A stretch of 64,000 nucleotides of DNA from Chitinophagaceae bacterium (GTDB lineage: Bacteria > Bacteroidota > Bacteroidia > Chitinophagales > Chitinophagaceae), in NCBI GenBank assembly GCA_017853575.1, contig JAFMJI010000009.1:1-64000 (forward strand). Reading direction: 5' to 3'. Position numbers and translations under genes: made by a program. Under the pieces are notes generated by a model. It worked only from the letters and a program-made list of their open reading frames with translations, did no database searches and had not been told where the DNA came from. Of this stretch, positions 1 to 64,000 are shown in pieces; the stretch's first letter is position 1, and the number at the start of each line of letters is the position of its first letter.

Positions 1-1514
1 AAGACCCCTGGGAACTCCCCCACAGAGGCCAAAATGCCAATTCCGACAGGGAAAACTCCCCCATTCAGAGCAAATGCTACGCCTACAACGAAGTTTCAGG
101 CAAATTTTTTGTGAATGATGTTGAAAATCCATACAACCAGATCAAGCCATTCGACTGGATTCGAGGCTATCATGTGGGAGGGAGGTCCATCATGTGGGGA
201 CGTCAATGCTACCGCTGGAGTGATCTGGATTTTGAAGCCAATGCAAAAGACGGCTTTGGAACCGATTGGCCAATCCGTTATAAAGACATTGCACCCTGGT
301 ACAGCTATGTAGAAAAATTTGTCGGCATCAGCGGATCAAAAGAAAATCTTGCACAACTGCCCGATGGAGAATTTCTTCCACCCATGCAACTCAATTGCAT
401 TGAACAAATGGTAGCAACCAATCTGAAAAATAAAATGAACAGAGCTGTCATCATCGGCAGATCTGCAAACCATACTGCTAAAGTTGGTAACCGCGGTCCT
501 TGTCAGTTTAGAAACAAATGCCATGAAGGATGTCCATTCAGCGGCTACTTCAGCTCCAACTCAGCAACCATCCCAGCAGCCGCCGCAACAGGCTTCCTAA
601 CACTTCGTCCCAATTCAATTGTGATCGAAGTGATCTATGATAAAGATTCAAAACGCGCGAAAGGTGTTCGCATCCTCGACAGCGAAAAAATGAAGACAGA
701 AGAATACTTTGCAAAAATTATTTTTCTCAATGCATCAACGCTTGGCACAACACATATATTATTGAACTCTACATCTGATGCATTCCCAAATGGATTTGGA
801 AATAGTTCTGAACAAGTTGGACATAATTTAATGGACCATCATTATGGTGTTGGGGCATATGGTGATTTTGATGGATTCCAAGACAAGTATACGTACGGAA
901 GAAGACCGAATGGAATTTATGTGCCGCGCTTCAGAAACCTTGATGGTGGCTCATCTGCAGGATATCTCAGAGGATTCGGTTATCAAGGAGGCGCTTCAAG
1001 AAACAGACAATGGTCTGATCAAATTGGTGTAGCACTAAAAGAATCTGTTACCGAACCAGGCAACTGGTCGATGGGTTGGGGTTCATGGGGGGAACATCTT
1101 CCTTACTATGAAAACAAAGCAACATTGAACAAAGACAAAAAAGATAAATACGGATTGCCAACATTGGACATCGATTGTGAGTTCAAAGAAAATGAACTCA
1201 AGATGAGAAAAGATATGATGAACAGTGGTGCTGAAATGTTGGAAGCTGCGGGAATAAAAAATGTAAAGACTTACGACAACATGCCTGCACCCGGATTTTG
1301 CATCCATGAAATGGGAACAGCCAGAATGGGCAACGATCCTAAAACTTCTGTACTCAATAAGTGGAACCAAATGCATGATGTAAAAAATGTATTCATCACC
1401 GATGGTTCATGCATGTCATCTTCTGCTTGTCAAAATCCTTCCATCACCTACATGGCACTCACTGCCCGCGCAGTTGATTATGCAGTGGGGGAGTTGAAGA
1501 AGAAAAATATCTAG
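1..1514 (+). CDS. GMC-family FAD-dependent oxidoreductase, 5' end cut by window
   Basis: The reading frame is open from base 3, so the gene enters from the left; the N-terminal FAD-binding Rossmann part is missing. The visible part aligns throughout with the complete paralogue at 57897-59585 (shared GYHVGGRS, GTDWPIRY, HEMGTARMG), and the first codons match that protein's DPW-PHRG segment. Both proteins carry a cysteine cluster CX5CX3C (CQFRNKC then GC), which recalls the Fe-S-binding cysteines of bacterial FAD-dependent sugar dehydrogenases; that role is inferred. The family oxidises alcohols or sugars at a flavin. A GTG at 111 is internal and not the start. The stop codon TAG runs straight into an inverted repeat. 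Confidence 0.93.
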   Translation, partial: DPWELPHRGQNANSDRENSPIQSKCYAYNEVSGKFFVNDVENPYNQIKPFDWIRGYHVGGRSIMWGRQCYRWSDLDFEANAKDGFGTDWPIRYKDIAPWYSYVEKFVGISGSKENLAQLPDGEFLPPMQLNCIEQMVATNLKNKMNRAVIIGRSANHTAKVGNRGPCQFRNKCHEGCPFSGYFSSNSATIPAAAATGFLTLRPNSIVIEVIYDKDSKRAKGVRILDSEKMKTEEYFAKIIFLNASTLGTTHILLNSTSDAFPNGFGNSSEQVGHNLMDHHYGVGAYGDFDGFQDKYTYGRRPNGIYVPRFRNLDGGSSAGYLRGFGYQGGASRNRQWSDQIGVALKESVTEPGNWSMGWGSWGEHLPYYENKATLNKDKKDKYGLPTLDIDCEFKENELKMRKDMMNSGAEMLEAAGIKNVKTYDNMPAPGFCIHEMGTARMGNDPKTSVLNKWNQMHDVKNVFITDGSCMSSSACQNPSITYMALTARAVDYAVGELKKKNI

Positions 1515-1662
1515 TTGTAGTTGTTGTAATAGTTATTAGTTGTAAGTTGTAAGGAATACAGTTATCATTGTTATCAAGTTGTTGTCAACGTACAACTTAG
1601 AACCTACAACTTACAACAACGATAACAATGACAACTACTACAACAATTACAACAACTACAAC
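1514..1662. repeat. Large imperfect inverted repeat
   Basis: The two sides of this spacer are reverse complements with interruptions. A perfect 17-bp arm (GTTGTAGTTGTTGTAAT) at 1514-1530 matches 1646-1662, and a perfect 13-bp arm (GTTGTAAGTTGTA) at 1539-1551 matches 1605-1617. The left strand is built from G/T/A words such as GTTGTAA, the right from their complements. A similar element lies at 6596-6716. There is no T-tract, so it is not a classical terminator. Confidence 0.8.
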
Positions 1663-2904
1663 CCTTCCTTGCAACCCGCTCGTACATACCAACTCTCCTT
1701 CACCAGCTGCTTAGGCATCGTCATTGGTAGCATCATCGGCAGTGGCATCTTCATGGTTCCCTCTTTCATGATCAAAATCCTTCCTTCACCGATGATGCTG
1801 TTTGCAGTTTGGATAGTTGCTGCTATCGTTTCAATTATTGGAGGATTGGTTGTAATAGGCATGGGGACTGCCTTTCCACAGGCACGCGATTTATTGGATT
1901 ATTATCATATGATTTTCCCTAAATGGGTGGGATACCTTTTTAATTTAGGATCCAATTGGATCATCAACCCCTTCGGAACAGTAATTGTTGGATTTGTGTT
2001 TGCAGAATACCTTGGCTATTTTTTCCCATTGGATCCAATAGGCGTGAAGCTCGTTACCATTGCTCTGTTGTTGACATTGACGATCATCAATACACTCAAC
2101 ATGGAAATCGCAGATCGATTTCAAATTTTATTTACTGGAACAAAAGTGTTTTCCATTATCCTCCTTGTAGTTTTTCTGTTGGTGCCGGGCAAAGGCAGCA
2201 TCCAACATTTTTCAATGAATGAAATCGGCAACTGGAATACCATCAAAATAATAGGTGCATTTTTCGCTGCTTCAACCGGTGCACTCAATGCATTCGACGG
2301 TTGGTACCTGGTGAGCCACCTTACTCCTGAAGTAAAAGGTGGAGTAAAAACAGTTGGGAAATCAATTGTAGTCGGTCTACTCATCTGCATGTCGCTTTAC
2401 CTCCTTACCACCTTTGCTTACCAATTTGTATTAACACCACATGAAATCGCCAACTCAAACATGGTTGCAGTTACTGCGTTAGAAAAAGTTATGGGAGGAT
2501 GGGCGCCTGCACTGGTAACCGTGCTGATTTTGATATCAACCACGAGCAGTGTAAATGCATTTTTAATTTCATCTTCACGTTTAATGCAAAGCACTGCAGA
2601 ACAAAAAATGCTTCCGGCCTTGTTTAAATACAAAAACAAAAAACAAATTCCAGTAGCAGCATTCTGGATCATTTTCATTTTTCAAACGATGCTTGTAATT
2701 ACAGGCACCTATGAAATATTACTAGATTTTACACTCTTTGTTGTTTGGCTTTTTGTAACCGTGTTAACAGGTGGTTTTCTATACATATACATCCGCGAAA
2801 AGCTTGTACTGCCTGGTTTTAGAAGAATCCCCATGATACTCGCATGCAGCACCCTGCTCGTCTTTGGTATACTTTATTTATTAAACTTTTTCATAACTTT
2901 CTAA
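1579..2904 (+). CDS. APC-superfamily amino acid permease
   Basis: The protein is a polytopic inner-membrane transporter of about 12 hydrophobic segments. The first membrane segment has the APC signature GSIIGSGIF, typical of amino acid/polyamine antiporters and symporters; the substrate cannot be read from sequence. The start is uncertain. The frame extends back to TTG 1579 only through the inverted repeat, giving a low-complexity Asn/Tyr-rich stretch. TTG 1669 gives a more normal N-terminus (MQPARTYQLS), and the first in-frame ATG (1753) would cut the first membrane helix. An ATG at 1628 is out of frame. It is followed by DUF1295 and ATP-grasp genes on the same strand. Confidence 0.85.
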   Translation: MLSTYNLEPTTYNNDNNDNYYNNYNNYNPSLQPARTYQLSFTSCLGIVIGSIIGSGIFMVPSFMIKILPSPMMLFAVWIVAAIVSIIGGLVVIGMGTAFPQARDLLDYYHMIFPKWVGYLFNLGSNWIINPFGTVIVGFVFAEYLGYFFPLDPIGVKLVTIALLLTLTIINTLNMEIADRFQILFTGTKVFSIILLVVFLLVPGKGSIQHFSMNEIGNWNTIKIIGAFFAASTGALNAFDGWYLVSHLTPEVKGGVKTVGKSIVVGLLICMSLYLLTTFAYQFVLTPHEIANSNMVAVTALEKVMGGWAPALVTVLILISTTSSVNAFLISSSRLMQSTAEQKMLPALFKYKNKKQIPVAAFWIIFIFQTMLVITGTYEILLDFTLFVVWLFVTVLTGGFLYIYIREKLVLPGFRRIPMILACSTLLVFGILYLLNFFITF

Positions 2905-2913
2905 CCTTGAACA

Positions 2914-2955
2914 GTTGACAGTTAACGGTTGACAGTTAACAGTCAACTGTCAACA
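2914..2955. repeat. Heptanucleotide tandem array (6 units)
   Basis: Six consecutive 7-bp units follow the pattern GTTRACN, the last two in the GTCAACN form. Because the unit is nearly palindromic the array can also fold as a hairpin (GTTGACAGTT with AACTGTCAAC). It fills the space between the permease stop and the next start. Related arrays lie at 6533, 31502 and 57844. Confidence 0.85.
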
Positions 2956-2967
2956 AAACTCAACGTT

Positions 2968-3879
2968 ATGAAAAGAACAGTGAATTTTCTCCTCGCAACA
3001 GTAGTATTGCTTCCTGTTGCTGCTTACTTTCTAGGCACACCACCAAACGAAAACCAAATCAACATCCTGATTGAATGCGCTTACATTGTTTTGGGTGTTA
3101 TTACATATACATTTATTGTAGGACAACTAACAGGGAATAATTCTCAAGTCGATAAACTCTGGAGCATCGTTCCCATCATTTATACTTGGTACATGACCTA
3201 TAAAGGCGGATGGAACGACAGAATGATATTGATGTCTGTGCTAGCAACCGCTTGGGGCATTCGACTTACGTACAATTTTGCCAGAAGAGGTGCTTATCAA
3301 TGGAAGTTTTGGGAAGGAGAAGAAGATTACCGTTGGGAAATCCTTCGCCAAAAGCCTGGATTCAAAAATCCCATCGTTTGGATGATCTTCAATCTTTTAT
3401 TCATTTGTTTCTATCAAAACACCCTGATCTTTTTGTTTACCCTTCCCATTCTCACCTCGCTCACTGAAACAGCGATTCCTTTAAATATGGTTGATTATGC
3501 ACTTGCCGGAATCATACTCGTGTTGATATATATTGAATACACTGCCGATCAACAACAATATGATTTTCAAACTGAAAAATACCGTAGAATCAAGGCTGGA
3601 GAGGACTTGGGCGAATATGCACATGGCTTTGTTTCAACTGGATTATGGTCTAAAGTGAGACATCCTAATTATGCTGCTGAACAATCTATTTGGATTGTAT
3701 TTTATCTGCTGGGTGCTCATGCAACAGGTGAATGGATCAATTGGACCATTGCAGGAGCTATCTTATTGGTCATCCTGTTCAAAGGCAGTTCAGACTTTTC
3801 AGAAGAGATCTCTTCCAATAAATATACCAAATACAAAGACTATCAACAAAAGGTTGGGCGCTTCATACCTAAATGGTAA
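2968..3879 (+). CDS. DUF1295 membrane protein (steroid 5-alpha-reductase-like fold)
   Basis: The 303-residue protein has several membrane helices. It carries the DUF1295 signatures (AWGIRLTYNFARRG, KFWEGEEDYRW) and a C-terminal GLWSKVRHPNYAAE motif resembling the NADPH-binding region of steroid 5-alpha-reductases and isoprenylcysteine methyltransferases. The family is thought to reduce or modify lipids; the substrate is unknown. I chose ATG 2968 because the upstream 13 codons are encoded by the heptanucleotide array. An AT-rich palindrome follows the stop. Confidence 0.85.
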   Translation: MKRTVNFLLATVVLLPVAAYFLGTPPNENQINILIECAYIVLGVITYTFIVGQLTGNNSQVDKLWSIVPIIYTWYMTYKGGWNDRMILMSVLATAWGIRLTYNFARRGAYQWKFWEGEEDYRWEILRQKPGFKNPIVWMIFNLLFICFYQNTLIFLFTLPILTSLTETAIPLNMVDYALAGIILVLIYIEYTADQQQYDFQTEKYRRIKAGEDLGEYAHGFVSTGLWSKVRHPNYAAEQSIWIVFYLLGAHATGEWINWTIAGAILLVILFKGSSDFSEEISSNKYTKYKDYQQKVGRFIPKW

Positions 3880-3886
3880 ACATGAA

Positions 3887-3916
3887 ATAATTATGGAATA
3901 AATATTTCATAATTAT
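3887..3916. repeat. AT-rich palindrome
   Basis: The arms ATAATTATGGAATA (3887-3900) and TATTTCATAATTAT (3903-3916) are reverse complements at 13 of 14 positions, separated by 2 bp. It lies between the DUF1295 stop and the ATP-grasp start. It could be an operator or a hairpin; there is no GC stem or T-tract for a terminator. Confidence 0.7.
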
Positions 3917-3938
3917 AAATATGTATATAATTTTATGA

Positions 3939-5150
3939 ATGCCCATTAATTCTGCCAATGCATATGCTGTGCAACAGCCTGTGCCCAATATCAGTGTAAA
4001 CAGTCGATCAAGGATTCAGTCTCGTCCCCTGTCCCTCGTCCCTCATCCTTCTCAGAAAATCCGTTTCGACAAAATCAACATCTTTGTTCTCGCTCCATAT
4101 TTGGAAACAGAAGACAACAACATCAATTATTATTACGACTTCACCCAAAGCATAGAAGAGTACACAAAAATTTTTGGTGAGTTGAATGCACATTGGAAGT
4201 GGCAGCCAGTCACCATGAATAATTTTGCATCTATCATTGAATCAATTGTTGCAGATAAAAAATCAAAACGCACTCCTGTGTTCCTCAATCTTTGTGATGG
4301 TGATGAAGTGAATGGAACTCCGGGAATTTCGGTGTTGAAAAAACTGGAAGCATTGAATTTAATTTACACTGGTTCGGAAGAATATTTTTATAATATCACT
4401 ACTTCCAAAATACCAATGAAAAAGGCATTTGATAAATACAAAGTGCCTACTGCAAAATGGAAAATGATTCAATCTGCAAATGATACAGTAGATGATATGT
4501 TTGAAACGGTTGGTAGAACAGTGATTTTGAAACCTGCAGTATCTGGTGGCAGCATGGGCGTGGGTGTTAAGAATGTTGTGAGCAACAAGACTGCCATGAA
4601 AAAGCAATTGAAAAAAATGTTTGATGGATACCGCGGATGGGATCTTTCCATTGATGGCATCATAGCAGAAGAATTTATCAAAGGAAGAGAGTTCACTACC
4701 ATGATCACCGGTTCAAGTAAATATCCATCAACATGTAAAGTATATGATCCTGTTGAAAGAGTATTTCATCCTTCATTACCAGAAAAAGAAAAATTCCTTT
4801 CCTTCGATCGTTTGTGGGAAATCTATGAAGATGAAACACCCATGCCTTCCAATGAAAATTTTTACGAATACACATCCGTAGAAAAATCTTTGGCAGATCA
4901 AATCAAAAAAATCAGCTTCGACGCATATAAATCAGTGAAAGGAACCGGATATACAAGAGTGGATATCAGAATGGATGACCTCACAGGAAAATTATATGTA
5001 TTGGAAGTGAACGCGCAATGTGGATTAAGTGAAGATGAAGACTATACTTCCATCGGGGCCATATTAAAAGCAAACAATACAAGTTTCAAAGAAATGATTC
5101 TTGAGGTGTTGCAAGATGCATTCACCAGAAAAAAAATAAAATGGGATTAA
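3939..5150 (+). CDS. Ddl-like ATP-grasp ligase
   Basis: This 403-residue protein resembles D-Ala-D-Ala ligase in layout. The N-terminal domain ends in LNLCDGDEVNG and IYTGS (about 116-145), the ATP-binding lysine segment is ILKPAVSGGSMGV (196-208), then EEFIKGREFT (244-253), and the metal-binding end is RVDIRMDD...LEVNAQCG (340-362), where Ddl has a Pro-Gly ending. It presumably makes an amide bond from a carboxylate through an acyl-phosphate; the substrate is unknown. Residues 28-37 are translated from a 7-bp repeat, so the first 42 residues are probably dispensable, but no later in-frame ATG precedes the conserved part. It overlaps the next gene by 10 bp, suggesting translational coupling. 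Confidence 0.88.
   Translation: MPINSANAYAVQQPVPNISVNSRSRIQSRPLSLVPHPSQKIRFDKINIFVLAPYLETEDNNINYYYDFTQSIEEYTKIFGELNAHWKWQPVTMNNFASIIESIVADKKSKRTPVFLNLCDGDEVNGTPGISVLKKLEALNLIYTGSEEYFYNITTSKIPMKKAFDKYKVPTAKWKMIQSANDTVDDMFETVGRTVILKPAVSGGSMGVGVKNVVSNKTAMKKQLKKMFDGYRGWDLSIDGIIAEEFIKGREFTTMITGSSKYPSTCKVYDPVERVFHPSLPEKEKFLSFDRLWEIYEDETPMPSNENFYEYTSVEKSLADQIKKISFDAYKSVKGTGYTRVDIRMDDLTGKLYVLEVNAQCGLSEDEDYTSIGAILKANNTSFKEMILEVLQDAFTRKKIKWD
4021..4048. repeat. Heptanucleotide array inside coding sequence (4 units)
   Basis: Four 7-bp units (CTCGTCC, CCTGTCC, CTCGTCC, CTCATCC) sit in frame near the 5' end of the ATP-grasp gene and encode a Pro/Leu/Ser-rich stretch. The period matches the intergenic GTTRACN arrays but the unit sequence differs. 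Confidence 0.75.
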
Positions 5151-6544
5151 AGGTTTGTGTTTTACAGCCTGATTATTCAACCTCTTCAGTAGATTATCAG
5201 TATTACGATCCCCCTCGGCAGTTATCCCATCTCATGCCAGAGGCGAGTTTTGAATATGTTTCCCTGAATAAACTTACTACCTACAAACAGCTGTTGGAGT
5301 GCTCCAAAAAAAACTTCGACATCTTTGTTAACCTCTGTGAAGGATATCTTGAGTGGGAAGTGCCATCGATTGATGTCATTCAAACACTTGATCTGCTTGA
5401 ACTTCCATATACGGGTCCGACGGTAACATTATACGATCCTCCTAAAACAGTAATGAAGTACCTCGCTTATTGCGAAGGTGTCATTTCACCTCAATACCAC
5501 GAAATCAGATCTGTCAACGATGCAAAAAAAATTGCATCAACAGCTAGCTACCCATTGTTCGTAAAACCAGCGAAAGCAGGCGACAGCCTGGGTATTGACA
5601 GCGGTTCTTTGGTGAAAGATGGAAATGCGTTGATTGAAAAAGTTTCATCCATCATTGAAGAATTTCCAGTCTTGTTGGCTGAAGAATATATTGATGGAAG
5701 AGAATTCACAGTGCTCGTTGCAGCGAATGCAGACGGCAAAACATGTACATCATTCAAACCGGTTGAATATATTTTCCCAGAAGGCTTTGCATTCAAAACC
5801 TATGCACTCAAAACATCTGAATTGCATCCTGGAGCAAATGTTCCCTGTAATGATCCAGCACTCGAAAAAGAATTAAGAGCTGCAGCAGAAAAAATTTTTA
5901 AAGGCTTCGGCGGAAAAGGATATGCAAGAATGGATTTCAGGGTAGATAAAAATGGAAAGATTTATTTTCTTGAAATCAATTTCACTTGCTCTGTTTTCTA
6001 TGCAGATGGATATGAAGGCTCTGCAGATTATATTCTGAAATTTGATGGCATTGGTCAGGCAGGATTTTTAAAACATATTATTGAAGAAGGAATTGCCAGA
6101 CACCAGCGCAAACAAAAAGCATATGAAACCAGAGGTAATTCGATCGCAGGTTATGGTATCTATGCAAAGCGCCTCATCAAACAAGGTGAACGCTTGTACA
6201 AAGGTGAAGAACGTCCAACCAGAATTGTTTCCAAAGCTTGGGTGGATAAGAACTGGAATGAAACAGAACAACTTAAGTTCCGCCAATATGCTTACCCATT
6301 GGGAGGCGATAAATATGCGATTTGGGATGAAGAACCACATGAATGGTCGCCTCAAAACCATAGCTGCGATGCCAACTGTGCAATGGAAGGACTAAACATG
6401 GTTGCTGTGAGAGAGATTCAACAGGATGAAGAACTTACGCTCGACTATGCATATTTTTTAGACAAAACCATGGAGCCTTTTCAATGCAATTGCGGTGCGA
6501 AGAATTGTAGGGGGGTGATTAAAGGAACGGCTGTTGACGGTTGA
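5141..6544 (+). CDS. ATP-grasp ligase fused to SET / post-SET methyltransferase
   Basis: The 467-residue protein has two modules. Residues 1-315 are a second Ddl-like ATP-grasp: VNLCEGYLEW (63-72), YTGP (90-93), LFVKPAKAGDSLG (139-151), EEYIDGREFT (181-190) and RMDFRVDKNGKIYFLEIN (263-280). Residues 333-461 are a SET domain: GYGIYAKRLIKQGE (337-350), NHSCDANC (406-413) and ELTLDY with the expected catalytic Tyr436, followed by post-SET CNCGAKNCRG (449-458). Cys409 of NHSC plus C449, C451 and C456 would form the usual zinc site. SET domains methylate lysine with S-adenosylmethionine, so the fusion suggests a ligated peptide or protein that is also methylated; that is inference. It is coupled to the preceding ATP-grasp gene. 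The last codons and the stop lie inside a heptanucleotide array. Confidence 0.88.
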   Translation: MGLKVCVLQPDYSTSSVDYQYYDPPRQLSHLMPEASFEYVSLNKLTTYKQLLECSKKNFDIFVNLCEGYLEWEVPSIDVIQTLDLLELPYTGPTVTLYDPPKTVMKYLAYCEGVISPQYHEIRSVNDAKKIASTASYPLFVKPAKAGDSLGIDSGSLVKDGNALIEKVSSIIEEFPVLLAEEYIDGREFTVLVAANADGKTCTSFKPVEYIFPEGFAFKTYALKTSELHPGANVPCNDPALEKELRAAAEKIFKGFGGKGYARMDFRVDKNGKIYFLEINFTCSVFYADGYEGSADYILKFDGIGQAGFLKHIIEEGIARHQRKQKAYETRGNSIAGYGIYAKRLIKQGERLYKGEERPTRIVSKAWVDKNWNETEQLKFRQYAYPLGGDKYAIWDEEPHEWSPQNHSCDANCAMEGLNMVAVREIQQDEELTLDYAYFLDKTMEPFQCNCGAKNCRGVIKGTAVDG

Positions 6545-6595
6545 CAGTTAACAGTTAACTGTTGACAGTTGTAAGTTATAAGTTTTAAGTTGTAA
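6533..6595. repeat. Heptanucleotide tandem array (9 units)
   Basis: Nine uninterrupted 7-bp units all begin with GTT: five of GTTRACN type, then GTTGTAA, GTTATAA, GTTTTAA, GTTGTAA. The first units overlap the final codons of the ATP-grasp-SET gene, so the stop codon is made by the repeat. The drift from GTTRACN to GTTNTAA links the heptad arrays to the GTTGTAA-rich inverted repeats. Confidence 0.85.
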
Positions 6596-6716
6596 TTGTT
6601 ATAATCGTTGTAATTGTTATAGTTGTTGTTAACTTCAACTGTTGTTAACTTACAACTTATAATCTACAACTTACAACTACTAAAACAATTACAACGATTA
6701 CAACAACTACAACAAT
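6596..6716. repeat. Large imperfect inverted repeat
   Basis: A perfect 15-bp arm ATCGTTGTAATTGTT at 6604-6618 matches its complement at 6684-6698. The flanking words (GTTGTAA on the left, TTACAAC on the right) extend the pairing with interruptions. It closely resembles 1514-1662 in composition and placement, ending just before a start codon. Confidence 0.78.
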
Positions 6717-6720
6717 AAAA

Positions 6721-7731
6721 ATGAAACACTACTTCCTAATCACACTCATTCTCATAAGCGTAAACACTTATGCACAAAAAAGCCTAAACATCATCAAGCT
6801 CAAAGAAACCAAAAGAATTGAAACGATTCTTTCCGCAGATGATATGCTGGGAAGAAGAGCATTTTCTGCAGGCAATGAGAAAGCTGCTGCCTTCATTGCA
6901 AGTGAGTTTGAAAAAATCGGACTCCAAAAGTGGAAAGGTGGGGATAGCTATCTTCAAACTTTTCCAATGGTGAAGAAAACAAATGCAAACAACCGCAGCA
7001 TGTTTACATTCGATCTTACCCAACAGGGCGAACAGGTAAAGCTCTCCAATGTTGTAGGAGTTATTCCCGGAAAGTCAAAACCGAATGAATACGTAATCTT
7101 CTCCGGACACTTTGATCATATTGGCATCAGCACACGCAATATGCAAAACAACGACAGCATCTTCAACGGCGCAAACGATGATGCAGCGGGCACTACGGCC
7201 ATGATCATGTTGGCAAAATATTTCAAGAAATTAAACAACAACGAAAGAACACTTGTCTTCGCAGCTTTCAATGCAGAAGAAATGGGTGGATTTGGTGCAA
7301 CGTATTTCTCCAAACAATTTGATCCAGCACAGGTTGTTGCCATGTTTAATATTGAAATGATTGGAACAGAAAGCAAGTGGGGAAAAAATTCAGCCTACAT
7401 AACAGGATTTGAAAAAACAAATATGGGCGAGATGCTTCAAAAGAATTTAACGGGTACGGGTTTTGAATTTCATGCAGATCCATATCCTGATCAGCAACTT
7501 TTTTACCGCTCAGACAATGCAACACTTGCAAGATTGGGTGTTCCTGCGCATACCATTTCAACATCAAAAATGGACAGCGAACCTAACTACCACAAAGCGA
7601 GTGATGAAATCAGTACCATCGATTTGAAGAACATGAATGAAATCATCAAAGCAATTGCATTGAGCTCCAGAGGAATTGTTGCAGGTACAGAAACACCTAC
7701 ACGCGTAGATACCAGTTCATTAAAGAGATAA
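6721..7731 (+). CDS. Exported M28-family zinc aminopeptidase
   Basis: The N-terminus is a clear Sec signal peptide ending near TYAQ (residue 19). The M28 metal and catalytic motifs are SGHFDHIG (H130), NGANDDAAG (D153), FNAEEMG (E186-E187), IEMIG (E212, where most relatives have Asp) and a late AHTIST histidine. It should cleave N-terminal residues from peptides in the periplasm or outside. It is followed at 2 bp by a phosphodiesterase-like gene and then an amidohydrolase gene, so the three exported hydrolases form an operon downstream of the ATP-grasp pair. Confidence 0.92.
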   Translation: MKHYFLITLILISVNTYAQKSLNIIKLKETKRIETILSADDMLGRRAFSAGNEKAAAFIASEFEKIGLQKWKGGDSYLQTFPMVKKTNANNRSMFTFDLTQQGEQVKLSNVVGVIPGKSKPNEYVIFSGHFDHIGISTRNMQNNDSIFNGANDDAAGTTAMIMLAKYFKKLNNNERTLVFAAFNAEEMGGFGATYFSKQFDPAQVVAMFNIEMIGTESKWGKNSAYITGFEKTNMGEMLQKNLTGTGFEFHADPYPDQQLFYRSDNATLARLGVPAHTISTSKMDSEPNYHKASDEISTIDLKNMNEIIKAIALSSRGIVAGTETPTRVDTSSLKR

Positions 7732-7733
7732 GT

Positions 7734-8495
7734 ATGAAAAATATTCTTGTACTTGTTTTTTGTATTTCTTTCATTTCAGTTCATGCACAAAAAACATATA
7801 CAAGTGCTGATGCCCATTCTCACAATGATTATGAGCAGGCGAATCCCTTTCATCTTGCATACCAACATCGCTTCGGATCGATTGAAGCAGACATCTGGTT
7901 AAAAGATGGAAACATTTATGTGGCACACGATGCAAAAGACATCAAACCGTCAAGAACCCTTGCAGCACTGTATTTAGATCCTATCAATAATTTGCTTGCA
8001 TCAGGAAGAAGTATTTATCCTGATCATCAAAAAATGCAATTGCTCATCGATATCAAAACAGAAGCCATATCAACCCTTGATGCACTTGTAAAACTACTTG
8101 AAGCGTATCCATCAATTATAAAGAACAAAAAAATTATCATTGCCGTAAGTGGCAACCGTCCACAGCCAGACCATTATACAGACTACCCCTCATTTATTTA
8201 TTTTGATGGTAGACCAGCAGAAATATATAATAAAGCATCATTGAAAAAAGTAGCATTGATCAGCGAAGCATTTTATAAATTCTCCTTGTGGAAAGGAGAG
8301 GGCAAGATCAAAGAGGAAGAAAAAAATAACATGGTGCAGGCTGTTGAAACATCACATCAAATGAAAAAACCTTTCCGCTTTTGGGCAACCCCAGATACAG
8401 AGGCAGCATGGAAATTATTGATGGAAACAAAAGCAGATTTCATCAATACAGATCACATCGAATCATTGTCTTCTTTTCTAAAAGCAAAAAACTAA
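7734..8495 (+). CDS. Exported PI-PLC/GDPD-like phosphodiesterase
   Basis: A signal peptide (ending VHAQ) precedes a TIM-barrel phosphodiesterase pattern: DAHSHNDYEQANP, then GSIEADIWLKDGNIYVAHD, with the His/Glu/Asp residues expected for glycerophosphodiester or phosphatidylinositol-type phosphodiesterases. The C-terminus has FWATPD and NTDHI, common in this exported Bacteroidota group. The natural substrate is unknown. It sits between M28 peptidase and amidohydrolase genes with 2- and 4-bp gaps. Confidence 0.82.
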   Translation: MKNILVLVFCISFISVHAQKTYTSADAHSHNDYEQANPFHLAYQHRFGSIEADIWLKDGNIYVAHDAKDIKPSRTLAALYLDPINNLLASGRSIYPDHQKMQLLIDIKTEAISTLDALVKLLEAYPSIIKNKKIIIAVSGNRPQPDHYTDYPSFIYFDGRPAEIYNKASLKKVALISEAFYKFSLWKGEGKIKEEEKNNMVQAVETSHQMKKPFRFWATPDTEAAWKLLMETKADFINTDHIESLSSFLKAKN

Positions 8496-8499
8496 TAAA

Positions 8500-9939
8500 A
8501 TGAAATACACTGTTACACTTCTGTTGCTGTTAACAATTGGATTTAGCCAAGCACAGGAAAATAAATCCATCCCTGCCAACAAACAAACTGTGTTGAATTC
8601 CATCGCACAACAGGAAAAAGATTTGATCAGCATCAGCGACAAAGTATGGGCGGCAGCTGAAATTGCAATGAAAGAAAATCAGTCTGCAAAAGTACTTTCA
8701 GATTATGCTGAGCAGAAAGGATTCAAGGTAACACGCAATGTTGCTGAGATTCCAACTGCATTCATTGCAGAGTATGGGTCAGGAAAACCAATCATTGGTA
8801 TACTCGGGGAATTTGATGCATTGCCCGGACTCTCACAAAAAGCAATCCCTTACAAGGAAGCATTGAAAGCAGATGCTGCTGGACATGGCTGTGGACACAA
8901 TATGTTTGGAACAGCTAGCCTGGGTGCAGCAGTGGCCATCAAAGATTTGATTGCTGCCGGAAAGCTGAAAGGAACAGTTCGTTTTTATGGAACGCCTGCT
9001 GAAGAAGACCTGGCAGGAAAAGTTTATATGGCAAGAGCAGGTGTATTCAATGATTTGGATGTTTGTTTGGATTGGCATCCTGACTATGAGAACAAAGCAA
9101 ACATGCAAAGCTCTCAGGCCATTGTGAGTTATACTGTTTTATTCAAAGGGAAAAGCGCCCATGCTGCTGCAGACCCGTGGAATGGAAAGAGTGCATTGGA
9201 CGCCGCAGAACTTTTTAATATTGGAATGAACTTCATGCGTGAACATGTGAAACCAAGTGTAAGAATACATTATGTATACAAGCAAGCAGGAAATGTTCCA
9301 AACGTAATTCCTGATGTTGCAAGTGTATGGTTGTGGATCAGAGATTCAAAAAGAAGCGGGGTAGCAGAAGTTGAAGAAAGAATGAAGGAAGTTGCAAAAG
9401 GCGCAGCACAGATGACAAGAACTCAGGTTGAATTTCAAATGGAAAATGGCTTGTACGAATTATTGGTGAATGAAACCGGAGCAAAAACATTGCATAAAAA
9501 CATGCAATTGGTTGGACCCATTGTTTACACTGAACAAGAGAAAGCATTTGCTGATAAGATCATGAAAGAATACGGAAACGAAGTGCTGGGAATTGATGGA
9601 AGCGTTAAACCATTGGAAACTAAAAGAGAAGACCCACCTGGCGGATCTACTGATGTGGGTGATGTGAGTTATATCGTTCCGGAAATAACATTAAATGCAA
9701 CAACTGCGCCGTATAAATCACCATGGCATTCATGGGTAGTGGTAGCATGCGGCGGCATGAGCATCGGACACAAAGGGATGTTGTTTGCCGCAAAGTCGCT
9801 TGGTACAACCATGGTCGACTTGTTTGAAAACGAATCACTGCGAAAAGAAATTCGTGCAGAGTTTGAAAAGAAAAAAGGCAATGAAGTTTGGAAGGCGATG
9901 TTACCAGATGGACCACCGCCTGTTCCAAAAATAAATTAA
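8500..9939 (+). CDS. Exported M20-family amidohydrolase (AbgB-like)
   Basis: The 479-residue protein has a signal peptide (FSQAQ) and the M20D/AbgB pattern: GEFDALPG, GHGCGHNMFG metal motif, GTPAEE and LDWHPDYE. AbgB cleaves p-aminobenzoyl-glutamate; related enzymes hydrolyse N-acyl amino acids. An exported form would release an amino acid from an amide conjugate. Its stop shares bases with the stop of the convergent symporter gene (TTAA at 9936-9939). Confidence 0.9.
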   Translation: MKYTVTLLLLLTIGFSQAQENKSIPANKQTVLNSIAQQEKDLISISDKVWAAAEIAMKENQSAKVLSDYAEQKGFKVTRNVAEIPTAFIAEYGSGKPIIGILGEFDALPGLSQKAIPYKEALKADAAGHGCGHNMFGTASLGAAVAIKDLIAAGKLKGTVRFYGTPAEEDLAGKVYMARAGVFNDLDVCLDWHPDYENKANMQSSQAIVSYTVLFKGKSAHAAADPWNGKSALDAAELFNIGMNFMREHVKPSVRIHYVYKQAGNVPNVIPDVASVWLWIRDSKRSGVAEVEERMKEVAKGAAQMTRTQVEFQMENGLYELLVNETGAKTLHKNMQLVGPIVYTEQEKAFADKIMKEYGNEVLGIDGSVKPLETKREDPPGGSTDVGDVSYIVPEITLNATTAPYKSPWHSWVVVACGGMSIGHKGMLFAAKSLGTTMVDLFENESLRKEIRAEFEKKKGNEVWKAMLPDGPPPVPKIN

Positions 9940-11567
9940 GCTGCTACTCCAAGAGGAGAGAAGTACATCATGATGCCAATGATGATGGCAATAACGATCA
10001 ATGAAAGTACTACATCAGTTGAATTCCAACTTGCCCTGCTGCTAGCCTTGTCTTCAGCAACTGTGGTTGAAAAGGTAAGTCCTCTTACTTTTTCATCCGC
10101 GGGTGCTGGTGTCATTAAACTGACGACTACAAAAATCACTATGCTGAAAATGAATAGATAAATACAGAAGTATAAAAAGTTCATGGTTGCAAATTGATGA
10201 ACCAAACTACCCGGAGTAAGTTGATCCTGCATCAACTGCAATGCAAGTTTCGACATCCCTACAACAAATCCAATCACCATCGAACTGTATGCGCCTTGTG
10301 CATTGAGTCTTTTGAAAAATACTCCAAACAAAAACACAGCAGAAATCGGAGGTGCCATGTATGATTGAACACTTTGGAGATAATTATACAATCCGTCACT
10401 CACCCTTCCCATCAAAGGAATCCATGCCATCCCCATCAATACAATAATACCCGTTGCAATTCTTCCCACTTTCACCAATTCTTTTTCAGATGCATCAGGA
10501 TGAGATTTTTTATATATATCAATGGTGTATAAAGTTGAACATGCATTGTAAACCGAAGCCAACGAACTCATCAAAGCTGCCAGCAAACCACCTGCCAACA
10601 CTCCGCGTAATCCAATGGGCATGATCGACTTTACCATTACAGGAAATGCTGCGTTGGTATCATCCAGTTGAATTTTACCCTGTTGATGCAATGCATATGC
10701 AATTAAACCAGGAATTAAAAAAATAAAGAAGGGCATCAATTTTAAAAATGCTGCGAAGATGGTTCCCCTTCTTGCTTCTTTTTCATTCTTTGCTGCCAAA
10801 CATCGTTGAACGATGTGTTGATCTGTACACCAATACCATACACCAACAATGGGAGAGGCAAATAAAATTCCCAACCACGGAAATTCCGGATCACTCAATG
10901 GAAGAAACATATTCAGTTTTTCTTTGGGAACTGCCTGCATCAAACTGTTCCATCCACCTACTTCATTCAATCCGAAGATCATCAAGACCAAAGACCCAAG
11001 CAGCAATACAATTGCCTGAATCGCTTCTGTATACATCACTGCATGTAATCCTCCCAATACTGTATACACACCAGTAACTACCACCAAAATGATAGCACCG
11101 GTCCAAAAATCTACACCCATAAATTGATTGAAGACCAATGCACCTGCAAAAATGGTTACAGATGCTTTTGCAATAACATAGCTGATCAATTGTATGATGG
11201 TCAGCAATCTTCTGGATTGGGGATTGAATCTTCTTTCTAAAAATTCTGGCATGGTATACACAGAGCTGCGTATATAGAAAGGAACAAATACCCATCCAAG
11301 TATCAATACAATATAAGAATGCAATTCATAGTGCCCGAGTACTGTGCCTGATTTTGCTGCAGAACCTGCCAGTCCTACAATATGCTCCGACCCAACATTG
11401 GAGGCAAGAATGGAAGCACCAATGACAAACCAACCCAGATTTCTGTTTGCAAGAAAATAATCTGAGGTGGTTTCCTTGCTCTTGCGGATACTCCAAACAG
11501 AAACAAGCGCAATGACAAGCAGATAGGCAACTACGAAGAGCCAATCAATTGGACCGAGAAAATTCAT
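9936..11567 (-). CDS. Sodium/solute symporter, SSS family (SGLT-like)
   Basis: This membrane protein of about 13-14 helices begins IDWLFVVAYLLVIALVSVW and has the SSS motif segment SDYFLANRNLGWFVIGASILASNVGSEH, typical of SGLT-like sodium:sugar symporters in Bacteroidota. ATG 11567 is preferred over the TTG three codons upstream. It may take up a sugar or related solute with Na+. A DUF1684 gene lies upstream on the same strand, 42 bp away. Confidence 0.9.
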   Translation of the reverse strand: MNFLGPIDWLFVVAYLLVIALVSVWSIRKSKETTSDYFLANRNLGWFVIGASILASNVGSEHIVGLAGSAAKSGTVLGHYELHSYIVLILGWVFVPFYIRSSVYTMPEFLERRFNPQSRRLLTIIQLISYVIAKASVTIFAGALVFNQFMGVDFWTGAIILVVVTGVYTVLGGLHAVMYTEAIQAIVLLLGSLVLMIFGLNEVGGWNSLMQAVPKEKLNMFLPLSDPEFPWLGILFASPIVGVWYWCTDQHIVQRCLAAKNEKEARRGTIFAAFLKLMPFFIFLIPGLIAYALHQQGKIQLDDTNAAFPVMVKSIMPIGLRGVLAGGLLAALMSSLASVYNACSTLYTIDIYKKSHPDASEKELVKVGRIATGIIVLMGMAWIPLMGRVSDGLYNYLQSVQSYMAPPISAVFLFGVFFKRLNAQGAYSSMVIGFVVGMSKLALQLMQDQLTPGSLVHQFATMNFLYFCIYLFIFSIVIFVVVSLMTPAPADEKVRGLTFSTTVAEDKASSRASWNSTDVVLSLIVIAIIIGIMMYFSPLGVAA

Positions 11568-11609
11568 ATGCAGCAATTTGATTTCAATATAACCAAATTA
11601 CTGCAGAAC

Positions 11610-12497
11610 TTATTTCAGATGAACCCTTTTCTCACCAGCAGTTACAGCAAACGGTAATACATTTTGTTTCGGTGGCAGAGGACAAGTTGCAAAAGTTGAA
11701 AATGCACATGGAGGATTGAATGCTTTATTGAAATCAAGCACTGTACGACCATTTATATCAGGCTTTGGTATATACATAAATCGTCCAGATTCATACGTAT
11801 GCGCTGCATTGGTTTCATCTCCAAATAAAATAAACAACTCATCGCCCCCTTCGTCTACTGCATCCAATTTGTATTTTTTACCATCAAGTTCAAAAACAAT
11901 TTTACCCGGAGATGGCATTTGATAGGTTTGTCCCAATACATTCGTAATGCTAACACTTGCATATAAACTGGGTTCAAGCGTTGCATCGAACTTCCATTTG
12001 GTTGATGGCTTGTATCGTTCAATGTGCTGGAATGTCTTCAGGTTTGGATGATCCAAATCCCTGAACCTTACCCCAATCTTATCTTCCCGTTTAATAATGA
12101 TCCACCTGAAAGTTGCATAAGATAATTGAACACTTTCCTGTTTGCTTATATCAAAAATAGAAACCTGATCAACCTTTTGCTGTTTGTTATACACTTCATT
12201 CCCCGCAGCAGTCTTCCAAATCACTTCCTTATCGGTAAGCACAAAGCTTCCTAAATGTGCAGGGAAACGTGAATCATTAAACACAATTTCATTGTCGGCA
12301 GCTGCACCAAATTTATTTTCACCTGGAGCAAGCCAAAATAATCCTGCCAAATTAACCCATCCATTTGCCCCCTTTAAACTTTCAATTCGTTTTACATCCC
12401 AATCGGCTATATCTGCTTTTAAATTCTTCTCTGATGTTTGTCCAACTGATATTTGTAAAAAAGAAATGAAGCAAATAATATTTAAAAAATATTTCAT
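11610..12497 (-). CDS. Exported DUF1684 protein
   Basis: A signal peptide (MKYFLNIICFISFLQISVGQ) precedes a DUF1684 domain: GWVNLAGLFWLAPGENKFG near the N-terminus and the hallmark NPPCAFSTFATCPLPP near the C-terminus. The family's function is not established. A -7 box (TATCTTTG, read on the minus strand) lies 17 bp upstream of the ATG. It is probably co-transcribed with the symporter gene downstream. Confidence 0.88.
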   Translation of the reverse strand: MKYFLNIICFISFLQISVGQTSEKNLKADIADWDVKRIESLKGANGWVNLAGLFWLAPGENKFGAAADNEIVFNDSRFPAHLGSFVLTDKEVIWKTAAGNEVYNKQQKVDQVSIFDISKQESVQLSYATFRWIIIKREDKIGVRFRDLDHPNLKTFQHIERYKPSTKWKFDATLEPSLYASVSITNVLGQTYQMPSPGKIVFELDGKKYKLDAVDEGGDELFILFGDETNAAHTYESGRFMYIPKPDINGRTVLDFNKAFNPPCAFSTFATCPLPPKQNVLPFAVTAGEKRVHLK

Positions 12498-12513
12498 GTG
12501 ACTAATTGAACAG

Positions 12514-12521
12514 CAAAGATA
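12514..12521 (-). promoter_or_regulatory. Putative -7 box for the DUF1684 gene
   Basis: The minus strand reads TATCTTTG, a perfect match to the Bacteroidetes -7 consensus TAnnTTTG. It lies a short leader distance upstream of ATG 12497. No TTTG is seen at the usual -33 spacing. Confidence 0.45.
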
Positions 12522-12597
12522 ACGAATTCTATTACTATACTTTTTTAGTAGACTTTATACGAATAGCAATTCTTTGCTGAAGGTTGTATATTTGATT

Positions 12598-14355
12598 GTG
12601 CGCAAGAGTTGTTTATTTATCATAGTATATATGCTTTGGGCAGGTGCTTTGTCTGCCCAGGATTCAATCCCCTGGCTATCACTGGATAAGATTGCATCCG
12701 GCGGTTATTACCAAAACCACGGATTTACACAAGGCCCAGTTGTTGTTGGTTTGATTCTGGATAATAAAGGTCCGAATCAGAACAAGCATTTTTTAAAAAT
12801 CAACAATGCGAACATCAATTATATTTATCTTATTGATTATCTAAAGAAGGATACCTTATTTAAAACGGGCGATCACCTCCCATTTGATTCAAGACCAGTA
12901 CATTTTTGGGATTATATTTTTCATATCGAAAAAAATGCTCAGATATCCGACTCACTTCTACTGGTGATGGACAAATCAGGAGAAAGTCTTGCGTACAATC
13001 TGCAACTCTATGATCAACGGGAATTGGATGTGGTGAAAGGATGGGAGCTGCTTCTCTATGGCGGTGTATTTGCCTTTTCGATGATTTTCACTGTTGCATT
13101 CATGCTGTTGGGCACCATGAAAAAAGAGAAGCACAATTTCGTTTTTGCTGCCTTCATTTTAATTTCAACTTTTTGGCTTTACAACAACAATGGAATCTGG
13201 TTTCAATTGCTGTGGCCCCATGATTTGATGCTTCAACATATTTCAAGAACGACGCTATCCACGCTGTCCATTGGATTTTTTATTTACTACTTCATTACTT
13301 TCTATCGATCATACATCGGTTCAAAAGCATTGTTGGTTTTCAAAAGCTTTATCATATTTCTGATGATCAGGATATTGATATTACTGTTGACACCCCAATT
13401 GTATTCAAATTCAACCCTCAAATATATCTTTCAGTTGATCGGAACTCCTTTATTGGGACTTGGTATTATATTCTTTTTAATTTATCTGATTAGGTTTTAC
13501 AAGAAGAGAGAATATTTTTTTCACAACCTCGGATTTACGATTTATTTCCTCTATCTCGTAAAAGAAACAATAAGATTGTTTGGCATTGATATCACTTTGA
13601 TAGATCCATCGGAATTATATACTCCGATCTTTTCTCACTTTTTCATCATTGCCATGTTTTCCGCAGCAAATATTCAACAGTATAGAAACAATAAGAAAAG
13701 AAAATTCGAAATACAATTAGAAGAATCACACAAAAGAGATGTAGAAATATCAGAAAAAATCATGGAGGCACAAGAACATGAAAGATCTACGATTGGTAAA
13801 AATATTCATGACCAGGTTGGTGGATTGCTTTCTGCCATGAAAATTAAAATGCAGACGCTGAAAATGAAAAGAAACGATCCGTCCCTCAACAGTGAAATGG
13901 ATCAATTTATTGAAATCCTTGATCAATGCTCTAATGAATTACATGGTATAGTAGATGATCTTGTTCCTCCAGAGTTTGAACACCAGGATTTTTCAGATAT
14001 TCTGTTCAACCGAATCAGAATGATTGAAAGTGCTACACAAATTGAAATTCATTACAACCCAACACCCATAGGCATTGACCAGCAAACCGGTGTGAAACTC
14101 TATCGAATCATTTCTGAATTGATCACCAATGCATTCAAACATGCGAAATGTACTGTGATCAACATCAGCATTCTAAAAGACAAGGAAATTTTGCACATCA
14201 ATTTCAGCGACAATGGCATTGGATTAGATATGTTGAAAATTAAAAAGAAACATGGCATCAATAATATTTACAGCCGCATTAAATTTATGAATGGAACCAT
14301 CGATACCAGAAGTGTTCCAGGAAAAACATCATTTTATATTCAAATACCTTTGTAA
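12598..14355 (+). CDS. Sensor histidine kinase (7TM-type sensor, HisKA_3)
   Basis: A signal peptide (RKSCLFIIVYMLWAGALSAQ) is followed by an extracytoplasmic domain, seven closely spaced membrane helices (7TMR-DISM layout) and a cytoplasmic kinase. The phosphoacceptor helix is ERSTIGKNIHDQVGG and the ATPase has ELITNAFKHA, FSDNGIGL and HGINNIYSRI. This is the LytS/NarX-like class. GTG 12598 gives a canonical signal peptide; a TTG at 12574 and an ATG at 12631 are alternatives. A TATATTTG box at 12587-12594 makes the start harder to fix. The partner regulator follows after 5 bp. Confidence 0.9.
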   Translation: MRKSCLFIIVYMLWAGALSAQDSIPWLSLDKIASGGYYQNHGFTQGPVVVGLILDNKGPNQNKHFLKINNANINYIYLIDYLKKDTLFKTGDHLPFDSRPVHFWDYIFHIEKNAQISDSLLLVMDKSGESLAYNLQLYDQRELDVVKGWELLLYGGVFAFSMIFTVAFMLLGTMKKEKHNFVFAAFILISTFWLYNNNGIWFQLLWPHDLMLQHISRTTLSTLSIGFFIYYFITFYRSYIGSKALLVFKSFIIFLMIRILILLLTPQLYSNSTLKYIFQLIGTPLLGLGIIFFLIYLIRFYKKREYFFHNLGFTIYFLYLVKETIRLFGIDITLIDPSELYTPIFSHFFIIAMFSAANIQQYRNNKKRKFEIQLEESHKRDVEISEKIMEAQEHERSTIGKNIHDQVGGLLSAMKIKMQTLKMKRNDPSLNSEMDQFIEILDQCSNELHGIVDDLVPPEFEHQDFSDILFNRIRMIESATQIEIHYNPTPIGIDQQTGVKLYRIISELITNAFKHAKCTVINISILKDKEILHINFSDNGIGLDMLKIKKKHGINNIYSRIKFMNGTIDTRSVPGKTSFYIQIPL

Positions 14356-14360
14356 TTGAA

Positions 14361-14981
14361 ATGAAATCATTCTCCATTTATATCGTTGATGATCATACGC
14401 TTTTTCTTGAGAGCATTGAAGCCTTTCTAAGTTTTCAGGAACAATACCAATGCATTGGGCATGCAACTAATATTGAAAACGCATTTGATGATATTGTTCG
14501 ATTGAGGCCTGATATCATTTTCATCGATTATCACCTGAATGAAACAAATGGATTTGAGCTGCTCAGAAAAATTAAAGACGCCAACTTAGATTGTATTTCC
14601 ATCATACTAACCATGAGAAGAGATACTCAAATAAGAAACATGGCAAAAGAGATGGGTGCGAAAGGATATTTGTTAAAGTCGATGGGAGCAGAACAACTCA
14701 TCCAATCACTTAATCAAATCACCGCGTTGCAAACGGGTTTTTATGATTCAATAGAAGAAGACTTGAAATTGAAAGATGCGAATTATAAACATTTACTCAC
14801 TGCTCGTGAAATGCAAATTGCCAAAATGGTTACAGAAGGAATTTCAAGTGAAAACATTGCACAACTACTTGGGCTAAGTCTGCACACCGTCAACTCTCAT
14901 CGTAAAAATATTCTGCGAAAACTCAATGCAAAAAATCCAATAGATTTGGTTAATTATTTAAGAGAGATTGGAGAGATATAA
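14361..14981 (+). CDS. LuxR/NarL-family response regulator
   Basis: The receiver domain has the acidic pair D10-D11, phosphoacceptor D56 (IIFIDYH) and K106. A C-terminal LuxR-type helix-turn-helix follows (LTAREMQIAKMVTEG...TVNSHRKNILRKL). It is the evident partner of the kinase immediately upstream. Nothing in the sequence identifies the target genes. The stop is 2 bp from the convergent recQ stop. Confidence 0.93.
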   Translation: MKSFSIYIVDDHTLFLESIEAFLSFQEQYQCIGHATNIENAFDDIVRLRPDIIFIDYHLNETNGFELLRKIKDANLDCISIILTMRRDTQIRNMAKEMGAKGYLLKSMGAEQLIQSLNQITALQTGFYDSIEEDLKLKDANYKHLLTAREMQIAKMVTEGISSENIAQLLGLSLHTVNSHRKNILRKLNAKNPIDLVNYLREIGEI

Positions 14982-14983
14982 AG

Positions 14984-17242
14984 CTATATACCGTATTCGC
15001 AGAGAAATTTAATGCGCATTATTTTCAATTGCTCCCATTCCAAATCCAGATCAGAAAGCTCTTCGCGGGCTACGTCCAAGCTGCTGGTTTCACAGCTTTT
15101 AAAATATTCGATGATTTCATCCTGATGATCTTCATCCACCATCTGATCGATGGCATAGTTCAAGTTTAATTTCGTTCCGCTCGCCACAATGGTTTCCATC
15201 GCCTCTAGAAGTTGTTCCATTTTCATATCACGATTCTTGGCAATCACATCCAATGAAACCTTTTTATCTACCTGTTGAATGATGAATACTTTATCTCCAC
15301 TCTTGTTCACAACACTTCTCATTACAAAATCATCCGGCTTAATGATGTCGTTTTCTTCTACATACTTGGAAATCAAATCCACAAATTTTTGTCCGTAGCG
15401 AATTGCCTTCCCCTTGCTCACACCACTGATCTTTTCAAGCTCTTCCAATATTGTTGGATATTGGGTAGCCATGTCTTCCAGTGAAGATTCAAGAAATATT
15501 ACAAACGGTGGAAGCTTCTTTTCCTTTGCAAATTGTTTTCTGAGTTCTTTCAGCATTTCAAACAACTTGCTGTCAACAGCAGATGTAGCAGCACCTTCAA
15601 CGCCATCCTCATCATCCTCATTTGCATCTTCAAATAAATTGGTCATCACCATTTTAAAGGAAGTTGGCTTTTTGAGATATGCAATTCCTTTCTTGCCTAT
15701 TTTCAATACACCGTGTTCTGTGATATCTTTCTCCAGCAATCCCTCCAAGAGCATCTGACGAATCAAAGATGTCCAATAATGCTCTGGTTCATCATTGCCC
15801 GAAGCAAAAACATCCAACTCATCATGTCGGTACATTTTGATTTGAGGGATGAGTCTTCCAATTAAAATATTTACTACATAATCTGAAGCAAATCTTTCAT
15901 CGAGTGCTTTTACCACTTTTAATATGGTGACAGCGCCGGTTTTCGCTTCGATCCTTTCTTTAGGATGATTACAGTTATCACATCTTCCACAATTTTCTAT
16001 TGTGTAATCTTCTCCGAAATACTTCATCAACACTTTTCTTCTGCACTGACCACTCTCAGCAAAAGCAACCATCTCATCGATCAGCTGAGAACCGACTTCG
16101 CGTTCACTCAATTGTTTGTCTCTTAAAAAATGTTCAAGCTTGGAAACATCCTTGTGAGAATAATAAAGCACACACTTCCCTTCCATACCATCTCTTCCTG
16201 CCCTGCCTGTTTCCTGATAATAGTTTTCTAAACTTTTTGGAATATTATAATGAATAACAAATCTTATGTCTGGTTTGTCAATACCCATCCCAAACGCAAT
16301 CGTAGCAACGATTACCTGCATGTCTTCATTGAGAAACATATCTTGTCTCTCTGCCCTCAACTTGCTGTCGAGTCCTGCGTGATATGCTCCTGCACTGATA
16401 CCATTCACTTTAAAAATTTCAGATAACTCCTCGGTAGTTTTTCTGTTCAGCGTATAGATAATGCCACTCTTCCCTCTATTTTCATGAATAAACTTTACAA
16501 TTCCTTTGATCGTTTGATCTTTAGCAACTTTAGGTCTTACCTCATAATCTAAATTCGGTCTGTTGAAAGAAGAAATAAAAATATCAGGCTTTCTCAAACC
16601 AAGGTTTACAACAATATCCTGTTGAACTTTTGGAGTTGCAGTTGCAGTTAATGCGATGATGGGTACATCCGGACTGATCTGATCCATCATTTCTTTGAGT
16701 CTTCTGTACTCTGGTCTAAAATCATGTCCCCATTCAGAAATACAATGTGCTTCATCTACAGCAAAAAACGAAATTTTCAAATCGCTGAAAAAATCAAGGT
16801 TCTCCTGACGAGTCAGTGTTTCAGGAGCTACATATAACATTTTTGTTTTCCCCGATTTCAAATCATCATGCACTTCCTTGATCTCTTTCTTGTTCAGGGT
16901 TGAATTCAGAAAATGTGCTACATCATCTTTGCTGCTGTAGCTTCTAACCAGGTCCACCTGATTTTTCATCAATGCAATCAATGGAGAAACAACAATGGCA
17001 CAACCTTCGCTGATTAAAGCCGGAAGTTGATAACAAAGACTTTTGCCGCCGCCAGTTGGTTTGATTACAAACGTATCATTCCCATTGAGTAAATTTTCAA
17101 TGATCGCTTCTTGGTTTCCACGAAATGCATCAAATCCAAAAAAACTCTGTAACGGTCCGTATAAATCGAACCCTGTTTTCTTCGCGGTTTTTTTGGTGGA
17201 AGACTTTGCTTTACTGGCTGTTTTTTGCTTAACTGGGGGCAT
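14984..17242 (-). CDS. recQ: ATP-dependent DNA helicase RecQ
   Basis: The 752-residue protein has a basic Lys/Ala-rich N-tail, Walker A KPTGGGKS (61-68), DEAH (163-166), the ETGRAGRDG motif, a zinc-binding segment [12 protein letters not shown]...CGRCDNC, a winged-helix region, and a C-terminal HRDC-like helical domain ([22 protein letters not shown]). It unwinds DNA 3' to 5' in recombination and fork repair. The tail after the HRDC domain is longer than in E. coli RecQ, as is usual in Bacteroidota. Confidence 0.96.
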
Positions 17243-17333
17243 CTTTCTACTATAATATACGAAAGGGCAACGAATTTACCTAAAAGCATTGCCAATTCAA
17301 ACCATCTTAAAGCTAAAACATTGATAAATATGG

Positions 17334-17341
17334 TAATTTTG
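17334..17341 (+). promoter_or_regulatory. Putative -7 box for kdsD
   Basis: TAATTTTG fits the TAnnTTTG consensus 41 bp upstream of the kdsD ATG and points away from recQ. No clear -33 TTTG is seen. Confidence 0.4.
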
Positions 17342-17382
17342 GCCCTCATCAAAACGGCGCTCCCAAGTTTAAGAAGTCCCGA

Positions 17383-18348
17383 ATGCAGATTACTTCAATC
17401 AAGGAAATCGCCCAACGTACTTTAACCCTTGAGGCCCATGCCCTTCTGGACCTCACAAGTTCCATAAATGACTCATTTGAAAAAATTATTCATGTTATAA
17501 ATGACATGAAAGGAAGGCTGGTAGTCAGTGGTATTGGAAAAAGTGCAATAGTTGGTCACAAAATTGTCGCAACACTAAACAGCACTGGAACACCATCCAT
17601 TTTCATGCATGCGGCAGATGCCATTCACGGAGACCTCGGCATGATTCAAGAAGAGGATGTTGTCATGATTGTTTCCAAAAGCGGTGAGAGTCCTGAAATT
17701 AAAATGTTGACCACCCTGATCAAAAATCTTGGAAACAACCTGATTGGCATGGTTGGAAACTTGGAATCCATCCTTGCAAAATCTTCTGACTATATATTAA
17801 ATACTACTGTGAGCCATGAAGCCTGTCCGAATAACCTGGCACCAACAGCAAGCACCACAGCACAAATGGCAATGGGAGACGCGCTGGCAGTGAGTTTGAT
17901 GGAATTGAAAGGATTTACTGCAAAAGATTTTGCAAAATTTCACCCTGGTGGAACACTCGGAAAAAAACTTTATCTGCGTGTAAGTGATCTGAGCAAGCTG
18001 AATGAAAAACCCGCTGTTATGCCAGAAAGCAATATAAAAAATGTGATTGTTGAAATGACGAAAAAGAGATTGGGGCTCACCGCTGTAACAGATGGTTCAT
18101 CCAAACTGATGGGTGTAATCACAGATGGCGATCTGAGACGAATGCTGGAAAAGGATATAGATATTGAACACAAAAAGGCAAAAGATATCATGACCAACCA
18201 GCCTAAAACCATTGCACCGGATGCACTGGCAGTAGACGCCCTGGATATGATGAGAAAAAATAATATTACACAGTTGATTGTAAAAGTAGGAGAGGAATAT
18301 ACAGGAGTGATACATTTGCATGATCTAATAAGAGAAGGACTGGTTTAA
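17383..18348 (+). CDS. kdsD: Arabinose-5-phosphate isomerase (KpsF/GutQ/KdsD)
   Basis: The 321-residue protein has an N-terminal SIS sugar isomerase domain (VVSGIGKSAIVGHKIVATLNSTG, SKSGESPEI) followed by two CBS domains (residues about 205-321), the standard KdsD architecture. It converts ribulose 5-phosphate to arabinose 5-phosphate for Kdo synthesis in lipopolysaccharide. manC follows after 10 bp, and kdsB of the same pathway is at 51872-52597. Confidence 0.95.
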   Translation: MQITSIKEIAQRTLTLEAHALLDLTSSINDSFEKIIHVINDMKGRLVVSGIGKSAIVGHKIVATLNSTGTPSIFMHAADAIHGDLGMIQEEDVVMIVSKSGESPEIKMLTTLIKNLGNNLIGMVGNLESILAKSSDYILNTTVSHEACPNNLAPTASTTAQMAMGDALAVSLMELKGFTAKDFAKFHPGGTLGKKLYLRVSDLSKLNEKPAVMPESNIKNVIVEMTKKRLGLTAVTDGSSKLMGVITDGDLRRMLEKDIDIEHKKAKDIMTNQPKTIAPDALAVDALDMMRKNNITQLIVKVGEEYTGVIHLHDLIREGLV

Positions 18349-18358
18349 ATAGCAACCG

Positions 18359-19444
18359 ATGAAGAACAAACATCATTATGTAGCCATCATGGCTGGGGGA
18401 ATTGGAAGTCGTTTTTGGCCAATGAGTAGAACGTCTTATCCCAAACAGTTTTTGGATATTTTAAATAGCGGAAGAACATTGATTCAATCCACCTATGATC
18501 GATTCAAAAAATTTATTCCGGAGGAAAATATCTATATCGTTACATCCGAAGAATATGTTCCCATAGTTCAGGAACAACTCCCAGACATAAAGCAAGCCAA
18601 TATTGTTGCAGAACCTTCAAGAAAAAATACGGCGCCTTGCGTTGCATATATTTCTTACAAGCTGAAAGAGTTGAATGAAAAAGGTTCGTTGATCTGTGCT
18701 CCATCTGATCATTTGATTCTTGATGAAACAGGATTCAGAAAAGTTTGTCTGGAAGCATTGAGTTTTGTTGCACAACATAAAGCATTGATCACACTTGGTA
18801 TCAAGCCATCACATCCAAACACCGGTTATGGCTATATACAGTTTGAACAACAGCCTGCAAGTGACAATGTATACAAAGTGAAGACCTTCACTGAAAAACC
18901 CAATCTTGAACTCGCCAAAACATTTTTATCGAGCGGAGAGTTTTTATGGAACGCCGGTATTTTTGTTTGGCAAGTAGGCAGTATTGTTACTGCATTTGAA
19001 AAACACCTTCCGGAAATCGCTGAATTGTTTGAAGCAGAAAAATCATCTTTCAATACCCCTTCTGAAAAAGAATCAATTGAAAAAATTTATCCTCAGTGCT
19101 CCAATATTTCAATCGACTTCGGCATCATGGAAAAAGCTGAAAACGTTTATATCATTCCATCATCCTTCGGCTGGAGCGATTTAGGTACTTGGAATTCCGC
19201 ACACGACAACATGGAGAAAGATTATCTCGGCAATGCAGTTGCAGGGAATGAAGTAATGGTCATTGATGCAACACGTTGTATGATTCACGCCCCCAACAAT
19301 AAACTTGTATTGCTGCAAGGCATGGATGATTATATTGTTGTTGATACAGACGACGTATTGATGATCTGTAAAAAAGAAAAAGAACAGGAAATAAAACAAT
19401 ACGTTGCTGAAGTAAAAAGAAACAAAGGAGATAAATACCTTTAG
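18359..19444 (+). CDS. manC: Mannose-1-phosphate guanylyltransferase
   Basis: The nucleotidyltransferase signature AGGIGSRFWPMSRTSYPKQF is at residues 12-31, followed by EPSRKNTAP, FTEKP and WNAGIFVW, all typical of GDP-mannose pyrophosphorylases. The 361-residue length is the short form without a fused isomerase domain. It makes GDP-mannose for polysaccharide or LPS synthesis and is co-transcribed with kdsD. Confidence 0.94.
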   Translation: MKNKHHYVAIMAGGIGSRFWPMSRTSYPKQFLDILNSGRTLIQSTYDRFKKFIPEENIYIVTSEEYVPIVQEQLPDIKQANIVAEPSRKNTAPCVAYISYKLKELNEKGSLICAPSDHLILDETGFRKVCLEALSFVAQHKALITLGIKPSHPNTGYGYIQFEQQPASDNVYKVKTFTEKPNLELAKTFLSSGEFLWNAGIFVWQVGSIVTAFEKHLPEIAELFEAEKSSFNTPSEKESIEKIYPQCSNISIDFGIMEKAENVYIIPSSFGWSDLGTWNSAHDNMEKDYLGNAVAGNEVMVIDATRCMIHAPNNKLVLLQGMDDYIVVDTDDVLMICKKEKEQEIKQYVAEVKRNKGDKYL

Positions 19445-19447
19445 TGA

Positions 19448-20593
19448 ATGATTCCCATTCAATCAAAACTCCCCAATACAGGCACTTCCATCTTTACGGT
19501 GATGAGTGCATTGGCCACTGAACACAAGGCCATCAACATCGGACAGGGATTCCCTGATTTTGAAATGGACCAGGAGCTGGCTGCATTGGCATCCAAAAAA
19601 ATATTGCAGGGCCATAACCAATATGCACCCATGGCAGGTCATATCCCACTCAGAGAATCGATCGCAGAAAAAATCTTCAGTCTTTACAATAACCAGGTTT
19701 CTGCAGCAGATGAAATCACCATTACTCCAGGTGGTAGCTATGCAATCTATACTGCATTCACAACCATTCTTCAACCAGGTGATGAAGTGATTGTTCTTGA
19801 ACCGGCTTACGATTGTTATATCCCCAACATCATTGCAAATGGAGGGATCCCTGTTCGAGTACCACTGAAATTTCCAGATTACACAGTCGACTGGGATTTG
19901 GTAACATCTTCCATCACAAAGAAATCAAAAGCGATCATCATCAATACCCCTCACAATCCTACCGGAACAATTCTTTCTGATGATGATATGCTTACACTTC
20001 AAAATATTTTAAGCAATACAAATATTTTTTTAATCAGTGATGAAGTATATGAACATCTTGTATTTGATGGAAAGCAACACAACAGTGTCTTGAAATATCC
20101 CGAACTCTACAACAGAAGTTTTGTATGCTTCTCTTTCGGTAAGGTTTATAATTGTACAGGATGGAAACTCGGATATTGTGTTGCCCCAAAAGCATATACA
20201 GCTGAGTTCAGAAGGCTGCATCAGTTTGATGCCTTCTGTTGTTTCACTCCAACACAAGTAGCACTGGCAGAGCATTTGAAAAAGAAAGAACGATATCTCT
20301 CATTGTCTTCATTCATGCAAGAAAAAAGAGATTTCTTTTTAGATAAAATGAAATCATCCCGCTTCAAATTGCACCATTCATCAGGAAGCTATTTTGTATG
20401 CGGTACCTATGAACATATTTCAGACATGTCATCGATGGATATGGCTGTTCATCTCACAAAAACCATCGGTGTTGCTACCATTCCTGTTTCTGCATTTTAT
20501 CAAAATGGAGATGACGATAAAGTATTGAGATTCTGTTTTGCGAAAAAAGAAGAAACCCTCAGCAAAGCAGCTGAGCGATTGTGCCAGCTCTGA
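19448..20593 (+). CDS. Class I/II PLP aminotransferase (methionine aminotransferase-like)
   Basis: The protein matches the YbdL/kynurenine-aminotransferase-like subfamily: NIGQGFPDFEMD, NQYAPMAGHIPLRE, NTPHNPTG, and the PLP-lysine segment SFGKVYNCTGWKLGY. Members transaminate methionine or related 2-oxo acids. It starts 3 bp after manC. A possible pathway partner is the omega-amidase-like nitrilase at 55200, which in other bacteria removes the 2-oxo-amide product. Its stop directly abuts the convergent sulfatase stop. Confidence 0.9.
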   Translation: MIPIQSKLPNTGTSIFTVMSALATEHKAINIGQGFPDFEMDQELAALASKKILQGHNQYAPMAGHIPLRESIAEKIFSLYNNQVSAADEITITPGGSYAIYTAFTTILQPGDEVIVLEPAYDCYIPNIIANGGIPVRVPLKFPDYTVDWDLVTSSITKKSKAIIINTPHNPTGTILSDDDMLTLQNILSNTNIFLISDEVYEHLVFDGKQHNSVLKYPELYNRSFVCFSFGKVYNCTGWKLGYCVAPKAYTAEFRRLHQFDAFCCFTPTQVALAEHLKKKERYLSLSSFMQEKRDFFLDKMKSSRFKLHHSSGSYFVCGTYEHISDMSSMDMAVHLTKTIGVATIPVSAFYQNGDDDKVLRFCFAKKEETLSKAAERLCQL

Positions 20594-22075
20594 TTATTTA
20601 ATTCTGTCTACCACTTCCCAATCATTTACAACGGGATGTTGGTGTTCTTTTTTGACAATGGCATCGAACTGTTTCAAAATATCTTTATGTGCTTCTGCGA
20701 TATTATTTTGTTCACTTGGATCTTTTGAAAGATCATAGAGTTCCCATGAAACCTTTGGATTTTTTATAAGTTGTTTTTTAACCCCTTTCCAGTTTCCCAT
20801 TCTCACCGCAACCTGTCCACCGTTTTCTGGATATTCAAAATATAAATAACTGTGCTGCTCCTGTTGAAGTTTCCCCATCAAGGTTGGCATGAGTGAAATA
20901 CCATCTGTATGTTGAACAGGCAATCCTGTTATTGCAGCAAGCGTAGACATCATATCGTATTGCACTGAAACCATATCAGATACAGTAGCAGCTTTGATTT
21001 TACCAGGCCATCTTGCAATGAAAGGCACCCGAATACCTCCTTCATACAATTCCATTTTCAATCCTCTTAATCCGCTTACACTGTTAAAGAAATTTTTATC
21101 TACTGGAGATGAAAACGTTGTGCCATTATCAGAAGAAAACATCACAATCGTATTTTCATCCAAACCAAGTGATTTAATTTTTTCCATGATGATCCCTACC
21201 TGATCATCTAAAAAACTGATCATTCCCGCATACGTTGAAAGAGGATATCTATTCGCTGCGTATCCTTTTTGCCCGTAGTAAGGATGCTCATCAAACTTTC
21301 CCTTGTATTTGTTTACATATTCATCGGGCAATTGAAGCGAAAGATGTGGAATGGTATAAGGTAAATAAAGAAAGAAGGAGTTGGATTTATTTTTTTCAAT
21401 AAAAGCAAGCGCCTTATCGGTCATTTTTTTCGGAGCATAGTCATTGCCTTTATAGTAGTTAAAGTCTTTTTCAGTGGCAGTTGTTGAATCAAGTGGACGG
21501 TGAACATAAATAAAAGGATTGTTCAGAGAATCCCATCGGTCATTTTCCCAAAGATGGGTTGGATAATAATTATGTGCTTGCTTTTGATCCAGGTATCCAT
21601 AATAATAATCAAAACCATGATTTAGTGGCGAGCCGGTTGTCCCAACAACACCCATCCCCCATTTTCCAATCATGCCGGTTGCATAATTTCTCTCCTTCAA
21701 CATGTTGGCAATGGTATAGGCACCTTCATGCAAAGGCATTTGACCTCTTTCCTTTTCATCTTCAAATCCACCCATTTCATAATTGCCTCTTATATACGTA
21801 TGTCCGGGATTTTTCCCTGTCATCAGCATACACCTTGATGGTGCACATACAGGCGCGCTGCTATAATGTTGTGTGAAACGAATACCTTCTTTCGCAAGCT
21901 GATCAATATGGGGTGTTTGAATTTTCGTTTGACCATAACAACCCAGCTCTCCATAGCCTAGATCATCCGCATAGATATAAATGATATTGGGTTTTGATTT
22001 GTTCTGAGCAACAGATGACAAGGGATTCAACAATGAAAACCCGAAAACAATGAAAACCCAAAACCCCCAACGCAT
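20594..22075 (-). CDS. Exported sulfatase (arylsulfatase family)
   Basis: After a signal peptide (ending SVAQ) the protein shows the sulfatase metal pair ADDLGYGELGCYG (D37-D38) and the formylglycine motif CAPSR with Cys77, the residue oxidised by a maturase. GKWGMG and SSDNG follow. It hydrolyses sulfate esters outside the cytoplasm; the substrate is not predictable. I used ATG 22075, because the upstream in-frame extension would run through the end of the DsrE-like gene. It is adjacent to the sulfur-oxidation genes. Confidence 0.93.
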   Translation of the reverse strand: MRWGFWVFIVFGFSLLNPLSSVAQNKSKPNIIYIYADDLGYGELGCYGQTKIQTPHIDQLAKEGIRFTQHYSSAPVCAPSRCMLMTGKNPGHTYIRGNYEMGGFEDEKERGQMPLHEGAYTIANMLKERNYATGMIGKWGMGVVGTTGSPLNHGFDYYYGYLDQKQAHNYYPTHLWENDRWDSLNNPFIYVHRPLDSTTATEKDFNYYKGNDYAPKKMTDKALAFIEKNKSNSFFLYLPYTIPHLSLQLPDEYVNKYKGKFDEHPYYGQKGYAANRYPLSTYAGMISFLDDQVGIIMEKIKSLGLDENTIVMFSSDNGTTFSSPVDKNFFNSVSGLRGLKMELYEGGIRVPFIARWPGKIKAATVSDMVSVQYDMMSTLAAITGLPVQHTDGISLMPTLMGKLQQEQHSYLYFEYPENGGQVAVRMGNWKGVKKQLIKNPKVSWELYDLSKDPSEQNNIAEAHKDILKQFDAIVKKEHQHPVVNDWEVVDRIK

Positions 22076-22086
22076 AACTAACAACT

Positions 22087-22494
22087 TTAATGAGCAGCTT
22101 TCAAATAACTCCACCCTTCAGATTGCTTTCTGATCATTTCAACAACTGCACTGGGCACTACGATGCCTTCGCCTTTAATTTGCGATGGGTCTATTTTGTA
22201 TCTTCTCAACGAATTGTTGCAAACTGCTAATGTTACTCCTTTTTCTTTGGCTGCTTTGATACGGGAGTCAAATTGTGTTGAGTCTTTCATCATAGCAAAA
22301 ATTGCTTGCCCGTGAAACACTACTTCTATCTGCATGTCTGGTACCTGTGCAAGTGCATTGTTGATTTGTCTGAATACAGCTGCCTGCTCTGAGGTATCGG
22401 TGGAAGAAAGATCCCAAACTACACTCAATTTTTTTTCCTGAGAAAAACTTGGAGTGAAGAAAAATAACATTGCAATAATGGAAAGATATTTCAT
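22087..22494 (-). CDS. Exported DsrE-like protein
   Basis: The 135-residue protein has a signal peptide (MKYLSIIAMLFFFTPSFSQ) and the DsrE/F-like fold pattern: VVFHGQAIFAMM, GVTLAVCNNSLRR with a conserved-type Cys, and VVPSAVVEMIRKQSEGWSYLKA. Cytoplasmic DsrE/TusD proteins relay persulfide sulfur; exported Bacteroidota members are uncharacterised. It lies 11 bp upstream of the sulfatase gene and diverges from the tauE-led sulfur operon. Confidence 0.85.
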   Translation of the reverse strand: MKYLSIIAMLFFFTPSFSQEKKLSVVWDLSSTDTSEQAAVFRQINNALAQVPDMQIEVVFHGQAIFAMMKDSTQFDSRIKAAKEKGVTLAVCNNSLRRYKIDPSQIKGEGIVVPSAVVEMIRKQSEGWSYLKAAH

Positions 22495-22645
22495 GGTAAT
22501 GATGACTTTTGAGGACTTAAGTTATTAATTATAACAATATAAAATATTATTGAAGCAAAAAATTAAGGAATGCTACCTATAAATATCATGTTATTCCCCA
22601 ATCATCAAATAAAATCTAATTTTAGCAATCGATTCATATAGGATA

Positions 22646-22661
22646 GGTGACAACGGTCACA
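22646..22661. promoter_or_regulatory. Crp/Fnr-type operator upstream of tauE operon
   Basis: GGTGA-N6-TCACA (core palindrome GTGAC-N4-GTCAC) differs by one base from TGTGA-N6-TCACA. Its centre is 36.5 bp from the last base of the -7 box at 22683, exactly the spacing seen in the yeeE promoter. Confidence 0.65.
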
Positions 22662-22682
22662 CTCCATGACATCAACTCCAAA

Positions 22683-22690
22683 CATATTTG
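22683..22690 (+). promoter_or_regulatory. Putative -7 box of the tauE sulfur operon
   Basis: CATATTTG is one mismatch from TAnnTTTG and nearly identical to the CATTTTTG box of yeeE. With the operator about 41 bp upstream of the implied start point, it resembles a class II Crp-activated promoter with a weak core. Confidence 0.55.
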
Positions 22691-22706
22691 CATATAAATC
22701 TATCAG

Positions 22707-23504
22707 ATGGAATACTTCGGATATCTTGCTTCACTGGTAATTGGTATATCGCTAGGACTTATTGGCGGTGGTGGATCTATCCTAACGGTACCTGTATTGG
22801 TATATTTATTTGGAGTAGAGCCTGTGTTGGCAACAGCTTATTCCCTTTTTGTAGTAGGATTTACAAGTTTAATTGGGTCCTTCCCTAAATACAAAAACGG
22901 AGAAATAGATCTGAAAACTGCCGTCATATTTGGTATCCCCTCTATTCTTGCTGTTTACTCAACCAGGGCGTACATTGTTCCTGCTATTCCATCCAACATC
23001 ACAAACATTGGAACATTTGTACTCACCAAATCGTTGATGATGATGTTACTCTTTGCAATATTGATGGTATTTGCATCGGTTTCAATGATCAGAACAAAAC
23101 CTGCGGTTGATAAAGATGAAAGCGGACAAAGAGTATTCAATTACCCAATGATTTTGTTAGAAGGTGCAATTGTAGGAACGCTCACTGGACTCGTTGGTGC
23201 AGGTGGCGGATTTTTAATTATTCCTGCATTGGTCTTATTGAGTAAACTACCAATGAAACAGGCTGTTGGAACATCCCTTTTGATCATTGCTGCTAAATCA
23301 CTGATTGGATTTACAGGGGACCTCGGAAAACAAACTATAGAATGGACCTTATTATTATCTGTAACTGCGCTTGCAGTAGTTGGAATTATTTTTGGAAGTG
23401 CCCTAAGTAAGAAATTTTCGGCTGATTCCCTGAAAAAAGGATTTGGCTGGTTTATATTAGTAATGGGGATTTACATCATCATCAAAGAAGTTTTTTTAAA
23501 ATAA
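22707..23504 (+). CDS. TauE/SafE-family sulfite/organosulfur exporter
   Basis: This 265-residue membrane protein of about 8 helices is a repeat of two related halves, with GISLGLIGGGGSILTVPVLVYLFG in the first and GTLTGLVGAGGGFLIIPALVLL in the second, the TauE/SafE (DUF81) signature. The family exports sulfite or sulfoacetate-type anions. A persulfide dioxygenase gene follows after 14 bp, as in the Staphylococcus aureus cst operon where TauE accompanies CstB, so sulfite export is the likely role. Confidence 0.9.
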   Translation: MEYFGYLASLVIGISLGLIGGGGSILTVPVLVYLFGVEPVLATAYSLFVVGFTSLIGSFPKYKNGEIDLKTAVIFGIPSILAVYSTRAYIVPAIPSNITNIGTFVLTKSLMMMLLFAILMVFASVSMIRTKPAVDKDESGQRVFNYPMILLEGAIVGTLTGLVGAGGGFLIIPALVLLSKLPMKQAVGTSLLIIAAKSLIGFTGDLGKQTIEWTLLLSVTALAVVGIIFGSALSKKFSADSLKKGFGWFILVMGIYIIIKEVFLK

Positions 23505-23518
23505 AAAATTATACCCTT

Positions 23519-24919
23519 ATGTTTTTTCAACACGTATACGACAAATCACTAGCGCAGGCGAGTTATTTTATTGGTTGTCAAAAAGCAGGTGTTGCTGCAG
23601 TAATTGATCCGAAAAGAGATGTGGATACCTATCTTGAAATAGCGAAGCAAAACAATATGAAAATCACACATATCATGGAAACACATATCCATGCTGATTT
23701 TCTAACTGGATCAAGAGAACTTGCTGCACTAACTGGCGCATCGCTCTATCTTTCTGATGAAGGCGGTGAAGGATGGGAATATGAATTCGATCATGTTGGA
23801 TTGAAAGACGGAACTTCTTTCATGGTTGGAAATTTGAAAATAGATGTATTACACACACCTGGACATACACCTGAAAGCATCAGCTTTCTTTTAACTGATA
23901 CACCTGCAAGTCCTGAGCCTGTAATGTTCTTCACAGGTGATTTTGTGTTTGTGGGTGATATTGGAAGACCTGACTTGTTGGAAAAGGCTGCAGGCATCAA
24001 AGGCACAATGGATGCCGGTGCACATCAAATGTATAAGTCGATAGAAAAATTCTCAACATTACCAGACTACATACAAGTATGGCCTGGTCATGGTGCAGGA
24101 TCTGCATGTGGAAAGTCTCTCGGGGCAGTTCCAAGTTCTACAGTGGGATATGAAAAAATCCGTAACTGGGCTTTTAGATTCAATAAAGATGAAAATGGAT
24201 TTGTAAAATTTTTGTTGGAAGACCAACCGGAGCCTCCAAAATATTTTGCAATGATGAAAAAGTTGAATAAGGTCAACAGACCTTTGCTCACTTCAGTACC
24301 TGCATTGAAAAAACTTTCTAACAAAGAAATGTTGGATGCGATGTCTAAAGGAGTTAAACTGATAGACACCCGATTGAAAACAGAATATGCAAAAGGGTAC
24401 ATTCCTGGAAGTTTGAACATTCAGGGCAATAATTCATTCGCTACCTGGTGCGGATGGTTTATCAATTACGATGAAAAGTTTATTTTATTGGCAGATGAAA
24501 AACAGTTAGATGATCTTACCAGAAAACTGATGAGAATCGGATTAGACAATATCATGGGATATGTTTCATCTACTGAAGCATATGTGAAAGAAGGGGGTAA
24601 ACTGGAAACAGTACCCGTTATCAATATGGATGAATTCAAATCTGTTATGAAAGAGCCAAATGTGCAAATTGTAGATTTGAGAAATGCAACAGAATATAGA
24701 AGTGGACATATCGAACATGCAGATCATGTATTCATTGGAACCCTTCCAAAGAACCTCGATAAAATCAGCAAGGATAAAAAAGTAGTCATTCTATGTCAAG
24801 GTGGAGACCGTGCAACCATTGGATATTCTATCCTTGCAAACCATGGCTTTAAAAATATCTTGAATTATTCTGCAAGTATGAATGAGTGGATTGGACAAGG
24901 TAATCCCATCGTAAATTAA
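23519..24919 (+). CDS. Persulfide dioxygenase-rhodanese fusion (CstB-like)
   Basis: The N-terminal metallo-beta-lactamase domain has THIHADFLTG (H56, H58, D60), HTPGHTPES and GHGAG, as in ETHE1-type persulfide dioxygenases. Two rhodanese-like domains follow. The first (about 270-360) lacks the catalytic cysteine (FILLADEK where the loop should be); the second has it in ILCQGGDRA (C426). That MBL, pseudo-rhodanese, rhodanese order is the architecture of S. aureus CstB, which converts persulfide to sulfite and then thiosulfate. Cytoplasmic. The product fits the thiosulfate-active genes downstream. Confidence 0.92.
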   Translation: MFFQHVYDKSLAQASYFIGCQKAGVAAVIDPKRDVDTYLEIAKQNNMKITHIMETHIHADFLTGSRELAALTGASLYLSDEGGEGWEYEFDHVGLKDGTSFMVGNLKIDVLHTPGHTPESISFLLTDTPASPEPVMFFTGDFVFVGDIGRPDLLEKAAGIKGTMDAGAHQMYKSIEKFSTLPDYIQVWPGHGAGSACGKSLGAVPSSTVGYEKIRNWAFRFNKDENGFVKFLLEDQPEPPKYFAMMKKLNKVNRPLLTSVPALKKLSNKEMLDAMSKGVKLIDTRLKTEYAKGYIPGSLNIQGNNSFATWCGWFINYDEKFILLADEKQLDDLTRKLMRIGLDNIMGYVSSTEAYVKEGGKLETVPVINMDEFKSVMKEPNVQIVDLRNATEYRSGHIEHADHVFIGTLPKNLDKISKDKKVVILCQGGDRATIGYSILANHGFKNILNYSASMNEWIGQGNPIVN

Positions 24920-24934
24920 TTGAAGCCAGGCTGT

Positions 24935-25936
24935 ATGAAAATCAATAACAATTGGATTTTGATATTGATCTTGGTTGGACTAACCTCAGCCATCATCTAC
25001 AAAGCTTTTGATACTTATCAAAAACCAAGAATTGAACTTCCGAATAATACACATACAGCATGGATTGCTCCCAGCTTATATATTGATCGTTCCCTTGAAG
25101 GCGAGGAAAGAAAATTGGTGATATATGGTGAAGAGCTGATTGCAAATACATCCAAATACTTAGGACCCAATGGATCTGTTGCACATATTACAAATGGAAT
25201 GAATTGTCAAAATTGTCATCTGAATGCAGGAAAAAAAACATGGGGGAATAATTATGGTGCTGTAGCATCTACTTATCCAAAGTTTAGAGACCGAAGTGGT
25301 TCTATTGAATCTATATACAAAAGGGTCAGTGATTGTATGGAAAGAAGCCTTAATGGTGTTACGCTCGATAGCAATACCAAAGAGATGCAAGCAATGATCG
25401 CCTATATTAAATGGGTAGGTCATGAAGTTCAAAAAGATAGTGTACCAAAAGGCAGTGGTATCAAGCCCCCAGAATATTTGGATAGAGCAGCAAGCCCATT
25501 AAATGGAAAAATTGTTTACCAAAATAAATGTCAATCTTGTCACGGTTCCGATGGACAAGGGTTGATCGCTGCTGATGCATTAAGTTATACATATCCTCCA
25601 TTATGGGGTAAGAACAGCTACAATTCAGGAGCTGGATTGTATCGTCTTTCAAGATTGGCGGGTTATGTACGAGACAATATGCCCTTTAATCAATCTACCC
25701 ACGAAAGTCCTGCTCTTTCCGATGAAGAATGTTGGGATGTAGCTGCCTTTGTAAACAGCCAACCACGTCCTACAAAAGATCTAACATCAGACTGGCCAAA
25801 TGTTTCCAAAAAACCAGTAGACCATCCTTTTGGTCCTTACACAGATGGGTTCAATGAAACACAACACAAGTTTGGCCCATTCAAGCCAATCCTCGAAGCA
25901 AGAAAAAAACAAAGCAATAAAAGCAAATCATCATAA
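24935..25936 (+). CDS. Dihaem c-type cytochrome, thiosulfate dehydrogenase-like (TsdA-like)
   Basis: An N-terminal membrane anchor or uncleaved signal (NNWILILILVGLTSAIIYKAF) is followed by two haem sites, CQNCH (91-95) and CQSCH. Between them lies RVSDCMERSLNG, the segment that supplies the unusual Cys haem ligand in TsdA and SoxA proteins, and later YPPLWG, SGAGLYRLSRLAGYVRDNMP and AAFVNSQPRP, all TsdA features. It should oxidise thiosulfate or a related sulfane compound in the periplasm. I used ATG 24935 rather than the TTG five codons upstream. Confidence 0.88.
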   Translation: MKINNNWILILILVGLTSAIIYKAFDTYQKPRIELPNNTHTAWIAPSLYIDRSLEGEERKLVIYGEELIANTSKYLGPNGSVAHITNGMNCQNCHLNAGKKTWGNNYGAVASTYPKFRDRSGSIESIYKRVSDCMERSLNGVTLDSNTKEMQAMIAYIKWVGHEVQKDSVPKGSGIKPPEYLDRAASPLNGKIVYQNKCQSCHGSDGQGLIAADALSYTYPPLWGKNSYNSGAGLYRLSRLAGYVRDNMPFNQSTHESPALSDEECWDVAAFVNSQPRPTKDLTSDWPNVSKKPVDHPFGPYTDGFNETQHKFGPFKPILEARKKQSNKSKSS

Positions 25937-25979
25937 AGTGCTGCTTGTATTGTATAAAAGCAACAATTAAAATTCTACA

Positions 25980-27776
25980 ATGAAACATCTCAATGATTGT
26001 ACTTGTGGTGCATGCAATTCAATTTCAATAAATGATAATGAACTGAATCAATATGTGCATGAACAGGAAAATTCAAGAAGAGAATTTTTAAAAAGCACTT
26101 CAAGACTAGGATTGGGAAGCGCCCTGTTTTCGGCTCCTATTGCTGCATCGGCACTGAATCAAGGAGACAGTGCATATAAAAGCAATGCGATGTCTAATAA
26201 TAAAGCTGTACTAGATGGCAAAGCAACCAAACTTACATTATTGCATACCGCAGACATACATTCACAATTGATGACCCATGATGAATTCTTTGTAGAAAAC
26301 GGTAAAAATGTTTTCAAAAAAAGAGGCGGCTTTGCCACACTCAAAACAATGATCAATGCAATTAGAAATGAAAACAAATCCAATACGCTTGTTCTGGATG
26401 GGGGTGATTGTTTTCAGGGAAGCGGTGTTGCAGCAATGAGTCAGGGTAAAGCAATCGTTCCTTTGATCAATAACATTGGCTATGATGTCATGCTTCCGGG
26501 TAATTGGGAAGTGGTGTATGGTAAAGAAATGATGATGAAGGATATGTTCAGCTACGATGGCGTGAAAGTATGCGCCAACATGTTTCATAAAACAAATGAC
26601 AATAGAAACGGTGATCTGATTTTTCCACCCTACTTCATTAAAAATATTGCCGGTATCAAAATTGGATTTATTGGTTACAATGACCCATTGACACCAAAAA
26701 GACAATCTCCTGCCTACAGTGACGGAATCAATTTTACGCAACCCGAATTGAATGTAACCAAATACATCAAATTATTAAGAGAGTATGAACAGTGTGATAT
26801 GGTTTTTCTATTAACCCACATGGGATTGGCTCAACAGGTTGGACTTTCAAACATGCCAATTGTTAGTGGAGTAGATTATATTTTAGGAGCAGATACACAT
26901 GAAAGAGTTAGAACACCCATACAAGGTAAGTATACAAAAGTTACAGAACCCGGTGCGTTTGGTTCTTTTGTTGCAAAACTGGACATCGTAGTAGAAAATG
27001 GAATTATAAAAGATCATGCATATCAGCTATTAGATGTTGATCCTTATAAATACAAGGAAGATGAGGAAATGAAGCATCTTGTAAAAAAAGCAAGAGCCCC
27101 TTATGAAAAAGAATTGAATAGGGTGATTGGAAAAACAACAACACCTTTAATGAGGTATTATGTGATAGAAACTCCAATGGATAATTTCATCACGGATGCC
27201 ATTATGTGGAAATTCAAGCCAGACATAGCTTTGAGCAATGGATTTAGGTTCTGCCCTCCTCTTGTTCCAAACCAAACAACTGGTACTGCAGATATTACAG
27301 TAGATTTTTTATGGAATATGTTGCCTGTAGACAGTGATGCAAAAAAAGGTACCATCACCGGAAAACAATTATGGGATTGGATGGAAAAAGAATTACATAA
27401 TGCATTCGCCAAAGATCCTTCAAAACGATTTGGAGGTTGGGTTGTTCGATTTAATGGTATGGAGGTGAACTTCACCATTAACAATGAACAAGGCAAAAGA
27501 GTAAACTGGATAAAAGTTGGAGGCGCGCCCGTCAACATGGAGAAGGAATATACATTTGTTGCATGTGAAAGAGAAGGCGATCCAGATACAACGATCTGCA
27601 GAGTGGAAGGTGTCAAAGCTCCAACAAAATTGGGTGTAACACTTCACTCCATTATTGAAGAATATTTGAAAATACATTCTCCTATTTCACCAAAACTAGA
27701 AGGAAGATGTACTGCAACGGATGCACCCAACACATTGCTAACACAATTGATGGGTGTAGGCTATGAGTTCAGATAA
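25980..27776 (+). CDS. Tat-exported SoxB-like metallohydrolase (5'-nucleotidase family)
   Basis: A Cys-rich N-tail (CTCGAC) precedes a Tat signal (SRREFLKSTSRLGLGSALFSAPIAASA). The metallophosphatase domain has HTADIHSQL, LDGGDCFQGSG, GNWEVVYG (SoxB has a similar GHWE-type segment) and LGADTHERVR. The 5'-nucleotidase C-terminal domain has NGFRFCPPL and VDFLWNMLPVD. SoxB removes sulfate from SoxY-bound thiosulfate by hydrolysis; no soxYZ or soxAX is in this window, so the carrier is unknown. It is last in the tauE operon. A generic 5'-nucleotidase is the alternative, less likely given the neighbours. Confidence 0.85.
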   Translation: MKHLNDCTCGACNSISINDNELNQYVHEQENSRREFLKSTSRLGLGSALFSAPIAASALNQGDSAYKSNAMSNNKAVLDGKATKLTLLHTADIHSQLMTHDEFFVENGKNVFKKRGGFATLKTMINAIRNENKSNTLVLDGGDCFQGSGVAAMSQGKAIVPLINNIGYDVMLPGNWEVVYGKEMMMKDMFSYDGVKVCANMFHKTNDNRNGDLIFPPYFIKNIAGIKIGFIGYNDPLTPKRQSPAYSDGINFTQPELNVTKYIKLLREYEQCDMVFLLTHMGLAQQVGLSNMPIVSGVDYILGADTHERVRTPIQGKYTKVTEPGAFGSFVAKLDIVVENGIIKDHAYQLLDVDPYKYKEDEEMKHLVKKARAPYEKELNRVIGKTTTPLMRYYVIETPMDNFITDAIMWKFKPDIALSNGFRFCPPLVPNQTTGTADITVDFLWNMLPVDSDAKKGTITGKQLWDWMEKELHNAFAKDPSKRFGGWVVRFNGMEVNFTINNEQGKRVNWIKVGGAPVNMEKEYTFVACEREGDPDTTICRVEGVKAPTKLGVTLHSIIEEYLKIHSPISPKLEGRCTATDAPNTLLTQLMGVGYEFR

Positions 27777-27786
27777 TAAAAACAAT

Positions 27787-28287
27787 TTAGTGAGGCAACT
27801 TCTCACGCATAAGACCGTATATCCAGGTTCCAAGCATCGCCATTAAAATAGAAACAATGATAACGGATGCACCGTACCCCAGTTGTGCATAAAGGGGGCC
27901 CGGACATGCTCCGGTCATTGCCCATCCAAATCCAAAAATCAAACCTCCATAAATCTGACCTTTATTAAAGTCTTTTTTAGGAAGAATAATTTCCTCCCCA
28001 CGAATGGTTTTGATCTTGAATTTTTTAATGATAAAGACAGAAATAGCGCCAACTACAACCGCAGAACCAATCACACCAAACATATGAAAACTTTGCAACC
28101 TGAACATTTCCTGTATGCGGAACCAGGAAACAACCTCAGACTTAATAAGAACAATTCCAAAAAGAATTCCAAAAACAAGGTATTGAAGATTAGACCACAT
28201 CGGCACTTTCTTCTCTTCGTCATTGATACACATGGCGTCTAATGAACGAACCTCAAAATCTGTATTTGTATTTTTAATTTCTGACAT
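27787..28287 (-). CDS. DUF6691 / YeeE-YedE-like membrane protein, C-terminal half transporter
   Basis: The 166-residue protein has an N-terminal polar segment and four or so membrane helices with the YeeE/YedE motif FGWAMTGACPGPLYAQLGYG, whose Cys corresponds to the substrate-relaying cysteines of YeeE thiosulfate transporters. It is the second gene of a two-gene operon with the other half at 28300. Together they probably form a thiosulfate or sulfane-sulfur channel. Confidence 0.88.
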   Translation of the reverse strand: MSEIKNTNTDFEVRSLDAMCINDEEKKVPMWSNLQYLVFGILFGIVLIKSEVVSWFRIQEMFRLQSFHMFGVIGSAVVVGAISVFIIKKFKIKTIRGEEIILPKKDFNKGQIYGGLIFGFGWAMTGACPGPLYAQLGYGASVIIVSILMAMLGTWIYGLMREKLPH

Positions 28288-28299
28288 AATTTGATTTTT

Positions 28300-28869
28300 T
28301 TAAAGTGACAGGATATAAGGAAGAATCAGATTAGCCATCAGAAAACCTCCTGCCATAAATGAAATAGTTGCAATCAATGAAGGCAATTGGAGATTGGATA
28401 AACCCATGATGGAATGTCCAGAAGTACATCCACCTGCATAACGTGTTCCAAATCCTACCAGAAAACCACCAACGACCATCAATATGAACCCTCTTGGTGT
28501 TTGAAGTGAGCCCCAATTAAAAAGTTCATTAGGAATGATGCTCGAATAATCGCTCACTCCATATTTAGATAGTTCTGTAACAAGTTTTTCATTCACTAAA
28601 ACATTGGCATCATTCTTCAAATAATAGGCTGAAACAATCCCACCCAGAAATACACCCAATACAAAAAATAAGTTCCATATTTCTTTTTTCCAATCATATT
28701 GAAAAAATGGAATCTTGGCTGGCATACACGCTGCACACATGTGCCTCAAAGAAGATGATATACCAAATGTTTTGTTCCCAAATATGAGTAAAATAGGAAC
28801 CATCAGACCGATAACAGGACCCGCCACATACCATGGCCAAGGCTGTTTAATCATTTCAATGATTGACAT
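28300..28869 (-). CDS. YeeE/YedE-family sulfur transporter subunit
   Basis: The 189-residue membrane protein carries YAGGCTSGHSIMGLS, the YeeE signature with a conserved Cys, and an additional MCAACMPAK motif in a loop. YeeE imports thiosulfate through cysteine relays in other bacteria. Twelve bases separate it from the DUF6691 partner. Its promoter region holds a perfect Crp-type palindrome, tying it to the sulfur island. Confidence 0.9.
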   Translation of the reverse strand: MSIIEMIKQPWPWYVAGPVIGLMVPILLIFGNKTFGISSSLRHMCAACMPAKIPFFQYDWKKEIWNLFFVLGVFLGGIVSAYYLKNDANVLVNEKLVTELSKYGVSDYSSIIPNELFNWGSLQTPRGFILMVVGGFLVGFGTRYAGGCTSGHSIMGLSNLQLPSLIATISFMAGGFLMANLILPYILSL

Positions 28870-28897
28870 GTTGATTTTTTTTGATTATTATATGAAA

Positions 28898-28905
28898 CAA
28901 AAATG
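28898..28905 (-). promoter_or_regulatory. Putative -7 box of the yeeE operon
   Basis: The minus strand reads CATTTTTG, one mismatch from TAnnTTTG. It gives a leader of about 24 nt before ATG 28869. The Crp-type operator centre is 36.5 bp from its last base, as at tauE. Confidence 0.55.
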
Positions 28906-28926
28906 TGGGTTTATGACAATTGGATA

Positions 28927-28942
28927 TGTGATAAATATCACA
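28927..28942. promoter_or_regulatory. Crp/Fnr-type operator of the yeeE operon
   Basis: TGTGATAAATATCACA is a perfect TGTGA-N6-TCACA palindrome in the gap between the regulator gene's stop and the yeeE start. The regulator encoded at 28951-29586 has an RExxxR-type recognition helix (SSREVVSRLLKKLE), which in Crp reads TGTGA. Confidence 0.75.
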
Positions 28943-28950
28943 AACAAGAT

Positions 28951-29586
28951 TTATTCAATCCAATGAATCGTATTTCGCTCCATCCTTACTCTTCCAAGCT
29001 TTTCAAGTTTTTTTAGCAATCTTGAAACTACTTCTCTTGAAGAGTTGATATCATGTGCAATTTGCTGATGCGTTAAATTCAAGTCATTCCCAAATGCTGC
29101 TGCTTGTCTCTTCAAATACCATTCTAATCTTTCATCCATATTTTTAAATGCAATATGATCCACCACGGTCAACAATTCCTCAAATCTCGACCTGTATGTT
29201 TCAATTACAAAATGATACCAAGATGAATACGACTTCATAAGTGTGTCCATTTGCTGAATAGGTATCATGATAACCTCTGTTTCTTCTATGGCAATGGCCA
29301 TTACTGTACTAGATTGATTCCTTGCCATGCACAACATGCTCAATGCACAGGCTTCTCCGGGTTCTAAAAAATACATGAAAAATTCTTCGCCTTCCTCTCC
29401 TTCTCTGTACAACTTAACCCTACCACTTACGATCAACATCGCATATTTAAAAAATTGTCCAGGTCGCATCAATACTTCTCCCTGCTTGAATATTTTACTT
29501 TCACCATGTTCATGAATAAATTCTGAAAGGTCGGAAGTGAATAGGGGAAATAAATCCATCAACTCTTTTGGATCCAATGATGTCAT
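28951..29586 (-). CDS. Crp/Fnr-family transcriptional regulator
   Basis: A cyclic-nucleotide-binding-like beta barrel (FKQGEVLMRPGQFFKYAMLIVSG, EPGEACALSMLCMARN) leads through a long helix to a C-terminal HTH with recognition helix SSREVVSRLLKKLEKLG. The effector pocket lacks the obvious cAMP-binding RS pair, so the signal is probably not cAMP; the two cysteines in CALSMLC might sense redox or sulfur, which is speculation. ATG 29586 is chosen because the TTG 15 bp upstream overlaps a perfect -7 box. It is adjacent to the sulfur operons and is the best candidate for their regulator. Confidence 0.92.
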   Translation of the reverse strand: MTSLDPKELMDLFPLFTSDLSEFIHEHGESKIFKQGEVLMRPGQFFKYAMLIVSGRVKLYREGEEGEEFFMYFLEPGEACALSMLCMARNQSSTVMAIAIEETEVIMIPIQQMDTLMKSYSSWYHFVIETYRSRFEELLTVVDHIAFKNMDERLEWYLKRQAAAFGNDLNLTHQQIAHDINSSREVVSRLLKKLEKLGRVRMERNTIHWIE

Positions 29587-29598
29587 GTCGAATTTGTT

Positions 29599-29606
29599 CA
29601 AAGCTA
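29599..29606 (-). promoter_or_regulatory. Putative -7 box of the Crp/Fnr regulator gene
   Basis: The minus strand reads TAGCTTTG, matching TAnnTTTG, just after the mnmG stop region. It implies a leader of about 8 nt to ATG 29586 and argues against the upstream TTG start. Confidence 0.45.
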
Positions 29607-29613
29607 AGTTAAC

Positions 29614-31482
29614 CTATCTGCCCATGTATACCATGAGAATTTGTACGTCACTCGGATTGATTCCTGAAATGCGTGATGCTTGCCCAAGTGTTCTCGGTTG
29701 AATTTTTTTCAACTTCTCTCTTGCTTCTGTACTAATTGCTTGCACCCTCGAAAAGTCAAAGCTGGCAGGGATTTCAAGATCTTCCATTTGTCCCATTCTT
29801 TCTATCATCTCTTTTTCTTTCTCGATGTAAACAGCATACTTCATTTGAATTTCCGCTTGCTCAATTTCAATATCATGATAATGAGAAAAATCTTTTTTCA
29901 ATCCATCATGATGATCAATCATCTCTTTTGCACCAATACCTGGACGTAAAACGAGTTGTGATAATTTTTGTTTTTGTGAGAGTGGTGTTGATCCAACATT
30001 TTCAAAAAATGAATTGATGTGATCTGGCTCAACAGAAACTTCATTGAATTTTTTTATGATGGATTCAATGTTTTCTTTTTTCTGTTGCACCATCTGATAT
30101 CTTTCTTCACTTGCCAATCCCAATTCATATCCAATGGAAGTCAATCGCAAATCAGCATTGTCTTGTCGTAACAATGTTCTGAACTCAGCTCTTGAGGTAA
30201 ACATTCGATAGGGCTCTTCAGTTCCCTTGGTTATCAAATCATCGATGAGTACCCCAATATATGCTTCACTTCTTTTCAAAATCAATGGCTCACGATCTAC
30301 AACATAATTATGAGCATTGATCCCTGCCATCAAGCCCTGACATGCTGCTTCTTCATAACCAGTAGTTCCATTGATTTGCCCTGCAAAGAACAACCCACGT
30401 AACTGCTTGGTTTCCAATGAGTAATGAAGCTGATGAGGTGGAAAATAATCGTATTCAATCGCATATCCTGGTCTGAAAACCCTCACATTTTCAAACCCCG
30501 GAATCTTTATAAGTGCTTGATACTGAACATCTTCTGGTAGAGAGGTTGAAAATCCATTCAAATATATCTCTACAGTATTCCAGCCTTCTGGCTCTACAAA
30601 TAACTGATGACGCTCCCTGTCTGCAAAGCGGTTGATCTTGTCTTCAATACTCGGACAATACCTAGGTCCAGTTCCTTCGATCCTTCCGGCGAACATCGGA
30701 CTCCTATCAAAACCCGTTTTCAGCGTATCGTGAACTTTGTCGTTTGTGTACGTAATCCAACAGCTTCTTTGCTGTTCGGGTTTTATGCGTTCAATATTCA
30801 GATATGAGAAACCTGTTATCTCCTCATCTCCCTTCTGCTCCTCCATCTTGGAGTAATCCAAACTTCTGCCGTCTATTCGAGGAGGTGTTCCGGTTTTTAA
30901 ACGATCGCTTTCAAATCCCAACTCCACCAATTGCTCTGTAATGCCCGTCGCAGCTCTTTCTGCCATCCTTCCACCACCAAAATTCTTTTCTCCAATATGG
31001 ATGATTCCATTTAAAAATGTTCCATTGGTAAGCACTACTGCCTTGGCTTCAATCTCATTTCCCATGCCAGTTACAATTCCCTTCACTACTCCATTTTTCA
31101 CCAACAAGCCCTTTACCATATCCTGGTAGAAATCCAATCCAGGTGTTGCCTCCAACATCTCTCTCCATCTTTGAGAGAACAACATGCGATCACTTTGAGC
31201 GCGGGGGCTCCACATCGCAGGACCCTTAGATCTGTTCAGCATCCTGAACTGGATCATGGTTTGATCAGTCACAATTCCGGAGTATCCTCCAAGTGCATCA
31301 ATTTCACGCACAATTTGTCCCTTTGCAATACCGCCCATGGCAGGATTACAGCTCATTTGGGCTATGTTTTGAAGGTTCATTGTTACCAATAAAACCCTGC
31401 TGCCCATATTAGCCGCAGCAGCAGCAGCCTCTGAGCCCGCATGGCCGGCCCCCACAACGATCACATCATACTTTGGAAACAT
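29614..31482 (-). CDS. mnmG: tRNA U34 carboxymethylaminomethyl synthase subunit MnmG (GidA)
   Basis: The FAD-binding N-terminus VVGAGHAGSEAAAAAANMG and the conserved stretches MSCNPAMGGIAKGQIVREIDALGG, CPSIEDKI, GQINGTTGYEEAACQGL and LTSRAEFR-type MFTSRAEFRTLLRQDNAD identify MnmG with confidence. With MnmE it modifies wobble uridine in tRNA. The 622-residue length is normal. A TATCTTTG -7 box ends 4 bp before the ATG, suggesting a leaderless or nearly leaderless message. In many bacteria mnmG lies near the replication origin with parS sites, as appears here. Confidence 0.97.
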   Translation of the reverse strand: MFPKYDVIVVGAGHAGSEAAAAAANMGSRVLLVTMNLQNIAQMSCNPAMGGIAKGQIVREIDALGGYSGIVTDQTMIQFRMLNRSKGPAMWSPRAQSDRMLFSQRWREMLEATPGLDFYQDMVKGLLVKNGVVKGIVTGMGNEIEAKAVVLTNGTFLNGIIHIGEKNFGGGRMAERAATGITEQLVELGFESDRLKTGTPPRIDGRSLDYSKMEEQKGDEEITGFSYLNIERIKPEQQRSCWITYTNDKVHDTLKTGFDRSPMFAGRIEGTGPRYCPSIEDKINRFADRERHQLFVEPEGWNTVEIYLNGFSTSLPEDVQYQALIKIPGFENVRVFRPGYAIEYDYFPPHQLHYSLETKQLRGLFFAGQINGTTGYEEAACQGLMAGINAHNYVVDREPLILKRSEAYIGVLIDDLITKGTEEPYRMFTSRAEFRTLLRQDNADLRLTSIGYELGLASEERYQMVQQKKENIESIIKKFNEVSVEPDHINSFFENVGSTPLSQKQKLSQLVLRPGIGAKEMIDHHDGLKKDFSHYHDIEIEQAEIQMKYAVYIEKEKEMIERMGQMEDLEIPASFDFSRVQAISTEAREKLKKIQPRTLGQASRISGINPSDVQILMVYMGR

Positions 31483-31486
31483 ATTG

Positions 31487-31494
31487 CAAAGATA
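31487..31494 (-). promoter_or_regulatory. Putative -7 box of mnmG
   Basis: The minus strand reads TATCTTTG, a perfect TAnnTTTG, with its last base 5 bp from the A of ATG 31482. Transcription would begin at or next to the start codon. Confidence 0.45.
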
Positions 31495-31501
31495 AAGAGG
31501 A

Positions 31502-31536
31502 GTTGACAGTTAACTGTTAACCGTTAAGAGTCAACC
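31502..31536. repeat. Heptanucleotide tandem array (5 units)
   Basis: Five 7-bp units (GTTGACA, GTTAACT, GTTAACC, GTTAAGA, GTCAACC) lie between mnmG and a parS-like site. They share the GTTRACN pattern with arrays at 2914, 6533 and 57844. Confidence 0.8.
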
Positions 31537-31541
31537 CGAAA

Positions 31542-31557
31542 CGTTCCACGTGAAACA
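31542..31557. promoter_or_regulatory. parS-like ParB-binding site (15/16)
   Basis: CGTTCCACGTGAAACA matches the general parS sequence TGTTCCACGTGAAACA at 15 of 16 bases. It begins immediately after the CAP gene's stop codon and lies upstream of mnmG. Confidence 0.75.
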
Positions 31558-32226
31558 TCAAGAGCATGAGAAGATCTGAACCAAGACAGATCTTCTCATG
31601 GAACGATGGGTTTGTATGGAAACCCCCATCTGATTGTACCAGGGGGTCAATAGATTTTTTCGATGCCCAGCAGATTCCAGTCCGATGTCTAATAAAAGCA
31701 TCATCAATGACAACAAGGGGTCGCTTTTGCCTGTGTAAATATTTTCTGCTGCACACTTGGTTAGCCCTGACAATCTCATCCTGGCTGAAAAATTTTTCCC
31801 GTCTGAACTAACATGCCCAATATTGCTCTGTTTCAGAGCCAAGTCAGCACAATGAATTTTTGCTGCATCAGTCGCAGCAGCAGAAAAAGAAAACAACGAA
31901 AGCTTGGAAGAAGCGAGCAAATCCTTTTCAAGACTCTTTGCCTCCTTCCCATTTGCCTCAGGAAACTGTTTCAAAAAGGGAACCACACAATTGGAATAAA
32001 ATAAACCGGGATTTTTTCTGAGATAATTCACCCAATAAAAAAACTCTCTTTCTTCCTTGGTGCAACCCGACTTCGATAATTCACGGTCTACAAACGTCTG
32101 CAATGCTTCATCCACTGGCACTTTCACCACAAAAGGCGTATCCCTTAATGAGAAATTTCCTTGGGAAAACGACAATACTGGGAGGAATATGAAGGCGAGA
32201 AGAATATGTTTCACGTGGAACATCAT
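31558..32226 (-). CDS. Exported CAP (SCP/PR1-like) domain protein
   Basis: A signal peptide (ILLAFIFLPVLSFSQ) precedes a CAP domain: REFFYWVNYLRKNPGLF, the KIHCADLALKQSNIGHVSSDG segment, KCAAENIYTG and SAGHRKNLLTPWYNQMGVSI. Bacterial CAP proteins are secreted and mostly uncharacterised. It starts with an ATGATG that overlaps the ybeY stop by 4 bp. Codons 2-7 (MFHVKH) are encoded by a consensus parS sequence, and a second parS-like site follows the stop, so the N-terminus may be constrained by ParB binding rather than protein function. Its last codons form a perfect hairpin. Confidence 0.87.
   Translation of the reverse strand: MMFHVKHILLAFIFLPVLSFSQGNFSLRDTPFVVKVPVDEALQTFVDRELSKSGCTKEEREFFYWVNYLRKNPGLFYSNCVVPFLKQFPEANGKEAKSLEKDLLASSKLSLFSFSAAATDAAKIHCADLALKQSNIGHVSSDGKNFSARMRLSGLTKCAAENIYTGKSDPLLSLMMLLLDIGLESAGHRKNLLTPWYNQMGVSIQTHRSMRRSVLVQIFSCS
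31565..31600. repeat. Perfect 14-bp inverted repeat at 3' end of CAP gene
   Basis: CATGAGAAGATCTG (31565-31578) and its exact complement (31587-31600) flank an 8-base loop inside the last codons of the CAP gene. It could act as an mRNA hairpin stabilising or attenuating the ybeY-CAP-mnmG transcript. No T-tract follows on either strand. Confidence 0.8.
32207..32222. promoter_or_regulatory. parS-like ParB-binding site (perfect consensus)
   Basis: TGTTTCACGTGGAACA is the exact reverse complement of TGTTCCACGTGAAACA, the parS sequence known from Bacillus subtilis and conserved across many phyla. It lies inside the first codons of the CAP gene, 665 bp from the other site and in opposite orientation. 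Confidence 0.85.
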
Positions 32227-32651
32227 TTGCCGAAATAGCTAGATAGAAGTTTGTCTTCTGCTGTTCTCATTTTTTTCTGATCGGCCGGCAACTTATCCTT
32301 GAATCCCATTAGGTGAAGGAGTCCATGGAACATGACCCTGTGAAGCTCACGGTTGAAAGACGTATTCAGGGTGTTGGCATTGTCCTTTACCCGATCGATG
32401 CTGATATAGATTTCACTTTGAAGTGGACCCTTTTTGTCTGAAAGGTCAAACGTGATAATATCGGTGTAATAATCGTGCGATAAATGTTTCTTATTGATTT
32501 CCAATAAATAGGCATCAGAACAAAAAACAATGTTCAGTTCACCAATTTCCTTTTTAAAGGATTTGGCCGTTTTTGATAGAAATTGCTTCAATTTTCCCCT
32601 GTTTCGAAGAGAATTGAGCGGTTTTTGGTAGAAAAACTGAATTGTAGACAT
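32223..32651 (-). CDS. ybeY: Endoribonuclease YbeY
   Basis: The zinc motif HGLLHLMGFKD and the preceding LSHDYYTDIITFDLS identify the YbeY/UPF0054 family. In Bacteroidota the third ligand region reads GFKD or GYKD rather than GYDH, as here. It matures 16S rRNA ends and takes part in ribosome quality control. It is the first gene of the ybeY-CAP-mnmG run and diverges from feoA. Confidence 0.94.
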   Translation of the reverse strand: MSTIQFFYQKPLNSLRNRGKLKQFLSKTAKSFKKEIGELNIVFCSDAYLLEINKKHLSHDYYTDIITFDLSDKKGPLQSEIYISIDRVKDNANTLNTSFNRELHRVMFHGLLHLMGFKDKLPADQKKMRTAEDKLLSSYFGK

Positions 32652-32689
32652 TCCAATAATAAAAGTACAAGAATTCCCCCGAAGCGAAG

Positions 32690-32697
32690 TAGCTTTG
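32690..32697 (+). promoter_or_regulatory. Putative -7 box of feoA
   Basis: TAGCTTTG matches TAnnTTTG, 19 bp upstream of the feoA ATG, in the short divergent gap with ybeY. No -33 TTTG is evident. Confidence 0.45.
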
Positions 32698-32716
32698 CAG
32701 TCCCGTTATAATAAAC

Positions 32717-32944
32717 ATGCTGAAAAAACTATCAGAGTTAAATGTTGGGCAGAAAGGAATCATCCATTCACTGGAAGATCAAGACCTGATTTTGAAGTTA
32801 ATGGAAATGGGCTTCCTTCAAGGAGAAGAAGTGGTCGTAGAACAAGTTGCACCGATGGGCGATCCTATTTCTGTGATGGTAGCGGGATATCAGGTCAGTC
32901 TAAGACTGAATGAAGCTGCATCCATCACCGTAGAAACAATCTAA
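32717..32944 (+). CDS. feoA: FeoA-family protein
   Basis: The 75-residue protein is a single SH3-like FeoA domain (MLKKLSELNVGQKGII, LMEMGFLQGEEVVV, ISVMVAGYQVSLRLNEA). FeoA supports the Fe2+ transporter FeoB. The feoB gene is not adjacent but lies about 12 kb away at 45219-47333. nadD follows after 21 bp. Confidence 0.92.
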   Translation: MLKKLSELNVGQKGIIHSLEDQDLILKLMEMGFLQGEEVVVEQVAPMGDPISVMVAGYQVSLRLNEAASITVETI

Positions 32945-32965
32945 TAATTTGATTATCAATTGATT

Positions 32966-33538
32966 ATGAAAATTGGACTCTACTTTGGTACCTTCAATCC
33001 GATCCACAACGGCCATCTGATCATTGCAAATTATATCCTGCAATATGCAAAGCTGGATCAGGTGTGGATGGTAGTTTCACCACAAAATCCTTTCAAACAA
33101 AATCACAGTTTACTGAATGAATATCATCGTTTGTTTTTGGTGCAGCACGCATTAGAAGGTGAAACAAAAATCAGGGCAGTAGATATCGAGTTCGGATTGC
33201 CAAAACCATCTTATACCATTAACACACTCACCTATTTACAAGAAAAATATCCTGAACATGAATTCGGTGTGATCATGGGTTCAGACAGTTTACAAAATTT
33301 AGATAGATGGAAAAATGCAGAAGTCATCATCAAAAATTTTCCACTCTACATTTATGAAAGACAGGGTTATCCGTTGCGAGATGACTTGGATGATGCAATG
33401 ATCATCGACATGAAAGCGCCCCTGCTGAATATTTCATCTTCATTGATCAGACGAATGTTGAAAGAAGGAAAATCAATTCGCTATCTAGTGCCCGATGCAG
33501 TAAATGAAGAAATTCAGAAAGGGAATTATTATAAATAA
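32966..33538 (+). CDS. nadD: Nicotinate-nucleotide adenylyltransferase
   Basis: The nucleotidyltransferase motif GTFNPIHNGHL at residues 7-17 and the C-terminal ISSSLIRRMLKEG identify NadD, which converts nicotinate mononucleotide to the dinucleotide in NAD synthesis. ATG 32966 gives 190 residues, a usual length; a TTG lies two codons upstream. Confidence 0.95.
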   Translation: MKIGLYFGTFNPIHNGHLIIANYILQYAKLDQVWMVVSPQNPFKQNHSLLNEYHRLFLVQHALEGETKIRAVDIEFGLPKPSYTINTLTYLQEKYPEHEFGVIMGSDSLQNLDRWKNAEVIIKNFPLYIYERQGYPLRDDLDDAMIIDMKAPLLNISSSLIRRMLKEGKSIRYLVPDAVNEEIQKGNYYK

Positions 33539-33540
33539 GA

Positions 33541-34794
33541 TCAGCCAACTAACCATCCCAATAAAAGACAACCCATTGCCACAAAGGGTGCTTGAATTTT
33601 TGTGAATGTAAGCAACACAAATGTTGCGATGATCACTGCAAAAAATAAAATACTGTCAAACAAAGGTTGATTTAATTGAGGGATGACAGTATCATTGATT
33701 AAATAGACTATACTCGCAAACATAATACCAACAACAGCTGCATTGATCCCCAACATCATTCTTTCCACTGATTTGAAACGATGAAGGTTTTCCCACATGG
33801 GATAAAAGAAAATACACAATAAAAAACTTGGAAGAAAAATTCCAACACTTGCGATGATGCATCCGGCCAACTGCCAGTTCCAACTTTTATCTTTTAGCGA
33901 CATCCCTCCGATATATGCAGTAATTGAAAAGGCGGGTCCGGGTATTCCTCTTACCATGCCGGCACCTGTTAAAAAATCTTCTCGGTTAATTTTAATAACG
34001 TGCTGGTTGTTTGATTTTACACGGTCTGTTTCTGGTCTTACTACATATTGTTCATACATCACAGGTATCAACACGTCAGCACCGCCAAATACAAAGCTTC
34101 CAAATCGATACATGTTTTCAAACAAGTTGAATGGAGCACGATAGGTCCAATCTTTTTTTCTTGCTGTCTCTGAAAGAAAGGCTGCAGAAATAAAAAAGAA
34201 AGAAAACAACAGGATCGGAAACCACTTGATGCTGCGCTGTTTCCACGGAACATCATCATTGGTTTTTTTATTGAACACCATCCCTACCAATCCACCAAGA
34301 ATTAAAATAATTGGAAAGATCCAGGGTGTTTTAAAAAAAATATAGGTAGCAACGGCTGAAATTAATAATATGCGACGGGTAACTTTTTGACGAACGAGTT
34401 TAAGGGTTTTAAAAGCAGCAAATGCCAAAAAACCCAAAGCCATTGGTTGAATAAAATGAAAAATAGGCAAGCCATTTTGAGTAGTATGATTCACGAGAAA
34501 TGACAAAGCCGACATAATAACTATGGCAGGCATCATCCAAATCAACAACGTTAAAATAGCCAGTGAAATTCCACCTCGCTTATACCCAATCAGCGTGAGG
34601 GTTTGAGTAGATGTTGCACCAGGCATGAGCTGACAGAATGCATTTATATCCAACAACTCTTTGCTCGTAACATCTTTTCTTTTGTCAACAAATGTTTTCA
34701 TCATCATACCAAAATGACCTTGCGGTCCACCAAAAGCAGAAATGCTGTGAAAAAAAACAGCGCGCAAAAAGGGGATATGACGAATCAGTGCCAA
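33541..34794 (-). CDS. Chromate transporter (CHR family, two-domain)
   Basis: The protein is a long CHR membrane protein with two related halves: [12 protein letters not shown] and [12 protein letters not shown] in the first, [17 protein letters not shown] and [13 protein letters not shown] in the second. ChrA exports chromate; many members probably move other oxyanions. Only TTG 34794 fits as a start, because an in-frame stop lies two codons upstream. It begins 3 bp after the oxygenase gene on the same strand. Confidence 0.9.
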
Positions 34795-34797
34795 CGA

Positions 34798-35742
34798 TTA
34801 TTTTTTGAGTCCGATTTCTCTTAAACGCTCATCCAAATATTGACCTGCGGTATAATCTTCATAATGTTTCGGATTGGATGCAGTAATGCATGAATCAAGA
34901 CATGCAAGCGACATCTGGCTTTTTGGATGAAGGAAAAATGGAATTGAATATCTGGATGTATGCCATTTTTCACGGGGAGGATTCACCACACGGTGTGTGG
35001 TACTTTTCAAACGATCATTGGTGAGTCGTTGCAACATATCGCCCACATTCACCACAATTTCACCATCATCGGCCTGAATGGGAAGCCACTCATTTTGCTT
35101 GGAAAGAATTTCGAGTCCTTCTGCAGATGCACCAACCAACAGCGTAATAAGGTTGATGTCTTCATGTTGCTCTGCGCGTATAGCTGACTTGGGTTCTGAA
35201 GTGATGGGGGGGTAATGTATGACCCGAAGGATGCTGTTGCCCAGATGAATATGCTCTGAAAAATAATCTTTTCCTAGGTCCAGGTAGGAAGCAATTGCAC
35301 TCAAAAGGGATGATCCTGATTTTTCAAAAGCACGGTAGGTGTCCAAAAACAATTGGTTGAAATGCGCTATTTCACTCACTTGAACATTATCGGGATAGGC
35401 TTCTGGAGACTCTTCCCCCTTTTCTACTGTTTGCCCGTATTGAAAAAACTCTTTCAAATCAGGCGCATCACTCCCCTTGGCATGTTCTTTTCCGAAAGAC
35501 GTGTATCCTCTCTGGCCAGCGAGTCCAGCTATTTCATATTTCTTTTTTACATCATACGGAAGTTCGAAAAATGCTTTAACGGTCGCATACACCTTATCAA
35601 TCAACTGTTGATCAATGCCATGGTTTTTGACGGCAACAAATCCAACTTCTTCAAAAGCTTTTCCAAGATCATTCGAAAACTGAACCTTTTGTGCATCCGT
35701 TCCGTTTGTATAAAGCGCAAGGTCTACTACTGGTATGTTCAT
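34798..35742 (-). CDS. 2-oxoglutarate/Fe(II) oxygenase, isopenicillin N synthase-like
   Basis: The 314-residue protein has the N-terminal DIOX_N pattern (IPVVDLALY, GFVAVKNHGID) and the iron-binding HxD...H in EQHEDINLITLLVG and STTHRVVNPP, with RYSIPFF for 2-oxoglutarate. The family includes plant-type dioxygenases and bacterial oxidases of unknown substrate. It shares an overlapping divergent promoter region with the DUF3089 gene. Confidence 0.9.
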   Translation of the reverse strand: MNIPVVDLALYTNGTDAQKVQFSNDLGKAFEEVGFVAVKNHGIDQQLIDKVYATVKAFFELPYDVKKKYEIAGLAGQRGYTSFGKEHAKGSDAPDLKEFFQYGQTVEKGEESPEAYPDNVQVSEIAHFNQLFLDTYRAFEKSGSSLLSAIASYLDLGKDYFSEHIHLGNSILRVIHYPPITSEPKSAIRAEQHEDINLITLLVGASAEGLEILSKQNEWLPIQADDGEIVVNVGDMLQRLTNDRLKSTTHRVVNPPREKWHTSRYSIPFFLHPKSQMSLACLDSCITASNPKHYEDYTAGQYLDERLREIGLKK

Positions 35743-35749
35743 ATAAAAG

Positions 35750-35781
35750 ATTGTATTGTAAAAATAACAAACATAATTTTG
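35750..35781 (+). promoter_or_regulatory. Putative promoter of the DUF3089 gene
   Basis: TAATTTTG at 35774-35781 fits the -7 consensus. A TTG-containing -33-like element (ATTG, 35750-35753) is 20 bp upstream. Its -7 box overlaps the opposite-strand -7 box by 2 bp. Confidence 0.45.
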
Positions 35782-35799
35782 ATCTATAATTTCAACAAA
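35768..35799 (-). promoter_or_regulatory. Putative promoter of the 2OG oxygenase gene
   Basis: On the minus strand TTTG (35799-35796) is followed after 20 bp by TATGTTTG (35775-35768), a full -33/-7 pair of the Bacteroidetes type, with a leader of about 20 nt. Confidence 0.55.
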
Positions 35800-36846
35800 A
35801 TGCTTCGTTTAAATGGTTTATTTGGGTTGTTGCTGATCATCTTGGCATCAATGGGTTGTTCCCCCAAGATCGTAAGTTATTCTGGTGACAAGGCTTTTAA
35901 GAGCGAGGGCGGAACTCCAGACTATTCAAAACTTGAATATTGGGCAGCGCATCCCAATAAATGGGATCCATCTGATACGGTGCCACTTTTGCTCAGAAAT
36001 GGTGAAAAGGAGAAAGAGGTGGATGTTTTTTATCTGCATCCCACAACATATACCGGAGAAATGCCTGAAGGAAAAACAAATGCAGACATAGATGATGCTA
36101 CCCTGAATTACAAAACAGACTATTCCCCTATGTTGTATCAAGCCTCGGTTTTCAATGAAAGGGCAAGGGTGTTTGCTCCGAGGTATAGACAGGCGCATAT
36201 TAAGATGTATGGTGAGAAAGACAGCACCAAATTATTTGCTGCCTTTAACTTGGCTTATGATGATATTAAAAAAGCATTTCAATATTACTTAGAACACGAG
36301 AACAATGGAAGGCCCATTATCATTTCATCTCATAGCCAGGGTACAACCCATTCTACACGTTTGGTAAAAGAATTTTTTGATGGAAAACCATTGATGAATC
36401 AACTTGTATCTGCATACATGATTGGAATGCGGGTGAAGAAGGATGAATATAAAAATATTCAGGTTTGCAACGACAGTTCACAAACAGGATGTTTTGTTAG
36501 CTGGAGAACTTTCAGATACGATTACGAAGGAGATTGGGTAAGCAAAACAGATTCAACCATTGCAGTAGTTAACCCCATCACCTGGAAAACGAATGATGGC
36601 GTTGCAGAAAAATCGTTGCACAAAGGCGCGGTTCTTTACAATTTGAACAAGATTTATAATCACACACAAAATGCATGGGTGGAGGGAAATGCGTTGTGGA
36701 TAACACATCCAAAATTCCCGGGTTCCTTTCTCTACAGAAACAAAAACTACCATGCGGGCGACATCAACTTATTTTATGTAGATATCCGGGAGGATGTTTC
36801 AAGAAGAATCGACCACTTCAAGCAAACGCATAACCAAGGTCATTGA
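35800..36846 (+). CDS. DUF3089 lipoprotein (alpha/beta-hydrolase-like)
   Basis: A lipoprotein signal with lipobox LASMGC starts the 348-residue protein. The DUF3089 domain shows DVFYLHPTTYTG and SSHSQGTTH, a GxSxG-like nucleophile elbow of serine hydrolases. The family's substrate is unknown. ATG 35800 is chosen because the frame's upstream extension lacks coding character and would overlap the divergent oxygenase gene. Confidence 0.88.
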   Translation: MLRLNGLFGLLLIILASMGCSPKIVSYSGDKAFKSEGGTPDYSKLEYWAAHPNKWDPSDTVPLLLRNGEKEKEVDVFYLHPTTYTGEMPEGKTNADIDDATLNYKTDYSPMLYQASVFNERARVFAPRYRQAHIKMYGEKDSTKLFAAFNLAYDDIKKAFQYYLEHENNGRPIIISSHSQGTTHSTRLVKEFFDGKPLMNQLVSAYMIGMRVKKDEYKNIQVCNDSSQTGCFVSWRTFRYDYEGDWVSKTDSTIAVVNPITWKTNDGVAEKSLHKGAVLYNLNKIYNHTQNAWVEGNALWITHPKFPGSFLYRNKNYHAGDINLFYVDIREDVSRRIDHFKQTHNQGH

Positions 36847-36887
36847 TTTTTATGAGCACGGTCATGCGTGTGATTTCTCAGCACTGT

Positions 36888-36895
36888 TAAGTTTG
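36888..36895 (+). promoter_or_regulatory. Putative -7 box of the Usp gene
   Basis: TAAGTTTG fits TAnnTTTG and lies 14 bp before ATG 36910. No good -33 element is visible. Confidence 0.4.
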
Positions 36896-36909
36896 AGAAA
36901 ATTACGCTT

Positions 36910-37755
36910 ATGAAACTCGTCATTGTTCCCACCGATTTTTCTCCGTTGGCAGACAATGCCCTGAAATATGCGATGGACCTGGCTTCTGCAATGGATGGCA
37001 GCCTGATGATTTTGAATGTTTATCAACTGCCGATCAGCTTTTCTGAAGTACCGATGGTAACCATATCTGTAGAAGAATTAAAAAAAATTAGTGAAGAGAA
37101 ATTAAAAGAGACCAAACAACAGATCGAAAGGATTACTGGCGGAAAATTAAAAATATATACAGAAAGCAAATTGGGTGATGTGGCAGAAGAAGTTGATACG
37201 CTCTGTAAATCATTGAATCCATTTGCTGTTGTCATGGGCACAAGGGGTGTAACAGGAGCGGGCAGATTTTTTTTGGGAAGCAATTCGCTTTCAGTGATTG
37301 GAAAAATTAATACGCCTGTTTTCATCATCCCCCCAGGTGCAACATTTAAACCTATCAGAAAAGTAGGATTAGCAACTGATTTGAGAAATGTGGTTGATAC
37401 CATGTCCGTTTCACCCATCAAATCTCTTGTAAACATGTTCAATGCTGAGCTACATGTATTGAATGTAGATTTTGAGAAGAAACATTTTACCAGTTATACT
37501 CCGGAGGAAACCCTGAACCTGGATACGATGTTATCCGGTTTAAATCCAACGTATGATTTTATTGAGAACAAGGACATTGATGAGGGCATCAATGATTTTG
37601 CAACAAAAAATAATCTGGATCTAATCATCACGCTTCCCAAAAAACACAAATTTGTAGAAGGGTTGTTTGAAAAAAGTTTTACCAGAGAATTGATACATCA
37701 TACCAGCATTCCGCTGATGTGTATCAAAAAAGCTGTACCCGAGCCAGTTGTTTAG
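36910..37755 (+). CDS. Universal stress protein, tandem UspA domains
   Basis: Two Usp domains are visible. The first (1-145) starts [24 protein letters not shown] and ends [21 protein letters not shown], a nucleotide-binding G-2x-G-9x-G-S/T-like loop. The second (about 153-275) is more divergent and lacks a clear loop. The tandem form is common in Bacteroidota. The stop overlaps the convergent asnS stop by 4 bp. Confidence 0.9.
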
Positions 37756-39188
37756 AACTCAGCACTCTTGGGTGTTCTAGGGAATGCAATTACATCCCTG
37801 ATATTGGTCATACCGGTTACAAACAATACCATTCGCTCAAAACCCAGTCCGAATCCGGCATGTGGAACGGTACCAAATCTTCTTGTATCGAGATACCACC
37901 AGAGTTCCTCCTCTGAAATATGCATCTCTTTCATGCGTTGAGTAAGTTTATCAAGACGTTCTTCTCTTTGTGATCCTCCAACAATTTCACCAATACCGGG
38001 TGCAAGAATATCCATTGCGGCAACTGTTTTTCCATCGTCGTTCTGACGCATGTAAAAGGCTTTGATGTCTTTCGGATAATTGGTTACAATTACAGGTTTT
38101 TTAAAATGCTTTTCAACTAGATATCTTTCATGTTCACTTTGCATATCTATTCCCCACTTCACTTCATACTGGAATTTTTTCTTTTTGTATGCAGGTGAAT
38201 CCAATAAAATATCTATTGCTTGAGTATAAGTGATGCGCTCGAAATCATTGTCCAATACAAACCTCAACTTGTCGATCAGTCCCATTGGACTTCTCTTGTC
38301 AGCAGGAAGTTGTTTTTCTTCTTCTGCAAGACGCTGATCAAGAAATTGCAAATCATCCATGTTATTATCCATTGCAAACTGGATGATGTATTTGATGAAC
38401 GACTCGGCAAGATTCATGTTGTCTTCCAAATCATGAAAAGCCATTTCAGGTTCAATCATCCAAAACTCAGCAAGGTGTCTGGTGGTGTTGGAATTCTCTG
38501 CGCGAAACGTCGGACCAAAAGTGTAAATCTCACCAAATGCAGTAGCACCAAGCTCTCCCTCTAATTGTCCACTTACTGTTAGGTTTGTGCTTCTTCCAAA
38601 GAAATCTTCTTTGAAATCAATTTCACCCTTCTCGTTTCTAGGTGGATTATCAAATGGAAGTGTTGTAACCCTGAACATTTCACCTGCTCCTTCTGCATCA
38701 CTTGCTGTTACGATGGGTGTATGTAAGTAAAGAAATCCTCTTTCATGATAAAACTTGTGAACGGCAAAGGCCAAAGAGTGTCTTACACGAAAAACTGCAC
38801 CAAACGTATTTGTTCTGAATCTTAAATGTGCTATTTCTCTTAGGAACTCAAGGCTGTGTTTTTTGGGTTGAAGTGGATATGCGGAAGCATCTGAGTCACC
38901 CAAGACTTCAAGTTCAGTAGCTATCAATTCAACTGCCTGGCCTTTCCCTTGAGAAGCAACCAAGTCTCCAGTAATTTTTAAGGCTGCACTGGTGGTAATT
39001 CTTTTCAAGGTGTTCTCATCAAATTTTCCCAATTCCAATACTACCTGTAGGTTCAAATTGGTGGAACCGTCGTTCAAAGCAATGAATTGATTGTTCCTGA
39101 GTGTTCTTACCCATCCCATTACCACAACCCCCTTTTGTCCGGGAGATTGCAGCAGTATTTCCTTTATTTTGATCCTTTTGTTGAACAT
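37752..39188 (-). CDS. asnS: Asparagine--tRNA ligase
   Basis: An OB-fold anticodon domain ([15 protein letters not shown]) precedes the class II core with [22 protein letters not shown] (motif 2) and [29 protein letters not shown] (motif 3), characteristic of AsnRS rather than AspRS. ATG 39188 is preferred; the frame runs 24 codons further upstream without family similarity. A TACCTTCG box, one mismatch from the -7 consensus, lies at 39207-39214. Confidence 0.95.
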
Positions 39189-39377
39189 ATACCAATTTTT
39201 CGCTTGCGAAGGTACTAAATGACGGGGCCTGGCTGAGCTAAATTTTTTTTGGGTTTCCAAAAAAACCGTAACATTGCAGTCTCAAAGAGGCCATTTAATT
39301 CGTTAACCTCTTTATTTCCACTATAATTTTTATCCCTCGCATATTAAACCCTCCGGGTCTATCATCAAATAAAACAT

Positions 39378-40934
39378 ATGTACGACATTTTACAGCTGAA
39401 TGACATGCTTGTTCCAGAATTATTGGACATTGCTGAACAACTCAAGATTACAGGTGCAAAAAAGCTTGAAAAACAAGAGCTTATTTACAAAATCCTCGAT
39501 AAACAGGCCGTCTTAAATAGTGCGGTGAAAGGTGCCGAGTCTAAAGAAGATAAAACAGGAAAAAAGAAGAGAATTGTCAAAACAAGCACAGGAAACTCTA
39601 CCGAAGAGGCCATCGTTGAAAATGATCCTGAATCTGGTGTAGAGAAAAAGCCTGCAAAACGCGGCAGACCAACCATTCAAAAAGATACACAACCCGAGGG
39701 TCAGGAAGAAGTGAAATCAGAATCCTCAGAGCCTGCAGCACAGGAGGGTCAAACCGGTGAAGACAATAGCGCATCTAAACAACTGTTCATTAAAAAAGAA
39801 CCTGCATTTACCGTAGAATTTGATGGAGCGATACAGGGTGAAGGGGTATTGGAAATGATGCCTGATGGTTATGGATTTTTGAGAAGCAGTGACTACAACT
39901 ACTTGTCATCTCCAGATGATGTATATGTATCTCCTTCACAAATAAAACTATTTGGAATTAAAACAGGTGATACAATCACCGGCAGTATTCGTCCTCCAAA
40001 AGAAGGCGAAAAATATTTTGCTCTGCTGAAGGTGGATACTGTAAACGGAAGACTTCCTGAAGAAGTAAGAGACCGTGTTCCTTTTGATTATCTCACGCCG
40101 TTGTTCCCATTTGAAAAATTCAACCTCTATACAAAGCAGGATAATTATTCAACCAGGATGATGGACCTGTTCACACCATTGGGTAAAGGACAGAGGGGGT
40201 TGATTGTTGCACAACCAAAAGTGGGTAAGACAATGTTGTTGAAAGAGGTTGCAAATGCAATTTCAACAAATCACCCCGAGTGTTATCTCATGGTGGTGTT
40301 GATTGATGAGCGTCCTGAAGAGGTTACAGATATGGAGAGAAGCGTAAAGGCAGAAGTACTTGCTTCAACATTTGATGAACCTGCAGAGAAACACGTAAAA
40401 GTATCTACCATCGCTTTGCAAAAAGCAAAAAGATTGGTTGAATGCGGACACGATGTTGTTATTCTATTAGACTCGATTACTCGTTTAGCACGTGCACACA
40501 ATACAGTTGCTCCATCATCCGGAAAAGTATTATCAGGTGGTGTGGAAGCAAATGCAATGCAGAAACCAAAACAGTTTTTTGGTGCAGCAAGAAAAATTGA
40601 AAACGGTGGTTCATTGACCATTCTTGCAACAGCATTGATTGATACTGGAAGTAAAATGGATGAGGTAATCTTTGAAGAATTCAAGGGTACTGGTAATATG
40701 GAATTGGCATTGGATAGAAGATTGGCGAACAAACGCGTATTCCCTGCGATTGACCTCACTGCTTCATCAACTAGAAGAGAAGATTTGTTGTTGGATAAAG
40801 ATGTATTGCAACGCATGTGGATCATTAGAAATCATATTGCTGACATGAACAGTGAAGAAGCCATGTCTTTGTTGTTGAAACAAATGAAAGGAACAAAAGA
40901 CAACTACGAGTTCCTTACCAGCATGAACAAATGA
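39378..40934 (+). CDS. rho: Transcription termination factor Rho
   Basis: The 518-residue protein has an N-terminal Rho_N domain, then a charged insert (about 45-135) with an AT-hook-like KRGRPTIQK, an RNA-binding cold-shock-like domain ([22 protein letters not shown]) and the ATPase with Walker A PKVGKT (280-285). Such inserts are usual in Bacteroidota Rho. The 189-bp divergent gap with asnS shows no clear promoter toward rho. Given the lack of terminator space at convergent junctions, Rho may be important here. Confidence 0.96.
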
Positions 40935-40947
40935 TGATTGGTTTTAT

Positions 40948-41991
40948 ATGGGGGTAGAGAAAATTTCTGTTGAGACATTTGTTGCCCATGCAAAAAAATT
41001 TCCTATAATTGATGTACGCAGCGAAGCGGAGTTTGAGCATGCGCGCATTCCTGGTGCATGGAATCTTCCACTTTTTAATAATGAAGAAAGAAAGATTGTT
41101 GGTACAATCTATAAGCAAACCTCCAGAGAAGATGCAATAAAAAAAGGACTGGAATTTTTCGGTCCAAAGATGAGAGAAATGATTCTATTTGTCGAAGACA
41201 AGTTGAAAGATTTCAATCCATCAAATAAAACAATCCTGGTTCATTGTTGGAGAGGTGGCATGCGCAGCGCAGGTGTGGCGTGGCTTTTAGACCTCTATGG
41301 ATTTAAAGTGTATACCCTCGTGGGTGGATACAAAGCATATAGAAACTGGGTATTGAAAACACTTGATTCAAAACCTAAGTTAAAAATTCTTGGAGGATAT
41401 ACGGGTTCTGGTAAGACGGTTGTATTGGAAGAATTGAAAAAAATGAACCAAGTCGTTATTGATTTGGAGGGTTTGGCGGGGCACCGCGGGTCCGCATTCG
41501 GAAACATAGGACTTCCAAAACAGCCCTCACAAGAAATGTTTGAAAATAAACTTGCTGTTGAGCTTGGTGGAGCAAACACAAACAATAATGGTGATTCAAT
41601 TTGGTTGGAGGATGAAAGTCAAAGAATAGGAACAGTAAATATTCCTCAATCATTTTGGCTGCACATGAGAAATAGCGATATACACTTTATTGAAATTCCA
41701 TTTGAAAACAGATTGGAGTATTTGGTGGAAACCTATGGAAAATTGGAGATGGGTGAATTAAAAGCAGCAACCGAGAGAATTCAAAAAAAACTTGGTGGGC
41801 TTGAAACCAAGACTGCGCTTGCGTTTTTGGACGAAAACAATATTCATGGTGCGTTTTCTATTCTATTGAAATATTATGACAAACTATATAGCAAGGGGCT
41901 TGAAAACAGGAATGACCCTAAGCCTTTGTTGAAAATTTATCCATCCAACAAAGTTGATGCATACGTAAATGCTGCATTATTAATCAATTAA
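40948..41991 (+). CDS. mnmH: tRNA 2-selenouridine synthase MnmH (SelU)
   Basis: A rhodanese domain with catalytic Cys100 (LVHCWRGGMRS) is followed by a P-loop domain (GGYTGSGKT, 149-157), the fixed architecture of MnmH. It replaces sulfur by selenium in 2-thiouridine at the tRNA wobble position through a geranylated intermediate. selD follows after 1 bp, supplying selenophosphate. It begins 13 bp after rho. Confidence 0.94.
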   Translation: MGVEKISVETFVAHAKKFPIIDVRSEAEFEHARIPGAWNLPLFNNEERKIVGTIYKQTSREDAIKKGLEFFGPKMREMILFVEDKLKDFNPSNKTILVHCWRGGMRSAGVAWLLDLYGFKVYTLVGGYKAYRNWVLKTLDSKPKLKILGGYTGSGKTVVLEELKKMNQVVIDLEGLAGHRGSAFGNIGLPKQPSQEMFENKLAVELGGANTNNNGDSIWLEDESQRIGTVNIPQSFWLHMRNSDIHFIEIPFENRLEYLVETYGKLEMGELKAATERIQKKLGGLETKTALAFLDENNIHGAFSILLKYYDKLYSKGLENRNDPKPLLKIYPSNKVDAYVNAALLIN

Positions 41992-41992
41992 T

Positions 41993-43045
41993 ATGGAAGA
42001 CATTAAACTCACGCAATATTCCCATGGTGCTGGATGTGGTTGTAAAATCTCACCAAAGATTTTGGATGAAATTTTACACACAAGCTTCAGCATGCCAGAC
42101 AATGACAGATTGATTGTTGGAAATCACAGCAAGGACGATGCTGCCGTGTATGATTTAAAAAATGGAACCGCACTCATTTCAACGACAGATTTTTTTATGC
42201 CCATCGTTGATGATCCATACAATTTTGGAAGAATTGCATCTGCAAATGCAATCAGCGATGTCTATGCAATGGGGGGTAATCCAATATTGGCAATAGCCAT
42301 TCTGGGTTGGCCTATCAATGTTATTCCGCCAAAAGTGGCAACACACGTAATTGAAGGAAGCAAAAGCATTTGTATGGAAGCGGGTATTCCATTAGCGGGT
42401 GGACACAGCATTGATTCACCCGAACCGATTTTTGGATTGGCGGTGAATGGGTTGGTTGATATAAAAAATCTCAAACAAAACAATACAGCTAAAAAGGGTG
42501 ACTTGTTATTACTTACAAAAGCAATAGGTGTCGGTGTGCTTACAACTGCTGAGAAAAAAGGAATATTGAAAGAAGAACATAGAATGCTTGCCGCCAACCA
42601 AATGATGAAACTAAACAAAGTGGGTGCGATGCTCTCAAAAATTGATGGCGTTCATGCAATGACGGATGTTACAGGGTTTGGCTTGCTTGGGCATTTGATT
42701 GAAATGGCAGAGGGCTGTGGACTTTCAGCTACAGTTGATTTTTCTCGTGTGCCGTTGATCAGCGAAGACCTTGTTGAATATGTGCGCCTGGGTTCGGTTC
42801 CTGGAGGTACAAACAGAAACTGGGACAGCTACGGGCACAAGGTTTCCATAGAAAAAAGCGAAGACGCTTCATTGTATAAAAATATTCTTGCAGATCCACA
42901 AACAAGTGGGGGGTTGTTGATTTCGGTCGACAAAAACAGCTATGAAGGGGTGTTGGGTATTTTAAAAGAAGCGGGGTTGGAAAGCTTTTCAACTCCTATT
43001 GGGGAAATCACTGAAAAAAAATCGTTTGCTGTTTCTGTAGTATAA
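41993..43045 (+). CDS. selD: Selenide, water dikinase (selenophosphate synthase)
   Basis: The N-terminal motif GAGCGCKI places Cys15 and Lys18 at the positions of catalytic Cys17 and Lys20 in E. coli SelD; it is the Cys, not selenocysteine, form. The AIRS-type ATP-binding pattern (DDAAVYDL, GGHSIDSPEPIFGLAVNG, DVTGFGLLGHL, DPQTSGGLL) is intact. With mnmH it points to selenium use for tRNA modification. Confidence 0.95.
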   Translation: MEDIKLTQYSHGAGCGCKISPKILDEILHTSFSMPDNDRLIVGNHSKDDAAVYDLKNGTALISTTDFFMPIVDDPYNFGRIASANAISDVYAMGGNPILAIAILGWPINVIPPKVATHVIEGSKSICMEAGIPLAGGHSIDSPEPIFGLAVNGLVDIKNLKQNNTAKKGDLLLLTKAIGVGVLTTAEKKGILKEEHRMLAANQMMKLNKVGAMLSKIDGVHAMTDVTGFGLLGHLIEMAEGCGLSATVDFSRVPLISEDLVEYVRLGSVPGGTNRNWDSYGHKVSIEKSEDASLYKNILADPQTSGGLLISVDKNSYEGVLGILKEAGLESFSTPIGEITEKKSFAVSVV

Positions 43046-43480
43046 TCAGCGCTGAAGGTTGTCGCGAGATTTTATTTTTTCGTGCGGAACCTCTGTTACC
43101 ATCTGTACGCCAGGAATTGATCTAAGCCTTTGTTGTAAATCGTTGAAATCTTCAATGTCATTGTAGGGATCTCTTATCAACCATATAAAATCAAGGTGCT
43201 GGAGCTCTGGAAGTAAAAACTCTCCCTCGTGTTTGTTGCTGTATAAAAAATGTTCCTTTGATGTTAGTGAGTGGATAAATTCATAAACGGTGAAAGAATA
43301 AGACCGCTTGTTCTTTTCCATTCCAATTTGCAGATCGGCCGAAGTTGCAAATGGAATGTTTAGCGTTTTTTCTACGTGCCAACAGAATTGGTAGTTTTTT
43401 AAAGGACAGGCAATTCCAAGGATTTTTGTATCCTCGAAAAAGTCATCCGACATTCTTTCTTCATCTAGTTTTAGTTTCAT
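43046..43480 (-). CDS. IPExxxVDY-family-like small protein
   Basis: The 144-residue protein resembles a Bacteroidota-specific family by ILGIACPLKNYQFCWHVEKTLNIPF, a short Tyr-Phe-rich middle and a late LLPELQHLDFIWLIR, corresponding to the family's IPE...VDY signature with substitutions. No function is known. It overlaps the upstream M28-PDZ gene by 4 bp and abuts selD's stop. Confidence 0.7.
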   Translation of the reverse strand: MKLKLDEERMSDDFFEDTKILGIACPLKNYQFCWHVEKTLNIPFATSADLQIGMEKNKRSYSFTVYEFIHSLTSKEHFLYSNKHEGEFLLPELQHLDFIWLIRDPYNDIEDFNDLQQRLRSIPGVQMVTEVPHEKIKSRDNLQR

Positions 43481-45126
43481 TGAAACAGAATTTCAAAAGA
43501 AATTTCTTTGTCGCCTCTCAAAACCACTGCCGTTGTTTTCTCTCCCTTTTTAAACTTTGACAATGCTTGCATATAAGATTCAACAGATGGGGTTTTGTGT
43601 TCGCCGAGTTGTTTTACGATATCGCCTGCAAGGATACCTGCTTTTTTTGCAGGACGGTTATCTGAAACACCGTCAACCCTCACGCCGTTTCCGGAGAAAG
43701 AATAATCTGGCATGATGCCCATTGAAACCGTAAAACGAGCTGAGGTGGTGGTTTGTGTTTCTCTTGTTTTTGTAAATGCAATTTTTTGTGTTGGGTTATC
43801 CTGTTCAATCATGTGTTGTATAAACCTTACAACCTTAACCATGCCACTATAATTTATTTTTTCTGCATCGTCAGATGGTTTGTGGTAATCTGTGTGCAAT
43901 CCGGTGAAGAAAAAAAGCACCGGTATGTCTTTCCTGTAAAAAGAAGTGTGGTCGCTGGGGCCCGTTCCACTTGAATCGTATTTAAGGGTGAGTCCCTTTT
44001 CCTTAACAGCATCAATCATTTCTTTCCACGATGGCGATGTTCCATATCCACCGAGCGCCATTGTTTTTGAGCTGTCGTTTAGTCTTCCCACCATATCCAT
44101 GTTGATCATATAATTAACACTGTTCAATGAGATGGTTGGATTTTCTACAAAGTATTTAGAACCGTTTAATCCCAATTCTTCAGCAGAAAAAGCAATAAGG
44201 AGATAGTTGTATTTTTTTTGTTTTGATTTCTTTAAAATACCTGAGAGCTCTACAAGAGAAGACGAACCACTTGCATTATCATCTGCGCCGTTGTGAATAG
44301 CTGGTGCTCCATTTCTGATCATCGAGTTTCCGTCTTCGCCATAGCCCAGGTGGTCTAGGTGTGCTCCAATAACAACCGTGAGTGCTGCACCGTTGTCGAC
44401 AAACCCAACAACGTTTCTTGCGTTGCGAATTTTTGGCGCCAGCAAAATGTTTGCTTCAACTTGATATGTGTTAGAAAGATCGTTTAAATATTTTTCTCGT
44501 CCTGCCTTTGTTATAAACACTGATGGGATGGGGGTTTGCTCAGACCTGTCTTTTCCATTAAATTTTATAATGTCGTTTCCTGCGCTGTTGAAGAAGAATA
44601 CCGCGCTTGCGTTTTTGTACTTTGCGTTTTTTATTTTTTCAGACAAGAGGTTGTTGATATCGAAGTGGGGGTTTTCTTTGTTTTCTTTGTTTTCTTCCAT
44701 TGCATCAGCAAGGTCGATAAACCATGGTTGTCCGGATTCATTGATAGATGGTGAAACCTCTCCCTTTGTTTTTCCATTGCATGAATTTGAGAGGATTTCA
44801 TAGTCTTCGACCGCCTTGAGTGTTTTGTTATTGATTACAATGTTTGTTGTTGGTTCTATTTGTCTTCCATCGTTGATGGTGAAGGGTTGATAAAACCCGC
44901 TTGTTCCTTTTGGAGAAAGCCCGTTGTGTTTAAATTGGTCGGCGATATATGCTGATGCAAGTGCTTCGCCAGGATCTCCAGCCCTTCTTCCTTCCAATTG
45001 GTCAGAGGCTAAATAGAACGTGTGTTTTTGGAGGGCGGTTAAAAGTTTTTTATCGGCTTTGTTGATTTTTTGTGCTGTGGCAAATGAAGAAATTAGTATT
45101 AACCCAAATAGAATCCTGAACATCAT
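43477..45126 (-). CDS. Exported M28 peptidase with PA-like insert and PDZ domain
   Basis: After a signal peptide (MMFRILFGLILISSFATAQ) come a protease-associated-like region, the M28 zinc motifs (VVIGAHLDHLGYG, GADDNASGSSSLVEL, FSAEELGLNGSKYFVE, MINMDMVGRL, PSDHTSFYRKDIPVLFFFTG, and DYHKPSDD) and a C-terminal PDZ domain (NGVRVDGVSDNRPAKKAGILAGDIV). It should be an envelope aminopeptidase. ATG 45126 is chosen; the frame's upstream extension has no signal-peptide logic. The downstream partner overlaps by 4 bp. Confidence 0.92.
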   Translation of the reverse strand: MMFRILFGLILISSFATAQKINKADKKLLTALQKHTFYLASDQLEGRRAGDPGEALASAYIADQFKHNGLSPKGTSGFYQPFTINDGRQIEPTTNIVINNKTLKAVEDYEILSNSCNGKTKGEVSPSINESGQPWFIDLADAMEENKENKENPHFDINNLLSEKIKNAKYKNASAVFFFNSAGNDIIKFNGKDRSEQTPIPSVFITKAGREKYLNDLSNTYQVEANILLAPKIRNARNVVGFVDNGAALTVVIGAHLDHLGYGEDGNSMIRNGAPAIHNGADDNASGSSSLVELSGILKKSKQKKYNYLLIAFSAEELGLNGSKYFVENPTISLNSVNYMINMDMVGRLNDSSKTMALGGYGTSPSWKEMIDAVKEKGLTLKYDSSGTGPSDHTSFYRKDIPVLFFFTGLHTDYHKPSDDAEKINYSGMVKVVRFIQHMIEQDNPTQKIAFTKTRETQTTTSARFTVSMGIMPDYSFSGNGVRVDGVSDNRPAKKAGILAGDIVKQLGEHKTPSVESYMQALSKFKKGEKTTAVVLRGDKEISFEILFQ

Positions 45127-45218
45127 CTCAAATTTTTGTAAAGTTACTACAATCACCCTTTTTACCGCTTTCGTAAGGAGCACCCTGGATTTCGCGGTAC
45201 ATTTGTGTTTTACACAGA

Positions 45219-47333
45219 TTGGCAAGAAATCCACATATATCACTGATTGGAAACCCGAATAGTGGGAAAAGTTCTGTATTCAATCATTTAACCGGGTTGC
45301 GTCAGAAGGTTGGAAATTTTCCGGGTGTTACAGTAGAAAAAAAATCAGGGATTTGTAGGCTGGCCAACAAACAGGATATTACTGTTATAGATTTGCCTGG
45401 TACATATAGTTTATATCCAAGACGGGCGGATGAATGGGTTTCATACAAACAATTGATGTCGCCAATTGGGGGGGAAGAGGTTGATCTTGCGGTGGTGGTG
45501 GTGGATGCAACCGCGTTGAGAAGAAACCTTTTGTTTGTTTCTCAGGTGATTGATTTAAAAATTCCGGTGGTGGTTGCACTAACCATGACAGACCTTGCAA
45601 AAAAACGCGGGCTTCATATCAACATAAGAGAACTATCAAGAGAAATGCAAGTTCCGGTGGTTTCAATGAATGCCAGAACTGGTAAGGGTGTTGAAGACCT
45701 TAAAACAACAATTTCCCAGGTCTTGTTAAATAATTTTACGGCCAAAGATTTTTTTCCGGTTGGTTCACTTGCAGAGGAACCCATTGCGGAAGCGCGCTTG
45801 GTGCTTCCGAATAAAAGTGACTATGCGGTTGTTCACTATTTAATCAATCATGAGCGGTTTGAGTTATCAGATGATATACAAGACCGTATTGAGCGAATTG
45901 AAAAAAAATACGATTTCAATCATACAAAAATTCAGGCCGAGGATATTCAACAACGATACAAACGAATTCGTGAGATTATTAAAAAAACGGTTGAAGAAGA
46001 TAGTGTTGAAGCAAAAAGAATGTTCTCAGAAAAACTGGATGCGTTCTTTTTGCACAGGGCCTGGGGGTCTTTGATCATGGGGGTTGTTTTGTTTTTATTA
46101 TTTCAAAGTGTGTTCTGGGTTGCAGAGTACCCAATGAATGCGATTGAAGAAGGAATGGGTGCCTTAACAGGATATTTATCCCACTTGCTTCCAAAAACAT
46201 GGTATGCGGATTTATTAATCAATGGTGTTTTGGCGGGGCTGGGAGGAATACTTGTTTTTGTTCCACAGATCATGATTTTATTTGGGTTGATTACACTCTT
46301 GGAGGATACTGGTTATATGGCAAGAATTAGTTTTTTGACAGATAGAATCATGAGAAAGGTGGGTTTAAATGGAAAAAGCGTAATGCCAATGGTGGGTGGG
46401 TTTGCTTGTGCGGTTCCCGCTATCATGAGTGCAAGGAATATTGAAAATAGAAAAGAGCGTTTGTTAACGATCATGGTAACACCTTTTATGAGTTGTAGTG
46501 CTCGACTCCCGGTGTTTACAATATTGGCCGCGCTGGTTGTTCCAAATGAGAAAATTTTTGGAGTATTAAGCTTACAGGGGTTGGTTTTGATGGGTTTATA
46601 TGTTTTTGGTGTAGTAATTGCAATGTTGGTGTCCTACGTATTAAACATATTTATAAAGATGAAGGAGAAAAGCTTTTTTATACTTGAGCTTCCTTTATAC
46701 AAACAACCTCGGTGGAATAATATATTTATTACAATGGTTGAAAAGGCAAAGGTTTTTGTGTTTGATGCGGGTAAAGTAATCATGGTTATTTCCCTTTTAT
46801 TATGGGCGTTGAGTTCTTTTGGTCCTGGTGAAAAGAGAGAAACCATTAATAAAGAATATGCCCAAAAAATTGAAAAAGATCCGATCAATACATCACAATA
46901 TGAGCGTGCAAAATCAGCTGAGTTGCTTGAGTTTTCTTATGCGGGAATCCTTGGAAGAACAATTGAGCCTGTAATAAAACCGCTTGGGTATGATTGGAAA
47001 ATTGGTATTGCGTTGATTACTTCATTTGCTGCAAGGGAGGTTTTTGTTGGAACAATGGCCACACTTTATAGTGTTGGAGAGGGAGAAGAAGAAATAGGAG
47101 AAACACTTACAAATAAAATGCAATCTGCAAAACGCGCAGATGGGAGTAAGGTATATACTAGAGCAACAGGATTCTCTTTGCTAATTTTTTATCTACTTGC
47201 GATGCAATGTATGAGTACGCTGGCTGTTGTTAAAAGAGAAACTGGTTCGTGGAAGTGGCCTATTATTCAATTGTTGTATATGACAGCGCTTGCTTATGTC
47301 TTAAGTTTGATTACGTATCAGATCTTTGTTTAA
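45219..47333 (+). CDS. feoB: Ferrous iron transporter FeoB
   Basis: The 704-residue protein has an N-terminal G domain with G1 GNPNSGKS (11-18) and DLPGTYSLYP, a helical spacer, then the membrane core with two Gate motifs (GGFACAVPAIMSARNIENRKERLLTIMVTPFMSCSARLPV). It transports Fe2+ across the inner membrane. The start is a TTG with no in-frame ATG nearby. No FeoA domain is fused; a lone feoA lies at 32717. Confidence 0.95.
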   Translation: MARNPHISLIGNPNSGKSSVFNHLTGLRQKVGNFPGVTVEKKSGICRLANKQDITVIDLPGTYSLYPRRADEWVSYKQLMSPIGGEEVDLAVVVVDATALRRNLLFVSQVIDLKIPVVVALTMTDLAKKRGLHINIRELSREMQVPVVSMNARTGKGVEDLKTTISQVLLNNFTAKDFFPVGSLAEEPIAEARLVLPNKSDYAVVHYLINHERFELSDDIQDRIERIEKKYDFNHTKIQAEDIQQRYKRIREIIKKTVEEDSVEAKRMFSEKLDAFFLHRAWGSLIMGVVLFLLFQSVFWVAEYPMNAIEEGMGALTGYLSHLLPKTWYADLLINGVLAGLGGILVFVPQIMILFGLITLLEDTGYMARISFLTDRIMRKVGLNGKSVMPMVGGFACAVPAIMSARNIENRKERLLTIMVTPFMSCSARLPVFTILAALVVPNEKIFGVLSLQGLVLMGLYVFGVVIAMLVSYVLNIFIKMKEKSFFILELPLYKQPRWNNIFITMVEKAKVFVFDAGKVIMVISLLLWALSSFGPGEKRETINKEYAQKIEKDPINTSQYERAKSAELLEFSYAGILGRTIEPVIKPLGYDWKIGIALITSFAAREVFVGTMATLYSVGEGEEEIGETLTNKMQSAKRADGSKVYTRATGFSLLIFYLLAMQCMSTLAVVKRETGSWKWPIIQLLYMTALAYVLSLITYQIFV

Positions 47334-47956
47334 TCAATAATCTTTTTTTCTTTCAATTCATTTCTTAATTGATCTGGTGATTGGAAATGAATTGAAATGA
47401 TTCCTACTTCTTTAGCAGCATTGATATTTCTTAAATTATCATCAATAAACAATGTGTTTGATGGATCAAGGTGGAATCTGTTTAAAATAATATCATAAAT
47501 TTCTTTAAAGGGTTTTCTTGTTTTTTCTTCACCTGAAACCACTCTTCCATCAAACCAATGTAAGAAATCAAACAACTCTAGCGCACGTGGAAAGGTTTCT
47601 GCACTCCAGTTTGTTAATGCATAGAGACCTTGTTTTTTATTTTCTTTTAGTTCATTTAATATTTCAACTGTTCCTGTAATGGGCCCGTTTAACATTTCTT
47701 CCCATCGCTCATAGTAGGCAAGGATAAGCTCTTTATATTCCGGGTGTTTTGATATTAATAATTCGTTTGCTTCTTTAATTAATCTTCCACCGTCTTGGGC
47801 TTCATTCCAATCTGGTGTACATATATTTTCAAGAAACCAGGCTCTTTTAGAATCATCTAATATGATTTTTTTATACATATAATCAGGATTCCAGTCAATC
47901 AGAACCCCACCTAGATCAAATATTATATTTTTAATTTCAATTAAATTAATCTCCAT
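47330..47956 (-). CDS. HAD-family phosphatase (YihX-like)
   Basis: The HAD motifs are IIFDLGGVLIDWN near the N-terminus, LTNWS in the middle, KTRKP and FIDDNLRNINAAKEVG. The family dephosphorylates sugar phosphates such as alpha-glucose 1-phosphate. The stop overlaps the convergent feoB stop by 4 bp and the start overlaps the upstream small gene by 16 bp. Confidence 0.9.
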   Translation of the reverse strand: MEINLIEIKNIIFDLGGVLIDWNPDYMYKKIILDDSKRAWFLENICTPDWNEAQDGGRLIKEANELLISKHPEYKELILAYYERWEEMLNGPITGTVEILNELKENKKQGLYALTNWSAETFPRALELFDFLHWFDGRVVSGEEKTRKPFKEIYDIILNRFHLDPSNTLFIDDNLRNINAAKEVGIISIHFQSPDQLRNELKEKKIID

Positions 47957-48279
47957 CCAATTGTTTTATTAATCGTGTTTTTTACAGCATTTAATGCGGC
48001 ATTAATAGTCTTTTCTGCAGTTATAATACCAATGCCTTCAAAACTAAGTAGAATAGTTTTAAAAGATTCCTTTTGAATCGTTAAATGAAGTTTAGCTTGG
48101 TGTTCTGTTATCTTTCCCTCTAGTTTTAAAACTGCAATTTGTTCCAGGTTATGGATGATGTTTTTTAGTTGAAGTTCTGCAATGGGTGAAATATTTTTCC
48201 ATTCTTTCTTTAATACATTCTTACTGGCCGATAACATGGATTTTAGTAATTCATTTATATCTATTTTGTTTTTTGGCAT
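47941..48279 (-). CDS. Small protein of unknown function
   Basis: I do not recognise this 112-residue, mostly alpha-helical protein. It has no signal peptide or membrane helix. Charged N-terminal helices (INELLKSMLSASKNVLKKEWKN) are followed by a long amphipathic helix and a GIGIITAEKTINAALNAVKNTINK segment. It is translationally overlapped with the HAD gene and follows the lipoprotein gene by 3 bp, so it is part of a three-gene unit beside the candidate origin. Confidence 0.7.
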   Translation of the reverse strand: MPKNKIDINELLKSMLSASKNVLKKEWKNISPIAELQLKNIIHNLEQIAVLKLEGKITEHQAKLHLTIQKESFKTILLSFEGIGIITAEKTINAALNAVKNTINKTIGWRLI

Positions 48280-48282
48280 TTA

Positions 48283-48723
48283 TTAGTTCCTTTTATTTTT
48301 AAGTGCTTGCTGTAATTGAAGGATCGCTGTGAATGTATTATCAAAAGCTGATTCAACCAATATTATTTCTTCCTTGTTTTTAAAACCGCTTTTATGTAAT
48401 GCTTCTAAAGAGTTAACCTGTGTCAACAATGAAGTAATTTGTTGTTGAGTAATATTTGTTTTTTCAATCGACCTAGTTCTTATCTCAAGAATATGTATAT
48501 CTGATTTAAAATCATCATAGAAATCTATATACTTATCATATTTATTTTCCGGCAACCCAAATGTTCTATTTAATTTAACGAAGAATCTTGATGTTTTCTC
48601 TTGTAATGAATTTATCTTATTATCTGAAACAGCATCGTATTCTTGAATAAGGCGAATTTCAGAACACGAAAAAAGGAAAATAAAAGCAAAGAAAAAACTG
48701 AAAGAACGGATGTTGATAATCAT
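48283..48723 (-). CDS. Small lipoprotein of unknown function
   Basis: The 146-residue protein starts with a lipoprotein signal (FFFAFIFLFSC lipobox) and continues as a helical, likely coiled-coil region rich in Glu, Lys and Gln (IHILEIRTRSIEKTN, LLTQVNSLEALHKSGFKNKEEI). I do not recognise the family. Its start borders the candidate replication origin. Confidence 0.7.
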   Translation of the reverse strand: MIINIRSFSFFFAFIFLFSCSEIRLIQEYDAVSDNKINSLQEKTSRFFVKLNRTFGLPENKYDKYIDFYDDFKSDIHILEIRTRSIEKTNITQQQITSLLTQVNSLEALHKSGFKNKEEIILVESAFDNTFTAILQLQQALKNKRN

Positions 48724-49166
48724 TATAGTATTTATAATTATACTTATTATATAAAATGATCTATTACTATTAGGGTTGTGGAAATGTTGAAAAAGTATTT
48801 TTTAAATCACTACTTCACACATATTCACAACTATCCACCAATATTCACAAAACAACGAAGGTTGGTTTTTCTCATTAGTTTGGTAATTCAAAGGATATAA
48901 TCCACAAACCAGAATTACTAAATTATATTATTTCACATGACTAGAATCACCAGACATGTGTTAATAAACCATTGGTAATTTGTTTTAAAAATCCGTCTAT
49001 CTGAAGGAACCTAAAAAACGCCAAAAGTTAGGGTCTGATTATTCACAAAAAATAGCACCGAGATTTCCAAAAAGATTGATTTTCAAGGTTTAAAACAAGG
49101 TTATCCACAGTTTGTTAATACCTGTTTTTAGCCTATTTTTGCCGACTCCTATACAATATTATATAT
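48724..49166. other. Candidate replication origin (oriC)
   Basis: This 443-bp gap between divergent genes is the only gene-free stretch over 300 bp. It holds two perfect DnaA boxes of type TTATNCACA (49039-49047 TTATTCACA; 49101-49109 TTATCCACA), three with one mismatch (48821-48829, 48841-48849, 48898-48906) and two weaker ones (48777-48785 on the minus strand, 48831-48839). A very AT-rich stretch at 48721-48771 could be the unwinding element. dnaN is 4 kb to the right; mnmG and two parS-like sites are 17 kb to the left. dnaA is not in the window. Confidence 0.6.
49111..49141 (+). promoter_or_regulatory. Promoter of the PPIase gene
   Basis: TTTG (49111-49114), 19 bp, TATTTTTG (49134-49141) is a complete Bacteroidetes -33/-7 pair with the standard spacing, 25 bp before the ATG. 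A perfect DnaA box ends one base before the -33 element. Confidence 0.65.
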
Positions 49167-51293
49167 ATGTCAATTATTCAAAGCCTTAGAGACAAAGCCG
49201 CCGTGTTGTTGTCTGTGATGATTGCCATCAGCCTTATTGGGTTTTTGGTACAAGATGCATTTATTGGTAAAAGCGGAAACCTGTTCAGCGGACAATCCAA
49301 TACTGCAGGAACCATCAATGGAAAAAAAATAGAGCTGATTGAATTCAACCAAAAAGTCAACGCCTCTGAGCAGGCCTATCGCTCCCAGGGTTTACAAACA
49401 AATGAAATGATGACACAGTCTATCATTGAAAATGTTTGGAATGGGTATATACAAGAGGAACTTGTGAAAGGAGAAGTTGAGAAGCTTGGAATTCGTGTTA
49501 CCCCAAAAGAACTTGGTTCTATATTATTTTCAGAGGATGCCCCACAAGAGTTTAGACAAATGTTTACTGATAGAAATACTGGAATGTATGATATCAATGC
49601 TGCCAAAAACTGGTTCAACGGGGTTAAAAAAAGCACCAAGGAAGAAGATGTGAAGGTTGTGGTTGATCAATTAATTAAACCAATTGAAATTAACCTGCTT
49701 ACCCAAAAATATGTTTCTTTGTTTACACAGGCATCCTTTGTTCCAAAATGGATGATAGAAAAAATGAATTCAGATAACGCAATGATTGCTTCTGTTGATT
49801 TTGCAGGCGGCCCATATACATCTGTGTCTGACTCAACCATAAAAATAAGCGACCAGGAAATTGCAGATTATGTAAACAAACACAAAGAGGATTTTAAACA
49901 AGATCACGTAAAAAGTTTATCATATGTGACCTTCAACGCAAATCCAACTGTGGCCGACTCTCAGAAGGTTTTCAATGCACTTTCACAACTTAAGGAAGAG
50001 TTGCGTAATACAAATGACGAAAAAGGATTTGTTACAAGAAACAACACCACGCTTCCATACTTTGATGGATTTGCCATCAAATCAAAATTACAAATGAGCG
50101 CAAAAGATTCCATCATTGGAATGGCGGTTGGTGCTGTGGTTGGACCATATCTCGACGCAGGAAGCTATGTGATCGCAAAAAAAATTGATTCTAAATCAAT
50201 GCCAGACTCTGTGAAGGTTAGACATATTTTGTTTGGAACCATTAATCCACAAACAGGACAGGCAACAACACCAGACAGCATAGCAAAGAAAAGAGCAGAC
50301 AGTGTTTTTGCTGTTATAAAAGCGGGCGGAAACTTCGGCACACTCGCAGCACAATTGAGCGAAGACGAAGGAAGTAAACAAAAAGGAGGAGAATATCAAT
50401 TTTCTTCTGTAGATGCCTCAACACTTGACAAAGAGTTTTCAAACTACATCTTTAATAAACCAAAGGGAACATCCGGTGTTTTAAAAACATCTTTTGGATA
50501 TCATGTCATGGAGGTGTTGGACCAAAAGAATTTTGAACCAGCATACAAGGTTGCCTATCTCGCAAAGAACATAGTTGCCAGCGACGAAACAGACAATGCT
50601 GCTTCTTCGGCCGCAACACAATTTGCTGGATCCAGCAGAGATGCCAAAACCTTTGATGAGGCTGTTGTAAAAATGAAGGTTCAGAAAAACTTCGCAGACA
50701 ATTTAAAAGAAATGGATTATGGCGCTGGACAACTAAATTCAAGAGCACTTGTAAAATGGGCATTTGAAAACAAGGTGGGTGCTGTTTCAGAACCCTTTGA
50801 TTTAAAAGATCAATATGTTGTTGCTTTAATTACAAACGAAATTGAAGAAGGCGTTCAACCACCAAGTATTGCAAGGGTTGTTGTAGAACCAATTCTAAGA
50901 AACCAGAAAAAGGCAGAACTGCTTGCGAAAAAAGTAGGCTCAGAGAAAAACCTCGAAAAAATCGCGGCTGTTCTGGGTGGAACCACAGGAAGAATAGACA
51001 CCCTAAAGTTTGCAGACCCCTTCGTTCAAAATTTAGGAACAGAAATAAAAGTAATTGGTGCAGCGTTTAATAAAAAGAACCTGTCTAATGTATCGGATGC
51101 GATTGCAGGGCAAGGCGGCGTGTTCTACATCAAAGTAAACAACGTAGCCTCTCTACCATCCGCTGCTGTAGACTTCGTTGCACAGAAAAAAGCACTCGAA
51201 TCTCAGCTGAAACAATATACGGGATATAGCACAATGGAAGCCCTTAGAAAATCAGCTAAAATAGTTGATAAAAGAAGGGAATCAGGATATTAG
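49167..51293 (+). CDS. PpiD/SurA-like peptidyl-prolyl isomerase
   Basis: The 708-residue protein has a short cytoplasmic N-tail, one membrane anchor (AAVLLSVMIAISLIGFLV, about 11-28), a SurA-N-like chaperone region with a GTINGKKIELIEFNQKV motif, and a parvulin rotamase domain (about 350-455: VRHILFG, AKKRADSVFAVIKAGGNFGTLAAQLSED, GGEYQF, GYHVMEV). This is the PpiD arrangement; it assists folding of exported and outer-membrane proteins. A rho-independent terminator follows. Confidence 0.93.
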   Translation: MSIIQSLRDKAAVLLSVMIAISLIGFLVQDAFIGKSGNLFSGQSNTAGTINGKKIELIEFNQKVNASEQAYRSQGLQTNEMMTQSIIENVWNGYIQEELVKGEVEKLGIRVTPKELGSILFSEDAPQEFRQMFTDRNTGMYDINAAKNWFNGVKKSTKEEDVKVVVDQLIKPIEINLLTQKYVSLFTQASFVPKWMIEKMNSDNAMIASVDFAGGPYTSVSDSTIKISDQEIADYVNKHKEDFKQDHVKSLSYVTFNANPTVADSQKVFNALSQLKEELRNTNDEKGFVTRNNTTLPYFDGFAIKSKLQMSAKDSIIGMAVGAVVGPYLDAGSYVIAKKIDSKSMPDSVKVRHILFGTINPQTGQATTPDSIAKKRADSVFAVIKAGGNFGTLAAQLSEDEGSKQKGGEYQFSSVDASTLDKEFSNYIFNKPKGTSGVLKTSFGYHVMEVLDQKNFEPAYKVAYLAKNIVASDETDNAASSAATQFAGSSRDAKTFDEAVVKMKVQKNFADNLKEMDYGAGQLNSRALVKWAFENKVGAVSEPFDLKDQYVVALITNEIEEGVQPPSIARVVVEPILRNQKKAELLAKKVGSEKNLEKIAAVLGGTTGRIDTLKFADPFVQNLGTEIKVIGAAFNKKNLSNVSDAIAGQGGVFYIKVNNVASLPSAAVDFVAQKKALESQLKQYTGYSTMEALRKSAKIVDKRRESGY

Positions 51294-51323
51294 AACTTCT
51301 GCTGATGAGAAAACAATACAACT

Positions 51324-51353
51324 GCCACTCAAAAGAGTGGCTTTTGTATTTTA
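51324..51353 (+). terminator. Rho-independent terminator after PPIase gene
   Basis: Stem GCCACTC (51324-51330), loop AAAA, stem GAGTGGC (51335-51341) and a T-rich run TTTTGTATTTT follow. It is one of only two clear intrinsic terminators seen in the window. Confidence 0.75.
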
Positions 51354-51355
51354 GG

Positions 51356-51363
51356 TAATTTTG
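51356..51363 (+). promoter_or_regulatory. Putative -7 box of the DUF2480 gene
   Basis: TAATTTTG fits TAnnTTTG, and its last base is 5 bp from the A of ATG 51368, so transcription would begin at the start codon. It lies directly behind the terminator. Confidence 0.45.
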
Positions 51364-51367
51364 CACC

Positions 51368-51877
51368 ATGGAAGGAATAGTTAATAAGGTTGCAGAAAGC
51401 GGAATTATAACCCTCGATCTTGAAACCTTTTATCCAAAAGAAGAGGTGGTTGAGTTGGATATAAAAGATTTCCTGTTCATGGAAATGCTGCTTAAGGAAA
51501 AAGAGTTTCGGGAAAAACTCGATCAAACCGATTGGATATTCTATAAAGAAAAAATTGTTGCTGTCTTTTGTTCAACAGACGCAATCATTCCAATGTGGGC
51601 CTATATGCTGGTGAGCACAAAGCTTTCTCCTTACGCAAAAGAAGTTTTCCTTGGAAATAAAAAAGAAACAATAGAGAAGGTGGTTGAAAAAAATATTCAA
51701 CAAACCAACACCGATCAATTTAAGGATAAAAGAGTGGTTGTAAAGGGTTGTGGCGATATTGAAATTTCTCCCTCTGCATATTTATCTATTTCAAACAAAT
51801 TACTACCTGTTGTAAAATCATTGATGTACGGAGAACCTTGCAGCACAGTGCCTGTTTACAAGAAAAGGGGTTTATGA
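51368..51877 (+). CDS. DUF2480 family protein
   Basis: The 169-residue protein matches the Bacteroidota-specific DUF2480 family: LDLETFYPKEEVVELDIKDFLFMEMLLKEKEFR, IIPMWAYML, and VVVKGCGDIEISPSAYLSISNKL. No function has been assigned. A -7 box abuts its start codon, suggesting a leaderless message. The stop overlaps the convergent kdsB stop by 6 bp. Confidence 0.88.
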   Translation: MEGIVNKVAESGIITLDLETFYPKEEVVELDIKDFLFMEMLLKEKEFREKLDQTDWIFYKEKIVAVFCSTDAIIPMWAYMLVSTKLSPYAKEVFLGNKKETIEKVVEKNIQQTNTDQFKDKRVVVKGCGDIEISPSAYLSISNKLLPVVKSLMYGEPCSTVPVYKKRGL

Positions 51878-52597
51878 TTTATTATAAAACGCTATTGCCT
51901 TCTTAAGGTCTTCGGGAGTATCAACACCAACACTCGCCTCATTGGTTTCAACCATGCGTATTAGTACACCGTTTTCGAGATAACGAAGCTGTTCGAGCAT
52001 TTCTGTTTTTTCTAAAACACCCACCGGCCACTTTGTAAAATTAATCAACGCATCTTTTCTATATGCATAGACGCCAATATGCCGATACAAAACTTCGCTT
52101 ATCTCTTTATTTCTTTTGTATGGGATGGCAGATCTACTGAAATAAAGCGCGTCATTGAGTTTATTGCAAACAACCTTTACAATGTTTGAGTTTTCATAAG
52201 ATTCGTTTTCTGGAAACTTTTGCATGAGTGAAGCAACAGAAACATTGGGGTCATTAAAGCAGCGTATTAAATCTTCAAGCGGTTGTTTTTTTATAAAAGG
52301 TTCATCGCCCTGAATATTTACTATAAGATCTACATCTGTTTTCTCACATGCTTCAGCGATCCTATCACTTCCACTCTGATGTTGCTTCTGACTTTTAATA
52401 ACTTTCCCACCAATATTTTTAATTTCATCCGAAATGATATCGCTGTCTGTTACAACAACAACATCATCAAACAAATTCATCCCCAATGCATTTTGATAAA
52501 CCATGCTGATGATGGTTTGATCTGCAATTTTTTGCATCAGCTTCCCAGGAAACCTGGTTGCGGCATACCGGGCAGGAATAAATGCAATCTTTTTCAC
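51872..52597 (-). CDS. kdsB: 3-deoxy-manno-octulosonate cytidylyltransferase
   Basis: The N-terminal FIPARYAATRFPGKLM nucleotide-binding motif, then IQGDEPFI and YFSRSAIPY, are diagnostic for KdsB, which activates Kdo with CTP for lipopolysaccharide. GTG 52597 gives the usual MKKIAFIPARY start; a TTG seven codons earlier overlaps the upstream gene. kdsD of the same pathway is at 17383. Confidence 0.94.
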   Translation of the reverse strand: MKKIAFIPARYAATRFPGKLMQKIADQTIISMVYQNALGMNLFDDVVVVTDSDIISDEIKNIGGKVIKSQKQHQSGSDRIAEACEKTDVDLIVNIQGDEPFIKKQPLEDLIRCFNDPNVSVASLMQKFPENESYENSNIVKVVCNKLNDALYFSRSAIPYKRNKEISEVLYRHIGVYAYRKDALINFTKWPVGVLEKTEMLEQLRYLENGVLIRMVETNEASVGVDTPEDLKKAIAFYNKS

Positions 52598-52604
52598 GAT
52601 TAAA

Positions 52605-53423
52605 TTATAATTTTTCAAATGGCCGCCTCATCAGAGCAACAAACGCTTCGTCTTTTTCATTTGGATAATATCTGTCCAACCCATATTTAATTTCTTTTGG
52701 GTCGAGTTCCATATATGTACCCAGCAGTCTATCCCAGATTGAAAAAACGGCCCCGTAATTACTGTCTGTAAACGGTTGTTTCCAGTGGTGATGGACCTTG
52801 TGCATGTTGGGTGAAACCAACAAATACCCAATAAACCGATCCAACCATTTGGGCAAACTGATATTTGCGTGTGTAAATCCTGTAATAAAAACCAAGATTG
52901 TTTGATACAACAACACTGCATACATTGGAGCACCAGCTACAAAAATCCCAATATAAAAAAACAGCCCACGCCAAACCGATTCAAGCGGATGGTGTCTAAG
53001 CCCGGTTGTTACATCCACGTTGTTGTCTGCATGATGAATGATATGAAATCGCCAAAACAAACTGATTTTATGTTCTACAAAATGGCAAAGCCATCCTGCA
53101 AAAAAATCAAGTGTAAAACAAGTAATCAAAATGGTTAAAAGCGCACTACCACCAAACCAATTCACCAACCCAAAACCATGCTTACTCGTCCATCCCGCCA
53201 TAAAAACAATTCCGCCGGCCAATAAAGTATGAATAACAAAATGAATTGCCGTGAAAGCAAGATTGGTTCCAGCATGAACAACCTTCGTTTTTTTATAATG
53301 ATTATGAATCAGCGGAACAATATTTTCCACCGCCCACAACAGCACCATACCCGCAATAAAAAAACCCGCTCTTTCGAGGGGTCTCTTTTCTAAATCACTG
53401 AAATATGTAATGATATCTTTCAT
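52605..53423 (-). CDS. Sterol desaturase / fatty acid hydroxylase family protein
   Basis: Several membrane helices carry the di-iron histidine clusters CHFVEHK, FHIIHHAD, GLRHHPLE and NMHKVHHHW, spaced as in the sterol desaturase superfamily. It should hydroxylate or desaturate a membrane lipid. It lies 5 bp after dnaN and 7 bp before kdsB on the same strand. Confidence 0.9.
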   Translation of the reverse strand: MKDIITYFSDLEKRPLERAGFFIAGMVLLWAVENIVPLIHNHYKKTKVVHAGTNLAFTAIHFVIHTLLAGGIVFMAGWTSKHGFGLVNWFGGSALLTILITCFTLDFFAGWLCHFVEHKISLFWRFHIIHHADNNVDVTTGLRHHPLESVWRGLFFYIGIFVAGAPMYAVLLYQTILVFITGFTHANISLPKWLDRFIGYLLVSPNMHKVHHHWKQPFTDSNYGAVFSIWDRLLGTYMELDPKEIKYGLDRYYPNEKDEAFVALMRRPFEKL

Positions 53424-53428
53424 AAAAA

Positions 53429-54541
53429 TTAATTAGACATCAGTGGCATTGCGAGCATCAACAAATCTTCGTTTTCATCTTGTTCTACTGGTTTTATTAA
53501 ACCCGCCTTGGTTGGAGTAGACAACTCAACTTTTACTTCATCGCTTTCTGTGCCAGACAACATTTCAATTAAAAATCTTGCATTGAATGAAATAACAATG
53601 TCTTCTCCGTTGTATTGACAAGACATTCTTTCGTTTCCTTCGAAACTGAAGTCGACATCTTGTGCGGTTAACTGGAGTCCACTTCCTGAGATGTTCAGCG
53701 TTACAAGGTTTGTGCTCTTGTTGCTGAATATGCTTACGCGCCTTAGCGCAGATTGAAAATCTTGTCGACCAATGGTCATGCGATAAGGATTCTCTGCAGG
53801 GATAACAACTTTATAGTCTGGGAACCTCGCGTCCAACAAACGACAAGAAAGTTCAACAGTTCCGTGTGTAATAAATAAGTGATTGCTGTTGTATGAGATT
53901 GAGATTTCATCATCATTATCTGGCAAAGAAGTCTTCAGTAGGTTGAGCGGCTTCTTTGGAACAATGAAAGAATCTTGCTTAGGGCATTTTACATCTTTCA
54001 GTTTATAACGAACCAACCTGTGTGCATCAGTAGCAACAAAAGTAAGCCCCGCTTTTTCCAACTCAAAGTACACGCCAGTCATTGCAGGACGAAGATCGTC
54101 GTTGCTGACAGCGTAAATCGTTTTATTGATAGCGGTTAATAAAGAATGGCTACTAAGGGTGAAAGCAGATGTGCCATCTGCGGGTGGTTCTTTTGGAAAA
54201 TTATCTGGATTTTCACCCATCACTTTGTACTTACCGTTGTCGCTGGTGATTTCAATCCCAAAATTTTTATCAATATCAAAAGTCAATGGTTGATTCGGAA
54301 GGTTTTTAAGAGAGTCCATCAAAATTTTTGCAGGAATACAAACACGACCACTGTCCTTCGCCTCAATGTCGAGATGAATCTTCATCACAGTTTCCAAATC
54401 GGTTGCAACAACAGTAAGTTTGTTTTTTTCAATCTCAAAAAGGAAGTCCTCTAAAATTGGCAACACATTGTTTGATCCAATAACACCATTAATTTGTTGC
54501 AGTTGTTTTAGCAGGGCCGAAGAAGAAACAATAAATTTCAT
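53429..54541 (-). CDS. dnaN: DNA polymerase III beta subunit (sliding clamp)
   Basis: The 370-residue protein has the three-domain clamp pattern: MKFIVSSSALLKQLQQINGVI, KYKVMGENPDNFP, FVATDAHRLVRYK, LLDARFPDYKVVIP and a C-terminal LLMLAMPLMSN where most clamps end in a PMRL/PVR-type hydrophobic tail. Beta clamps tether the polymerase to DNA. dnaN is often next to oriC or dnaA; here dnaA is absent and dnaN lies 4 kb from the candidate origin. Confidence 0.96.
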   Translation of the reverse strand: MKFIVSSSALLKQLQQINGVIGSNNVLPILEDFLFEIEKNKLTVVATDLETVMKIHLDIEAKDSGRVCIPAKILMDSLKNLPNQPLTFDIDKNFGIEITSDNGKYKVMGENPDNFPKEPPADGTSAFTLSSHSLLTAINKTIYAVSNDDLRPAMTGVYFELEKAGLTFVATDAHRLVRYKLKDVKCPKQDSFIVPKKPLNLLKTSLPDNDDEISISYNSNHLFITHGTVELSCRLLDARFPDYKVVIPAENPYRMTIGRQDFQSALRRVSIFSNKSTNLVTLNISGSGLQLTAQDVDFSFEGNERMSCQYNGEDIVISFNARFLIEMLSGTESDEVKVELSTPTKAGLIKPVEQDENEDLLMLAMPLMSN

Positions 54542-54564
54542 AATCAGGTATGATTTGTATGAAG

Positions 54565-54572
54565 CAAATATA
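54565..54572 (-). promoter_or_regulatory. Putative -7 box of dnaN
   Basis: The minus strand reads TATATTTG, a perfect -7 match, with a leader of about 20 nt before ATG 54541. The -33 position is weak. Confidence 0.5.
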
Positions 54573-54686
54573 GTTTGACCAACACGAAATGAAGGGCTGA
54601 TTTTTCGACATTTTGGGCTAAAAACATTGTTATAATGTTGAAAACCGAATCACCAATATTTACGAAAGAGTAACTTGCCCCAGAGA

Positions 54687-55190
54687 ATGGAAAAGAAATC
54701 TTTTAAAAAACACTTAACTCCGGAGCAGGCCTATGTTAAAATCCGCCACTATTGTGCTTTTCAGGAAAGAACACATATTGAGGTAAAAACCAGGCTTTCT
54801 GGTATGGGAATTGGGTGGGCTCACGCAAATGAAATCGTTTCCAAACTTATTGAGGAGGGATTTTTGAACGAAGAAAGATTTGCAAAGGCTTTTGTGGGCG
54901 GAAAGTTCAGAATCAAGGGTTGGGGAAAGAAAAAAATTGAAGCAGAGCTCAAGAAAAAAGGCATTTCATCATATAGTATTCAGAAAGCCATTCGCGAGGA
55001 AATAGATGTTGCTGATTATGAAAGCACTTTGCTAAAGATCATGAAGAAAAAGTGGGCATCTATCAAAGGGCAAGGAATAACAAGCTATGTCAAACAGGCA
55101 AAAACAAGACAATATTTTTTATCAAGGGGATATGAAAATGCTGTGATCAGCAAAATCATGAAGGGCATCATAGAATCAGAAAAGGATTAA
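54687..55190 (+). CDS. recX: Regulatory protein RecX
   Basis: The helical repeats HYCAFQERTHIEVKTRLSGMGI, LIEEGFLNEERFAKAFVGGKFRIKGWGKKKIEAELKKKGIS are the RecX signature. RecX modulates RecA filaments. ATG 54687 is preferred over the TTG four codons upstream. A possible promoter is TTTG (54612-54615), 17 bp, TAATGTTG (54633-54640). The nitrilase gene follows after 9 bp. Confidence 0.92.
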   Translation: MEKKSFKKHLTPEQAYVKIRHYCAFQERTHIEVKTRLSGMGIGWAHANEIVSKLIEEGFLNEERFAKAFVGGKFRIKGWGKKKIEAELKKKGISSYSIQKAIREEIDVADYESTLLKIMKKKWASIKGQGITSYVKQAKTRQYFLSRGYENAVISKIMKGIIESEKD

Positions 55191-55199
55191 TTTTAATTT

Positions 55200-56003
55200 A
55201 TGGAATCACTAAGGCTTTCTTTGATACAAACCAATCTGATTTGGGAAGACAAGCAATCAAATTTGAAAAATTTCGAAGAAAAAATTTCCACTATTCAGGA
55301 GCCAACAAATATTGTTGTACTTCCCGAAATGTTTTCAACCGGATTTAGCATGCAACCGGAAAAGCTTGCGGAAAGCATGGACGGCGAAACGGTTGAGTGG
55401 ATGAAAGAAATTGCTTTGAAAAAAAATATAATATTAACGGGTAGTGTCATTATCAAAGAAGACGATCAGTTTTTTAACAGACTGCTATGGGTTTTACCGA
55501 ATGGACAGGTTGGACAATATAACAAGCGTCACTGTTTTTCATTGGCGGGTGAAGACCAACACTATGCTCCCGGTTCGAAAAGAGCCATTGCAACAGTCGG
55601 CGGATGGAGAATCAATTTGCAAATTTGTTATGATTTAAGATTTCCTGTTTGGGCAAGACAACAATTGCAACAAGATGAGGAAGGAGTGTACCCCGAATAT
55701 GATGTTTTGATGTATGTAGCAAACTGGCCAGCATCAAGAAGTCATGCCTGGAAAACACTACTAACAGCAAGGGCAATTGAAAACCAATCTTATGTTATTG
55801 GTGTAAACCGCATTGGTGCTGACGGAAATGGAACCGAACACGCTGGAGATTCAATGGCAATAGATCCCTTGGGAGAAGTGTTGTATCGTGCCGATGATAA
55901 AGATGAAGTACATACAGTTTGTCTGCAAAAAGAATCACTAGACAAAGTAAGAGAGCGTTTTCCTTTCTGGAGCGACGCAGATTCTTTTTTTATTTCGGAG
56001 TGA
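55200..56003 (+). CDS. Nitrilase-family amidohydrolase (omega-amidase-like, YafV)
   Basis: The catalytic triad is visible as E43 (LPEMFSTGF), K109 (YNKRHCFSLAGE) and C143 (QICYDLRFP), with the omega-amidase-type FSLAGEDQHY segment. Relatives such as YafV hydrolyse 2-oxoglutaramate or 2-oxosuccinamate produced by glutamine or asparagine transaminases, and accompany methionine salvage aminotransferases. A possible partner is the aminotransferase at 19448. Confidence 0.91.
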   Translation: MESLRLSLIQTNLIWEDKQSNLKNFEEKISTIQEPTNIVVLPEMFSTGFSMQPEKLAESMDGETVEWMKEIALKKNIILTGSVIIKEDDQFFNRLLWVLPNGQVGQYNKRHCFSLAGEDQHYAPGSKRAIATVGGWRINLQICYDLRFPVWARQQLQQDEEGVYPEYDVLMYVANWPASRSHAWKTLLTARAIENQSYVIGVNRIGADGNGTEHAGDSMAIDPLGEVLYRADDKDEVHTVCLQKESLDKVRERFPFWSDADSFFISE

Positions 56004-56004
56004 T

Positions 56005-57036
56005 TTATTTTTTAAATGCATTCCAGCCTTGTGCGGTTACATCAAAGGTGTTGCCACCTTTTGTTTTGATCTTTGCTCCCTGATCTGCTTCGGTGATGTA
56101 TCCAATTACACTGATTTGCTCATTCAGCGTTAGTTTTTCATAATCATCCTGCTTGATGGTAAAAAGCAACTCATAGTCTTCTCCCCCACTCAGTGCACAT
56201 GCGGTAGGATCAATTTCAAATTTATAAGCAGCATTTCTAGCGTCTTCTGCAACCGGAATTTTTTCTTCATAGATCACACAACCTACTCCACTTTTTTCGC
56301 AGATATGTAAAATTTCAGAACTCAATCCATCGCTTATGTCCATCATAGATGTTGGTAACACTTGTTGTTGCTCTAAAAACTCAACAATGTCTTTTCTTGC
56401 TTTTGGTTTCAACAATCTTCCAATGACATACGACTCGTTTTCAAGATCGGGCTGCACCTGAGGAGATTCTAAAAATATTTTTTTCTCTCTTTCTAAAAAA
56501 AGCAAGCCAATGTATGCACCACCAAGATCTCCTGAAACACAGATCAGATCTCCTTTTTGAGCAGTGGATCTTTTGACAACGCTATCCTCATTTACTTCGC
56601 CAATGGCAGTAACAGAAATTATAAAACCTTTTTGAGAAGCTGAAGTATCTCCGCCAATCAAATCAACCCCATATTCTTGACAAGCGATATAAACACCCTC
56701 ATAAAATTCTTCAAGCGCCTCTACACTTACCTTGCTGCTAACCCCTATGCTCATTGTGATTTGTGTTGGGGTTGCATTCATTGCATATACATCACTCAAG
56801 TTAACCACAACAGATTTATATCCGAGGTGTTTCAAAGGAGTATAGGCTAAGTCGAAATGAACGCCTTCTAATAATAAATCAGTTGTAACAACAGTTTGTT
56901 TTCCAAAGTGATCAATCACCGCAGCGTCATCACCAACGCCCAAAATAGATGAAGCGTTTTGGAGTTCAATATTTTTTGTGAGGTGATGAATCAAACCGAA
57001 TTCACCATAATCATTTACTTCCGTTCTGTTCGACAT
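56005..57036 (-). CDS. thiL: Thiamine-monophosphate kinase
   Basis: ATP- and metal-binding motifs of ThiL are present: GEFGLIHHL, GVGDDAAVI, TTDLLLEGVHFDL, GGDTSASQKG and DISDGLSSEILHICE, with a final ALSGGEDYELLFT. It phosphorylates thiamine phosphate to the diphosphate. The inositol monophosphatase gene is 6 bp upstream on the same strand. Confidence 0.95.
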   Translation of the reverse strand: MSNRTEVNDYGEFGLIHHLTKNIELQNASSILGVGDDAAVIDHFGKQTVVTTDLLLEGVHFDLAYTPLKHLGYKSVVVNLSDVYAMNATPTQITMSIGVSSKVSVEALEEFYEGVYIACQEYGVDLIGGDTSASQKGFIISVTAIGEVNEDSVVKRSTAQKGDLICVSGDLGGAYIGLLFLEREKKIFLESPQVQPDLENESYVIGRLLKPKARKDIVEFLEQQQVLPTSMMDISDGLSSEILHICEKSGVGCVIYEEKIPVAEDARNAAYKFEIDPTACALSGGEDYELLFTIKQDDYEKLTLNEQISVIGYITEADQGAKIKTKGGNTFDVTAQGWNAFKK

Positions 57037-57042
57037 AATATT

Positions 57043-57819
57043 TTATTGATGCGTATTTGAAATCCATTTCAACAGTTCATCGTGAATTTTTCTATTGGTA
57101 GCAACCAGGTGTGGCTGATAAGGAGAATAATAATCACCTTTAAAATCTGTTACTTTCCCACCTGCTTCTTCTACCATCAAAAAACCAGCTGCACTATCCC
57201 AAGCCTGCAACTTGTGTTCATAGTATCCATCAAATCTTCCTGCAGCTACCCAACAAAGATCGATTGCTGCAGAACCCAAACGCCGAACAGGAATACCTTC
57301 TCTGATCAATCTTCCAAAAACTTCAAGAGGACCGTTTTCACTGTTTAAGTAAGAATAAGGAAATCCGGTTACCAAACACGCATGTTTAACTTGGTGTTGA
57401 TCACTCACATGAATTCGATGATCATTTAAATAGGCGCCATTATTTTTTTCTGCAAAGAAAAATTCGTCGAGCATCGGGTTGTATACCGCACCCATGATGA
57501 TGACGCCATCTTTTTCTATTGCAATGCTTACACAGCAAAGTGGAATTCCGTTTGCAAAATTTACTGTTCCATCAATGGGATCAATGATCCATTTATAGGA
57601 GGAGTCCATCTCCAATGCTCCGATTTCCTCACTTAAGATATAATGATCTGGAAATGATTCGCGGATGATATTCATAATCAATGCTTCAGAAGCTTTATCA
57701 ACTTCTGTTACAAGATTATTGGGACCCTCTTTGTGTTCGATGAGAAACTTGCTGTTTATTTTTTCCTTGATGAGAGCACCAGAGGCTTTAGCAGCCTTGA
57801 TGAGCGTGGGTTTTAACAT
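57043..57819 (-). CDS. Inositol monophosphatase family protein
   Basis: The metal motifs EEIGALE, WIIDPIDGTVNFANGIP and AWDSAAGFLMVEEAGGKVTD identify the inositol monophosphatase/SuhB family. It may act on inositol phosphate or other small phosphate esters, or like SuhB in rRNA transcription. It is the first gene of a pair with thiL. A heptanucleotide array separates it from the upstream GMC gene. Confidence 0.92.
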   Translation of the reverse strand: MLKPTLIKAAKASGALIKEKINSKFLIEHKEGPNNLVTEVDKASEALIMNIIRESFPDHYILSEEIGALEMDSSYKWIIDPIDGTVNFANGIPLCCVSIAIEKDGVIIMGAVYNPMLDEFFFAEKNNGAYLNDHRIHVSDQHQVKHACLVTGFPYSYLNSENGPLEVFGRLIREGIPVRRLGSAAIDLCWVAAGRFDGYYEHKLQAWDSAAGFLMVEEAGGKVTDFKGDYYSPYQPHLVATNRKIHDELLKWISNTHQ

Positions 57820-57843
57820 GTGTCAAAGGTACTACATGTTATT

Positions 57844-57892
57844 GTTAACTGTCAACCGCCAACTGTTAACAGTTAACGGTTGACGGTTAATG
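57844..57892. repeat. Heptanucleotide tandem array (7 units)
   Basis: Seven consecutive 7-bp units (GTTAACT, GTCAACC, GCCAACT, GTTAACA, GTTAACG, GTTGACG, GTTAATG) fill the gap between the phosphatase start and the GMC stop. Units of both orientations allow a hairpin around the centre. Confidence 0.85.
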
Positions 57893-57896
57893 TTAA

Positions 57897-59585
57897 TTAT
57901 AAGTTTCCTTTTTTCAACTCACTTACGGCAAAGTCTGCAGCACGCGCAGTCATTGCCATATAGGTAAGAGAAGGATTCACGCAGTTCGCAGATGTCATGA
58001 ATGCGCCGTCTGTAACGAATACATTCTTTGCATCCCAAACCTGATTGAATTTATTCAATACTGAATTTTTAGGATCTGTTCCCATTCTTGCAGTACCCAT
58101 TTCATGAATACCACGACCAGGAGTACCATCACCATCAACACCTTTCACGTTTTTCAATCCTGCAGCTTCCAGCATTTCAACACCATCGTTCAACATGTCT
58201 TTACGCATGTTCAACTCATTTTGTTTCAGTTCACAATCGATGGCCAACACATTCAATCCCCATTTGTCTTTCTTGGTTTTATCCAGTGTTACTTTGTTTT
58301 CGTGGTATGGAAGAATTTCACCGAAACCACCCATTCCAACTTGCCATGAACCAGGTTCAGTGAGCAATTCTTTCAATTCAACACCAACATTGTATTCGGC
58401 AATATTTCTGTTCCAGTTTTCACGGTTTCCTTGTCCCTGATATCCAAAGCCTCTGATATAATCTCTCTTCTCACCATTCAAATTTCTGAAACGAGGAATA
58501 TAAAAACCGTTTGGACGGCGACCGAAATAATATTTGTCTTCATAACCCTCTGCTTTTCCGGTAATACGAACACCCAAGTGATGATCCATCAGATTGTGTC
58601 CTAGCTGATCGCTTGAACTACCGAGTCCACCAGGAAACACATCAGTTGCAGAGTTCAACAAGATCCATGTGCTGTTTAATGTAGAAGCGTTGAGGAATAC
58701 AATCTTTGCTTTGTATTCATATGTTTTATTTGTTTCTGCATCCAACACTTCAACACCTGTTGCACGTTGGGTGTCTTTGTCGTACAATACTTTTGTAACA
58801 ATTGAAAACGGACGAAGTGTAAGATTGCCGGTTTTCATTGCTGCAGGAAGTGTTGAAGACTGTGTGCTGAAATATCCACCAAATGGACAACCCAAAGAAC
58901 ATTTATTTCTGAACTGGCAATTGGTTCTGCCGGGAAGTGGCTTGGTGATGTTGGCAGTTCTTCCGATGATGACATGTCTTTGCCCTTTGAAATGTTCTTT
59001 GATTCTGGCCGCTACATCTTTTTCAAGACAAGTCAAATCCATTGGCGGCATAAACTTTCCATCTGGAAGAACATCTAATCCTTCTTTTGATCCGCTGATT
59101 CCAGCGAAAGTTTCAACATAATCATACCAAGGTGCAATCTCTTTATAGCGAATTGGCCAATCTGTTCCGATGCCGTCTTTTGCATTGGCTTCAAAATCGT
59201 TGTTGCTCCAGCGATAGCTTTGACGACCCCACATCAGTGATCTTCCACCAACATGGTACCCACGGAACCAGTCGAATCTTTTTATTTCTGTATACGGGCA
59301 CTCCCAGTCTTTCACCCAATAGTTGAGGTTTGTTTCACTCAATGGGTAGTCGCGTTTCAGTACAGGATATTTTTCAATCATTTCCTGTGTTCTTCCTCCA
59401 CGGTGTGGAAAATCCCATGGATCTTTTGTTGCGTTTACATAGTCTTTAACGTGTTCAATGTTTTCACCTCTTTCGAGCATGATCACCTTAAGTCCTTTTT
59501 CAGTTAATTCTTTGGCAGCCCAACCACCACTGATTCCTGATCCTACAACAATCGCGTCATAAACATTTGATTCTGGCATATGCAT
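57897..59585 (-). CDS. GMC-family FAD-dependent oxidoreductase, complete
   Basis: The 562-residue protein starts with the FAD Rossmann motif VVGSGISGGWAAKELTEKG (about 14-32) and ends with HEMGTARMGTDPK and a conserved NPSLTYMAMTARAA. It carries the same CX5CX3C cluster (CQFRNKC, GC) as the paralogue at the left edge. Such enzymes oxidise sugars or glycosides, often handing electrons to a cytochrome c; the sugar-type MFS, Gfo/Idh and TIM-barrel genes across the divergent gap suggest sugar oxidation (inference). No Tat signal is visible at this N-terminus. Confidence 0.93.
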   Translation of the reverse strand: MHMPESNVYDAIVVGSGISGGWAAKELTEKGLKVIMLERGENIEHVKDYVNATKDPWDFPHRGGRTQEMIEKYPVLKRDYPLSETNLNYWVKDWECPYTEIKRFDWFRGYHVGGRSLMWGRQSYRWSNNDFEANAKDGIGTDWPIRYKEIAPWYDYVETFAGISGSKEGLDVLPDGKFMPPMDLTCLEKDVAARIKEHFKGQRHVIIGRTANITKPLPGRTNCQFRNKCSLGCPFGGYFSTQSSTLPAAMKTGNLTLRPFSIVTKVLYDKDTQRATGVEVLDAETNKTYEYKAKIVFLNASTLNSTWILLNSATDVFPGGLGSSSDQLGHNLMDHHLGVRITGKAEGYEDKYYFGRRPNGFYIPRFRNLNGEKRDYIRGFGYQGQGNRENWNRNIAEYNVGVELKELLTEPGSWQVGMGGFGEILPYHENKVTLDKTKKDKWGLNVLAIDCELKQNELNMRKDMLNDGVEMLEAAGLKNVKGVDGDGTPGRGIHEMGTARMGTDPKNSVLNKFNQVWDAKNVFVTDGAFMTSANCVNPSLTYMAMTARAADFAVSELKKGNL

Positions 59586-59636
59586 TTATTATGGTAACGA
59601 ATTTAATGAATAAATAAATTTAAAATGCACAAAAAA

Positions 59637-60152
59637 CTAATCATATTGCCTGAACCCAATTCTTTCTCTTGGCGGATTTGGTTTGTGAATGAGCTGTTTC
59701 AAAGCCTCAAAAATTACTTTTATATCATCTTGATGATGGTTTACTTTGTTCTCCAGTTCTTCTAGCTTCAATAAAACTTCTTTATTGGCTATTGCCAACT
59801 CTTTCATTCGGCTAAAGACACGAATTATTTCAATGTTTACTGCAATAGCAGTACTGCTATTTAGCACACTAGATAACATCGCTACGCCTTGTTCAGTAAA
59901 AGCCATTGGTGGGTAGCGAAATATTACTTGTTTAAAGGTGCCAATTTGGCACCTTAAGATTTCAAGCTCTTCTTTGTTTAATACAAACATAAAGTCAGCA
60001 GGAAATCGCTCTATATTTCGTTTGACCTGTCTTTTCATTTGTTTCGTTTCAATCTTGTATAGTTCTGCCAGTTCAAAATCAATCATAACCTTTACCCCAC
60101 GGATGATATAAATTCTTTGAATAATTTTTTCATTAACAACCTCAAGTTTCAT
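59637..60152 (-). CDS. ORF6N-domain protein (phage-type DNA-binding)
   Basis: The ORF6N domain is at residues about 7-90: IIQRIYIIRGVKVMIDFELAELYKIETKQMKRQVKRNIERFPADFMF, then MAFTEQGVAMLSSVL. A helical C-terminal half with a coiled coil follows. ORF6N proteins are common in phages and as lone bacterial genes and are thought to bind DNA. ATG 60152 is preferred over the long upstream frame extension. It sits alone between the GMC and sugar-transport genes. Confidence 0.88.
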   Translation of the reverse strand: MKLEVVNEKIIQRIYIIRGVKVMIDFELAELYKIETKQMKRQVKRNIERFPADFMFVLNKEELEILRCQIGTFKQVIFRYPPMAFTEQGVAMLSSVLNSSTAIAVNIEIIRVFSRMKELAIANKEVLLKLEELENKVNHHQDDIKVIFEALKQLIHKPNPPRERIGFRQYD

Positions 60153-60302
60153 GTGTGATATATTTATTCTTTGATTTAAAAGATTTGAAGTGAAATAAAA
60201 TTCAAAGAATAAAAAAGTGTTTTTCATCTGTATGCAGGATAAATACACATTCAGGTTTATTGTCTTGCCTGATGTAGGGTTTAAAAATGCAACAATTGAA
60301 AA

Positions 60303-60334
60303 TTTGGTTAAGAAAATAAGTTTAGTTAGTTTTC
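60303..60334 (+). promoter_or_regulatory. Putative promoter of the MFS gene
   Basis: TTTG (60303-60306), 20 bp, TAGTTTTC (60327-60334) is a -33/-7 pair with one mismatch, 48 bp before ATG 60383. Confidence 0.35.
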
Positions 60335-60382
60335 ATTAAGCGTTTTAGCTTAGCCATTCATTTTAAACCAAAAACAAAAACG

Positions 60383-61588
60383 ATGAGCCAGCCAATCAAT
60401 GCAAACCGACTCTTCTATGCGAGTTGTTTTGCACTCATTACAACGGCCTTTTCTTTCAGTATTAGAGCCGGCATCCTAACACAATTGGGAACACAACTCA
60501 ATCTTGACCCTGTTCAACTCGGTCATATCAACCAAATGTGGTTCCTTGGTTTTCCGCTTTCTATGATCATTGGTGGAATTTTTTACCAACAAATCGGTCC
60601 GAAGCTGATCATGCAAGTGGCTCTGGTAGCGCATTTGGTGGGAATTCTTACAACCATTTATGCAACCAGTTACAACGTATTGCTGATTTCTACATTGTTC
60701 ATCGGAGTAGGAAACGGATGTACCGAAGCAGCTTGTAATCCAATGATTGCGGATTCATATACCGGTAATGAGTTCCACAGCAAACTGAATAAGTTCCACA
60801 TGTGGTTTCCAGGTGGAATTGTGTTGGGCTCACTGATTTCAAAATTCATGACAGATGCCAACATGAGCTGGCAAGCACAAATCTGGGTGATATTGATTCC
60901 TACTATTATATATGCAATTCTTTTCTTCGGACAAACATTTCCAAAATCAAAAGCTGCCGAAACAAATATTGTTGCAAACTTCAAAGCGATCCTCAATCCC
61001 CTTTATTTATTCATGGCTTGTTGCATGGCGCTTACTGCTATTTCAGAATTCGGACCACAACAATGGGTTGGACCCATCCTTGCAAAAGCAGGTGCGAGTC
61101 CAATGCTGATTCTTGCCCTGGTAACTGGATTGATGGCAGTGGGAAGATATTTTGCAGGACCATTGGTTGAAAAACTCAACACCGTTGGTGTGTTGTTGGG
61201 ATCAGCCATTTTTGGAGTCATCGGAATTTATATGCTCAGTACCATGAGCGGAAACATGCTCTATGTTGCAGCAGTGTTCTATGCTTTGGGAATTTGCTAT
61301 TTCTGGCCGAATATGTTGGGCTTTGTTGGATCAAGACTTCCAGAAACAGGCGCATTGGGATTGTCAATTATGGGTGGAATAGGAATGTTTTCCTCTTCAA
61401 TGTTCCAACCAGTGATTGGGGGATGGATCAAAGACAACAAGGTAGTTGCTGAGACACAAGGTCTTGTAGGGGATGCAGCTGATTTGGCAGCAGGACAAAT
61501 GACTTTATCCAACATGTTGTTGTTCCCTGCAATCTTGATAGTAGCATTCTTAGGATTATACTTCTTTTCAAGAAAAAAAGCGGCATAA
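60383..61588 (+). CDS. MFS transporter (sugar-type)
   Basis: The 401-residue protein has about 12 membrane helices and MFS features such as NQMWFLGFPLSMIIGGIFYQQIGPK and GVGNGCTEAACNPMIAD. It is likely a sugar or oligosaccharide transporter given the downstream Gfo/Idh and isomerase genes. A strong terminator follows its stop, so it may be transcribed apart from them. Confidence 0.9.
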   Translation: MSQPINANRLFYASCFALITTAFSFSIRAGILTQLGTQLNLDPVQLGHINQMWFLGFPLSMIIGGIFYQQIGPKLIMQVALVAHLVGILTTIYATSYNVLLISTLFIGVGNGCTEAACNPMIADSYTGNEFHSKLNKFHMWFPGGIVLGSLISKFMTDANMSWQAQIWVILIPTIIYAILFFGQTFPKSKAAETNIVANFKAILNPLYLFMACCMALTAISEFGPQQWVGPILAKAGASPMLILALVTGLMAVGRYFAGPLVEKLNTVGVLLGSAIFGVIGIYMLSTMSGNMLYVAAVFYALGICYFWPNMLGFVGSRLPETGALGLSIMGGIGMFSSSMFQPVIGGWIKDNKVVAETQGLVGDAADLAAGQMTLSNMLLFPAILIVAFLGLYFFSRKKAA

Positions 61589-61610
61589 AAACGCTCTGTA
61601 TAAATTTCAT

Positions 61611-61638
61611 AGAGGGGGCATTTGTCCCCTCTTTTTTT
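61611..61638 (+). terminator. Rho-independent terminator after MFS gene
   Basis: Stem AGAGGGG (61611-61617), 8-base loop, stem CCCCTCT (61626-61632) and a run of T up to 61638. This is a textbook intrinsic terminator. Confidence 0.85.
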
Positions 61639-61685
61639 GTACTTTTAAAAGCTCATTTTTCTTTGTACAATTTCAAGCAAAATAT

Positions 61686-62852
61686 ATGAATAGAAAACTC
61701 AGAATGGGAATGGTTGGTGGAGGCAAGGATGCTTTCATTGGTGCCATTCACCGTCATGCTGCTGGTATTGATGGACTCATTGAATTGGTATGTGGTGCGC
61801 TGAGCATCAATCCTGATATTGCAAAAGATTCAGGCAAATCTCTTTTTCTCGCAGAAGATAGAACCTATCTCACGTTTGAAGAGATGATTACAAAAGAGAG
61901 TCAGTTGCCTGCGGATAAAAGAATGGATTTTGTAACCATCGTTACTCCCAACTTCGCACACTTTGCTCCTGCTAAAATGGCCATGGAGCATGGGTTTCAC
62001 GTGGTGATCGAAAAACCAATTGCATTTACACTGGATGAAGCGAAAGAATTAAAAAAGATTCAGGAGCAAACCGGTAAAGTGCTTTGTCTCACTCATACAT
62101 ATTCAGGATATCCACTTGTGAAAGAAGCAAAGCAAATGATCAAATCTGGTAAGTTAGGAAAGATCAGAAAAGTTTGGGTGGAGTATCCACAAGGATGGCT
62201 GAGTAAATTAACAGAGCGCGAAGGCAATGCACAAGCTGCTTGGAGAACAGATCCAAAGAAAAGCGGAAAGAGCGGATGCATGGGTGATATCGGAACACAT
62301 TGCGCGCATCTTGCAGAGTATATCAGTGGATTGAAGATTACTCAAATTTGTGCCGACTTAAATGTAATGGTAGAAGGAAGATTGTTGGATGATGATGGAA
62401 ACGTATTGTTGAAATTTGAAAACGGTGCTGCGGGTGTATTGATGGCATCGCAGGTTGCAGCAGGTGAAGAAAATGGAATCAAGATTCGTGTATATGGTGA
62501 GAAAGGTGGATTGGAATGGGCACAACACGAACCCAATACGATGCTGGTGAAATGGTTGGATCAACCAACACAAATTTTTAGAGCAGGAGGAAATTATGGC
62601 GATAGACTTTCTTCATTTGCAATACACAATTCAAGAACACCTGGAGGACATCCAGAAGGATATTTGGAAGCATTCGCGAACATCTACAAAAATTTTGCAT
62701 TGACACTCGGTGCAAAAATGGATGGAAAAGAACCAACAGCTGAAATGCTTGATTTTCCTGGTGTTGAGGATGGTATCCGTGGAATGGCGTTTATCGATAA
62801 CGTAGTATTGTCATCCAAGTCTGAGCAAAAATGGACACCACATACTGTTTAA
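61686..62852 (+). CDS. Gfo/Idh/MocA-family oxidoreductase
   Basis: The NAD(P)-binding N-terminus (RMGMVGGGKDAFIGAIHR) and the EKPIAFTLDEAKEL segment mark the Gfo/Idh/MocA family, with a conserved-type GDIGTHCAHLAEYISG in the C-terminal domain. Members oxidise or reduce sugars and inositols. A likely -7 box (TTTCTTTG, 61658-61665) lies 18 bp after a TTTG. The isomerase gene follows after 16 bp. Confidence 0.93.
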   Translation: MNRKLRMGMVGGGKDAFIGAIHRHAAGIDGLIELVCGALSINPDIAKDSGKSLFLAEDRTYLTFEEMITKESQLPADKRMDFVTIVTPNFAHFAPAKMAMEHGFHVVIEKPIAFTLDEAKELKKIQEQTGKVLCLTHTYSGYPLVKEAKQMIKSGKLGKIRKVWVEYPQGWLSKLTEREGNAQAAWRTDPKKSGKSGCMGDIGTHCAHLAEYISGLKITQICADLNVMVEGRLLDDDGNVLLKFENGAAGVLMASQVAAGEENGIKIRVYGEKGGLEWAQHEPNTMLVKWLDQPTQIFRAGGNYGDRLSSFAIHNSRTPGGHPEGYLEAFANIYKNFALTLGAKMDGKEPTAEMLDFPGVEDGIRGMAFIDNVVLSSKSEQKWTPHTV

Positions 62853-62868
62853 TTAGAAATCATTACAA

Positions 62869-63921
62869 ATGAAAACAATAAAAGGTCCTGGTATATTTCT
62901 TGCACAATTCATGGGAGACAAAGCTCCCTTCAATGATCTCGCATCTATTTGCAAATGGGCAGCTTCATTGGGATTTGTTGGTGTTCAGATTCCAAGTTGG
63001 GATGCACGTTGTATTGATTTGAAAAAAGCTGCTGAAAGTAAAACCTATGCAGATGAAATCAAAGGCATCGTTGAATCTGCTGGATTGAAGATTACTGAAT
63101 TATCAACTCACTTGCAAGGACAATTGGTTGCAGTTCATCCGGCATATGATGCACAGTTTGATGGATTTGCACCAGAGAGTGTAAGAGGAAACAGCAAAGC
63201 GAGAACCGCTTGGGCTGTTGATCAGTTGAAATATGCTGCCAAGGCTTCTGCAAATTTGGGATTGAATGCACACGCAACGTTTAGTGGAGCATTGTTATGG
63301 CATACCGTTTATCCTTGGCCACAGCGTCCTGCCGGATTGGTTGAAACAGGTTTTAAAGAGTTGGCCAATCGTTGGTTGCCTATATTAAATGTATTTGATG
63401 AAAACGGTGTGGATCTCTGTTACGAAATTCATCCCGGCGAAGATTTGCATGATGGTATTTCATATGAAATGTTTTTAGAACATACCAACAATCACAAGCG
63501 AGCATGTTTATTGTATGATCCGAGTCACTTTGTTTTACAGTGTTTAGATTATCTGACATACATTGATCATTATCATGAACGCATCAAAATGTTTCATGTA
63601 AAAGATGCAGAATTCAATCCAACTGGAAAGCAAGGTGTTTATGGAGGATATCAAAGCTGGATCAATCGCGCAGGAAGGTTCCGTTCATTGGGAGATGGAC
63701 AGGTTGATTTTGCAGGAATCTTTAGCAAATTAGCATCTTATGATTATGATGGATGGGCTGTGATGGAATGGGAATGTGCAATCAAACATCCTGAAGATGG
63801 AGCAAAAGAAGGAGCAGTATTTATTAAAAATAAAATCATCCGCGTTACTGAAAAAGCATTTGATGATTTTGCTGGAACAGGAAGCGATGAAGCATTCAAC
63901 AAAAAAATATTGGGAATCTAA
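62869..63921 (+). CDS. Sugar phosphate isomerase/epimerase family TIM-barrel protein
   Basis: The xylose-isomerase-like TIM barrel shows metal-site residues in VDLCYEIHPGEDLHDG, CLLYDPSHFVLQCLDY, FHVKDAEFNPTG and DGWAVMEWECA. It may epimerise or cleave a keto-sugar made by the adjacent dehydrogenases. Operonic with the Gfo/Idh gene. Confidence 0.92.
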   Translation: MKTIKGPGIFLAQFMGDKAPFNDLASICKWAASLGFVGVQIPSWDARCIDLKKAAESKTYADEIKGIVESAGLKITELSTHLQGQLVAVHPAYDAQFDGFAPESVRGNSKARTAWAVDQLKYAAKASANLGLNAHATFSGALLWHTVYPWPQRPAGLVETGFKELANRWLPILNVFDENGVDLCYEIHPGEDLHDGISYEMFLEHTNNHKRACLLYDPSHFVLQCLDYLTYIDHYHERIKMFHVKDAEFNPTGKQGVYGGYQSWINRAGRFRSLGDGQVDFAGIFSKLASYDYDGWAVMEWECAIKHPEDGAKEGAVFIKNKIIRVTEKAFDDFAGTGSDEAFNKKILGI

Positions 63922-63939
63922 AAATAAAAAACAACACAT

Positions 63940-64000
63940 ATGAAGAAGGTATTATTTACACTTATGATTGCTGCAGGTGTATATGCTTGTGGTGGAGGCA
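63940..64000 (+). CDS. Lipoprotein gene, cut by window end
   Basis: ATG 63940 opens a frame that reaches the window end and encodes a lipoprotein signal (KKVLFTLMIAAGVYACGGG). It begins 18 bp after the isomerase stop, so it belongs to the same operon. In related Bacteroidota clusters this position often holds a c-type cytochrome; that cannot be checked here. Confidence 0.6.
   Translation, partial: MKKVLFTLMIAAGVYACGGG

Follow-up and report, generated by a model that had tools for sequence, protein, structure and literature searches.

Two overlapping genes in a 64,000-nucleotide stretch of DNA from a Chitinophagaceae bacterium (the whole of that stretch being referred to here as the window) constitute a real module, in which a Ddl-type ATP-grasp amide ligase, LigA, is followed by a second such ligase fused to a complete SET and post-SET domain, LigB-SET [Table 1]. 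The fusion spans 35 of the 92 genera sampled in the family, and LigA accompanies it in every family genome found to carry it. We consider it an even call that the two proteins are enzymes of a pathway that, independently of NRPSs, makes a small methylated peptide-like metabolite for export.

Two Ddl-type ligases, one of them fused to a SET domain

The LigB-SET ORF (positions 5141-6544, + strand, 467 aa) shares 10 bases with that of LigA on the same strand, and PF07478 was found above the Pfam cut-off in both, bearing out an earlier note on this DNA that had described two overlapping Ddl-like ATP-grasp genes, the second with a complete SET and post-SET domain. LigA and LigB are 27-31% identical to each other. 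The predicted structure of LigA (AF2) has a mean pLDDT of 81, residues 1-38 falling below 50 (very low confidence), and all 50 of its Foldseek matches listed were Ddl or D-Ala:D-Lac ligases; the top matches of the ligase half of LigB were likewise Ddls (best E 3.4e-19). The ATP-grasp Mg/ATP residues of the Ddl type are present in LigA, with K198, R340, D342, E356 and N358 invariant in an alignment of 72 sequences (72/72), and K142, E181, R263, D265, E278 and N280 of LigB are invariant in 81 of 81, the window's own sequence counted.

Both proteins depart from genuine Ddls at the end of the domain, where LigA reads LEVNAQCG and LigB LEINFTCS, unlike the aligned Ddls, which end in LEVNTVPG, LEVNTSPG or LEANTSPG. 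Against the NCBIfam Ddl models, LigA scored at best 91.9 bits (cut-off 243) and LigB 84.8 bits (cut-off 245.65). With the NTxPG ending, which shapes the D-Ala site of Ddls, gone and scores this far below cut-off, the earlier note is supported in not expecting D-Ala-D-Ala as the product. In addition, the position of Ddl Tyr216 is occupied by Thr225 in LigB (81/81) and by Trp in 10 of 11 rows of the distant alignment, a correspondence matched by eye, as were both the DdlB Lys215 and Tyr216 equivalences.

Table 1. Features of LigA and LigB-SET in the window.
Feature	Positions	Strand	Details
LigA	3939..5150	+	Ddl-type ATP-grasp amide ligase, 403 aa; PF07478 Dala_Dala_lig_C, E 3.7e-16
LigB N-terminal Ddl-type ATP-grasp half	5141..6115	+	aa 1-325; PF07478, E 5.7e-21
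SET + post-SET domain, C-terminal	6119..6541	+	aa 327-467; PF00856
NHSC motif	6356..6367	+	aa 406-409; N406, H407 and C409 in 81/81
Tyr436 of ELTLDY, catalytic-position tyrosine	6446..6448	+	81/81
Post-SET zinc-site cysteines C449, C451, C456 (CNCGAKNC)	6485..6508	+	81/81

PF00856 was recovered in the second ORF alone, at aa 337-436, with an E-value of 1.8e-10 and a score of 41.6 bits where the Pfam cut-off is 22.4. Its NHSC motif, which we take to be the SAM-binding knot of the domain, varies solely at position 408, where Ser, Cys and His occur in 49, 19 and 13 of the 81 sequences, respectively. A SAM-binding role is given to motifs of this type in the available part of PMC1282579. The catalytic residues listed for the two halves of LigB were intact in the 81 near sequences (window counted) as well as in 10 distant ones, so that the loss of SET catalytic residues considered in the earlier note is not what orthologs display; 10 of the 11 rows of the distant alignment count here, the L122 row being a wrongly picked ORF, that of the neighboring exporter. 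The first glycine of the SET GxG motif (G337) is mostly Ala in the distant clade (7/11 rows). A single-sequence phmmer search with the LigB SET domain returned MLL1 (E 1.5e-9) and BurB (E 1.4e-8), and a profile search returned BurB (2.6e-11) and MLL1 (8.2e-11). The window's genome has three SET-matching places, a count that bears on the statement that SET domains are rare in bacteria.

Conservation and genomic context of the pair

In a scan of named genomes from which the best 80 of 327 relatives were kept, the SET/ligase fusion was found in 80 of 80 loci. LigB-SET was further detected in 83 of 294 family genomes, the matches in G526 and G600 being partial. Given its recurrence in both sets, the fusion is no assembly accident. 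LigA adjoins LigB-SET in 79 of these best 80 loci and is present in 83/83 of the family genomes with LigB-SET, on the same contig in 82; in one additional genome (G558), LigA is cut by a contig end. The pair thus stays together in relatives, as anticipated, with looser spacing here and there: about 1 kb lies between the two genes in L073, and their starts are 1.9-3.1 kb apart in G485, G502, G531 and G614. Distances among LigA and LigB sequences co-vary (r = 0.86, 71 loci), as expected of the co-evolution that had been suggested, but this is weak evidence since shared descent yields the same pattern; Fisher p-values likewise leave shared descent out of account. In the distant clade, LigA was not found in a search at E 1e-10; LigB-SET is retained there along with a full ABC exporter and a small SET protein that stands alone. 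One genome of another family (G270) has LigA, LigB-SET and the small SET gene, LigA and the small SET sharing a contig and LigB-SET lying on another.

This small standalone SET protein and an ABC-type membrane protein, both missed by the earlier note, are likely partners of the pair. When all flanking ORFs at the loci of the best 80 of 327 relatives were clustered, the two were the commonest tightly placed same-strand neighbors after LigA, as they are outside the window's genus. The small SET gene neighbors the pair in 43/80 loci, its position having an IQR of 67 bases, and that of the ABC-type protein does so in 29/80 (IQR 41). Among the 294 family genomes, the small SET occurs in 79 of the 83 with LigB-SET and is absent from four; two genomes have it without LigB. 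In G269 and G398, the SET search retrieved LigB's own SET domain and no small SET. The gene is distant from the pair yet retained in 11 of the 79 genomes; in G350, both are on one contig, 1.7 Mb apart, and in the window's genome the small SET is on a contig other than that of the pair. Assembly breaks could partly explain small SETs found on other contigs. In the f37 genomes with LigB-SET, the small SET adjoins it in 9/9 and a full ABC exporter comes next in eight, the ninth contig stopping 49 bases on.

The ABC-type membrane protein was found in 33 of the 83 LigB-SET genomes and was not found in a search of the window's genome; Pfam detected no ATPase domain in the one protein analyzed. Median gaps within the module are 35, 46.5 and 105 bases, medians being used because the minimum (-1419) is a cross-hit artefact. 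A check of these gaps for graspetide precursors revealed a closed ORF of 20-46 aa in 9 of 29 gaps between LigB and the membrane protein, with no resemblance by eye. Two other genes are tightly placed in the best 80 of 327 relatives, one of 239 aa on the opposite strand (21 loci) and one of 255 aa (16 loci), mostly at loci without an adjacent small SET. Tandem Ddl-like pairs devoid of SET (L149-L151) were rejected as the same system; their neighbors are a GNAT acetyltransferase and a lysine 2,3-aminomutase (Pfam on L149 only).

No support was found for the roles first proposed for the window's own flanking genes, a permease and a lipid reductase upstream and an aminopeptidase, a phosphodiesterase and an amidohydrolase downstream, the latter three suggested to recycle the product. 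In loci searched with the window's proteins, the GMC, permease, DUF1295 and M28 genes adjoin the pair in the window's genus only. Moreover, in a congener without the pair (G008; L176), the DUF1295 gene is followed 291 bases on by M28, and the 3.9-kb locus yielded no LigA or LigB match at E 1e-3. Neighbor-based recycling was therefore rejected, and since the reductase-like gene directly precedes the peptidase in a pairless congener, the permease, reductase and peptidase look incidental. A loose tie remains inside the genus, where 10 of the 11 LigB-SET genomes have a DUF1295 match; G004 has LigB-SET and no DUF1295 match at E 1e-60. G017 decides nothing in this regard because its DUF1295 and LigB-SET genes are on separate contigs, each at a contig end.

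Possible roles of the module

If LigA and LigB-SET serve such an NRPS-independent pathway, the small standalone SET would act at the outset, methylating a free amino acid or a similar small acceptor much as BurB methylates methionine. LigB, whose ATP-using machinery is seen in its conserved residues, would then make an acyl phosphate from a carboxylate and couple it to an amine, and its SET domain may put a further SAM-derived methyl group on the same molecule; ligation and methylation of one and the same product, as first suggested, is plausible. In Chitinophagaceae, LigA would form one additional amide bond, and the ABC-type membrane protein, or the full ABC exporter in the distant clade, would carry the product across the membrane. 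More tentatively, Bacteroidota might harbor a previously undescribed class of NRPS-free pathway in which SET domains, the fold of histone methyltransferases, take free amino acids or short peptides as substrates and a single polypeptide ligates and methylates. Its exported product might, for example, be a peptide osmolyte or signal bearing methyl groups (sulfonium or betaine-like). Counting against the pathway, all SET enzymes known to us other than BurB and its homolog MSMT act on proteins. The slightly better single-sequence match of the LigB SET domain to MLL1 than to BurB, the two unconserved BurB SAM contacts in the small SET, the altered GxG of the distant clade and the patchy occurrence of the ABC-type protein, LigA and the small SET also weigh against it.

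Protein lysine is indeed the usual target of SET enzymes, and the ligases could instead attach amino acids to a protein, at its terminus or on a side chain, with the SET domains methylating a lysine of that protein or of the tag. Animal TTLL12, in which a SET-like domain is united with a TTL ligase domain whose motifs resemble those of ATP-grasp enzymes (PMC3520985, in the part available), would fit such peptide tagging, as would one distant locus (L144) where LigB-SET has after it, on its own strand, an FGase, a MATCAP-family carboxypeptidase and an ATP-grasp protein of the GSH-synthetase type. We nonetheless regard tagging as unlikely: of the loci read by eye, L144 alone shows the MATCAP context, which is absent from the ORFs so read in L145, L146, L060, L067 and L155, an exporter-like partner better suits a small product, and the Ddl-type matches in Pfam and the PDB are small-molecule enzymes.

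Regulation, whereby LigB-SET and the small SET would methylate lysines of LigA or LigB to switch amide formation, leaving the product unmethylated, appears very unlikely. A dedicated regulator would likewise give a fusion and tight co-occurrence, but the small SET stands beside a full LigB-SET in the distant clade devoid of LigA, which rules LigA out as a target common to both; one ligase served by two separate SET proteins would be unusual, and we know of no precedent for SET domains regulating amide ligases. That the pair are diverged Ddl paralogs making either a dipeptide of the resistance type or an altered stem peptide for the cell wall, as the Ddl fold and ATP-grasp domain would allow, is highly improbable in view of scores far under the Ddl and Van model cut-offs, the lost NTxPG ending, the Tyr216 substitutions (assigned by eye), the presence in just 83 of 294 family genomes, and a further Ddl-type gene at C36 of the window's genome, which is probably the housekeeping Ddl.

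Should the proposed pathway prove true, a SET lineage besides BurB would act on small molecules while physically joined to an amide ligase, with bearing on SET roles before or outside chromatin, and an uncharacterized methylated metabolite would await discovery. Labeling such SET proteins protein-lysine methyltransferases may accordingly be wrong. With two to four genes, the module is small and amenable to tests in E. coli.

Comparison with known systems

Titles and opening lines of abstracts yielded no description of a bacterial SET/ATP-grasp fusion, which a 2009 amidoligase survey may nevertheless mention. With Ddl and Van ligases, LigA and LigB have in common the fold, the ATP/Mg residues and the top Foldseek and PDB sequence matches; they differ in falling far under curated Ddl cut-offs, in lacking NTxPG, in an omega-loop that is, by eye, altered, and in the fusion of a SET domain to one ligase with a tandem partner. 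BacD-type dipeptide-forming ligases of natural products are, like LigA, ATP-grasp amide ligases, and act on small molecules, the profile match to LigA (E 6e-5) being weak and the similarity remote, and to our knowledge none has a SET domain. MLL1/KMT2 lysine methyltransferases share NHSC, ELTxDY and the post-SET CxCx4C with the LigB SET domain, MLL1 being its best single-sequence match, whereas LigB-SET is bacterial, fused to an amide ligase and devoid of chromatin domains.

BurB, a methionine S-methyltransferase of the DMSP/malleicyprol pathway (PDB 9l4t, 9l4v), is like the small standalone SET in size and in its post-SET cysteines, and is the best solved match of that family, its profile E-value of 1e-18 being almost ten orders of magnitude below that of the next best (5.6e-9). 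In the available part of PMC12542666, BurB is a SET-domain enzyme that methylates free methionine, to which its contacts are main-chain, and no ligase partner is described. The two SAM-contact side chains of BurB, Arg133 and His138 (native numbering), are not conserved in the small SET in a by-eye alignment. TTLL12 of animals, in which in vitro histone methyltransferase activity is absent according to the part of PMC3520985 available, resembles LigB-SET in combining a SET-type domain with a ligase domain bearing ATP-grasp-like motifs; the ligase of LigB is Ddl-type by Pfam and fold rather than TTL-type, and belongs to a different lineage.

Architecture, conservation and setting of the ligase pair

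The genes for the two ligases, LigA and LigB-SET, overlap by 10 bases. Both proteins fall well short of the listed cut-offs of curated Ddl and Van models, and their ligase portions end in NAQCG (LigA) and NFTCS (LigB) where aligned Ddls show NTxPG. The AF2 models of LigB-SET and LigA (mean pLDDT of 84.5 and 81.1, respectively) found their best structural matches in Ddl structures. Domain matches and models thus bear out the earlier note's reading of tandem Ddl-like ligases, the second fused to a SET/post-SET unit. Read by eye, the stretch that separates LigB-SET from the M28 peptidase gene is dense in short repeats of the TAACAGTT / ACTTATAA / TTGTAATTGTTATAG type.

Locations of the features discussed (L, loci; C, contigs; G, genomes)
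Feature	Location	Strand	Description
LigA	3939-5150	+	Ddl-type ATP-grasp
LigB-SET	5141-6544	+	Ddl-type ATP-grasp, C-terminal SET domain, then post-SET cysteines
Repeats	6545-6720		LigB-SET-to-M28 gap
Small SET, window's genome	C35:106450-106908		Standalone SET protein
Third SET match, window's genome	L001:1459-1842 (C15:68551-68847)	-	128-aa frame
Site without the pair	L176, C1:201591-202505 and flanks		Congener G008
Membrane protein	L155:10419-11300		TM-only ABC_membrane_3
Distant LigB-SET region	L144:5041-10792		Genome G269
Tandem ligases without SET	L149:8519-12349		Ddl-like
Tandem ligases without SET	L150:6856-10608		Ddl-like
Tandem ligases without SET	L151:7945-12218		Ddl-like

In a first set of 60 relatives, the window's own genome counted in, the full fusion was present in 11, and LigA adjoined it in all 11. 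A scan of named genomes yielded 327 relatives, of which the best 80 were retained; their titles read Chitinophagaceae, other Bacteroidota, 'uncultured bacterium' or a few genera, with Terrimonas pollutisoli, Sediminibacterium, Hydrotalea and Ferruginibacter represented. LigA lay upstream of LigB-SET on the same strand in 79 of these 80 loci (L073, where the two are ~1 kb apart, included), the single exception, L111, beginning at a contig edge. The pair's adjacency across relatives, a check proposed in the earlier note, therefore held in both sets.

LigB residues K142, E181, R263, D265, E278 and N280, SET residues G337, G339, N406, H407, C409 and Y436, and post-SET C449, C451 and C456 were invariant in 81/81 near sequences, the window included; the loss of SET catalytic residues, which the same note had looked to as a sign against its reading, was seen in none. 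Ten correctly picked distant LigB-SET sequences (ligase half 34-38% identical, SET half 37-46%) kept the listed LigB and SET residues, save G337 (mostly Ala) and, in some, G339. LigA K198, R340, D342, E356 and N358 were kept in 72/72. Judging from this retention across near and distant LigB-SET and LigA sequences, selection appears to act on both the ligase and the SET activities.

Among the loci compared, the window's permease, DUF1295 (reductase-like) and M28 genes recurred beside the pair within its own genus only. In G008, a congener devoid of the pair, M28 lies 291 bases after DUF1295, and neither ligase has a match in the intervening stretch. The pair was thus inserted into, or lost from, a site that exists without it, and the earlier proposal that these neighbours recycle the product loses its basis, though DUF1295 is also present in 10 of the 11 fusion genomes of the 60-relative set.

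A small SET protein and a membrane protein as likely partners

Outside the window's genus, a common form of the module is a small SET protein (~165 aa), LigA, LigB-SET and a membrane protein, in that order, the latter corresponding to Pfam ABC_membrane_3 without an ATPase domain (Pfam run on L155). This exporter-like partner is TM-only in Chitinophagaceae; a distant clade has a full exporter. When every flanking ORF at the loci of the best 80 of 327 relatives was clustered without bias, 43 loci held the small SET (position quartiles -1725 to -1658) and 29 held the membrane protein (1518 to 1559). Five further tightly placed families (IQR <450 bases) occupied 21, 16, 14, 11 and 8 loci. The first three overlap one another, mostly in loci lacking an adjacent small SET, which suggests a local gene order particular to a single group of relatives. 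They include, in 21 loci, a 239-aa gene on the opposite strand ~-2146 from LigB and, in 16 loci, a 255-aa gene on the same strand ~+1491 from LigB; L048, L055, L065, L067, L076 and L081 are among the loci with such neighbours.

Neither partner was found beside the pair in the 11 window-genus loci. The window's genome does encode a small SET (E 4e-41); the membrane protein was searched for in that genome and not found. This genome has one more gene with a SET match, the third; a frame that by eye resembles shikimate kinase comes next in the same orientation, and no tie to the module was seen.

Among 294 family genomes, LigB-SET was present in 83, LigA in 84, the small SET in 81 and the membrane protein in 35. 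The two ligases occurred together in 83, on a single contig in 82 (two contigs in G600); LigA stood alone only in G558, where it is truncated by the contig end. LigB-SET and the small SET were both present in 79 genomes and both missing from 209 (Fisher p 5e-64, shared descent ignored), with LigB-SET alone in four (G017, G026, G659, G676) and the small SET alone in two (G558, G560). LigB-SET and the membrane protein coincided in 33 (p 1e-18, shared descent ignored), the latter occurring without LigB-SET in G558 and G652. In 11 of the 79 genomes with both, the small SET lies apart from the pair (G000, G011, G350, G524, G548, G581, G611, G626, G661, G690, G713); in G270, from another family, LigA and the small SET share contig C18 while LigB-SET is by itself on C31. 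This unlinked retention weighs more than the p-values and argues for one function shared by the small SET and the pair.

Distant versions in other families

A search of 395 genomes from other families of the phylum yielded 11 distant full-length fusions. In nine genomes of one distant clade, f37, the small SET lies immediately upstream of LigB-SET. A full ABC exporter follows in eight, the ninth contig stopping 49 bases on, and a second, shorter SET match occurs further on in 8/9. No LigA orthologue was found in these genomes at E 1e-10, matches to the LigA profile being LigB itself. The small SET and LigB-SET may therefore form the core of the module, with LigA gained or lost. The small SET was looked for and not found in G269 and G398, which have LigB-SET; in G269, FGase, a carboxypeptidase of the MATCAP family and an ATP-grasp protein of the glutathione-synthetase type come after LigB-SET in the same orientation. 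Three genomes from other families harbor tandem Ddl-like ligases without SET, adjoining a GNAT acetyltransferase and lysine 2,3-aminomutase (Pfam on L149), perhaps a separate pathway for a beta-lysine-containing peptide or osmolyte.

Candidate pathway and known systems

In the pathway we propose, the small SET would methylate a free amino acid, LigB-SET would ligate the methylated amino acid via an acyl phosphate and methylate a second time, LigA would provide optional extension, and the ABC-type protein would export the product. Median gaps inside the module are 35, 46.5 and 105 bases. No conserved precursor gene was seen within it, short ORFs occurring in 9/29 gaps and showing no mutual resemblance by eye, which lowers the likelihood of a RiPP pathway. 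Of three other alternatives to the proposed pathway, a protein-tagging system is the most likely, ligases regulated by methylation come second, and a cell-wall role is the least likely.

Among solved structures, BurB matches the small SET family best (E 1e-18), ahead of an H3K36-type enzyme (5.6e-9); for the SET half of LigB, MLL1 and BurB are about equally near. In PMC12542666, BurB is described as a tetrameric SET enzyme that converts free methionine to S-methylmethionine and grips its substrate via main-chain contacts. From these affinities, methylation of small molecules is plausible for both SET domains, more so for the small SET. Two SAM-contact side chains of BurB, Arg133 and His138, are not conserved in the small SET (alignment reading). 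Titles and abstract openings in the literature searched revealed no bacterial SET/ATP-grasp fusion; a 2009 amidoligase survey may mention one. In that literature, SET domains and ATP-grasp enzymes are named together only in a paper on TTLL12 and in a study of drug side effects. TTLL12, as presented in PMC3520985, unites a SET-like and a TTL-like domain in one protein and had no histone methyltransferase activity in vitro. The component parts are already known; their combination appears to be new.
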